This document shows, one piece after another, positions 1 through 36,972 of a stretch of 36,972 bases of DNA (the stretch's first letter is position 1; each line of letters starts with the position of its first letter). Location of the stretch: positions 58,050-95,021 of the forward strand of contig NZ_LQYA01000123.1 of the NCBI RefSeq assembly GCF_001531445.1, read 5' to 3'. This stretch comes from Sporosarcina koreensis (GTDB taxonomy: Bacteria; Bacillota; Bacilli; Bacillales_A; Planococcaceae). The position numbers and the translations under genes were made by a program. The notes under the pieces were generated by a model. That model had not been told where the DNA came from. It did no database searches and saw only the letters and a program-made list of their open reading frames with translations.

Positions 1-734
1 CCAATTAAGTAACGTTTTTTCCCTCGTTGTGGGTCGAAAAAGAACTTCTTTTTGGCGGCATACATTCCGAGTAAAAACATCGGGACAATCGTAATGGGCA
101 TAAGTAAAATAATCATCATCATTTCGCCTTCGCCCATACTTCCGCTAAGCGGATCTTCACTCGTATTGCGGTGCTCCATAATTTCCGTGTAAGAACCTGT
201 TTGATAAATATTTGTTGTTTGCTGTATGTATGAGGCAAGTGCAGCCGGTTCAACGAGTGGTTCTTCCTCGGCAGGAAATAAATTCAAGCTAATAAGTGCG
301 GAAAGTAAAACCAATCCCCAAATGAGCAATGTTTTTGCTTTACGGTTGACGAAGACGAGCAATATGATTCCCATCATGCCGTACATGAATAAAATATCGC
401 CTTCCCACAGGAATGTCCCATGTAAAATGCCGATGATGATTAACAGACATGATCGCCTAAAGAGATGCCACTTCACTCTTAACTCTCTCCGTACGAACTG
501 TTCCCGCATCATCATCATGGAATACCCGAATAAAAACGTGAAAATCGGCATAAAGCTTCCTTCAACTGCAATTTTTGTAAAAGCGTAAAATCCTTCATCG
601 ATCGCCGAAAGCGGGAATAAATGAATATCATCTTTGCCCCATATCCCGTATTGGAAAATGAGTAAATTGGCTAGTAGTATACCAAATAAGCTAACTCCCC
701 GTAAGCCATCAATGACGTGAATCCGTTTCGTCAT
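1..734 (-). CDS. DUF418 (YeiB-like) membrane protein, 3' end missing
   Basis: The minus-strand frame is open from an ATG at 734 to the left edge, giving 244 codons without a stop. The C-terminus lies outside the window. The N-terminus reads MTKRIHVIDGLRGVSLFGIL, matching the conserved 'DxLRGxxLxGILxxN' opening of DUF418/YeiB proteins. Several hydrophobic membrane segments follow. Family members are usually close to 400 residues, so roughly 150 are missing. A strong AAGGAGGAG ribosome binding site lies 6-14 bases upstream of the ATG. The gene is divergent from the two-component system and shares a repeat-rich intergenic region with it, which suggests it may be a target of that system. DUF418 proteins are polytopic membrane proteins of unsettled biochemical role. 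Family call good; function unknown. Confidence 0.8.
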   Translation of the reverse strand, partial: MTKRIHVIDGLRGVSLFGILLANLLIFQYGIWGKDDIHLFPLSAIDEGFYAFTKIAVEGSFMPIFTFLFGYSMMMMREQFVRRELRVKWHLFRRSCLLIIIGILHGTFLWEGDILFMYGMMGIILLVFVNRKAKTLLIWGLVLLSALISLNLFPAEEEPLVEPAALASYIQQTTNIYQTGSYTEIMEHRNTSEDPLSGSMGEGEMMMIILLMPITIVPMFLLGMYAAKKKFFFDPQRGKKRYLI

Positions 735-798
735 CTTTTTCTCCTCCTTTGGAATCATTTCCATCATAACTTTCGATGTTTTCGTCAGATGAACGGTT

Positions 799-858
799 AC
801 CTTACGAATACCTTAATTTTCGTGTGATAAGGTAAGGTTCTGTTAAGCTTGCTATGAT
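799..858 (+). promoter_or_regulatory. Symmetrical hexamer-repeat operator and promoter of the two-component operon
   Basis: ACCTTA occurs at 799-804 and 810-815. The inverted form occurs as TAAGGT at 828-833 and 833-838 and as TAAGCT at 844-849. Within each arm the units are 11 bp apart (799/810 and 833/844). An extended -10 element (TGC-TATGAT, -10 at 853-858) follows. The -35 position, near 830-835, is occupied by the repeats rather than by a good -35 hexamer. Tandem hexamers at 11-bp spacing are typical of OmpR/PhoB-family activator sites, so autoregulation by the adjacent regulator is inferred. The binding protein is not proven. Confidence 0.55.
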
Positions 859-880
859 AGGATGAATTTAGGTGATGAGA

Positions 881-1594
881 ATGGAAAATAGAAAAATATT
901 ATTAGTAGATGATGAGCAAGCGATTTTACAAATGTTGAAGATGGTGCTAACGAAGGAGAAATTTATGAATGTGTATACGGCTGAAACAGGGGAAGAAGCC
1001 TTACATGCCGTTCAAAAGTACAAACCGGATTTCATCGTGTTGGATGTCATGTTACCGGATCTGAATGGGTTTGAATTATGTACAAAAATCCGGATGTATA
1101 CGGATGCCCATATTTTATTTCTTACCGCAAGGGTTTCGGATTTGGATATATTGACAGGGTTTGAAAAGGGCGGGGACGATTATGTGACGAAACCATTTAA
1201 TCCGCTGGAAATCGTCGCGAGAATGAAAGCCCATTTAAAGCGTAAAGGAACGAGTGATGCGGCATCTCCTATTCCGAATGACAAAGTGCATCATTTTGGA
1301 GGTTTTATCGTCAACGAGGAAGCCGGGGAGCTAATTGTGGATGGGGTTGTGACGCCTTGTCCGGCGCAAGTTTTTTTGTTGCTCGTCCATTTTTCTCAAA
1401 ACGTGAACCGGGTACTTTCGAAAGAACAATTATTTACAGCGGTGTGGGGATATGATTATATGGCAGATGATAATACAGTAATGGTTCATATAAGAAGAAT
1501 CAGGGAACGCATCGAACCGAATCCGAGCAAACCTGTCCATTTGGTCACAGTGCGTGGGTTAGGCTATAAGTTAGTGAAGGAACCCGCAAGATGA
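881..1594 (+). CDS. OmpR/PhoB-family response regulator
   Basis: A 237-residue two-domain response regulator. The receiver domain (about residues 4-117) shows the acidic pair D10-D11, the phospho-acceptor D55 in FIVLDVMLPD, and the conserved lysine in YVTKPF. The C-terminal winged helix (about 135-232) ends in the typical VHIRRIRERI...VRGLGYKL signature of DNA-binding OmpR-type regulators. The start is ambiguous among GTG 872, ATG 875 and ATG 881. I favour 881 because AGGTGAT at 870-876 can then act as the ribosome binding site. The gene overlaps its cognate kinase by 4 bases (ATGA), so the two are translationally coupled. The signal is unknown. Confidence 0.93.
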   Translation: MENRKILLVDDEQAILQMLKMVLTKEKFMNVYTAETGEEALHAVQKYKPDFIVLDVMLPDLNGFELCTKIRMYTDAHILFLTARVSDLDILTGFEKGGDDYVTKPFNPLEIVARMKAHLKRKGTSDAASPIPNDKVHHFGGFIVNEEAGELIVDGVVTPCPAQVFLLLVHFSQNVNRVLSKEQLFTAVWGYDYMADDNTVMVHIRRIRERIEPNPSKPVHLVTVRGLGYKLVKEPAR

Positions 1595-3327
1595 ATGTAA
1601 ACCATAGATTGACGTTTCATTTCTTGGCCCAATTGATCATCGCTTTTATCGCGATGTTTTTGATTGTCATTTTGGCTATTATTTTATCGATGCATCTCAT
1701 TACGAAAAGTGAATTGAAAACAAATCCACAAAAAGCAATCGTAGAAAATCTTCCTTATAGTTCTCACATTGGGGTAGATGGACAGATTGAGTTAAAGAAA
1801 GATTGGCAAAATGCTTTACTGGATCAGGAGATGTGGGTCCAAATTGTCGATCAGACAGGTGAGGTCGTGTATGCATTCAATACACCGGAACCTTTCCAAC
1901 ATTTTTATACGATGAATGATTTACTTTTAATAGAAAAAAAGAAGCGGTTGGACGATTACACAATAGATACATATTTTGAAACATGGGAACCGAAGCCGTA
2001 TTACTACTTATTTGGCCATATCGAAACAAAGCAACAGTTATTGGATAGTTGGTTTGAAGTATATAGTGAAGGCGGTTTGGTAAGAGAGGATAAAAAAGAT
2101 TCTCTAGAAAAAGTAGTGAGTGAGCATAAAGGGATGCTTGAAATTTATGAAGATGGAAAGGTAGTCGAGAGAATAGGGAAGCATCTTCCAGTGCCTGCCA
2201 ACACATTGGATGTGGTCGGTAGTATTCATGCGCCGGGGAATTATGAAACGAAGGCATATGTAGTGAATGATACGGAGGGAAACAGTGCGTGGGTTTATCA
2301 TGAAGTAAATGATGCATTTATGGATCAGCGGATTCGATTTTTTTCGAATCGAGAATTACAAACCTTTGTGATTGTCTTACTCATTACGCTCCTCGTTCCA
2401 GTGATTTTGTCCCTTTGGAATGGGTATCGTTACGGAAAGCCTTTACTGCTTTTTATGAATTGGTTAAAAATTGTGGAACGAAAGCAATATGAAGACGTGT
2501 TATCAGGAAATGAGTATAAAAAGATTTATAAGAAAAATGGGAAAGTGAAATTCCGGTATCGTTTATATAAGGATGTTTTTGAGTCATTTTCCAATATGTC
2601 AGAGAAACTTGCATTTGCTGAGCAGGAAAGAAAGCAGTTGGAAAAAACGCGTGAAGAATGGATGGCGGGCATTTCCCACGACTTGCGGACGCCTTTATCG
2701 AGTATCCAAGGATATGGCCATCTGCTGGCAAGCGGCCAATATGAGTATACAAAGGAAGAGCTGCAACAGATGGGGCAAGTCATCCGGGACAAATCGGACT
2801 ATATGGTTGATTTGGTGAATGATTTTTCGCTCGTTTTTCAATTGAAAAATAGCGCCATCTCGATTCAGAAAGAACGGTTGGATCTTAATGAATTCACTCG
2901 CAGTATGGTCAATAAATATAAAGACGATTTCACGTTGACCCGTTATGATTTCTCTTTCGAACCAACCGATCAACCTTGTGACGTGAAGATTGATCCGAAA
3001 TGGTTTGCACGTGTGCTCGATAATTTATTATCAAACGCGGTGAAGCATAATCCGCCGCATACGAAAGTACATGTGAGAATTATTTGTGAACATGGCGCAA
3101 AGATCATTAGGATTGAGGATAATGGAAAAGGGATGGACGTCTCATTCATTGATCATTTATTTACGCGGTATTATAGAGGGACGAGTACAAACGCACGGGC
3201 TGAAGGGGAAGGGCTCGGTATGAGCATTGCTTATGCAATAGTTGAATTGCACGGCGGCACGATTGAGGTGCAGTCGGAAGTGGGGGAAGGGACGACGGTT
3301 TGTATTAGACTGCATGGGTGCTCATAA
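1591..3327 (+). CDS. Membrane sensor histidine kinase
   Basis: A 578-residue sensor kinase. Transmembrane helix 1 spans about residues 12-35. An extracytoplasmic sensor region of about 220 residues follows, then transmembrane helix 2 (about 258-276), a HAMP-like linker, and a HisKA domain with the phospho-acceptor H363 in ISHDLRTPLSS. The HATPase_c domain carries the N box NLLSNAVKH (N478 onward), the G1 box DNGKGM, and the G2 box GEGLGMSIAYAIVELHGG. It starts inside the stop codon of the response regulator gene and is followed by a terminator, so regulator and kinase form a two-gene operon. The large extracellular loop resembles no sensor domain I can name. The ligand is unknown; a link to the divergent DUF418 gene is possible from position alone. 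Confidence 0.93.
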   Translation: MNVNHRLTFHFLAQLIIAFIAMFLIVILAIILSMHLITKSELKTNPQKAIVENLPYSSHIGVDGQIELKKDWQNALLDQEMWVQIVDQTGEVVYAFNTPEPFQHFYTMNDLLLIEKKKRLDDYTIDTYFETWEPKPYYYLFGHIETKQQLLDSWFEVYSEGGLVREDKKDSLEKVVSEHKGMLEIYEDGKVVERIGKHLPVPANTLDVVGSIHAPGNYETKAYVVNDTEGNSAWVYHEVNDAFMDQRIRFFSNRELQTFVIVLLITLLVPVILSLWNGYRYGKPLLLFMNWLKIVERKQYEDVLSGNEYKKIYKKNGKVKFRYRLYKDVFESFSNMSEKLAFAEQERKQLEKTREEWMAGISHDLRTPLSSIQGYGHLLASGQYEYTKEELQQMGQVIRDKSDYMVDLVNDFSLVFQLKNSAISIQKERLDLNEFTRSMVNKYKDDFTLTRYDFSFEPTDQPCDVKIDPKWFARVLDNLLSNAVKHNPPHTKVHVRIICEHGAKIIRIEDNGKGMDVSFIDHLFTRYYRGTSTNARAEGEGLGMSIAYAIVELHGGTIEVQSEVGEGTTVCIRLHGCS

Positions 3328-3347
3328 AAGAATCTCCAAAAACGATT

Positions 3348-3381
3348 GACCGCTTCGATGTTTACGCGAAGCGGTCTTTTA
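3348..3381 (+). terminator. Intrinsic terminator of the two-component operon
   Basis: GACCGCTTCG (3348-3357) pairs with CGAAGCGGTC (3367-3376), with a short loop and a T-run after the stem. It lies 20 bases after the kinase stop codon. Confidence 0.9.
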
Positions 3382-3760
3382 TATTCGCTAAGCTAGGAAA
3401 GAATGTATACATCCATGGGTGGGGATATCTCTTCTGAAATGAAAAATGCGTTCTGGGCAATCTTTTAGGTAAAGGTGATAAGGAATTTGCAATTGGGACT
3501 CCCACGGCTAAAGCCGCAAGCCCTAAATGTCATGTTGGCTGGCGCCTGAATCAGATGACGAAACGATTGAAGTACCTATCGATACAGGGTTGATAAATCA
3601 CGAAAAAGAAGATGGGAGTCTAGCCAAGCGACAATCGATTAAACAAGCAACTAGACCAAGTGGGTTATTGTGTTTGGCTTACAACCGTTCACTTCTTAAC
3701 GCGACAAGGGGACTAACAAACAGAGCAGAAGGTTTAATATTAAGAAGAGCCTTCTTTTTC
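3382..3760. other. Intergenic stretch without a recognisable gene
   Basis: About 380 bases without a convincing gene. An open frame at 3527-3775 has no ribosome binding site and an unremarkable composition, so I do not call it. A small hairpin CGGC-TAAA-GCCG lies at 3505-3516 within GGGACTCCCAC...GCAAGCCC. This is reminiscent of hairpins at the ends of IS200/IS605-type elements, but no transposase remnant can be read. An inverted AGCC...GGCT hairpin lies at about 3749-3772, just before the FapR promoter. Confidence 0.4.
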
Positions 3761-3804
3761 TTGAAAAAAGGCTAAATGTGTTTATAATTAGTACCAAGTA
3801 CTAA
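3761..3804 (+). promoter_or_regulatory. Sigma-A promoter overlapped by a FapR box
   Basis: -35 TTGAAA (3761-3766) and -10 TATAAT (3783-3788) are separated by 16 bp. TTAGTACCAAGTACTAA (3788-3804) directly overlaps the -10 and start site. This is a near-palindromic match to the Bacillus FapR operator (TTAGTACC-type, 17 bp). FapR represses fatty acid and phospholipid genes and is released by malonyl-CoA. The position is right for repression and the downstream genes are lipid-synthesis genes, so both site and target agree. Confidence 0.88.
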
Positions 3805-3832
3805 CACTAACTTATAAATAGAGGTGAAGTGA

Positions 3833-4840
3833 ATGGTAGGCGCAAGAATAACAGCTATAGGGACATATGTACCCGAAAGAAGGTTAACAAATTTTGAGCT
3901 TGAGCAAATGGTCGAAACAAATAATGAGTGGATTATTCAAAGAACAGGAATTCATGAACGAAGAATTAGCCGTCACGACGAATTTACAAGCGATTTATGT
4001 GTCTCTGCTGTAAAGGATTTAATGCATAGATATAATAAAAAGGTCGAAGATGTGGATATGATCATTGTGGCAACAAGCACACCAGATTTTCCATTCCCAT
4101 CGGTCTCAAGTATCATACAGGACCAATTAAATATTTCTCAAACAGGAGCCATAGATTTAAGTGCGGCATGTGCAGGATTTGTGTATGCCTTGCATACAGC
4201 GCACGGTTTAATTTCTTCGGGACTTCACAAAAAGATACTAGTTCTCGGAGCAGATACGATCTCTAAAGTTACGGATTATACCGATAGAAGTACATGTGTT
4301 TTATTTGGCGATGGGGCTGGTGCAGTATTAGTCGAAAGGGACGAACAGTCAAATAGCTTCATTGGATTTCATTTAGGAAGTGATGGAAGAGGAGCGCAAC
4401 ATGTATATCGTTCTGGACTATCAAAAAAGGTCAATGGGATTGAGCTAATCGATACCCAATATCTTGTACAAAATGGTAGAGAAGTTTTTCGATGGGTTGC
4501 AAGGAATGTCCCCGATAGCATAAGACAGATTTTAGAAAAGACACAAATGGGTTTAGATCAAGTTGATTGGTTTATACCTCATAGTGCTAACTTAAGGTTG
4601 ATAGAGCCAATTTGCGAAAAGCTAGAGTTCCCAATGGATAAAACTCTTTATAGCTTGGTCAAATTTGGCAATACCTCCGCTGCTACAATTCCTTTAGCTC
4701 TTGATCTTGGAATCCGGGAGAGAAGAGTCAAAAATGGCGATCGAATTCTTATGTACGGCTTTGGTTCCGGTTTAGTTCACGCTGGACAACTTTTAGAAAT
4801 AAATTTAGACCAACAAATTAATGCACCAACGCCGTTGTGA
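3833..4840 (+). CDS. fabH: Beta-ketoacyl-ACP synthase III (FabH-type)
   Basis: A 335-residue FabH-family enzyme, expected to condense an acyl-CoA starter with malonyl-ACP to begin fatty acid synthesis. The full catalytic triad is visible: C113 in DLSAACAGF, H250 in FIPHSANLR, and N280 in KFGNTSAAT. The C-terminal MYGFGSGLVHAG glycine motif is intact. The gene begins with ATG 3833 after an AGAGGTGAAG ribosome binding site and lies directly behind a FapR-controlled promoter. FabZ follows at a gap of about 50 bases. Bacilli often carry more than one FabH; that this is an accessory paralogue and not the housekeeping copy is inference, since no fabF is adjacent. It could also be a KAS III-like enzyme with an unusual starter preference. 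Confidence 0.93.
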   Translation: MVGARITAIGTYVPERRLTNFELEQMVETNNEWIIQRTGIHERRISRHDEFTSDLCVSAVKDLMHRYNKKVEDVDMIIVATSTPDFPFPSVSSIIQDQLNISQTGAIDLSAACAGFVYALHTAHGLISSGLHKKILVLGADTISKVTDYTDRSTCVLFGDGAGAVLVERDEQSNSFIGFHLGSDGRGAQHVYRSGLSKKVNGIELIDTQYLVQNGREVFRWVARNVPDSIRQILEKTQMGLDQVDWFIPHSANLRLIEPICEKLEFPMDKTLYSLVKFGNTSAATIPLALDLGIRERRVKNGDRILMYGFGSGLVHAGQLLEINLDQQINAPTPL

Positions 4841-4891
4841 AGTCTTTTGGCTATTTGCTAGAAAAATTATGACACAATGGAGGTTTTGATA

Positions 4892-5317
4892 TTGTTAGAT
4901 ACCCAAAAAATTAAAGATGTTATCAGACATCGCTATCCGTTTCTTTTAGTGGATAGAATTTTGGAATTAGAAAAAGGAAAAAGAGCAGTAGGTATAAAAA
5001 ATGTTACAGCAAATGAGAATTTTTTTAGTGGACATTTTCCGGGTTATCCAGTTATGCCAGGTGTATTAATTGTAGAAGCATTAGCTCAAGTAAGTGCAGT
5101 AGTAATGCTTACTAAAGATGGAAACCAAGGACGATTAGGTCTGTTAGCAGGCATAGATAAATGTCGTTTTAAAAAACAAGTAAGACCCGGTGATCAACTT
5201 CGTCTTGAGGTTGAAATTACTCGTTTAAAAGGCCCTATTGGGAAAGGGAAAGGAATCGCTACTGTGGATGGAGAATTAGTTTGCGAGTTAGAACTGATTT
5301 TTGCATTTGGCGATTAA
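4892..5317 (+). CDS. fabZ: 3-hydroxyacyl-ACP dehydratase FabZ
   Basis: A 141-residue hot-dog fold dehydratase that removes water from 3-hydroxyacyl-ACP in the elongation cycle. The active-site segment [12 protein letters not shown] gives H48, and the catalytic acid is E62 in VEALAQ. The N-terminal segment [13 protein letters not shown] is typical of FabZ. I choose TTG 4892 because GGAGG (4879-4883) sits 8 bases upstream and the protein then begins MLDTQKI like its homologues. The ATG at 4877 would lie inside the ribosome binding site. The gene is probably co-transcribed with fabH from the FapR promoter, since there is no terminator between them. Confidence 0.93.
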
Positions 5318-5433
5318 AATACATTTGAATTACTACCATTTGTTTAAGGAAATTTATCTTTTCATCATGGCACAATGTCGTATATGTAAAGATAGTGGAG
5401 AAAGCTAGAGTGTATCGAGGAGGGGGATGTTTT

Positions 5434-5599
5434 TTGAAATTATTCTGTGTATGCTTGGGAAAGTTCGTGTTTGCGACAAACAGTGGATCGAGCCAATCCC
5501 GGCTCAAGTGTTTTAAAAAATCCTTCTCGACTGCTGGCTCAAGGTGAAATTGTAGGGATATTTCCAGGAACAAGAATTGAGGAGCAAACTGACAGTTGA
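5434..5599 (+). pseudogene. Degraded PlsC-like acyltransferase remnant
   Basis: A strong AGGAGGGGG ribosome binding site at 5418-5426 precedes a TTG start (5434), but this frame stops after about 37 codons. A second frame, ending at the TGA 5597-5599, reads PSRLLAQGEIVGIFPGTRIE. This closely resembles the conserved 'G-x-VGIFPEGTRS' block of 1-acylglycerol-3-phosphate acyltransferases (PlsC), with the Glu of FPEGTR missing. The N-terminal HX4D catalytic motif is absent and the two parts are in different frames. I read this as a frameshifted, internally deleted plsC. Its position between fabH/fabZ and plsY fits that pathway. The identification rests on one short motif. Confidence 0.5.
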
Positions 5600-5693
5600 A
5601 TAATTTTTTTCTTTATTTACCCTGATAAATATGGAGAATTATCAATTTCAGTCCTCGTTTATTAATTTGGTTTAATGAGTAGCGACATTAAGG

Positions 5694-5837
5694 TTATTCA
5701 TATCTTTTTTGGTTAATGTACCACATAGCTCCGAATATAGAAGCGAGAATTAGAATATCTCCAATTGACTGAAAAAGCGAATCAAATGATAAAACTAATC
5801 CAATAACACCAAACAATATAATTAAATACTTAATCAT
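5694..5837 (-). CDS. Small hydrophobic membrane protein, 47 aa
   Basis: A minus-strand frame starts at ATG 5837 with AAGGAG about 11 bases upstream and ends at TAA 5694. It encodes 47 residues opening MIKYLIILFGVIGLVLSF and closing MWYINQKRYE, with two hydrophobic stretches (about 3-17 and 27-41) separated by a short acidic linker. An overlapping ATG four bases upstream gives only a three-residue frame. I do not recognise a family. It runs opposite to the lipid genes on either side, so it may be an insertion into that module. Confidence 0.5.
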   Translation of the reverse strand: MIKYLIILFGVIGLVLSFDSLFQSIGDILILASIFGAMWYINQKRYE

Positions 5838-5922
5838 TCATTTTACACTCCTTAATTCTTTTACAAGAGCATACCGAAAAACAATCGAATTGTAAAATTT
5901 ATCAAGTTTCCAACGATATGTA

Positions 5923-5958
5923 GTAAGGCATCTTATTTAGTACACTAAGATGCCTTAC
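5923..5958. repeat. Perfect 13-bp inverted repeat
   Basis: GTAAGGCATCTTA (5923-5935) and TAAGATGCCTTAC (5946-5958) form a perfect stem with a 10-base loop. A second small palindrome, TTAGT-AC-ACTAA (5937-5948), spans the loop. No T-run follows on either strand, so an ordinary terminator is unlikely. An operator, a miniature element end or an RNA hairpin are all possible. Confidence 0.75.
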
Positions 5959-6206
5959 GACTGTATGCAATTATTAATTCCTATTTCAATAAGGGTTTAA
6001 TTGATTTAGAGAGAAAAAGATTCGAGCATTTAGATAGCATTATTGATTACCTGGCTACTATCGGCTGTTCAGTTGAAGAAGTGAAAGTACCAGTTCAGCT
6101 AAATGCTAACTCGATGTTGAAAATAAAAAAGGATAGCTCAACTACGACAAATAAAGATATTGATACTTTTGAAGCGTGTGGATCAATGGGAACGCAGTGG
6201 ATTTGA
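5949..6206 (+). other. Open frame without start codon, possible gene remnant
   Basis: After the TAA at 5946-5948, one frame stays open to TGA 6204-6206 (85 codons). It has protein-like composition (SYFNKGLIDLERKRFEHLDS..., then KKDSSTTTNKDIDTFEACGS). It has no credible start codon or ribosome binding site. I recognise no family. It may be the tail of a decayed gene or chance. Confidence 0.25.
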
Positions 6207-6300
6207 TCCAGTTTCTTAAGATATAGTCAATACTTCCGTTAATATGCGCAGTTGTCATATGACGATTTGCCGTAAAAGTACTTGTGGGAGGAGAGTAAAG

Positions 6301-6921
6301 ATGGATATTTTAAAGCTTTTTGTTGCCTTAGTTTTTGGTTACCTTTTAGGTAGTCTTAATACAGCAGTGATTGTAGGGAAAATATATGGTATGGACATAA
6401 GAAACCACGGAAGCAAAAGTGCCGGGCTTACCAATACTCTAAGGACACTTGGGAAAGCTGCTGCGGTATTTGTTCTTTTGGGAGATATATTAAAAGGGAT
6501 AATTGCCTGTTTAATAGGATTGCTACTTGGCGTTTACTTTTATTCGGGAGGGGCGATGGATTCCGTAAGCCTTTTAGTGGCGGGTGCAGGAGCAGTTATA
6601 GGGCATAACTGGCCGATATATTTTAGGTTTAAAGGGGGAAAGGGAGCACTAACAGCAGTGGCTGTACTGTTTATGATTGACTGGGTTATGGGCCTTTTAT
6701 GCCTTGGTTTTTTTGTAATAATAATTGCTTTAACAAGGTATGTTTCTTTAGGCACCATATTAGCTACAATGCTTATTGCGGCTATTTCATTTATTCCTGT
6801 TTTTGGGCATACCTTATATGTTACTATTTTTGTATGCCTACTGGCTCTTATGGTTATTGTTAGACACAGGGAAAATATACAAAGGCTGCTTTCAGGAACA
6901 GAAAATAAACTTGCTTTTTGA
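6301..6921 (+). CDS. plsY: Glycerol-3-phosphate acyltransferase PlsY
   Basis: A 206-residue integral membrane enzyme that transfers an acyl group from acyl-phosphate to glycerol-3-phosphate, the first step of phospholipid synthesis. The family motifs are present in order: GSLNTA (motif 1, about 17-22); HGSKSAGLTN at the place of the phosphate-binding GSGNPGATN loop (motif 2, with the usual Asn-Pro changed); and GHNWPIYFRFKGGKG (motif 3). The C-terminal RHRENIQRLLSGTENK tail is typical. About five membrane helices are visible. ATG 6301 is preceded by GGGAGGAGAG. The altered motif 2 suggests a divergent paralogue. It probably belonged to the fabH-fabZ-plsC set upstream, but about 980 bases now separate it and no FapR box of its own is visible. 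Confidence 0.9.
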   Translation: MDILKLFVALVFGYLLGSLNTAVIVGKIYGMDIRNHGSKSAGLTNTLRTLGKAAAVFVLLGDILKGIIACLIGLLLGVYFYSGGAMDSVSLLVAGAGAVIGHNWPIYFRFKGGKGALTAVAVLFMIDWVMGLLCLGFFVIIIALTRYVSLGTILATMLIAAISFIPVFGHTLYVTIFVCLLALMVIVRHRENIQRLLSGTENKLAF

Positions 6922-6986
6922 TTTTTCGCAGCGTTGAGCATCTCACTTGTTCCTCAAACGGGCGTGCGATTGTTGAAGATCATACT

Positions 6987-7028
6987 AGCCCTAATTCCTT
7001 GGTTAAGATACGGAGGGGTTAGGCTTTT
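6987..7028 (+). terminator. Possible terminator after plsY
   Basis: An imperfect hairpin pairs AGCC.TAA (6987 onward) with GGGGTTAGGCT (7015-7025), followed by TTTTTG. The stem has bulges, so this is only a candidate. Confidence 0.35.
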
Positions 7029-7135
7029 TGGGTATTCATGCGATGTGACTGCCTTTTTGGCAACCATATCTAACAAACTCATATTTCGTCAAGGACATAT
7101 TATGAAACAGTGCTTTACTAAAGGAGTTGTATAAA

Positions 7136-7804
7136 ATGAATGAAAATAAAAGTACAGAAATAAAACGCTTTTCAAAAGCAGAAAACATTCTACCACAGAT
7201 CAATAATAAAACTAAGCTAGGCGACTTACGAAAAATCGCGAAGGACATTAAAAAAGATCACGAACTAGCTATGGAACTTTGGTCAACCGAGGAATTTTTG
7301 CCCAGACTATTAGCAATCTTAATTATGGACAAAAAACTTCTTTCACAAGATGTGCTAAATAAGCTTGATAAGGATATGCAGACTCACTCTTTTGATGAGC
7401 GAAATAACTTAATGGACTGGTTAATGGCTAATCAGCTTACGAAAGACAAAAAGAAAATTGCATTGATGGAGTCATGGGAAAATAGCCCTTCAGCTCTTCA
7501 AAGGCGAGCCTTCTGGTATTATCAAGCGCGATTGAGATGGACTGGACAAACACCGCCTGATAACACCGCAGACTTGCTATCTGCAGTAGAAGCTACTATT
7601 ACGCAGGAAGAACCGGAAGTTCAATGGGCTATGAATTTCACCGCAGGCTGGATAGGCGTTTATGATGAAAAGAATCGTGCACGTTGTATTAAACTTGGTG
7701 AGAAAACGGGTCTTTACAAAGATGAGAAAGTAGCAAAAGGATGTACTCCCAGCTATTTGCCGGAGTTCATTACGATTGAAGTTAACAAACGACATAATAA
7801 TTAG
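7136..7804 (+). CDS. DNA alkylation repair protein (AlkD-like HEAT-repeat family)
   Basis: A 222-residue all-helical protein. The segments ELWSTEEFLPRLLAILIMDKKLLS, MDWLMANQLTKDKKK and the closing KGCTPSYLPEFITIEVNKR match the DNA alkylation repair enzyme family (AlkC/AlkD HEAT-like glycosylases acting on alkylated purines). I set the start at ATG 7136 (MNENKSTEIKR), 9 bases after AAGGAG (7121-7126); a TTG at 7127 is too close to that site. The gene stands alone between non-coding stretches. Activity on alkylated bases is inferred from the family, some members of which lack proven glycosylase function. Confidence 0.82.
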   Translation: MNENKSTEIKRFSKAENILPQINNKTKLGDLRKIAKDIKKDHELAMELWSTEEFLPRLLAILIMDKKLLSQDVLNKLDKDMQTHSFDERNNLMDWLMANQLTKDKKKIALMESWENSPSALQRRAFWYYQARLRWTGQTPPDNTADLLSAVEATITQEEPEVQWAMNFTAGWIGVYDEKNRARCIKLGEKTGLYKDEKVAKGCTPSYLPEFITIEVNKRHNN

Positions 7805-8340
7805 TTACCTCTGAAAAATTTATTAGGGTTTAATGCAAAAAATAAAGGAATTCAAAGCCTCAATATGAAAATTGTAATGGGCTTGGACCGAAAGATATAG
7901 AAAACAACGCTTTATGGCAGCTAGTTAGCTACATATGCAAGGAAGATGTATAGAATTAACCCACTATCTCTTTTTGATTTATAGGGCGCTTATCTTTAAG
8001 AAGAACAACTTTCCAGCTGCGCGGTACAACGATAACTATTCAATAGAAAAAAATCTTCCACAATCGGGCGCGATTGCGGAATAAGCGTCCCTTTTCCTAT
8101 CAACGAACGGGTGCTTTACTTGAAGAACATTGGGCCACTAAGACGGATCAATGTTCTTATTGAACTAACGAAGCAGCATTCTTAAAAAACGGTACATCAC
8201 ATGTGCCGATTTAACTTGATTTGGTAAAGGTAAGTAGCAATAGAATTTTCCTGTAATCAAAATTTTCTATTGATTTCTCACGAATGGTTATGTCAAACTA
8301 TAGAAGTGAAATTCTATCTCAATTTTTTCCTGCGAAAGGG
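7805..8340. other. Non-coding stretch with gene debris and repeats
   Basis: No intact gene is seen. A short frame ending at about 7951 reads CNGLGPKDIENNALWQLVSYICKEDV, with a stop about 10 codons upstream. It looks like the C-terminal tail of a lost gene that I cannot name. At 8041-8160 lies a repeat-like block containing the inverted CAATCG-GGCG-CGATTG (8061-8076) and a 10-bp hairpin AAGAACATTG (8123-8132)/CAATGTTCTT (8149-8158). Blocks with similar wording (gggtgctttact, gaacattgggcc) recur in Bacillales intergenic regions as far as I recall. Confidence 0.45.
8061..8076. repeat. Short palindromic repeat, copy 1
   Basis: CAATCG-GGCG-CGATTG is preceded by TTCCA. The same TTCCA plus 16-mer recurs exactly at 11122-11142, and a degenerate version (AACGGGCGTGCGATTG) is at 6957-6972. 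All three lie in the AT-rich accessory region. Confidence 0.7.
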
Positions 8341-8351
8341 GATGTTTTTAT

Positions 8352-8387
8352 ATGACTGCTTATATGGTATTGGTGGTTTCAACTTAA
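8352..8387 (+). CDS. Putative regulatory leader peptide (11 aa)
   Basis: A short frame, MTAYMVLVVST, starts at ATG 8352 behind a GAAAGGGGATG ribosome binding site (about 8334-8344) and stops at 8385-8387. It lies about 330 bases ahead of the phosphotransferase gene and just before a series of terminator-like hairpins. The run LVVST resembles the stalling segments of macrolide-responsive leaders (IFVIST in ErmCL, IAVV in ErmAL). This suggests, but does not prove, antibiotic-dependent ribosome stalling that controls the downstream gene. Confidence 0.5.
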   Translation: MTAYMVLVVST

Positions 8388-8408
8388 CCGAATTTCAGGC
8401 ATAGTATA

Positions 8409-8613
8409 TTCCAATCTTTGATTATAGCTTGGAATGAGAGCAACCGGGTAGATCACCCGTGTTTTTTGCTGTGCCGTAAACAGTAACCTTTCATGAATAC
8501 TGCTGTTAGCGGGATTCGATGAAGGTCGTATTCTTTTTTGATTACAAGCCGAATTTTGGCTTTTCTCCGCGAAACAGCAGCTTCTTTGGAGGCTGCTTGT
8601 TCGCGGTATTTTT
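8409..8613 (+). promoter_or_regulatory. Attenuator-like leader with serial terminator hairpins
   Basis: Several hairpins lie in series. TTCCAA (8409-8414)/TTGGAA (8429-8434). CGGGT (8445-8449)/ACCCG (8455-8459), followed by GT6. GAATAC (8495-8500)/GTATTC (8528-8533), followed by T6. AAGCC (8546-8550)/GGCTT (8558-8562). CCGCGAA (8567-8573)/TTCGCGG (8600-8606) with an inner AGCAGC/GCTGCT stem, followed by TATTTTT. Three of them look like intrinsic terminators. No complete gene ends just upstream for them to terminate, so they most likely act as attenuators of the phosphotransferase transcript. Confidence 0.6.
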
Positions 8614-8664
8614 ATGCCCAAAAACAACTTTGATTTTTAGGAAAGGATTGGTTTAATCATTGAT

Positions 8665-8724
8665 TTGAAACAATATGGCTATATCGAAGCCGAACAAGGG
8701 AGAAAAGGGGAATGCAAGAAATGA
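8665..8724 (+). CDS. Possible upstream frame overlapping the phosphotransferase start
   Basis: A frame from TTG 8665 reads MKQYGYIEAEQGRKGECKK and ends in TGA 8722-8724, overlapping ATG 8721 as ATGA. Such an overlap would couple its translation to the phosphotransferase. No ribosome binding site stands at a proper distance from the TTG, so it may instead be the relic of a longer gene start or chance. Confidence 0.25.
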   Translation: MKQYGYIEAEQGRKGECKK

Positions 8725-9737
8725 ACAACCATGATGAAAGGTTTGTAAAGCCCGAAATACTGACGCTTGTTTTGAGTAAAATGCTCGACAATACGATAAT
8801 CCGTGCAAATTATCAACTTAAAGAGTTGCAAGGCGGGACAGTAGGTGTTGTTCGGCTTGTAACAGGCATGGCTGAAACTTCTGATGGTAAACATCTGCCG
8901 TATAAGTTGGTTTGGAAAACACAGAAAAAATTTGAGCGTTATGGTGATCCAGATTCATGGCGTAGAGAATACGACCTCTATTCATCGGATTTTAAAACGG
9001 TTTTCTTCGATTCGTTCCGTTGGCCTGAGTGTTATCACGCTGAAATAAATGGCGATGAAATTCAACTGTGGATGGAATATATTGATGGTGTGTCAGGCGT
9101 ACATTTGACCCCGGAAATGTATGAACGTATAGCTGAGGAATTGGGGCGATTTCAAGGCAAGTTGTACACTGAACGACCAAACTTATTGCAAACCTTGCCC
9201 AATTTAAGCAAGGTTGAGTTTATGAAAAACTACTATCAGCGATATCGGTCATGGGATGTTTTGTATGATTACATTCGCTCCGATGACTGCGAAATTCCGA
9301 AGCACTTGTGTAAAATGCTCATAGACTTAGATAACAATGCGAAAGAAGTATTCAGTCGGATTGAAAAGCTGCTAATAGTGCTTTGCCACAGAGATTTTTG
9401 GGTGGCAAATATATTCTATTCGGACAGTAGAATAGTACTTATCGATTGGGATACCGCCGGATGGGGGTACATGGGAGAGGATATTGCGAGTTTAATAACG
9501 GATGAAGCGGACGTTTGTCATATGGTTGAATACTACCAAAAATGCATTCCGGCGTATTACAGAGGTTTTACGGAATATGCGGATGTGTCCCATATCTCCG
9601 ATCATTGTATGTACGAACTAATCCTTGTCATGTTTGGATACAGGCTTGTGGAGTGGTATAAATTCGCTAGGTCGCCCGAAGATAAAGCAATGCACCTTAA
9701 TACCTTGCAAAAAATCCATGAGATGAGAGATATGTAG
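8721..9737 (+). CDS. APH-family phosphotransferase
   Basis: A 338-residue protein of the aminoglycoside phosphotransferase/choline kinase fold. The catalytic loop CHRDFWVANIF gives D225 and N230, and the metal-binding segment LIDWDTAGWG gives D242. The N-lobe nucleotide-binding part is more diverged (LPYKLVWKTQ). ATG 8721 is favoured because AGGGG (8706-8710) stands about 10 bases upstream; ATG 8712, three residues longer, lies too close to it. The gene sits behind a leader peptide and serial terminators, an arrangement common for inducible resistance genes, and ahead of its own terminator. A role in modifying an antibiotic is inference; the family also contains homoserine, choline and fructosamine kinases. 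I cannot name the substrate. Confidence 0.82.
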   Translation: MNNHDERFVKPEILTLVLSKMLDNTIIRANYQLKELQGGTVGVVRLVTGMAETSDGKHLPYKLVWKTQKKFERYGDPDSWRREYDLYSSDFKTVFFDSFRWPECYHAEINGDEIQLWMEYIDGVSGVHLTPEMYERIAEELGRFQGKLYTERPNLLQTLPNLSKVEFMKNYYQRYRSWDVLYDYIRSDDCEIPKHLCKMLIDLDNNAKEVFSRIEKLLIVLCHRDFWVANIFYSDSRIVLIDWDTAGWGYMGEDIASLITDEADVCHMVEYYQKCIPAYYRGFTEYADVSHISDHCMYELILVMFGYRLVEWYKFARSPEDKAMHLNTLQKIHEMRDM

Positions 9738-9775
9738 ATAAGTATATTGCTTTAATTGAATAAGACGATACCACG

Positions 9776-9812
9776 AAATGGGACTTCTAAGTGATCTGAA
9801 GTCCCATTTTTT
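9776..9812 (+). terminator. Terminator after the phosphotransferase gene
   Basis: AAATGGGACTTC (9776-9787) pairs perfectly with GAAGTCCCATTT (9798-9809), followed by a T-run. Confidence 0.92.
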
Positions 9813-10361
9813 AATCGACATAAAACTTTAACAGAGTCTAATAAAAACGTTTCGAAAAAGTTGGGAATACACGTGTGATGGGATGGATGCCTTTTCATTT
9901 GTTGTAGTACAGGTCTAATAGACTGTATGTTAGCAGATTGCTTTCCACTCATCGTCTCATATTTGAAGAGAGACTGGGTACATCCCAAAAAAGTCATAAG
10001 TGAAAATTAGTTGTCGATTTAACAAGGAACACTCACTTTGTAACGAAACTATCATAAACTTAACACTTCTGCAACATATGTAATAATTAGACTCAGAAAT
10101 TGAAAGTATACTTCTTTTCTAACAGCATTAACGATTGTTACCTAGCAATTTGAGAATGAGTAATACTATTACTCATAAGATTACTCTGAAACGAAATTAA
10201 GCACCTTTAGACATGTTAAATGGGTAAAAACTCCAATATACTCAGCATTTAAACAACTCTTCTTTTAATGTGTTATTAATCTAAATGAAACCAACTCCTT
10301 GAATATTCTAGATACAATTATCTATGTATTAAAGATTTTAATTGCGGAAGAGGGGACAGTT
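9813..10361. other. Intergenic region upstream of the methyltransferase
   Basis: About 550 AT-rich bases without a credible gene. A minus-strand frame at 9752-9997 runs through the terminator and lacks a ribosome binding site, so I do not call it. A forward fragment near 9853 reads FEKVGNTRVMGWMPFHLL before a stop and may be debris of a mobile-element gene, but I cannot place it. A weak promoter candidate is TGTTAA (10214-10219), 17 bp, TATACT (10237-10242). Confidence 0.35.
10156..10176. promoter_or_regulatory. Perfect 21-bp palindrome, candidate operator
   Basis: ATGAGTAATA (10156-10165) and TATTACTCAT (10167-10176) flank a single central base, a perfect 10-1-10 palindrome. No T-run follows. 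It lies about 190 bases before the methyltransferase start, upstream of a weak promoter candidate. It has the shape of a dimeric-repressor operator, but the protein is unknown. Confidence 0.5.
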
Positions 10362-11066
10362 TTGAAGGAAACAATTAATAGCTATGAAGATTTATTAGTG
10401 ATGTTAGACGCTTTATTACGTGAACCAACTAACTTTTGGGATGATTTCTATTCCAATCGTGAAAAAGGCATACCTTTTTTCGCCAATAAACCCGACGAAA
10501 ATTTAGTTGGTTATTTCGAGAACGTGCTTACAGGAACTTCAGGAAAAGCACTTGAACTCGGTTGTGGACCAGGTAGGAATGCAATTTACTTTGCCGAAAA
10601 AGGATATGCTGTTGATGCAGTCGATTTATCAGGACAATCACTCCAATGGGCAATTGAACGAGCGGAAGAAAGGAATTTAAAGGTAAACTTCATCCGGAAA
10701 AATATTTTTGATCTCCAAATTGAAGAGGGATCATATGATGTTGTCTATGACTCAGGCTGTTTTCATCATATCGCTCCTCACCGAAGAATGAGTTACATAA
10801 ATTTGGTGCGAAAAGCATTGAAACCGGGTGGTTACTTTGCAATCACTTGTTTTGTCCAAGGTGGTGAATTAGGGGGAGCAGACATTACTGATTGGGAAGT
10901 TTACAGATTACGAAGTCTTCAGGGGGGCTTAGGTTTTACTGGAGATCGATTAAGGACTATTTTTAAAGACTTTGAAGAAATAGAAATACGCAAAATGAAA
11001 GAAGTAGACCAAACAAATGAATTGTTTGGTGTTTCCGCCTTATGGACTGCTTTATTTAGAAAGTAA
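10362..11066 (+). CDS. Class I SAM-dependent methyltransferase
   Basis: A 234-residue Rossmann-fold methyltransferase. Motif I ALELGCGPGRNAIYF (about residues 63-77) binds S-adenosylmethionine, followed by the acidic residue in AVDAVDLSGQ and the motif IV-like YDVVYDSGCFHH. The N-terminal EPTNFWDDFYSNREKGIPFF and the body are typical of an uncharacterised Bacillales family. I set the start at TTG 10362, six bases after GAGGGG; the frame extends further upstream but without a ribosome binding site. It stands alone. The substrate is unknown; its position next to a resistance-type phosphotransferase might suggest detoxification, but that is only context. Confidence 0.85.
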   Translation: MKETINSYEDLLVMLDALLREPTNFWDDFYSNREKGIPFFANKPDENLVGYFENVLTGTSGKALELGCGPGRNAIYFAEKGYAVDAVDLSGQSLQWAIERAEERNLKVNFIRKNIFDLQIEEGSYDVVYDSGCFHHIAPHRRMSYINLVRKALKPGGYFAITCFVQGGELGGADITDWEVYRLRSLQGGLGFTGDRLRTIFKDFEEIEIRKMKEVDQTNELFGVSALWTALFRK

Positions 11067-11126
11067 TGGCTTTTAAGAGGTTGTCTGATGTTTGATTAGA
11101 ACTTTTTCCGCTTAGCTTCTTTTCCA

Positions 11127-11142
11127 CAATCGGGCGCGATTG
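11127..11142. repeat. Short palindromic repeat, copy 2
   Basis: This is identical to the CAATCG-GGCG-CGATTG unit at 8061-8076, again preceded by TTCCA. It lies close to the right end of the AT-rich accessory region. Confidence 0.7.
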
Positions 11143-11224
11143 TTAAACAAAGTTTCAAAATTGATTCAGATCTGAGGAATTACAGAGTGGGAAGTCAGTA
11201 ATATGGCAGTGGAGTGAATATAAA

Positions 11225-11257
11225 AGGCATCTATTCTTAAATGGATAGATGCTTTTT
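11225..11257 (+). terminator. Terminator ahead of the SOS locus
   Basis: GCATCTAT (11227-11234) pairs with ATAGATGC (11245-11252), followed by TTTTT. It probably ends transcription from the methyltransferase gene. Confidence 0.75.
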
Positions 11258-11333
11258 ATTATCACAACACGAGACTAAGAGACTATATTGCAACAGTCCA
11301 CTTTCCATTTTTCCCAATTGGCAATAAGAACCA

Positions 11334-11385
11334 TTGAATAAGAACATTAGTTCCAACTATACTATATAATACAGAACGGATGTTC
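11334..11385 (+). promoter_or_regulatory. SOS promoter with two LexA boxes
   Basis: -35 TTGAAT (11334-11339) and -10 TATACT (11358-11363) are separated by 18 bp. Two matches to the Gram-positive LexA/DinR core GAAC-N4-GTTC are present: GAACATTAGTTC at 11342-11353, in the promoter spacer, and GAACGGATGTTC at 11374-11385, over the start region. They are 32 bp apart, about three helical turns. This predicts tight LexA repression of the polymerase gene and DNA-damage induction. Confidence 0.88.
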
Positions 11386-11400
11386 CTGGAGGGATACGCT

Positions 11401-12654
11401 ATGTATGAGAATTTGCCGGACAGGAAAATCGTATGCCTCGATATGCGGAGTTTTTACGCAAGTTGTGCAGCTGTAATGGAAGGGCTTGATGTCATGGATA
11501 CGCCTATCGCCATCATTGGCAATAAAGAACGGAAGGGAGGCATCGTTCTAGCTGCTTCTCCCGCTTTGAAGAAGGAATTTGGCGTGCAGACCGGAATGCG
11601 GCTTTATGAAATCCCGGATGACCCATCCATACGGCTAATCGAGCCGAAAATGCAGTTTTACATCGATGTTTCAATGGAAATCGCCAAAAATTTAAACCGC
11701 TACGTGCCGAAAGAGGCGATCCATGTGTACTCCGTAGACGAAAGCTTCATTGACTTAGGTGGAACCGAGCGGCTATGGGGCGACCCTGAAGAGACGGTCA
11801 AAAGGATTCAAGATGAACTTGTCAGCCAATACGAGCTTCGATCCGCCTGCGGGATGGGGCCGAATATGCTGATGGCAAAGCTGGCACTTGACTTGGACGC
11901 GAAAAAGACCGGCTTCGCCCGCTGGACATACGAAGATGTACCGTCCAGGCTATGGCCGGTCGCCCCGCTCAGCCGCATGTGGGGCATCGGCAGCCGGCTC
12001 GAAAGGACGCTGAACAATATGGGGATCTTCTCAGTAGGTGATTTAGCCCATACGCCTCTCGAACGGCTTGAAACGAAATTCGGCGTCATGGGCAATCAAT
12101 TGTATCATCATGCGCATGGCATCGACTTGTCCGACCTCGGTGCTCCGCTCATCGAAGGGCAGATCAGCTATGGAAAGGGACAGATTCTATACCGCGATTA
12201 TACGAAGCGGGAAGACATCCTCGCTGTCATTCTCGAAATGTGTGAAGACGTCGCATTGCGGGCGAGGGAAGCGGGTAAAGCGGGACGCACAGTTCATTTG
12301 TCGATCGGCTATTCGAAGAATTCACTAGGAGGGGGGTTCGGCCGCTCCCGTTCAATGCATGAAGCTACGAACGATACGATGGCCATTTACCGACTTTGCA
12401 AGAAGCTGCTCGACGAATTCCACGACGGTCGACCCGTACGGCGCATCGCCATTAGTCTGGCAAATCTCGAAAACGAATATGCCATGCAGCTCAGCTTTTT
12501 CGATGAGCATAAATGGCGCAATCGCCAGCTCGGAAAAGCAATGGATTCATTGCGCAAAAAATACGGCTCCACAGCTGTGTTGCGAGCAGTTTCCTACACA
12601 GACGCAGGAACCGCCGTCCACCGCTCCCAACTCATCGGCGGGCATTACAAATAA
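11401..12654 (+). CDS. uvrX: Y-family DNA polymerase, UvrX/YqjW type
   Basis: A 417-residue translesion polymerase of the UmuC/DinB superfamily. The catalytic acidic residues are D14 in VCLDMRSFYAS and D113-E114 in YSVDESFIDLG. The fingers/thumb region and the helix-hairpin-helix-like WGIGSRLERTLNNMGIFSVGDLA segment follow. Near the C-terminus, QLSFF is a good sliding-clamp binding motif. ATG 11401 is chosen because GGAGGG (11388-11393) stands 7 bases upstream; the frame extends to 11380, but that start would lie in the LexA box. Two LexA boxes in the promoter and a YolD gene nearby agree with a UvrX-type SOS polymerase. Its coding sequence is visibly more GC-rich than the region to the left. 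Confidence 0.93.
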   Translation: MYENLPDRKIVCLDMRSFYASCAAVMEGLDVMDTPIAIIGNKERKGGIVLAASPALKKEFGVQTGMRLYEIPDDPSIRLIEPKMQFYIDVSMEIAKNLNRYVPKEAIHVYSVDESFIDLGGTERLWGDPEETVKRIQDELVSQYELRSACGMGPNMLMAKLALDLDAKKTGFARWTYEDVPSRLWPVAPLSRMWGIGSRLERTLNNMGIFSVGDLAHTPLERLETKFGVMGNQLYHHAHGIDLSDLGAPLIEGQISYGKGQILYRDYTKREDILAVILEMCEDVALRAREAGKAGRTVHLSIGYSKNSLGGGFGRSRSMHEATNDTMAIYRLCKKLLDEFHDGRPVRRIAISLANLENEYAMQLSFFDEHKWRNRQLGKAMDSLRKKYGSTAVLRAVSYTDAGTAVHRSQLIGGHYK

Positions 12655-12704
12655 CCTACGTGAAAAATACCCGACTTGCGCTGAAGCCGGGCGGTCCATC
12701 TCTT

Positions 12705-13904
12705 TTATTTTTTCACAGGTAAATGGCGGCGTTGCCGATAGATATGGGTGGAAGCTATAAGCAATAATACACCCGCTAAGAAATACGTAATCCGCACATC
12801 CCATAGTTCAGCCAACAGACCGAAAACTAAAGAACCAATCGCAAATAGAAGGGAAACAATCGTGCTTTGCGCCGCAAAAATTTTAGGAAGCTCTTCTGAA
12901 GTAGCGTTTTGCTGCAACAAAGTCTCTGTCGCAATCCCTTTCAGCTGTTGGAAGATGCCACTGAAACAGACGATCACAAGCGATAACCAACCAATCTGCG
13001 TAAAACCGAAAAGAAAGGTGATGATGCAAATGCCGAAAGAAGAAATTAGCAAAATCGGCCTCAATCTTTTCTCGGCTGAAGCAGCGAAACGGGAAAAAAG
13101 AATCCCGCCAAGCAGCATGCCTACAAAAAATGCCGTATTGATATAGCCCCACCAAGCCTCTGACTGTCCAAGAACTTCGGTTACAAAGACATAGAGGATG
13201 GAAGCGATCCATACGACGTTGGCAATCGCTTCAAATGCTATAAGAATATGGAGGCTTCTATAAAGGCGATGTCTCCATATGATCTTCCAGCCTTCTGTCA
13301 ACTCATCGCAACGACGGACGGAAGAGTCCTTTCTCTTGAAGTCGGTAGCATCGACTATATTCATCAAAAGGATGGTAGCTGCTACATAACATCCAAACGT
13401 AAGCACAATAACAAGCTGCCCGCCTAAAAAAGCAACAAGCAAACCGCCAAGTGCCCAGCCACCTAAATTGACCGTCTCATACACGATGGAAAAAAAGCTA
13501 TTCGCTTTCACAAGTTCATGCGAAGGAACAAGACGTGGCAGCATAGCCTGGCTCGCCGGCGCAGCCCAGCCATCCAAAAATGCAATCACTAGCACGAAGG
13601 CCAATACGACCGGTACGACAGGCGCAAGTACAAAAGTGATCACTGACAGCACACCCAACGCAACAGTCTTGAAGGCTTGCGAATAAACGAGCAATTGTTT
13701 CAACGGATAACGATTGATCAGCAAAGGTGAAAACAATCCACTGACAAAACGGCCGACCATATTGATAAAAGGCACTAAAGCCAATACAAGTGGTGATTCT
13801 GTAAGGCTATATAAAATTGAAATCAGCCCGACAATATAAAAGATATCTCCTGCATTCGCCAATACCTGGCTAATCCATAAAAACCGGAAAGACCTGTTTT
13901 TCAT
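12705..13904 (-). CDS. MFS transporter
   Basis: A 399-residue polytopic protein with about 12 hydrophobic segments, opening MKNRSFRFLWISQVLANAGD as in many DHA-type MFS drug or siderophore exporters (SRxFRxLWxxQxxSxxGD). ATG 13904 is chosen because AAGGGG lies 8 bases upstream; the frame continues further upstream without a better start. It is convergent with uvrX and separates that gene from yolD. An inverted repeat TAATCA-N9-TGATTA lies just upstream of the ribosome binding site. The substrate cannot be told from sequence. Confidence 0.88.
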   Translation of the reverse strand: MKNRSFRFLWISQVLANAGDIFYIVGLISILYSLTESPLVLALVPFINMVGRFVSGLFSPLLINRYPLKQLLVYSQAFKTVALGVLSVITFVLAPVVPVVLAFVLVIAFLDGWAAPASQAMLPRLVPSHELVKANSFFSIVYETVNLGGWALGGLLVAFLGGQLVIVLTFGCYVAATILLMNIVDATDFKRKDSSVRRCDELTEGWKIIWRHRLYRSLHILIAFEAIANVVWIASILYVFVTEVLGQSEAWWGYINTAFFVGMLLGGILFSRFAASAEKRLRPILLISSFGICIITFLFGFTQIGWLSLVIVCFSGIFQQLKGIATETLLQQNATSEELPKIFAAQSTIVSLLFAIGSLVFGLLAELWDVRITYFLAGVLLLIASTHIYRQRRHLPVKK

Positions 13905-13921
13905 TCTCACTACCCCTTTTA

Positions 13922-13942
13922 TAATCAAATTGATTCTGATTA
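13922..13942 (-). promoter_or_regulatory. Inverted repeat upstream of the MFS gene
   Basis: TAATCA (13922-13927) and TGATTA (13937-13942) are separated by 9 bases, within an AT-rich stretch 18-38 bases before the MFS start. It could be a repressor site, but it matches no consensus I can name with confidence. Confidence 0.3.
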
Positions 13943-14180
13943 CTACAGGGCAGGTTTTACACTCGTCTAACTCCTCCTTATCGTAAAGCAACCATCCTTT
14001 GGAAGCATAAAGCAAGTTGAAAAATTGAAATTGAAAAAGCTTAAGGCAGGGAGTGAGAATGAAAGCGAAGGCATTATAGATGTTCGTTTTTGTTGATTGT
14101 TTTCATCTATTATAGTGGCCTGTTGAATAATTTCCAAGGGTTAACATAATTGATCTTTTAAATATATTGTACTCCTGAAG

Positions 14181-14291
14181 GATTGGAGCGGAGAGCGGCG
14201 ACTCCTGTGAAAGCCGTCACGCAGAACGGCTTTTGCGACCAAAAGCGAAGCGTTGGGAGCAGGCTATGGCGTCCGCCTGAAATGGAAATCC
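14181..14291. repeat. Bacillales intergenic repeat, copy 1
   Basis: GATTGGAGCGGAGAGCGGCGACTCCTG...GTCCGCCTGAAATGGAAATC has the wording of a GC-rich intergenic repeat that is common in Bacillaceae and Planococcaceae genomes. The second copy in this window is at 36474-36600. The shared parts are the GAGCGGCGACTCC start, the GCGTCCGC-type end and the closing GGAAATC. Its function is not known. Confidence 0.75.
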
Positions 14292-14321
14292 GGTTATTAA
14301 ATATTTAAAGGAGATGATCTG

Positions 14322-14654
14322 ATGATCCGTGACCGAGGACGCATCAAATGGACGGCGATGATGCTGCCTGAACATGTCGAACAGCTGAGGGAATGGCAAA
14401 AGGAAGACGAACTGCAAATCAGGCAACAGCCCGACGAACAGCAACTCGAACAATGGAACTATCAAATCCACGAAGCTGCAGAAAGGAACTTACAAATTTC
14501 CATCCATTATTGGGACAATGAAAAAGTAACGGAAGGTAAAGGCTACATCCAAAAAATCAACATGTTGAACGGAACGCTGCACCTCATTTCCGACAACGGC
14601 GAAACACATCGAATTCCATTTGTCCATCTAAAAAGTATTTCAGAAACCGAATAA
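14322..14654 (+). CDS. yolD: YolD-like protein
   Basis: A 110-residue protein with the YolD signature: MIRDRGRIKWTAMMLPEHVEQLREW at the start, an acidic glutamine-rich middle, and a C-terminal half (ISIHYWDNEKVTEGKGYIQKINMLNGTLHLI...IPFVHLKSI) of beta character. YolD-family genes usually sit next to UvrX/YqjW polymerases and are thought to work with them in the SOS response. Here an MFS gene on the other strand separates the two. ATG 14322 is preceded by AAAGGAG. No LexA box is visible directly upstream, so its control may differ from that of uvrX. Confidence 0.9.
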   Translation: MIRDRGRIKWTAMMLPEHVEQLREWQKEDELQIRQQPDEQQLEQWNYQIHEAAERNLQISIHYWDNEKVTEGKGYIQKINMLNGTLHLISDNGETHRIPFVHLKSISETE

Positions 14655-14728
14655 TTTAGGTTTCGTAGCTTTTCTATTGTCCGGACTTTTGATAGACTAT
14701 TCAAAGATAGAGAAAAAGGGGGATTACT

Positions 14729-16483
14729 TTGAAAGTTTTACTGCAGCTTGGCTGGTTTTTCAAACAACGGAAGAAACAATATGGACTCGGCGTCGCAGCA
14801 CTTGTGTTCGTCTCCTTATTGAATTTACTTCCTCCGAAAATCATCGGTTTGATCGTCGATGATATTACGGACGCCACATTGACAGCTTCCGAGCTGACGA
14901 AGTGGCTCATCATCTTGGCGATTGCGGGGGTACTCATGTATCTGTCACGCTATTACTGGCGTGTCATGATCTTCGGCTCCGCAGTTTTGCTGTCACGCAC
15001 GATGCGTGAGAAATTATTCAATCATTTCACAAGGATGTCACCTTCTTTTTATCAAAAGAGACGGGTCGGCGATTTGATGGCCCATGCGACAAACGACATC
15101 AACGCCGTTCAACAGACGGCGGGAATGGGAATTTTGACGCTTGTCGACTCCATTTCCACAGGCGGTTTCGTCATCTTGACGATGGCGCTGACGATCAACT
15201 GGAAATTGACAGTCATTGCACTTATTCCGTTCCCATTCATGATTTTCCTGACAAGCTATTATGGAAGATTGCTGCGCAAGCGGTTCCGCTTTGCACAAGA
15301 GGCATTCTCCAACCTGAATGATAAGACGCAGGAAAGCATTTCTGGCATTAAAGTAATCAAAACATTTGGACAGCAAAAGGAAGATATTGAAGATTTCACG
15401 GATCTATCGACGGATGTCGTCGCTAAAAATATGAGAGTGGCGAAAGTGGATGCGCTTTTCGATCCGACGATCACAGGCATCTTTGCGGTGTCTTATATTC
15501 TAGCTTTCTACTTCGGAACAAAATTCATCATCGCAGGGGATATGTCTATCGGTGATATGGTGGCGTTCAGTACATACCTGGGACTGCTTGTATGGCCAAT
15601 GCTCGCTTTCGGATTCCTATTCAATATCGTAGAACGCGGAAATGCTTCCTATAGCCGTATTACAGAACTACTATCCATTGCTCCGGATATTAAAGACGTC
15701 ACAGGGGCTATCGATCGCCGTCCGGAAGGGGATCTTCACTTCGACATCGATGAATTCAAATTCCCGGATGATCAAAGCCCGGCGCTCCGCAATGTCCATT
15801 TCACGTTGAAACGCGGAGAGACGCTCGGCATTGTCGGAAAGACCGGCTCAGGGAAAACAGCAATTTTGAAGTTATTGTTGAGAGAATTCGAAGGATATAA
15901 AGGAAGCATCGTCTATGGCGGGCATCCGATCAACCAATACAAGCAGCAGCGTTTGCGCGAGTCGATCGGTTACGTGCCGCAAGATCATTTCCTATTTTCG
16001 ACAACGATTGCAGAAAACATTGCGTTCACTAATCCGAAATTGGATCGGGAAGAAATTTATGAAGCAGCAAGGCTTGCCCATATCCATGACGACATTATGG
16101 GGTTTGCTGAAGGCTATGAGACTGTCGTTGGAGAACGTGGTGTTTCGTTATCCGGCGGCCAGAAGCAACGGGTATCCATTGCCCGTGCGCTGATCATGCA
16201 ACCTGAATTGCTCATTTTGGACGATTCGCTGTCCGCGGTCGATGCAAAAACCGAAGAAGCAATCCTCGAGTCGCTGAAACGGACACGGACAGGCGAGACG
16301 ACAGTCATCACGTCGCACCGATTAAGCGCCATCCAACATGCGCATAAAATAATCGTCATGCATGAAGGGACGATTGTCGAGGCGGGCACTCATGAAGAAT
16401 TGCTTGCACTAGACGGTAAATATAAAGAAATGTATGACTTGCAGCAATTGGAAGTGCTTGTCGAGCAAGGAGGGGAAGAGTAA
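14729..16483 (+). CDS. ABC exporter half-transporter with degenerate catalytic site (BmrC/YheI-like)
   Basis: A 584-residue fusion of a six-helix membrane domain (about 1-310) and an ATPase domain. Walker A is GKTGSGKT (370-377), the signature is LSGGQ (474-478), and Walker B is LLILDDSLSAVD. In Walker B the residue after the aspartate is D499 instead of the catalytic glutamate, the mark of the inactive-side subunit in heterodimeric exporters. It starts with TTG 14729 behind AAAGGGGGA. The next gene begins on the last base of its stop codon, so the two are coupled. By family it is the partner of the next gene in a multidrug-type exporter such as B. subtilis BmrC/BmrD. The substrate is unknown. 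Confidence 0.9.
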   Translation: MKVLLQLGWFFKQRKKQYGLGVAALVFVSLLNLLPPKIIGLIVDDITDATLTASELTKWLIILAIAGVLMYLSRYYWRVMIFGSAVLLSRTMREKLFNHFTRMSPSFYQKRRVGDLMAHATNDINAVQQTAGMGILTLVDSISTGGFVILTMALTINWKLTVIALIPFPFMIFLTSYYGRLLRKRFRFAQEAFSNLNDKTQESISGIKVIKTFGQQKEDIEDFTDLSTDVVAKNMRVAKVDALFDPTITGIFAVSYILAFYFGTKFIIAGDMSIGDMVAFSTYLGLLVWPMLAFGFLFNIVERGNASYSRITELLSIAPDIKDVTGAIDRRPEGDLHFDIDEFKFPDDQSPALRNVHFTLKRGETLGIVGKTGSGKTAILKLLLREFEGYKGSIVYGGHPINQYKQQRLRESIGYVPQDHFLFSTTIAENIAFTNPKLDREEIYEAARLAHIHDDIMGFAEGYETVVGERGVSLSGGQKQRVSIARALIMQPELLILDDSLSAVDAKTEEAILESLKRTRTGETTVITSHRLSAIQHAHKIIVMHEGTIVEAGTHEELLALDGKYKEMYDLQQLEVLVEQGGEE

Positions 16484-18270
16484 TGCAGATGGAAAAACAG
16501 CCCAAATTGACGGCGAAGGACCAATGGATCGTATTCAAGCGGTTGATGCGCTACGCAATTCCGCATAAGGTGAGCATCTCAATTGCTTTGTTCTTCCTTG
16601 TTTTGACGATAACGGGAAGCATTGTCGGCCCGCTTATCATCCAATCATTCATCGATGATTATCTGACACCGCATAACTTCCCGAAAAATGAAGTAATGAC
16701 GCTTGCGCTCGTCTATATCGGGTTGCAGATCTTCATTGTCGTTGTGTCATATTTTCAACTGCTTCGTTTTCAGGACATCGCTCTAAAGATCATTCAACAA
16801 ATGAGGATCGATGTGTTCTCGAAAGTCCAAGGGCTCGGAATGCGTTATTTTGACAGGACGCCGGCCGGGAGCATCGTGTCGCGTGTGACAAATGATACGG
16901 AATCGATCAAGGAAATGTTCGTCAGCGTCGTTGTCACGTTCCTGCAAGCGATTTTTGTCATTATCGGCGTCTATATCGCGCTGTTTTCACTTGATGTTAA
17001 ACTATCGTTTGCTTCCATGGTGCTCTTGCCGTTGTTCTTGGCGATCATCATCGTTTACCGCCGGTACAGTGCCGATTTCTATCAGGATATCCGTGAGAGA
17101 TTAAGCCAATTGAATGCCAAAATCGCCGAATCGTTATCAGGCATGGGCATGATTCAAGCATTCAGGCAAGAAGAACGGTTGGCAAGTGAGTTTGATGATA
17201 TCAACGAAGGTCATTATCGTGCCGGTATGCGGAATATCAAATTCGATAGTGTGCTGTTAGGGCCATTCATCGACTTGCTCTACGCACTCGCCATCGTTTG
17301 CGTCCTCGGGTATTTCGGATTCATGTCATTGGACAGTGCTGTCGAGGTAGGGGTCATCTATGCATTCACGACGTTGATCGGCCGTTTATTCCAACCGGTC
17401 CAGCAAGTGATGCAACGGATGTCCATCTTCCAGCAAGCGCTAGTTTCGGCGTCACGCGTATTCAAGTTGATGGATGACCCGGATATGGAGCCTGCGCAAC
17501 AGGAAACAAAGCATAAGGAAATCCAAAAAGGGACAATCGAATTCCGGAATGTAACGTTTTCCTATGACGGCAAGAACGATGTGCTGAAAAACATTTCCTT
17601 CACCGCAAATGCCGGTGAAACAGTCGCATTGGTCGGTCATACGGGAAGCGGAAAGAGCTCCATCATCAATCTCCTTATGAGGTTCTATGAATATGGTCAA
17701 GGAGAAATCCTTATTGACGGAGTCTCATTGAAAGACTTGCCAAAGGCGGAACTGCGGAAAAAGATTGGGCTAGTCCTTCAGGATCCATTCCTGTTCTATG
17801 GAGATATCGAAAGTAATATCCGTCTTCATAACGAAGGGATGTCCTCAGAAGAAGTACGTGCTGCCGCCGAATTTGTCCAAGCGAATGAATTCATTGAGAA
17901 ACTTCCGGATAAATATTCACAGAAAGTGACAGAGCGTGGGTCGACTTTCTCAAGCGGGCAGCGCCAACTTGTCGCATTCGCACGGACAATCGCGACAAAC
18001 CCGAAAATTCTCGTGCTGGATGAAGCGACTGCAAATATCGATACGGAAACGGAAGTTGCCATCCAAGCAAGCTTGGAGAAAATGCGGAAGGGACGTACGA
18101 CAATTGCCATCGCCCATCGGTTGAGCACAATTCAGGACGCGGAACTGATTCTCGTCCTCCATCAAGGCGAAATCGTCGAACGCGGAACCCACCAGCAATT
18201 GCTTGCGCAAAAAGGATTGTATTATATGATGTACCAGCTTCAAAATGGAATTATGGATGACGCGATATAA
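16483..18270 (+). CDS. ABC exporter half-transporter with canonical catalytic glutamate (BmrD/YheH-like)
   Basis: A 595-residue membrane-ATPase fusion. Walker A is GHTGSGKS (385-392), and Walker B ILVLDEATANID carries the catalytic E514. The signature reads FSSGQ (489-493) instead of LSGGQ. Together with the partner's D499, this gives one functional and one degenerate ATP site in the heterodimer: the partner's normal LSGGQ pairs with this protein's Walker A/B, and the degenerate signature pairs with the partner's altered Walker B. It overlaps the previous gene by one base (TAATG). It is shorter than B. subtilis BmrD (about 670 residues). A terminator follows. Confidence 0.9.
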   Translation: MQMEKQPKLTAKDQWIVFKRLMRYAIPHKVSISIALFFLVLTITGSIVGPLIIQSFIDDYLTPHNFPKNEVMTLALVYIGLQIFIVVVSYFQLLRFQDIALKIIQQMRIDVFSKVQGLGMRYFDRTPAGSIVSRVTNDTESIKEMFVSVVVTFLQAIFVIIGVYIALFSLDVKLSFASMVLLPLFLAIIIVYRRYSADFYQDIRERLSQLNAKIAESLSGMGMIQAFRQEERLASEFDDINEGHYRAGMRNIKFDSVLLGPFIDLLYALAIVCVLGYFGFMSLDSAVEVGVIYAFTTLIGRLFQPVQQVMQRMSIFQQALVSASRVFKLMDDPDMEPAQQETKHKEIQKGTIEFRNVTFSYDGKNDVLKNISFTANAGETVALVGHTGSGKSSIINLLMRFYEYGQGEILIDGVSLKDLPKAELRKKIGLVLQDPFLFYGDIESNIRLHNEGMSSEEVRAAAEFVQANEFIEKLPDKYSQKVTERGSTFSSGQRQLVAFARTIATNPKILVLDEATANIDTETEVAIQASLEKMRKGRTTIAIAHRLSTIQDAELILVLHQGEIVERGTHQQLLAQKGLYYMMYQLQNGIMDDAI

Positions 18271-18281
18271 GTGATAGACGG

Positions 18282-18329
18282 ACCGGCTTGCATGCATTGA
18301 TCACACAATGCGAAGCAAGCTGGTTTTTA
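18282..18329 (+). terminator. Terminator of the ABC exporter operon
   Basis: ACCGGCTTGC (18282-18291) pairs with GCAAGCTGGT (18315-18324, one G-U pair). An inner GCATTG/CAATGC stem and a T-run complete it. Confidence 0.85.
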
Positions 18330-18356
18330 TTGGCCACAAATGATAAATTAAAAACT

Positions 18357-18411
18357 TATCGGTCATTTCCCAGCAGATATCGATCAAACCAGAGAAGATA
18401 TCGGTCATTTC
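18357..18411. repeat. Direct repeat TATCGGTCATTTC
   Basis: TATCGGTCATTTC occurs at 18357-18369 and again at 18399-18411, 42 bp apart (about four helical turns). A related GATATCGATC lies between them. They are upstream of ccdA. They could be regulator half-sites or a short intergenic repeat. Confidence 0.5.
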
Positions 18412-18524
18412 GGGACCTTCGACTCATCTGATTTTGCTTGTCATAAACATTTCACAGTTCAAATCAGCGAATTTTCCCTTCAGATTTGATACGATGGGGT
18501 GAGAAAAATGAAGGGGAGAGAATG

Positions 18525-19235
18525 ATGGCTACTGATTTAAATATATTTTTAGCATTTGGCGCAGGGTTTCTCAGTTTCATATCGCCTTGCGTCCTGCCAT
18601 TGTATCCGGCATTCATATCTTATATCACCGGTATGTCGATCGAAGAATTGAAAACGGATTCGAAACGGATGAACCGGAATGGTATGCTCCATACGCTTTT
18701 CTTTTTACTCGGTTTTTCGGTTGTATTCGTCTTTTTAGGATTTAGTACATCATTTGTCGGCAATTTCTTCATACAATACAAAGATCTGCTCAGACAAATT
18801 GGTGCGATTTTCATCGTATTGTTCGGGCTTATGGTCATCGGGTTGTTTACACCGAAGTTTTTAATGCAAGAGCATCGGCTGCAATTCAAAAATCGTCCTG
18901 CCGGTTATTTAGGGACAGCTTTGATCGGGCTTGCATTTTCTGCAGGATGGCAACCGTGCATGGGACCGATCATCGGGGCAATCATCGGACTGGCGGCAGC
19001 GAATCCTAGTTCCAGTATGTTATACATGATGATGTATGTACTCGGTTTCGCGATTCCGTTTTTCGTTTTATCGTTTTTCATTACACGGCTTGGCTGGATT
19101 CGCAGAAACAGCAATCTAATCATGAAAATCGGCGGTTATATCATGATCGCCTTTGGACTGTTGCTGTTCTTTGACGGTATTGTTTTCCTAACAAGCTTAC
19201 TAAGCCCGATATTCGGAGATTTCCAAGGGTTTTAA
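18525..19235 (+). CDS. ccdA: Cytochrome c biogenesis/thiol transporter CcdA
   Basis: A 236-residue, six-helix membrane protein of the DsbD-gamma/CcdA family, which carries reducing equivalents across the membrane to extracytoplasmic thioredoxin-like proteins. The two redox cysteines are C22 in FISPCVLPLYP and C145 in GWQPCMGPI, each in the expected helix. ATG 18525 (or 18522) is used because AGGGGAG lies just upstream. The next two genes encode a CxxC protein and a CcdC homologue, so the local unit handles thiol reduction for cytochrome c maturation, as in the B. subtilis ccdA region. Confidence 0.95.
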   Translation: MATDLNIFLAFGAGFLSFISPCVLPLYPAFISYITGMSIEELKTDSKRMNRNGMLHTLFFLLGFSVVFVFLGFSTSFVGNFFIQYKDLLRQIGAIFIVLFGLMVIGLFTPKFLMQEHRLQFKNRPAGYLGTALIGLAFSAGWQPCMGPIIGAIIGLAAANPSSSMLYMMMYVLGFAIPFFVLSFFITRLGWIRRNSNLIMKIGGYIMIAFGLLLFFDGIVFLTSLLSPIFGDFQGF

Positions 19236-19252
19236 TGTTTTAATGAACAACC

Positions 19253-19279
19253 GAGCCTCCGAGCATTTCGCTTGGAGGC
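19253..19279 (+). terminator. Hairpin between ccdA and the thioredoxin-like gene
   Basis: GCCTCC and GGAGGC enclose an AGC/GCT inner stem. The T-run after it is poor, so it may be a weak terminator or a processing hairpin. Confidence 0.45.
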
Positions 19280-19310
19280 GTCATTGATTTTGGAAGTGGA
19301 GGTGCTGCCG

Positions 19311-19640
19311 ATGAAAGAGATTGGATCTTTTGAACAATGGCTGGATATCACGGCGAGTGAGCCGCAGCTATTATTGTTTGTGAAAACGGATCATTGCTCC
19401 GTCTGCGAAGGGCTTTATCCGCAAGTGGCTGGACTTGAAGAAGAATATCCATTTCCGTTTTATAAAGTGAATGCGGCACAAGTCCCTCAGATGGCGGGAC
19501 AGCTCGCCTTATTCACAGCCCCGGTCGTTCTTCTGTTTCAAGAAGGGAAGGAAACTGCCAGGTTTGCCAGGTTCGTTCCGATGGAGCAGCTGAAACATCG
19601 GATGGATGAGTTGGTGGAGTGGGGGAAGGGTCATGCTTAA
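19311..19640 (+). CDS. Thioredoxin-like protein with CSVC motif
   Basis: A 109-residue thioredoxin-fold protein. FVKTDHCSVCEGLYP gives the active-site pair C29-x-x-C32, and the cis-proline region is FTAPVVLLF. There is no signal peptide, so it is expected in the cytoplasm. ATG 19311 is chosen because GGAGG (19298-19302) stands 8 bases upstream. It occupies the place held by yneI in the B. subtilis ccdA-yneI-ccdC order, and it overlaps ccdC by 8 bases. It may supply electrons to CcdA on the cytoplasmic side, which is inference from context. Confidence 0.85.
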   Translation: MKEIGSFEQWLDITASEPQLLLFVKTDHCSVCEGLYPQVAGLEEEYPFPFYKVNAAQVPQMAGQLALFTAPVVLLFQEGKETARFARFVPMEQLKHRMDELVEWGKGHA

Positions 19641-20157
19641 ACTTCAGGAGATTATTGATTTCATTTTCGATGAAATTCCGTCTGTCTACTTGATTGTAGG
19701 CTCAACACTATTGTTCCTATTCATGGGAACGCTAGCGTTCATCGTGCGGACAAAAGCGGCGAAAAAACCGATTTCACCGAAAAGAATCATTTTGCCGCCA
19801 CTGTTCATGTCGACAGGGGCGCTTATGTTTTTATTTGAAGAATTCAGGGTGCCATGGACACAAGTTTTTGAATCGCTCTTTGTCGGAATGCTATTTTCAA
19901 TTGTGTTAATCAAAACGACAAATTTTGAAGAAAAGGATGACAAGTTATATGTCAAAAAATCCAGAGCTTTCTTATTCATCCTATTCGGCCTGCTCATTGT
20001 ACGTTTTGTCGCGAAATTGATATTAAGCAGCTCCATCGATGTCGGTGAGCTCGGCGGCATGTTCTGGATATTGGCATTCGGCATGATTGTCCCATGGCGC
20101 ATCGGAATGCTTGTAAAATATTATAAACTGGAAAATACCATTGAAAAAACCTCCTAA
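19633..20157 (+). CDS. ccdC: CcdC family membrane protein
   Basis: A 174-residue protein with about four or five hydrophobic helices, including VYLIVGSTLLFLFMGTLAFI and AFLFILFGLLIVRFVAKLI. Conserved blocks such as SPKRIILPPLFMSTGALMFLF and GGMFWILAFGMIVPWRIGML match the CcdC (YneJ) family found with ccdA. ATG 19633 overlaps the preceding gene by 8 bases. In B. subtilis ccdC lies in the same cluster but is not essential for cytochrome c synthesis, so its exact role is open. Confidence 0.88.
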   Translation: MLKLQEIIDFIFDEIPSVYLIVGSTLLFLFMGTLAFIVRTKAAKKPISPKRIILPPLFMSTGALMFLFEEFRVPWTQVFESLFVGMLFSIVLIKTTNFEEKDDKLYVKKSRAFLFILFGLLIVRFVAKLILSSSIDVGELGGMFWILAFGMIVPWRIGMLVKYYKLENTIEKTS

Positions 20158-20175
20158 TTTAATAGGAGGTTTTTT
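20144..20175 (+). terminator. Terminator overlapping the ccdC stop codon
   Basis: AAAAAACCTCCTA (20144-20156) and TAGGAGGTTTTTT (20163-20175) form a perfect stem; the stop codon lies within it. The A/T symmetry lets it work on both strands, although the minus-strand gene downstream points away from ccdC. Confidence 0.93.
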
Positions 20176-20210
20176 CAGTCACGTCTAGACTCCGGTCACC
20201 TCCACTTTTG

Positions 20211-20636
20211 TTAATCAAACAAATGCTCGTAAGGTGTGATATCGATTTCCATGGAGTCTAATTTTCTGCGTAGAAATTTATGGTCGCGTTTTGGAGTGGC
20301 GACGATGTAACCGCGGATAATATGATCAAAGCCTATTGTTTTTGCACGGTCTTCCAACGCGATTTGGCCGATTTTAGCGCCGATTTTCTGTTTCGCTACA
20401 TCGCGGAATAATTCCGGAACGGGGCTGACGAGTTCATTCAATAAAACTTTTGCTTCCTCATTCCAGAGATGAATGGATTCATTCACATAATGTTCTTCCC
20501 AGTCAAGCGTCGATTTACCGTCTGCCTTCGGAAACACTTTAAGGAATTTGCGGAACATGAAAAAGCCGCCGATTCCGAAAAGACCGATCAGGACGACACA
20601 CCAAAAAATGATGAACCACATAAAAAAATCTTGCAA
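20211..20636 (-). CDS. yneK: DUF2621 protein (YneK-like)
   Basis: A 141-residue protein with one N-terminal membrane helix (about 5-28), followed by a soluble cytoplasmic or surface domain: STLDWEEHYVNESIHLWNEEAKVLLNELVSPVPELFRDVAK...KRDHKFLRRKLDSMEIDITPYEHLF. This matches DUF2621, represented by B. subtilis YneK, which also follows ccdC. Function is unknown. It is convergent with ccdC across the terminator. Confidence 0.82.
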   Translation of the reverse strand: MQDFFMWFIIFWCVVLIGLFGIGGFFMFRKFLKVFPKADGKSTLDWEEHYVNESIHLWNEEAKVLLNELVSPVPELFRDVAKQKIGAKIGQIALEDRAKTIGFDHIIRGYIVATPKRDHKFLRRKLDSMEIDITPYEHLFD

Positions 20637-20756
20637 CTGTCTTCACCTCTTCCATTCTATTTCCCATTATAAGAGCATTTGCAAAAAAATACACGGACAA
20701 AGTATCCTTTCTTCCTTTCCGGGTCTATATAACGTATGAAAGGAGGGAGAAAGCAA

Positions 20757-20975
20757 ATGGCGACAATCGAATTCAGGCATGCAGTCGGAAAAGTGTATTT
20801 CGACGGCGGGATGACAGAAGATGGGAAAATGATCCGCAAATCAAAAACCTATCGCAATGTGACAGAAGGAGCAACTGCAGAAAATCTGTATGAAGCTCTT
20901 TCACAATTGGCACAGCTGTCCGAGTATCCGTTCATCGGAGCGGAGAAAGTGGAAACAGCAGACATTATGAACTAA
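20757..20975 (+). CDS. DUF1659 protein
   Basis: A 72-residue protein. ATIEFRHAVGKVYFDGGMTEDGKMIRKSKTYRNV is the typical DUF1659 beginning, and the helical ENLYEALSQLAQLSEYPF tail agrees with it. ATG 20757 lies about 8 bases after AAGGAGGGAG. It is followed 20 bases later by a DUF2922 gene and later by a YvrJ gene, the usual trio in Bacillales. No biochemical function is established. Confidence 0.88.
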   Translation: MATIEFRHAVGKVYFDGGMTEDGKMIRKSKTYRNVTEGATAENLYEALSQLAQLSEYPFIGAEKVETADIMN

Positions 20976-20995
20976 TGGAAAAGGGGGAATGAGAA

Positions 20996-21214
20996 ATGGC
21001 GAAAACATTACAATTGAACTTCACGACAGCAGAAGGTAAGCAGACATCGCTTAGCGTGGATGAACCGAAAGAAGGGCTGACACCTTCGGAGGTGGAGGCT
21101 GCAATGCAACAAATCATCGCTTCAGGTATATTTGAGGTGGATGGTTCTCCTCTCGAAACGGCGAAAGGCGCACGTATTGTGGAACGGACGGTAACCGAAC
21201 TTGTAAAAGCATAA
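20996..21214 (+). CDS. DUF2922 protein
   Basis: A 72-residue protein. KTLQLNFTTAEGKQTSLSVDEPKEGLTPSEVEAAMQQIIASGIFEVDG is characteristic of DUF2922. It is co-directional with DUF1659 at a 20-base gap, with AAGGGGGAATGAGAA before the ATG. A terminator follows directly, so the pair forms a small operon. The role is unknown. Confidence 0.88.
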   Translation: MAKTLQLNFTTAEGKQTSLSVDEPKEGLTPSEVEAAMQQIIASGIFEVDGSPLETAKGARIVERTVTELVKA

Positions 21215-21223
21215 CCTGTAGTT

Positions 21224-21252
21224 GGCTCCCAGCTCCGCACTGGGGGCCTTTT
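21224..21252 (+). terminator. Terminator after DUF2922
   Basis: GGCTCCCAG (21224-21232) pairs with CTGGGGGCC (21240-21248, one G-U pair), followed by TTTT. Confidence 0.82.
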
Positions 21253-21255
21253 CAA

Positions 21256-21420
21256 ATTCGGTAATCCAGCTACGGGCGCCCTACTAATGCCTTAATTTCT
21301 GCAAAAACCGCAGAAATACGGCCAATCGAACCCTTCGCCGTTCGATTGGCTCGGGGTCATAAGTCGTTGCCGCAGGATGCGGCGGACTTAGACTGCGAAC
21401 CTCTGCTAGGCAGACGCCCT
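21256..21420. repeat. GC-rich intergenic repeat, family 2, copy A
   Basis: This structured stretch contains CCAATCGAAC...GTTCGATTGG (about 21322-21349) and TGGCTCGGGGTCATAAGTC (21347-21365). It begins and ends with GGGCGCCC- and GACGCCC-like words. The 19-base core recurs exactly at 23042-23060. It separates the DUF2922 and YvrJ genes, so it appears to have inserted into their cluster. Confidence 0.65.
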
Positions 21421-21449
21421 TCACTTTATAAGAGAGGAGAGGTTTCATT

Positions 21450-21578
21450 ATGGAACAATGGCTAGAGCTCATACAGCAGATCGGATTTCCAATCTTTGTT
21501 TCTTTTTACCTGCTGCACCGTCTTGAAACGAAACTGGAAGCGATCCACAATGCGCTTGTTTCATTAAATGTGAAATGA
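21450..21578 (+). CDS. YvrJ family small protein
   Basis: A 42-residue protein, MEQWLELIQQIGFPIFVSFYLLHRLETKLEAIHNALVSLNVK when read in order. It has one membrane helix with the Gly-Phe-Pro motif, followed by an amphipathic helix typical of YvrJ proteins. AGAGGAGAGG precedes the ATG. It completes the DUF1659/DUF2922/YvrJ set. Its small size and single helix resemble phage BhlA/holin-like proteins, but no such function is shown. Confidence 0.85.
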   Translation: MEQWLELIQQIGFPIFVSFYLLHRLETKLEAIHNALVSLNVK

Positions 21579-21687
21579 ACTTCACTGAAACGTCAATGAT
21601 TGGACAAGAACGATGGAGCTGTGCGGTTGTTTGATATGGATGCATCCACTATGATAAAGTAAGTATGGAAAGTGGAGGAGTCTGCAT

Positions 21688-22287
21688 ATGCGTAAAAAAA
21701 TTTTTCTATCATCGATCATGTTACTCATGTTATTATTGAGTGCGTGTTCAATGGGCGGATTCAAAGCGGATCATAAGTATAAGATCGACCCGTTCGAATT
21801 CACGAATCAGCATAACGAGAAAGTCTCTCTCGACGAATTGAAGGGGACTGTCTGGATTGCCCAGTTCGTCTTTACGAACTGTGAAACTGTCTGTCTGCCG
21901 ATGATGGCAAATATGACAGACTTGCAGAAAATGCTGCAGGACGAAGGTGTCGAAGATTATAAAATCGTATCCTTCAGCGTAGATCCTAAAAATGACACGC
22001 CTGAGGCTTTGCAAGAGTACTTGGATGCATTCGACCCTGTCGATCAAAGCAAATGGGAAATGTTGACCGGATATAGCCAAGAAACGATTGAAAACTTGGC
22101 GATCGGATCTTTCAAGACATTCGTCAGCAAAACGCAAGGCGTAGACCAAGTCACCCACGGTACTGCATTCAGCTTGATCAATAAAGACGGAGTGTCAGTA
22201 AAGACGTATAGTGGTGCGGAAGAAGTTCCTTATGAGGAAATTGTGAAAGATATGAAAGCGCTCATCAAAGAAGAGCCTAAATCGTAA
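21688..22287 (+). CDS. SCO1/SenC family copper chaperone lipoprotein
   Basis: A 199-residue lipoprotein. The signal peptide ends in the lipobox LLSAC with C20 as the modified cysteine. The thioredoxin-like domain carries the copper ligands C65 and C69 in TNCETVCLP (CxxxC) and H157 in VTHGTAFSL. SCO proteins deliver copper to the CuA centre of cytochrome c oxidase on the outer face of the membrane. GGAGGAG lies upstream of ATG 21688. Its closeness to the CcdA cluster fits a respiratory role. B. subtilis YpmQ is the family example. Confidence 0.93.
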   Translation: MRKKIFLSSIMLLMLLLSACSMGGFKADHKYKIDPFEFTNQHNEKVSLDELKGTVWIAQFVFTNCETVCLPMMANMTDLQKMLQDEGVEDYKIVSFSVDPKNDTPEALQEYLDAFDPVDQSKWEMLTGYSQETIENLAIGSFKTFVSKTQGVDQVTHGTAFSLINKDGVSVKTYSGAEEVPYEEIVKDMKALIKEEPKS

Positions 22288-22314
22288 CGACTTTAAACGG
22301 AAAAGGGTGGTGCA

Positions 22315-22974
22315 GTGAAAAAAAAGAAAAAGGGGTTATCCATCAAAACGAAAATTCTCATGATCGTTTTGCTCATCCCTGTTGCTGTAACCACCTTCAC
22401 CTTATCAGCCATCATTTGGGCAGGCATCCAAAATCCCGAGCTTATTAAAAAATCTGCAAGCACTTTACTGGAGTTCCAAGATCGGCATACAGCTTTGGCT
22501 ATTCCAGAGGAGTATATTCCGATCTATAAGGCGGCTGCAGAGGAGTATGGGATTCCTTGGACGCTTCTTGCCGCCCATCATCGGATTGAAACCCGGTTTT
22601 CAACCATGGATCCTTTATTATCTCCAGCAGGTGCTGAAGGGCATATGCAGTTCATGCCCTGTACATTTGTAGGCTGGGGATATCCAGGCTGTGAAGGGCT
22701 TGGAAAAGGGAATATACCAGAAAAGGACAAGACCGATCCTGCTGTTATTCAAAAGTATGGCGGGTACGGGGTAGATGCAAACGGGGACGGAATTGCCGAT
22801 CCATTTGATATTGAAGATGCGATATTCAGCGCAGCACATTATTTGTCCAAAAGCGGAGCAGCCGACGGAGAGATTGAAAAGGCGGTCTTCCATTACAATC
22901 ATAGTGATAAATACGTTGAAGACGTATTATGGTTCTTCAATGAATTTGAAACCCAAAGGCTTGAAAGCGAATAA
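22315..22974 (+). CDS. Lytic transglycosylase-type cell wall enzyme
   Basis: A 219-residue protein with an N-terminal membrane anchor (about 12-36) and a lysozyme-like domain. PWTLLAAHHRIETRFS places the likely catalytic glutamate at E92; SPAGAEGHMQFMPCTFVGWGYPGC and GVDANGDGIADPFDIEDAIFSAAHYL are typical of the small lytic transglycosylases of Bacillales. It should cleave glycan strands of peptidoglycan at the cell surface. The start is GTG 22315 after AAAAGGGTGG, 27 bases after the SCO gene, so the two may be co-transcribed. A terminator follows. Confidence 0.88.
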   Translation: MKKKKKGLSIKTKILMIVLLIPVAVTTFTLSAIIWAGIQNPELIKKSASTLLEFQDRHTALAIPEEYIPIYKAAAEEYGIPWTLLAAHHRIETRFSTMDPLLSPAGAEGHMQFMPCTFVGWGYPGCEGLGKGNIPEKDKTDPAVIQKYGGYGVDANGDGIADPFDIEDAIFSAAHYLSKSGAADGEIEKAVFHYNHSDKYVEDVLWFFNEFETQRLESE

Positions 22975-22980
22975 AAAGAA

Positions 22981-23012
22981 CGTCAAGAGATTTTCTCTTG
23001 ACGCTCTTTTTT
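22981..23012 (+). terminator. Terminator after the transglycosylase gene
   Basis: CGTCAAGAG (22981-22989) and CTCTTGACG (22995-23003) form a perfect stem with a T-rich tail. Confidence 0.93.
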
Positions 23013-23023
23013 TACAATCATGT

Positions 23024-23136
23024 CCAGACTCCGGGCGCTAGTGGCTCGGGGTCATAAGTCAAAGCCGCTTTGTGGCAAAAAGCGCCACGCCGCATCTTTA
23101 TCTTATGCCTGTCGCCCCTTAGCGAGCGCCCTACGC
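23024..23136. repeat. GC-rich intergenic repeat, family 2, copy B
   Basis: This starts GTCCAGACTCCGGGCGC and contains TGGCTCGGGGTCATAAGTC at 23042-23060, identical to copy A, followed by an AAGCCGCTTT/AAAGCGCC hairpin region and a GAGCGCCC end. A truncated relative of its beginning (GTCTAGACTCCGG) is at 20183-20195. Confidence 0.65.
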
Positions 23137-23141
23137 TTTTC

Positions 23142-23396
23142 TTATGTTGCTTTACGCATCGATTTCATAATCAAGCTCACAATAAACACGAGGATAATCG
23201 CACCGAGCAACGCAGGAAGGATGTAGAAGTCCGAAACTTTAGGACCCCATGATCCAAGCAGCATGCCGCCAATCCAAGCACCGATAATACCTGCTATGAT
23301 ATTGCCGATGATTCCGCCTGGAATGTCCTTTCCTAAAATTAGGCCTGCAAGCCAACCGATAACTCCACCGATAATTAGAAACCAAATAAAGCTCAT
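23142..23396 (-). CDS. GlsB/YeaQ/YmgE family membrane protein
   Basis: An 84-residue protein with three glycine-rich membrane helices: FIWFLIIGGVIGWLAGLILG, then GGIIGNIIAGIIGAWIGGMLLG, then LPALLGAIILVFIVSLIMKS. This is the classical GlsB/YeaQ/YmgE (transglycosylase-associated) pattern. ATG 23396 is chosen because AAGGAG stands 9 bases upstream; the ATG at 23405 touches that site. Members are often stress-induced; the molecular role is unsettled. Confidence 0.9.
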   Translation of the reverse strand: MSFIWFLIIGGVIGWLAGLILGKDIPGGIIGNIIAGIIGAWIGGMLLGSWGPKVSDFYILPALLGAIILVFIVSLIMKSMRKAT

Positions 23397-23507
23397 TTGC
23401 TCCATCTCCTTTTTAGTGATTCATAATTGCTTATGTAGTATTTGAATATCCGTTAATTCCATACATTAAACATCTATCGCAATGGAATCACTAAAAAAGA
23501 TAATGCA

Positions 23508-24053
23508 TTAGTGGATGACTTTTGCTCCTAACGTCTTTTCAAAATGTCGAAGCGCCCATTCATGGCCCGCAGGATCAAAGCTGGCTACACCTTTTTCATG
23601 GACAACGATGTCAAAGCCTCGATTATAGGCATCGACCGATGTATGAAGAATACATATATCGGTACAAACCCCGACAAGGTGCAATTCAGTTATCCCGCGT
23701 GCCCGCAGTTGCAATTCAAGATCGGTTCCTGCAAATGCGCTAAAACGCGTTTTATCCATCCAAATGATTTGATCTTTATTCTCCGCGTACAAAGTGTGCA
23801 ACGAACCATACGGATCCCGCCCTGCAGTGCCTTTAATATTATGGGGGGGGAAAAGTTTCGTTTCAGGATGAAATGGATCATTTTTTTCGTGAAGATCGAC
23901 GGGCATGATGACGAGATTCCCTTCAGCTAAAAATTCCTTTGTCAAGTCGACAATATACGTTTCCAGGTCGATACCGTGTTGACCGCACGTCAATGCGCCA
24001 TCCTCCGCAACAAAATCATATGTGTAATCAATTACTAATAATGCCTTTTTCAA
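23508..24053 (-). CDS. pncA: Nicotinamidase (isochorismatase-like cysteine hydrolase)
   Basis: A 181-residue enzyme expected to hydrolyse nicotinamide to nicotinate for NAD salvage. The catalytic triad is visible: D9 in LVIDYTYDF, K101 in WMDKTRFSAF, and C134 in GVCTDICI. The metal ligands come from VDLHEKNDPFH (D53, H55, H62). I place the start at TTG 24053 (MKKALLVIDYT) because AAGGGAG lies 8 bases upstream; GTG 24062, three residues longer, abuts that site. It is divergent from acnA. Confidence 0.9.
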   Translation of the reverse strand: MKKALLVIDYTYDFVAEDGALTCGQHGIDLETYIVDLTKEFLAEGNLVIMPVDLHEKNDPFHPETKLFPPHNIKGTAGRDPYGSLHTLYAENKDQIIWMDKTRFSAFAGTDLELQLRARGITELHLVGVCTDICILHTSVDAYNRGFDIVVHEKGVASFDPAGHEWALRHFEKTLGAKVIH

Positions 24054-24327
24054 TAACCTCACTCCCTTTAGCTAATCTTCCCTTCCATCATGCCACAAAT
24101 ATAGAAAAAATTCAGTAGAACTCTATCATATGAATCCAAAACTTTGCATGAACATGTTTTTCAGAATATACTTGACAGTGAGCGGATTCTTTATGCCTTC
24201 ATACATACGGTCATCATGTTTTCTTATGAAAGACTATAATTTTTATGTATTTTACTTATGAACTTAGCTGTACTATGATGGAGGAGAAACGCTTACACAC
24301 AACCTTTTCAATAAAGGAGGAATTACA
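24054..24327. promoter_or_regulatory. Intergenic control region of pncA and acnA
   Basis: About 270 AT-rich bases between divergent genes. TTGACA is at about 24172-24177 without a well-placed -10. TATAAT (24235-24240) lies at the end of a TTAT-N8-ATAA dyad. Another TACTATGAT lies near 24271-24279. An AAAGGAGGAA ribosome binding site precedes acnA. The B. subtilis homologue is controlled by CcpC and CodY, but I cannot place such sites here with confidence. Confidence 0.4.
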
Positions 24328-27042
24328 ATGGCAAAAAGCAATTTACACAATAGCCGCCAATCATTCGAGTTGAATGGCAAGACATATAACTACTATCGTC
24401 TAAAAGCCCTCGAAGAAGCCGGCATTGCGAATATTTCCAAACTGCCTTATTCAGTAAAAGTGCTACTTGAATCCGTCTTGCGCCAACATGACGGTTATGT
24501 GATCAAAGACGAACACGTTGAAAACTTGGCAAAATGGGGCAAGGATGCAGATAAGGACGCTGAAGTTCCTTTCAAACCTTCCCGTGTTATCCTGCAAGAC
24601 TTCACTGGAGTTCCAGTTGTCGTTGACCTTGCATCCCTTCGTTCAGCTATGGCTGAAATGGGCGGAGATCCAAACAAAATCAACCCTGAAATTCCGGTTG
24701 ACCTCGTCATCGACCACTCGGTACAAGTTGACCGCTACGGTTCTGAGGATGCACTTCGCCTGAACATGGAACTGGAATTCGAACGTAACGCTGAGCGCTA
24801 CCAATTCCTGAGCTGGGCTCAAAAAGCGTATGATAACTATCGTGCTGTGCCTCCTGCAACAGGTATCGTTCACCAAGTGAACCTTGAGTACCTTGCGAGC
24901 GTTGTCCATGAAGTGGAGAACGAAGACGGTACATTCGAAACATATCCAGATACGCTTGTCGGTACTGACTCCCATACAACAATGATCAACGGGATCGGTG
25001 TTCTTGGATGGGGTGTAGGTGGAATTGAAGCTGAAGCAGGAATGCTTGGACAGCCTTCTTACTTCCCGATCCCTGAAGTTATCGGTGTAAAACTAGTTGG
25101 CGAACTTCCAAACGGAACGACAGCAACTGACCTTGCGCTTAAAGTGACACAAACACTCCGTGCACACGGCGTTGTCGGTAAATTCGTCGAGTTCTTCGGA
25201 CCTGGCGTATCGAAATTACCACTTGCAGACCGCGCGACAATTGCTAACATGGCACCTGAATACGGCGCGACTTGCGGATTCTTCCCAGTCGACGAAGAAT
25301 CACTTGATTATATGCGTTTGACAGGCCGTGAAGAAGATCATATCCAAGTCGTAAAGAAATATCTTGAAAAGAACGATATGTTCTTCACACCAGATAATGA
25401 AGATCCTACTTACACAGAAGTGATCGAAATCGATCTAACTAAAATTGAAGCGAATCTAGCTGGCCCTAAGCGTCCGCAAGATATGATCCCGCTTACAGAA
25501 CTACAACGTTCTTTCAAGGATTCCGTTGTAGCTCCTGAAGGAAACCAAGGCTTCGGTCTAACTCCGAAGGAATTCGAAAAGCAAGGTACTGTCGAGTTCG
25601 CGGACGGTCGTACTGTCGGTATGAAAACAGGAGACCTAGCAATCGCAGCAATCACTTCTTGTACAAACACTTCCAACCCTTACGTTATGTTAGGCGCTGG
25701 ACTTGTTGCGAAGAAGGCTGTTGAAAAAGGACTTACACCTCCTGCATACGTGAAAACATCACTTGCACCAGGCTCGAAAGTCGTTACAGGCTATTTGGAA
25801 GACTCCGGTCTCTCAAAATACTTGGATCAAATCGGATTCAACACAGTCGGTTACGGTTGTACGACATGTATCGGAAACTCTGGTCCGCTTCTTCCTGAAA
25901 TCGAAAAAACGATTACAGAAAACGACCTATTAGTTTCTTCCGTACTTTCCGGTAACCGTAACTTCGAAGGACGTATCCACCCACTTGTAAAAGCGAACTA
26001 CTTGGCTTCACCGCCACTAGTTGTCGCTTATGCACTAGCTGGAACTGTCGATATCGACTTCGAAAAAGATCCAATCGGCAAAGCGAAAGACGGTACGGAT
26101 GTATACTTCAAAGACATCTGGCCATCTTCGGAAGAAGTGAAGGAAGTTGTAAAAGCGACAGTAACGCCTGATCTATTCCGTAAAGAATATGCTCGCGTAT
26201 TCACTGAAAACGAAGCGTGGAATGCAATCGAAACGACAGACGATTCATTGTATGATTTCGATGAAAACTCGACATACATCCAAAACCCGCCGTTCTTCGA
26301 AGGGCTTTCAAAAGAGCCTGCTGATATCGAAGCGCTTGGCGGACTTCGCGTCATCGGTAAATTCGGTGATTCCATTACGACGGACCATATTTCTCCTGCA
26401 GGTGCAATCGGTAAAGATACACCGGCTGGTAAATACTTGCGCGAACATGGCGTAGAGCCACGTTACTTCAACTCATACGGTTCCCGTCGCGGTAACCATG
26501 AAGTTATGATGCGCGGTACATTCGCGAATATCCGTATCCGTAACCAAATTGCAAAAGGCACAGAAGGCGGGTTCACAACGTACTGGCCGACGAAAGAAAT
26601 CTGCCCGATCTATGACGCAGCAATGCGTTATCAGGAGGATGGAACTGGCCTTGCAATCCTTGCTGGTAAAGATTACGGTATGGGATCTTCACGTGACTGG
26701 GCTGCAAAAGGTACTTCATTATTAGGTATCAAAACAGTCATCGCGGAAAGCTACGAGCGTATCCACCGTTCCAACCTTGTCATGATGGGTGTTCTTCCTC
26801 TTCAATTCATGAATGGGGACAGTGCTGAATCTCTTGGCCTTACTGGCGAAGAAGAAATCAGCGTAAACATCGCGGAAGGCGTAAAACCACGCGACATCCT
26901 GAAAGTGACAGCAACTGCAAAAGACGGCTCTGTTAAAGAGTTCGACGTATTAGCACGTTTCGACTCCGAAGTTGAAATCGACTACTACCGTCACGGCGGA
27001 ATCCTTCAAATGGTTCTTCGTGATAAAATGAAAAATAACTAA
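24328..27042 (+). CDS. acnA: Aconitate hydratase AcnA
   Basis: A 904-residue aconitase/IRP-type enzyme that interconverts citrate and isocitrate in the TCA cycle through a [4Fe-4S] cluster. The cluster cysteines are C445 in [10 protein letters not shown] and C511 and C514 in [11 protein letters not shown]. Substrate-binding segments such as [27 protein letters not shown] and the swivel-domain [17 protein letters not shown] are intact. Length and layout match Bacillus CitB, which also binds mRNA when iron is low. The codon use is strongly biased, as expected for a highly expressed gene. It is a single-gene unit with its own terminator. Confidence 0.98.
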
Positions 27043-27052
27043 TAAGCATATC

Positions 27053-27083
27053 AAAGGCGTCCGATTAAATCGGGCGCCTTTTT
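27053..27083 (+). terminator. Terminator of acnA
   Basis: AAAGGCGTCCGAT (27053-27065) pairs with ATCGGGCGCCTTT (27069-27081, one G-U pair), then T-run. Confidence 0.93.
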
Positions 27084-27186
27084 CATTTTGGCGATATTGT
27101 CCATCACGTTCTTTTCTCGACTGGACAATCATACAATCTAAAGATGGCTATCAAACACAAAAGATGTGTAATCTAGGAGGGTTATT

Positions 27187-29421
27187 TTGGCGGGCTTGGA
27201 AAAAATAGGTATGATTGTCACTTCTTCTGTTTTATCCTTCGGTATGTTTTCATCGATTGCCCATGCTTCAACTGCAGAGCATGGACAACCAGAAAAAGTG
27301 CGGATCCAAGTTGCTTCCACTGATACGATCATCTCGAAAGATGAATTGATCAAGAAGTTTAAAAAGATGTTCCCCGATCGGTTTGATTACCTAACGAACA
27401 ATGACTTTCATATGAGCAGTGCGCATATGTATCCTGAGGACGAAACGGTGCGGCATGATCTAAATTTCACCAAAACTGTTAATGGAAAGCGGGTGTATGG
27501 GAGTATTGGTTTTGTCGGGGAGGATCTAGATATAGAATACTTTTCTTATCAGCCTCCTAACGTCAAGGATGCTTTATTCCCTGCAAAAGTATCAAAAGAG
27601 GAAGCAAGAAAAATAGCAGAAGATTTTATGAAAAAATCACTTGGTGGAAAAGACTATCAAGTAGAAACGGATACGTTCAATTATTATCCGCAGCAAATCT
27701 TAACAGAGCCGGTACGCTACTCATTCTCATTTGCACGTACACATAATCAGGTGACCATTGCTGATCAAAGAATGGAAGTATCAGTGTTAGGAAACGGAGA
27801 AGTCGTTAGTTTTCACAAAATGTCTCCACAATCTGCAACTTCTACTTTTTCTGATCCTACACGAATAAAAGATAAAAATGAAATGTTAAAGCAAGTGAAA
27901 GCAAATCTTTCTGTCGACTTGTCTTATCAAGTTAACTATGATTACCAAACGGGAGACCGGAGTGCAGAACTCGTCTATCGACCAACGGCAAAACTGCAAG
28001 GCGTTGAGGCTGCATCAGGAAAATGGATGACGGTAGATGGCTTTGCAACAGATTTTCCATTGAAAACAAAAATTGAAGCGATTTCATCGAAGCCTCTTCC
28101 AGCGAAACAAGACGGGATTACTGTAGAGGACGCAAAGAAGATTGCTGAACAATTTCTTGCCATTGATTCTGAGAAAGTAAAATTGAAAATCGAGTCGATC
28201 CAAGAAATGGAGAACTACAATGGAGTGCCTGTTATATACGTTCAATATATGTATCAACATGCAGGCGGCGGAACAGGATCGAGTTTGGAAATTAATAAAA
28301 ACACGGGTGAAATTGTCAACTTTTATAGTATGAAAGATCATCTGCTAATGGAAATGGGGGAGGAAACAACAAAAAAGGACGCCCTTTCCCAACAGGAAGC
28401 ACTCAATGAAGCAGTGAAGTTTCTAAAAGAATGGGCTCCTTCCAATTTGCATTCGTATGCAATGCCGATAGGAGAACCTTATCGTAATGAAAGAACGGGT
28501 TCTTATTCCTTCACATTCCCCAGGATTATGAATGATATTGTCGTGATGGGAGATCAAATCAGTGTAGAGATAGCGGCTAATGGTTCATTAAACAGCCTAA
28601 ATGTTAATTATCAAGAGATGGAAAATTGGCCATCAAGCGACAATGTCATTTCCGAGAAAGAGGCAAAAAAGGTTTTGGAAGAGGCGCTTACTCTAAAACT
28701 TACGTATATGAAACACGCTAAAAATGAAAAGGAAAATCATTATGATCTCGTGTATGTACCTGTATTCAATGAGGACCCCTATAGTTATGTCAATGCCCAT
28801 ACAGGGGAATGGAATAACTTATATAACGGGAAAGATTCAATTGCCGTAACACATCCTTGGGCGGAAGAAGAACTTAATTATCTTATCAATGCCAACGTGT
28901 TGGATGTAAAAGATGCTACGAGCTTTAACTCTGATGCTGCGATTTCAAAAGGGGAAGCATTGAAAATGCTCATGAATTCACTAACCTATTTCTATCATGG
29001 CAGCTATTACTACGGTCAAGAAAACACGTACCAGACGTTTGAAAATATCGACCCTAAACATCCGTTATATCAGGTGATCGAACGAGCGGTTGAAGCAGGC
29101 ATCATCAAAGCGGATACTAAGAACTTTGATGCCGATGCACCAATTACAAGGGAAGAGCTTTCGGTTTGGATGATCCGCGTCATGGGGCTTGAGAAAGCTG
29201 CAAAAGATAGCAGCATCTTTACGTTAGGCTTTGAAGATGCTGATAAGATAAAAACTGCAAACGTAGGCTACGTAGCGATGGCGAACTCGATGGGCTTAGT
29301 GCAAGCAGAGCAAAACCGGTTCAACCCTGATCGCGAAGTGACGTATGCGGAGTTGGCGGTATCGACGATCCGACTAGCGCATGCAATCGCCGAAAGCGGG
29401 AGAGGTCTACAATATTATTAA
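27187..29421 (+). CDS. Secreted YcdB/YcdC-repeat protein with SLH domains, copy 1
   Basis: A 744-residue surface protein. The signal peptide (about 1-27) ends in SSIAHA. The body contains tandem repeats of the YcdB/YcdC (PepSY-like) type: segments such as VSKEEARKIAEDFMKK, ITVEDAKKIAEQFLAID and ISEKEAKKVLEEALTL each begin a repeat. Three S-layer homology domains (about 550-600, 615-670, 678-740) end the protein and should anchor it to cell-wall secondary polymer. Translation starts at TTG 27187, 5-6 bases after GGAGGG. The next gene is a full-length paralogue with the same architecture and even the same start context. Related Bacillales proteins have no settled function; a protease-inhibitory or propeptide-like role is only suggested by the PepSY resemblance. 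Confidence 0.87.
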   Translation: MAGLEKIGMIVTSSVLSFGMFSSIAHASTAEHGQPEKVRIQVASTDTIISKDELIKKFKKMFPDRFDYLTNNDFHMSSAHMYPEDETVRHDLNFTKTVNGKRVYGSIGFVGEDLDIEYFSYQPPNVKDALFPAKVSKEEARKIAEDFMKKSLGGKDYQVETDTFNYYPQQILTEPVRYSFSFARTHNQVTIADQRMEVSVLGNGEVVSFHKMSPQSATSTFSDPTRIKDKNEMLKQVKANLSVDLSYQVNYDYQTGDRSAELVYRPTAKLQGVEAASGKWMTVDGFATDFPLKTKIEAISSKPLPAKQDGITVEDAKKIAEQFLAIDSEKVKLKIESIQEMENYNGVPVIYVQYMYQHAGGGTGSSLEINKNTGEIVNFYSMKDHLLMEMGEETTKKDALSQQEALNEAVKFLKEWAPSNLHSYAMPIGEPYRNERTGSYSFTFPRIMNDIVVMGDQISVEIAANGSLNSLNVNYQEMENWPSSDNVISEKEAKKVLEEALTLKLTYMKHAKNEKENHYDLVYVPVFNEDPYSYVNAHTGEWNNLYNGKDSIAVTHPWAEEELNYLINANVLDVKDATSFNSDAAISKGEALKMLMNSLTYFYHGSYYYGQENTYQTFENIDPKHPLYQVIERAVEAGIIKADTKNFDADAPITREELSVWMIRVMGLEKAAKDSSIFTLGFEDADKIKTANVGYVAMANSMGLVQAEQNRFNPDREVTYAELAVSTIRLAHAIAESGRGLQYY

Positions 29422-29465
29422 CCGATAAACGATAGAGGATGATTAACCACCTGTTAGCATCACGC

Positions 29466-29501
29466 CCGCATTCATCCCTTGATTGGAGGAATGCGGCTTT
29501 T
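29466..29501 (+). terminator. Terminator between the two SLH paralogues
   Basis: CCGCATTC (29466-29473) pairs with GAATGCGG (29489-29496), followed by CTTTTT. The stem and its loop (ATCCCTTGATTGGAG) are strikingly like the T-box terminators at 32141-32184. Confidence 0.85.
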
Positions 29502-29647
29502 TCATGTCATAATAAAAATACAAAATTTTACTGTACATAATAGTATTAAACAGATATAATATGCATAATTATTAAATAATTTATATATTTTGTAATTTAA
29601 AAGAGAGAGAGATAAATTAAATAGGAAATGAACTTAGGAGGGGTATT

Positions 29648-31879
29648 TTGGCAAAGTTAAAAAAAGTAGGTATGATTTTATCTTCATCTGTTTTGTCTTT
29701 CGGCATGTTTTCTTCGGTTGCAAATGCTTCAACTACAGAAATTGGACAACCAGAAAAAGTACGGATTCAAGTCGCTTCCACAGATGTTGAAATCTCGAAA
29801 GATGAGCTGATCAAAAAGTTTAGGGAAATATTCCCTCACCAATTTGACTTTTTGACGAATAATGATTTTCATGTGAGCAGTGGACATATGTTCCCGGAAG
29901 ATGAAACAGTCCGGCATGATCTAGTTTTTACAAAGACCATTAATGGAAAGCAGATTTACGGCAATATAGGATTTGTTGGAGAAGAACTGGATATCGAGAA
30001 TTTTTCCTATCAACCGCCTAATGTGACAGATGCTTTGTTCCCTCCTAAAGTTTCAAAAGAAGAAGCAAAGAAAATAGCGGGAAATTTTATGAAGGAATTT
30101 CTAGATGGAAAAGACTATCAACTAGAAACGAACACGTTCAACTATTATCCTCAACAGATTTTAACTGAGCCGATTCGTTACTCATTTACTTTTGCGCGTA
30201 CAGAAAACCAAGTCTCCATTGCGGATCAAATAATGCAAGTATCTGTTTTGGGGAATGGTGAAATCGTTAGTTTTTACAAGATGTCCCCACAATCTACAAA
30301 ATCCACTTATGAGGACGTCACACAAATCAAAGATAAGTATGAAATGGTAAAGAAAGTGAAAGAAAATCTATCTGTTGAATTAAATTATCAAGTTAACTAT
30401 GATTACCAAACGGGCGATCGCAGTGTAGAGCTCGTCTACCGGCCAACGGCAAAATTTCACGGCATTGAAGCGTCTACAGGGAAGTGGTTGACTGCAAATG
30501 GTTTTACATCGGACATTCCAGGTGAAACAAAAATTGAAAAGGTTACAGTAAATCCACTTCCAGCAAAACAGGATGGGATTACTGTAGAAGAAGCGAAAAA
30601 GATTGCCGAACAATTTCTAGCGATTGATTCTGATAAAATAAAATTAAATATCGAGTCAATTCAGGAAATAGAAAACTATAATGGAATGCCCGTTATTTCT
30701 GTCCAATATATGTATCGGTATAGAACTGGCGGAAGTGGTTCAAGTTTAGAAATTAATAAAAGTACAGGCGAAATTATCAACTATCACAATATGAAGGATC
30801 ACTTGCTGATGAAGTATGGAGAGGATTCTAAAAAAGAAAATAGCCTTTCTCAACAGGAAGCACTCAGCCAAGCTGTGAAATTGCTAAAGGAATGGGTCCC
30901 TTCCTATTTGCATAACTATGCAATGCCAGTAGGAGAACCTTATGTTGACGAACGAGTAGGTTCGTATCAGTTCTCATTCCCAAGAGTCGTAAATGGAATT
31001 ATCGTCAATGGCGATCAGATCAGTATAGGAATAGCGTCTGACGGTTCTTTAAATAGCTTAAATGTCGATTACCAAGAGATGGAAAATTGGCCACCAAGCG
31101 ATGACGTGATTTCCACGGAAGAGGTTAAGGCGATTTTTGAAGAAGCACTTGACCTTAATCTTACGTATATGAAGCATTCTAAAAATGAAAAGGAAAATCA
31201 TTATGATCTCGTTTATGTACCTGTTTTTAACGAGGAACCACATGGGTATGTGAATGCGCATACAGGGGAATGGAATAACCTCTTTAACGGCAAAGATTCA
31301 ATTACCATTTCACATCCTTGGGCAGAAGAGGAGCTCAATTATCTTATTAACGCCAGAGTATTAGATATAAAAGAAGGTAAAAGCTTTAATCCTGATGCTG
31401 CTATTTCAAAAGGGGAAGCATTGAAAGTCATTATGAGCTCACTCACCTATTTCTATCGTGGCGGTTATTACCCGGGACAGCCAAACATGAACCAGACGTT
31501 TGATAATATAGATACTAAACATACACTATATCAGGAAATTGAACGTGCGGTTGAATTGGGTATTCTAAAAGCGGATAGTCAGAACTTTGATGTCGATGAA
31601 CCGGTGACAAGAGAAGAACTTTCGGTATGGATGATCCGCGTATTAGGTTTAGAGCAGGCAGCAAAGGATAGCAGTATCTATAAGGCTGATTTTGAAGATG
31701 CCGATAAGATCCAATCTCCGAATATTGGTTATGTAGCAATGGCAAACTCGATTGGCTTAGTAAAAGCGGAGCAAAACCGGTTTAATCCTGATCGCGAAGT
31801 GACTTACGCGGAATTGGCGGTGTCAACGATCCGACTAGCGCATGCAATCGCTGAAAGCGGGAGAGGTCTAAGATATTAG
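29648..31879 (+). CDS. Secreted YcdB/YcdC-repeat protein with SLH domains, copy 2
   Basis: A 743-residue paralogue of the preceding protein, collinear along its whole length. The signal peptide ends in SSVANA; the YcdB/YcdC-type repeats and three SLH domains are in the same positions. The start is again TTG, with GGAGGGGTATTTTGGC in front almost as in copy 1. The last stretch of coding sequence, from about 31827, is nearly identical in DNA to copy 1, so a recent duplication or gene conversion is likely. The central parts differ more (for example the HHAGGG-like loop of copy 1 versus YRTGGS here). The region upstream (29502-29640) is very AT-rich and probably holds its promoter. It could be a stage- or condition-specific surface variant. 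Confidence 0.87.
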   Translation: MAKLKKVGMILSSSVLSFGMFSSVANASTTEIGQPEKVRIQVASTDVEISKDELIKKFREIFPHQFDFLTNNDFHVSSGHMFPEDETVRHDLVFTKTINGKQIYGNIGFVGEELDIENFSYQPPNVTDALFPPKVSKEEAKKIAGNFMKEFLDGKDYQLETNTFNYYPQQILTEPIRYSFTFARTENQVSIADQIMQVSVLGNGEIVSFYKMSPQSTKSTYEDVTQIKDKYEMVKKVKENLSVELNYQVNYDYQTGDRSVELVYRPTAKFHGIEASTGKWLTANGFTSDIPGETKIEKVTVNPLPAKQDGITVEEAKKIAEQFLAIDSDKIKLNIESIQEIENYNGMPVISVQYMYRYRTGGSGSSLEINKSTGEIINYHNMKDHLLMKYGEDSKKENSLSQQEALSQAVKLLKEWVPSYLHNYAMPVGEPYVDERVGSYQFSFPRVVNGIIVNGDQISIGIASDGSLNSLNVDYQEMENWPPSDDVISTEEVKAIFEEALDLNLTYMKHSKNEKENHYDLVYVPVFNEEPHGYVNAHTGEWNNLFNGKDSITISHPWAEEELNYLINARVLDIKEGKSFNPDAAISKGEALKVIMSSLTYFYRGGYYPGQPNMNQTFDNIDTKHTLYQEIERAVELGILKADSQNFDVDEPVTREELSVWMIRVLGLEQAAKDSSIYKADFEDADKIQSPNIGYVAMANSIGLVKAEQNRFNPDREVTYAELAVSTIRLAHAIAESGRGLRY

Positions 31880-31889
31880 TCATTTTCTA

Positions 31890-31918
31890 TTGACATAGCA
31901 AAAGCTGTCACATATAAT
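31890..31918 (+). promoter_or_regulatory. Consensus sigma-A promoter of the T-box/thrS unit
   Basis: TTGACA (31890-31895), exactly 17 bp, and TATAAT (31913-31918) make a perfect consensus promoter. It lies just before the first T-box, so strong constitutive initiation with control at the leader is predicted. Confidence 0.92.
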
Positions 31919-31942
31919 ACAATACAATTAATTATCTATAAA

Positions 31943-32184
31943 CAAGCGTTGAGAAGGACATGAATCATTTTGAAAGCTTTGCCAGAGAACAGGACCATGG
32001 CTGGAAGTCCTGTAGCGGAAAAGATGTTTTACCACCTTTGAGCATTGTAGAGGACTGCGCCAAGCAGGAAACTATGATCGGGAGACCGTTATCGATTGAG
32101 CGCCGTGTTTTTACGTATGGCGAAATCAGGGTGGTACCACGACCGCATTCGTCCCTTTATTGGGGAAGAATGCGGTCTTTTTTA
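31943..32184 (+). ncRNA. T-box leader 1, threonine specifier
   Basis: A tRNA-sensing leader. Stem I begins near GCGTTGAGAAGGACATGAA. The specifier codon is ACC (threonine) at 32031-32033, directly before the CCTTTGAG strand that pairs with GAGAAGG. The T-box sequence AGGGTGGTACCACG lies at 32128-32141. The terminator GACCGCATTC (32141-32150)/GAATGCGGTC (32168-32177) plus T7 follows. Uncharged tRNA-Thr should favour the antiterminator and readthrough. Confidence 0.95.
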
Positions 32185-32193
32185 ATTTTATAC

Positions 32194-32433
32194 GAAGCGT
32201 TGAGAAGGACATGAATCATTTCGGAAGCTTTACCAGAGAACAGGACCATGGCTGGAAGTTCTGTAGCGGAAAATTGATTTACCACCTTTAAGCTATCATA
32301 GGGGACTGCACTTTGCAGGAAACTATGATCGGGAGACCGTTATCAATTGAGCGCCACGTTTTTTACACATGGCGGAATCAGGGTGGTACCACGACCGCAT
32401 TCGTCCCTTTACTAGGGAGGAATGCGGTTTTTT
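32194..32433 (+). ncRNA. T-box leader 2, threonine specifier
   Basis: A second complete T-box, highly similar to the first, begins 10 bases after the first terminator. It has a GCGTTGAGAAGGACATGAA start, specifier ACC (32281-32283), T-box AGGGTGGTACCACG (32380-32393), and terminator GACCGCATTC (32393-32402)/GAATGCGGT (32420-32428) plus T-run. Its position in series with leader 1 means both must read through before the ThrRS gene is expressed. Confidence 0.95.
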
Positions 32434-32462
32434 ATTTTATATACAACATAGGAGGAATTACA

Positions 32463-33653
32463 ATGTCAGTACAACTGGATATCGAAAAAAGGAATCATCG
32501 TAAATTGGGTCAGGAGCTTGAATTGTTCATGTCGTCAGAGGAAGCGCCAGGCATGCCGTTTTATTTGCCGAAAGGGATGATTGTCAGGAACGAGTTGGAG
32601 CAGTTTTGGAAACGGAAGCATCAGGAAGCGGGCTATGATGAGATTAAGACGCCGATTATGATGAAGCAGGAGCTATGGGAGCAATCTGGACATTGGGATC
32701 ACTATCATGAAAATATGTACTTTTCCGATGTGGATGAACAGCAATATGCATTGAAACCGATGAATTGTCCGGGGGCGATGCTGATCTTTAATCATAAACG
32801 GAGAAGTTACCGGGAGTTGCCGATCCGTTATGCGGAATTAGGTTTAGTGCATCGTCATGAATTATCCGGCTCATTGAATGGACTATTGCGTGTTCGTGCA
32901 TTTACACAAGATGATGCGCATCTATTCGTTCGGAAAGATCAAATTAAGCGGGAAGTCGATCATGTATTGGATTTGATTGACGATATTTATTCGGAATTCG
33001 GTTTCAGCTATGAAGTCGAATTATCGACAAGGCCCGAAAATTATATGGGGTCCGTCGATTTATGGAATGAAGCGGAGCAATCATTGGAAGAAGTGTTGAA
33101 ACAAAGAGGAATGGCCTATCGCATTAACGAAGGGGACGGCGCGTTTTATGGCCCGAAAATTGATTTTCACATTTTGGATTCGTTAGGGCGGAGCTGGCAA
33201 TGCGGCACAGTTCAATTGGACTTCCAAATGCCCGAGAAATTCAATTGCCGGTACATTAATGAAGAGAATGAGCTTAAATTTCCAATCATTATCCATCGAG
33301 CGATTTTCGGTTCAGTCGAGAGATTCCTTGCCATTCTCGTTGAGCATTATGCGGGAGAATTTCCGTTGTGGCTCGCACCGGAACAAGTAAGAATCATACC
33401 GATTGCCGATAAGCATATATCTTACGCTGAAGAAGTGGGGAAAGAGCTTGTTGCAAAAGGATATCGTGTGAAAGTGGATGATCGAGCTGAAAAAATGGGG
33501 TTGAAAATTAGGGAGTCGGAAAAGCAGAAAGTCCCTTATATGATGATTGTTGGCGATCAGGAAGTTGAAAAGCAATTGGTTTCTGTCCGAAAGCGGAAAG
33601 AAGGGGACATCGGACAATTGAAGATGGAGGAAATGTTCGATGTGCTGAACTGA
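32463..33653 (+). CDS. thrS: Threonyl-tRNA synthetase-like protein without editing domain
   Basis: A 396-residue class II synthetase. It starts exactly at the linker that follows the editing domain in full ThrRS (IEKRNHRKLGQELELF) and contains the catalytic core and anticodon-binding domain only. The TGS and editing (N1/N2) domains, about 240 residues, are absent. The zinc ligands are C102 (MNCPG), H153 (DDAHLF; the spacing of 51 equals E. coli C334/H385) and H278 (IIIHRAIFGS). Motif 2 HRHELSGSLNGLLRVRAFTQDDAH and motif 3 SVERFLAILVEHYAGEFPLWLAP are intact. AGGAGGAATTACA precedes ATG 32463, and two tandem threonine T-boxes control it. It is probably a starvation-induced accessory ThrRS, with the housekeeping copy elsewhere (inference). 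Confidence 0.93.
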   Translation: MSVQLDIEKRNHRKLGQELELFMSSEEAPGMPFYLPKGMIVRNELEQFWKRKHQEAGYDEIKTPIMMKQELWEQSGHWDHYHENMYFSDVDEQQYALKPMNCPGAMLIFNHKRRSYRELPIRYAELGLVHRHELSGSLNGLLRVRAFTQDDAHLFVRKDQIKREVDHVLDLIDDIYSEFGFSYEVELSTRPENYMGSVDLWNEAEQSLEEVLKQRGMAYRINEGDGAFYGPKIDFHILDSLGRSWQCGTVQLDFQMPEKFNCRYINEENELKFPIIIHRAIFGSVERFLAILVEHYAGEFPLWLAPEQVRIIPIADKHISYAEEVGKELVAKGYRVKVDDRAEKMGLKIRESEKQKVPYMMIVGDQEVEKQLVSVRKRKEGDIGQLKMEEMFDVLN

Positions 33654-33676
33654 CTCACCAACTGTATCCAACAAGA

Positions 33677-33704
33677 GCTAAGCAACCAAACTGCTTAGCC
33701 CTTT
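33677..33704 (+). terminator. Terminator after the ThrRS gene
   Basis: GCTAAGCA (33677-33684) and TGCTTAGC (33692-33699) form a perfect stem, followed by a C/T-rich tail. Confidence 0.75.
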
Positions 33705-33779
33705 CTATGTTTCTTTTCAAAATTAATAGCGTTATAATTAACGATAGTTAGAAAATATCGAAATATGGGGGTCTTTGAT

Positions 33780-34667
33780 ATGTGGGTACAACGTTTGATT
33801 AACACAGCGCGAGGGACTTTTGAGGTTTTTGAAAAAGGGGAAGGCGAGCCGTTAGCCGTCACTCATCTATACAGCGAATACGATGACCGGGGGAATGCGT
33901 TCGCAAATCCGTTCACTGAGCATTATCATGTCTACCTCATCAACTTGCGAGGAGCAGGGAAATCGGAAGGCGCGCAATCAGAAGAGCAATATAGTATGAA
34001 AGAATCCGTGCTGGATTTGGAGGCGATACGAGAAGCGCTCCAAATACCGAAGTGGGGCTTTGCAGGCCATTCGACAGGAGGCATGTTAGCTCTTGTGTAT
34101 GCTGTGATGAGAGAAGAATCTTTAACGAAAATCATCGCTGGCGGCGCTGCAGCAAGCGTCGAGTATAGTGCGGATCCTGGCAGTATGTATTGCAAGGAAA
34201 ACCCGAACTTCGAACGCATTATTGAAATCATGAATCGACTGGATACAGCAGGTGTGGCATTGGAGGAAAGACGGGCTTTAGGCCGTGAATGGAATTTGAT
34301 GTCTTTCCATTCGGAAGAAAAAATGGAGTCGGCTTTTCAGAAGCCGAATAGCGGCAAGACGGTCGGGGATCGATTGACATATTTCAGAAAAGTGGACTGC
34401 AAGACGTATGATGTTAGAGATGATCTGAAGCAAATCAACTTGCCTGCTTACATATATGCAGGAATATACGATGCGCAATGCCCGCATAAATTCGGTGTTG
34501 AAATCGCGGATTGCCTTCCGAACGCCAGCTTCACATCGTTCCTACATAGTAACCATTATCCGTTTTTTGAGGAAGAGGAAGAATTTGATGCGTTTGTAAG
34601 AAGTACTTTGAATCGTGTAGAGGGAGTTGCGGTATCGGTACAGACAGGGACAAAAGATGAAAAATAA
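33780..34667 (+). CDS. Alpha/beta hydrolase (proline iminopeptidase-like)
   Basis: A 295-residue alpha/beta-hydrolase. The nucleophile elbow GHSTGG gives S98, and the rest of the triad is D231 ([10 protein letters not shown]) and H259 (HSNHYPFF). The oxyanion-side segment [10 protein letters not shown] (about 53-62) resembles that of prolyl aminopeptidases. A cap domain of about 100 residues lies between. I use ATG 33780 (MWVQRLINT), with GGGGG 8 bases upstream; the ATG at 33765 overlaps that site. It overlaps the next gene by 11 bases. The substrate is unknown. Confidence 0.88.
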
Positions 34668-35271
34668 CGATCTCTTTGCATACCATCTCGTCACAAATAA
34701 GAAAATGGAACTCGGACAGATCATCCACTTTGACGACGGTCAACACAACACTTTGTATCGCTTCTTTTTTGAAAAGGAACAAATAAATTCTAAAGGAGAG
34801 GATTCTTTACAGATCTTACAAGGCCAATATACAAGTGACGGCTTGAATTTGAAAAAAGAAGATGCCGAAGTAGTAAGCAGGTATATGGGACAAACGATCA
34901 GAGCGATTCGAGAAGCACTAACCGAAATGGTGAGATTACAAGAGTATCCTGATTATCCTTCAAGACTGTCGTGCTTATACGCGGCGAAAACATATGAAGA
35001 CGCATTGAAGTGGAAACAATTTTTTGAGTCCTATAATCGAAAGGTTTTACAGATTGTCAAATTACGAGTGAAAGGATCTTATTTTGAGGGAGATGCTAAC
35101 CTTCTGCCAAAAGAAGATGGTGTGCCTTTCGTTCAAAAAATTTCCCAAGCGAAAGAGTATTGGAAGGGCAATGTGAACAATGAACTTCCTGAGCTATTGA
35201 TTAATGGAGAAATTGAAGTTGTAGAAATCATTGATGATTTTTCATGTAAATGTAGCACACTCTTGGTATGA
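34657..35271 (+). CDS. Uncharacterised protein, DUF2441-like
   Basis: A 204-residue soluble protein that starts [27 protein letters not shown], reminiscent of DUF2441 proteins of Bacilli. The middle holds a long helical stretch ([23 protein letters not shown]) and [22 protein letters not shown], and the C-terminus ends in [10 protein letters not shown]. It has no signal peptide or membrane helix. ATG 34657 lies inside the 3' end of the hydrolase gene, so the two are coupled. The 'YHLVT...G..I' beginning and the 'RLSCLYA..' block look like an ADP-ribosyltransferase-type fold, but I cannot verify the residues. Function unknown. Confidence 0.6.
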
Positions 35272-35293
35272 CTAGATTGGATGTGGAAGCTTG

Positions 35294-36436
35294 ATGAAGA
35301 AAATGGTTTGCTCAATTTTGTTATTGACATTTCTTTTCATCCTAACCTCCTGCAATGCGAGTGTTGAAGAAAAAAATCCAATTGATAAAGAAGTTTTCCA
35401 CAAAAACAAGTAATGATAATGACAATCCGTCTGTGAAGGATGTAAAAAATGTTGACGTCGTAAATACCCATGGAAGTATTGAAGGATTGGAAAGAATGCA
35501 GAACTTCTATCATAATTTGCAGAATGGTATTTCATCTGAATTACGAATTGTCCACTATACAATTGAAGGGGATCCAATCGTTACAGACCTGAATTATAAA
35601 GAAGATACTGTAAAAGTGACCTATGATTCATCACGTGATAACTTCGGAAGTGGTGAAATAACGAGCGTTATATGCAGCGATTTGCTGGAGGAAGTTAATC
35701 CCACGAATACTTCCTATATCGCCACAGGTTGCTCAGATGACTTTTTCGGAATGGCAGAGATTTTAACAATAGAATATAATTTGGGGCGACAAGATCTTTT
35801 CGGGTTGGAATTGAAATTCGGAGAAAAACTGGAAAACGAACTAAATACGAAAACAAAAGAAGCTACGCACATCAATGCAAGCAAAACGAGGACAACAAGT
35901 GATTTCAAACTATCTACACCTGTGAAACAAGAAGTCTTTAAAAAGTTGATCATGGCAAATTATTTAGGTGAGCTTGATTTAAAAACTACATGTCAGTCAG
36001 AAGACTCCAAGGAATATTATCTAAAAGTATATATTAACGGTGGGGATCGTGATTATCATTGGTCTAGCTGTGATCAAGGTTCGGACGCTTTAAAATTCAC
36101 AGAGATTGCTGAATATATGATTTTGCAATCTGAAATGGAGCAAACTGAAAGTCCCGAAACCGTGATTCAAGGGTATATTCTGCAAGTAGAAGATGACACG
36201 CTGTTAATCGGAGTAGATTTGAATATTTTGGATTATGAATTGCTCAAAGATGAAATACAGCATATTGATCTTAGCGCATACGTATTGATTTTATTAGTTT
36301 GGAAGGCGTTAAAACTGATGAGTTCAAGATTGGCGATAAAATAGAAACAATTATAAAGGGAAGCATAACAGGTTCAAACCCAGGAATAGCCCAAGTGAAG
36401 GATATTATGAGGCTAGACATTTCAGTCACACGCTAA
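35294..36436 (+). pseudogene. DUF4362-type lipoprotein gene with two frameshifts
   Basis: ATG 35294 opens a lipoprotein signal (MKKMVCSILLLTFLFILTSC, lipobox LTSC), but this frame stops at TAA 35411. The body continues in the +1 frame from about 35405: NVDVVNTHGSIEGLERMQNF, SELRIVHYTIEGDPIVTDL and YDSSRDNFGSGEI, the hallmarks of DUF4362. It returns to the original frame near 36282-36287 (IDFISLEGVKTDEFKIGDK...RLDISVTR) and ends at TAA 36434. So two compensating indels split one gene of about 380 codons; the first lies near an A5 run (35402-35406). The open frame alone (35355-36344) lacks any signal peptide. Either the gene is broken or the sequence has errors. Confidence 0.7.
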
Positions 36437-36473
36437 ATAAATAATTGAAATGATTTTTTAATCTTTTTTCCTA

Positions 36474-36600
36474 GTTGATTGAAGTGCAGAGCGGCGACTC
36501 CAGCGGGAACAGCGCGAGCTGAAGACCCTGGACTGAGCACAGCGAAGGAAGCGGCTGAAGCCGTGCCCGCGGAAAGCGTCCGCTCGGAACGGAAATCAAC
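36474..36600. repeat. Bacillales intergenic repeat, copy 2
   Basis: The element runs from GTTGATT (36474-36480) to AATCAAC (36594-36600), which are inverted ends. Inside are GCAGAGCGGCGACTCC, GCGCGAGCTGAAGACCC, GGCTGAAGCCGTGCCCGCGG and AAAGCGTCCGCTC. It is a fuller copy of the element at 14181-14291 and has several self-complementary parts. It sits between the lipoprotein pseudogene and the thioesterase. Confidence 0.8.
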
Positions 36601-36680
36601 GTTTTTCAACTCCATCAATAAGCTACACAAACAGCAATATCTCGATCTCTTTTGTATAATGGACAACAGAGGTGATGATA

Positions 36681-36953
36681 GTGTTTGTCAGTGAAAAAGA
36701 AGTAGAAATCCGGTATGCGGAGACGGACCAGATGGGCGTCGTCTATCATGCCAATTACTTAGTATGGATGGAAATTGGCCGAACAAGCCTTATTCAAGAC
36801 TTAGGGTTTACATATGCCGGTCTAGAGGCCGAAGGATATCTTTCCCCTGTTATTGACTTATCTATTCAATATAAGGCGGCCATGAGATACGGACAGAAAG
36901 CAACCGTTCGGACATGGGTTGAGTCCCATGGAAAACTGCGGACTGTATATGGC
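36681..36953 (+). CDS. YneP-like acyl-CoA thioesterase, 5' part
   Basis: The frame runs to the point where genomic sequence gives way to adapter, giving about 91 codons. FVSEKEVEIRYAETDQMGVVYHANYLVWMEIGRTSLIQDLGF is the 4-hydroxybenzoyl-CoA thioesterase-type hot-dog signature, with the catalytic aspartate in ETDQMGVVYHANY. B. subtilis YneP lies downstream of citB in the same way. I favour GTG 36681 because AGAGGTG (36668-36674) stands six bases upstream; ATG 36675 is the alternative. A TATAAT at 36655-36660 is a plausible -10. The C-terminus is missing. Confidence 0.88.
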
Positions 36954-36972
36954 CTGTCTCTTATACACATCT
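36954..36972. other. Nextera/Tn5 mosaic-end adapter sequence
   Basis: The last 19 bases, CTGTCTCTTATACACATCT, equal the Tn5 mosaic-end/Nextera adapter as read at the end of short inserts. They are not genomic and are wrongly translated if the thioesterase frame is extended through them. Confidence 0.97.

Follow-up and report, generated by a model that had tools for sequence, protein, structure and literature searches.

The window analysed here is a stretch of 36,972 nucleotides (C89:58050-95021) from a draft assembly of 4.34 Mb in 425 contigs with a completeness of 99.4%. It carries a gene for a short threonyl-tRNA synthetase (ThrRS), preceded by a promoter and two T-box leaders in tandem (Table 1); its closest named relatives, at 85–93% identity, belong to Sporosarcina, which is therefore very probably the host genus. 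The promoter, described in the first-pass annotation as a perfect consensus, is the single exact match to TTGACA-N17-TATAAT in the whole window, where shuffled sequences predict 0.03. The near-duplication of the T-boxes, each with an ACC specifier and a terminator of its own, was also borne out. The two leaders align with 222 identical positions, 22 mismatches and 8 gaps (88% alike), and both cover positions 1–219 of the 219 in the RF00230 model, with scores of 77.4 bits (E = 6.4e-17) for leader 1 and 76.1 bits (E = 1.3e-16) for leader 2. The specifier lies within UUUACCA in both, as it does in the thrS leader of the same genome, and the terminator-bearing stretches have folding energies of about -28.5 and -29 kcal/mol, equalled by none of 200 shuffles. 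Both leaders score below the Rfam curated cut-off of 93 bits, and a default Rfam scan therefore does not list them; the thrS T-box of the same genome is also below this value (91.0 bits).

Table 1. Features of the short ThrRS locus, in coordinates of the window.
Feature	Position	Strand	Details
Sigma-A-type promoter TTGACA-N17-TATAAT	31890..31918	+	Exact consensus match
T-box leader 1 (RF00230)	31940..32159	+	Specifier ACC 32031-32033; antiterminator bulge UGGU, variable base 32135
Terminator hairpin 1, then U run	32141..32177	+	
T-box leader 2 (RF00230)	32191..32411	+	Specifier ACC 32281-32283; antiterminator bulge UGGU, variable base 32387
Terminator hairpin 2, then U run	32394..32428	+	
Shine-Dalgarno AGGAGG	32450..32455	+	Precedes the ATG of the short ThrRS
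Short ThrRS, 396 aa	32463..33653	+	Class II core 89-296, anticodon-binding domain 308-395; without TGS and SAD

The encoded protein scores 575.8 bits against the thrS equivalog TIGR00418, above the cut-off of 383.65, and Pfam finds in it only the tRNA-synt_2b (PF00587) and HGTP_anticodon (PF03129) domains; the TGS and SAD domains of the usual bacterial ThrRS are absent. Residues 7–394 align with residues 239–627 of E. coli ThrRS, and the short protein therefore starts just past the TGS and editing domains, as had been proposed from its sequence at the outset. The domain loss was established from Pfam and from sequence alignment to solved structures; a structure model of the protein, with 16 close sequences, was of poor quality (mean pLDDT 65.8). 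The zinc ligands C334, H385 and H511 (E. coli numbering) are kept in all 98 distinct short cores, as are the catalytic sites H309, R363, R375, Q381, D383, K465 and R520. The obafluorin study measured the enzyme activity of an E. coli ThrRS fragment spanning residues 242–642 (PMC11252418), which makes catalysis without the N-terminal domains plausible for the short ThrRS by analogy.

One position close to the zinc site differs between the two forms. The residue three after C334 (position 337) is alanine in 96 of the 98 short cores, with one serine and one threonine, and histidine in all 75 full-length proteins of our Bacilli set. We considered this substitution as a compensation for the loss of editing and discarded the idea, as A, G, S or C fills this position in 27 of the 29 full-length frames of a phylum-wide sample. 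As a separate observation, histidine three residues after the first zinc ligand is found in E. coli and in the Bacilli examined, and the alternative residues in these full-length phylum proteins (L307-L336).

The short gene is an extra copy, since the same genome encodes a full-length ThrS of 645 residues on contig C172, with TGS, SAD, core and anticodon domains and a T-box of its own; a second, full-length thrS, which the first-pass annotation had suggested looking for, is thus present. By eye, both motifs of what we take to be the editing site (HSTAH and CRGIH) are intact in this protein. With a loose pattern both were found in 75 of 80 full-length ThrRS frames and in none of 121 short rows, redundant rows included. 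The editing domain PF07973 has three matches in the host genome, in ThrS, in a frame of 881 aa (AlaRS by its length) and in a frame of 379 aa (AlaX-like by eye); none of them is on the contig of the window, and the trans-editing protein that might have been encoded nearby was not found there.

This arrangement bears on the suggestion, made in the first-pass annotation, of a deliberate stress device, in which an editing-free ThrRS made during starvation would purposely place serine at threonine codons. The editing domain is gone across the whole clade of short enzymes, and expression would be tied to low charging, when the ratio of threonine to serine would be lowest. However, a full ThrS is present in every genome checked, so that editing in trans is to be expected, and we found no positive evidence for deliberate mistranslation, a reading that we consider very improbable. 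A broader form of it, a regulated and heritable phase of Ser-for-Thr mistranslation throughout the clade, with fidelity depending on how much short enzyme there is relative to ThrS, seems to us quite improbable.

Consideration of the distribution of the short form gives insight into its relationship to other second copies. Within the host genus full thrS is present in 61 of 61 genomes, the short ThrRS in 19, and a second full-length ThrRS (60–62% identity) in 7; 35 genomes carry neither second form, and a second ThrRS is therefore dispensable. No genome of the genus has both, where 2.2 would be expected (P of none 0.06), although this is a weak test that ignores ancestry. In a family sample of 200 genomes (E <= 1e-135) the short form was found in 28 and full-length type-B ThrRS in 45, and the two were found together in none, against 6.3 expected by a calculation that ignores shared ancestry. 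As the two are never together in these samples, they look interchangeable. Among the 45 are matches in two genomes of genus g13 (G154 and G090) with frames of just 440 and 353 aa; these may represent further truncation, a frameshift or decay.

The short form accompanies a full thrS in each of the 18 genomes examined in genus g4. Named genomes were scanned specifically for the short form, and the best 80 of 107 relatives were retained; 48 of 50 genomes chosen from these were searched in full, and each of the 48 has exactly two ThrRS matches (E <= 1e-60), one full and one short. These best 80 relatives all have open frames of 400–475 aa, and come from Bacillaceae (65), Caryophanaceae (11), Sporolactobacillaceae (2), Anoxybacillaceae (1) and Paenibacillaceae (1). 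In a sample of 149 genomes from the phylum, 8 of which have no match above the cut-off, the window's own gene is the sole short frame above it, besides one frame truncated by a contig end. In both genomes of Peribacillus deserti (G545 and G558; loci L195 and L226) the short gene comes immediately after full thrS, in the same orientation. An origin from a mobile element was rejected; the best plasmid match is at 69.9%, the other 14 listed of 731 plasmid records reach 62% at most, and all 43 phage records are under 60%. The plasmid match itself is to a 690-kb replicon of Cytobacillus spongiae (PLSDB NZ_CP089998.1) and extends across the whole query. The short ThrRS is an old, conserved family centred on the Bacillaceae and carried by many Bacillaceae and their relatives.

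The phylogeny of the short form agrees in two trees. All 71 short rows form one clade in a quick tree of 111 rows (SH-aLRT 100), as do all 21 in a more careful tree of 78 rows (support 100/100). In both, the sister group is the full-length type-B ThrRS of Bacilli, which includes the ThrZ-like genes of the host genus, and the short clade is far from the housekeeping thrS type; the sister relation has a support of 95/79 in the careful tree. E. coli forms a very long branch, and its placement is unsure. Both trees reject an origin of the short form within the ThrZ of its own genus and place it as a sister lineage instead. The simplest account of the trees would be that the N-terminal half was lost once and that the short form then spread over a long time by vertical, and perhaps also lateral, inheritance.

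At 96 non-redundant short loci we counted two T-box motifs in 72, three in 21 and one in 3, so that 93 have at least two; of the 204 specifiers that could be read in the 210 T-box motifs of these genes, 199 are ACC. Upstream of the first T-box, a strict TTGACA-N16-18-TATAAT promoter is present at 28 of 93 loci, a much looser pattern at 61 and neither at 4. In a tree of 57 T-boxes from 25 chosen loci, outside the host genus the boxes of one genome tend to group with each other, which implies several rounds of renewed duplication or homogenisation; on this tree, selection maintains the number of T-boxes rather than the individual copies. Tandem T-boxes also occur upstream of full-length relatives, with two threonine T-boxes, identified by eye, before the one leader read among the seven full ThrZ-like genes of the host genus (in genome G006), and three T-box motifs before the type-B gene of genome G064. 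In the sections available to us of one survey, tandem T-boxes among synthetase genes are reported for thrS only, with pairs making up 87% and triples 13% of the tandem cases in Bacillota (PMC12452182), and those of thrZ had been noted earlier (PMC2494555). The initial reading of this locus as an odd single gene with a special arrangement was thus too narrow: the gene is real and its description stands, but it belongs to a conserved family, and tandem T-boxes are known for ThrRS genes.

A decaying or useless duplicate might be suspected from the patchy presence of the short form in the host genus (19 of 61 genomes) and from a gene split into two frames at locus L051 of one low-quality genome (G023; 83% completeness, 9% contamination), where the split may be an assembly error. 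The median dN/dS is 0.030 for ten short genes of the host genus (30 of 45 pairs unsaturated) and, for comparison, 0.023 for nine thrS cores (20 of 36 pairs unsaturated); on these values the short ThrRS is under strong purifying selection. This selection, the active-site residues kept in 98 of 98 cores and the two or three T-box motifs at 93 of 96 loci speak against decay; the selection data come near to refuting it, and we find it scarcely credible.

The pairing of the leaders with tRNA is less regular. The tRNA-Thr(GGU) has U73 in the host genome and in all 20 named genomes, of 30 queried, in which this tRNA was located, which calls for UGGA in the antiterminator. In the 210 T-boxes of short genes the variable base is A in 113, C in 52, U in 44 and G in 1, and as 97 of them lack A, the strength of their response to the tRNA is uncertain. 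By comparison, 45 boxes could be read in thrS leaders from 47 loci, and 44 of these have A; the exception, with U, is locus L274 of genome G548, where tRNA-Thr(GGU) was not found. In the window both leaders are UGGU, in which the variable base does not pair with U73 of tRNA-Thr(GGU). A73 is present on the tRNA-Thr(UGU) of the host genome, and UGGU could pair with it, at the cost of a mismatch at the third specifier position; UGGC pairs with the discriminator of neither tRNA-Thr. An alaS T-box tolerates a third-position mismatch in its specifier (PMC4695836).

The simplest reading of the variable-base mismatch would be a weaker switch with a higher threshold. We place little weight on this, because leuS and trpS of the host genome seem to be off the rule too, which weakens the view of the mismatch as unique to the short gene. 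The T-box of leuS (L014; gene named by eye) has UGGC, which is non-canonical against A73 of tRNA-Leu(GAG), and that of trpS (L013; gene named by eye) has UGGU, which is non-canonical against the expected discriminator of tRNA-Trp. The latter is presumably G73; tRNA-Trp is not among the tRNAs found in this genome.

We propose that the short enzyme is a reserve ThrRS, made when the charging of tRNA-Thr collapses, and that ThrS probably edits its products in trans; we hold this reading, which draws on comparison of sequences, to be the probable one. RNA polymerase would initiate often from the strong promoter, and transcription would halt at terminator 1 or terminator 2 unless uncharged tRNA-Thr(GGU) occupied both leaders; with a stop at either terminator unless both are bound, output would climb steeply as charging fails. 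It is reasonable to infer, as in the first-pass annotation, that expression is restricted to strong threonine-tRNA starvation. Once both switches opened, a ThrRS without proofreading would be synthesised. Such an enzyme would be of most use if the housekeeping ThrS were blocked by an inhibitor, damaged or in short supply; it would be of less use in a simple lack of threonine, because a second synthetase cannot make threonine. Ser-tRNA-Thr would be expected among its products and would be hydrolysed in trans by ThrS, either as the free enzyme or in a mixed dimer. In Anabaena, T1 subunits edit the Ser-tRNA-Thr produced by T2 (PMC4787780). By this analogy ThrS probably edits in trans for the short enzyme also, although T2 is about full size and editing-impaired rather than domain-less. 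No sampled genome combines the short form with a full type-B gene, and this distribution suggests that they fill one shared role, reserve charging, in which the editing domain is dispensable.

The same switch would also suit an inducible resistance copy, the second possibility raised in the first-pass annotation: natural inhibitors of ThrRS would raise uncharged tRNA-Thr and so switch on an unaffected ThrRS, and the logic of the T-box fits any inhibitor of ThrS. The 98 short cores differ from 46 thrS-type cores in all rows at positions 381 (Q against L), 479 (Q against T), 480 (C against L) and 489 (M against L or Q), and the idea has a precedent in ObaO, a second ThrRS that serves Pseudomonas fluorescens as an immunity enzyme (PMC11252418). 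However, the change of E. coli G463 to serine or alanine that gives resistance to obafluorin and borrelidin (PMC11252418) is absent, with glycine in 98 of 98 short cores, and the short-form residues at 381, 479 and 480 are the same as those of E. coli, a sensitive enzyme. L489M conferred no obafluorin resistance (PMC11252418), which rules it out as a resistance mark, and M489 is also found in 24 of 29 full type-B ThrRS. Nor does the locus have widely conserved neighbours: at 80 loci each neighbour family occurs at no more than 12, and each of the 12 commonest spans at most four genera, so that the short ThrRS gene is a stand-alone gene. The resistance reading is therefore not supported by our data, and we regard it as unlikely.

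A stand-in for low zinc or for a damaged ThrS, comparable to T2 of Anabaena, would likewise be a second ThrRS with poor editing that is produced when the first one fails (PMC4787780). The zinc ligands are retained throughout the short cores, which speaks against this, although T2 keeps them as well, and control is by T-box. A Zur-box pattern allowing up to three mismatches found nothing in the 5 kb on either side of the promoter; the rest of the window has 4 weak matches against 2.5 expected. We rejected zinc control of the short gene as there is no Zur-like site near it, and we consider the stand-in very unlikely. The reserve role set out above is the reading we retain.

Several known ThrRS enzymes resemble the short form in part. 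MST1 of yeast mitochondria has a layout in which the N-terminal editing domain is lacking or damaged, ThrRS-1 of some archaea, Aeropyrum among them, is editing-less, and the PDB matches of the short ThrRS include a mitochondrial ThrRS and ThrRS 1. The mycoplasma, MST1 and ThrRS-1 enzymes either act as the principal ThrRS in the cell or organelle concerned or are paired with a separate editing protein; the Bacillaceae short form differs from these enzymes in being an extra, regulated copy. The mycoplasma ThrRS is similar in that its N-terminal editing domain is lacking or damaged (PMC4014445). ObaO is also a second copy and shares the methionine that replaces E. coli L489, but it has serine at the G463 position and a known drug role, whereas the short form has glycine there (PMC11252418). 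Anabaena T2 is alike in being a second ThrRS that is made conditionally, edits poorly and coexists with an accurate enzyme; it is a protein of about 75 kDa under Zur and zinc control, while the short form is domain-less and under T-box control (PMC4787780).

For the bacillar thrZ we take B. subtilis thrZ as the type case. In bacilli thrZ encodes a second ThrRS with two to three T-boxes upstream (PMC2494555), and the short gene is alike in being a second ThrRS gene with tandem threonine T-boxes. The ThrZ-like genes of the host genus, in contrast, are full length (frames of 639–693 aa), with editing motifs seen by eye in the two that were translated, and the short form falls outside their clade in its own clade with 100/100 support. 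The tandem-T-box thrS genes of Bacillota have the same arrangement, and the sections of the survey available to us make no mention of a half-length product (PMC12452182). In the accessible part of a 2022 review of duplicated synthetases, the ThrRS cases are Anabaena T2 and the eukaryotic ThrRS-L (PMC9437257). Tandem T-boxes on thrS and thrZ and an editing-defective second ThrRS in Anabaena are thus already published (PMC12452182, PMC2494555, PMC4787780); our search, confined for the most part to open-access literature, turned up no account of the short ThrRS clade of Bacillaceae.

These genomes hold a natural and widespread pair of full and editing-free ThrRS, close to laboratory models and under an easily read switch. 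With this pair it can be tested whether cells put up with lower fidelity so that translation continues during a failure of charging, and whether trans-editing by the other paralogue is a solution of general use. The plain annotation threonine--tRNA ligase may thus hide an auxiliary enzyme of half the usual length, a point of importance for genome annotation and for ThrRS as a drug target.

Elsewhere in the window, two adjacent frames at 27187-29421 and 29648-31879 encode similar proteins (744 and 743 aa) that carry YcdB/YcdC (DUF4901), PepSY and S-layer homology domains, and the frame at 8712-9737 encodes an APH/choline-kinase-like phosphotransferase of 341 aa.
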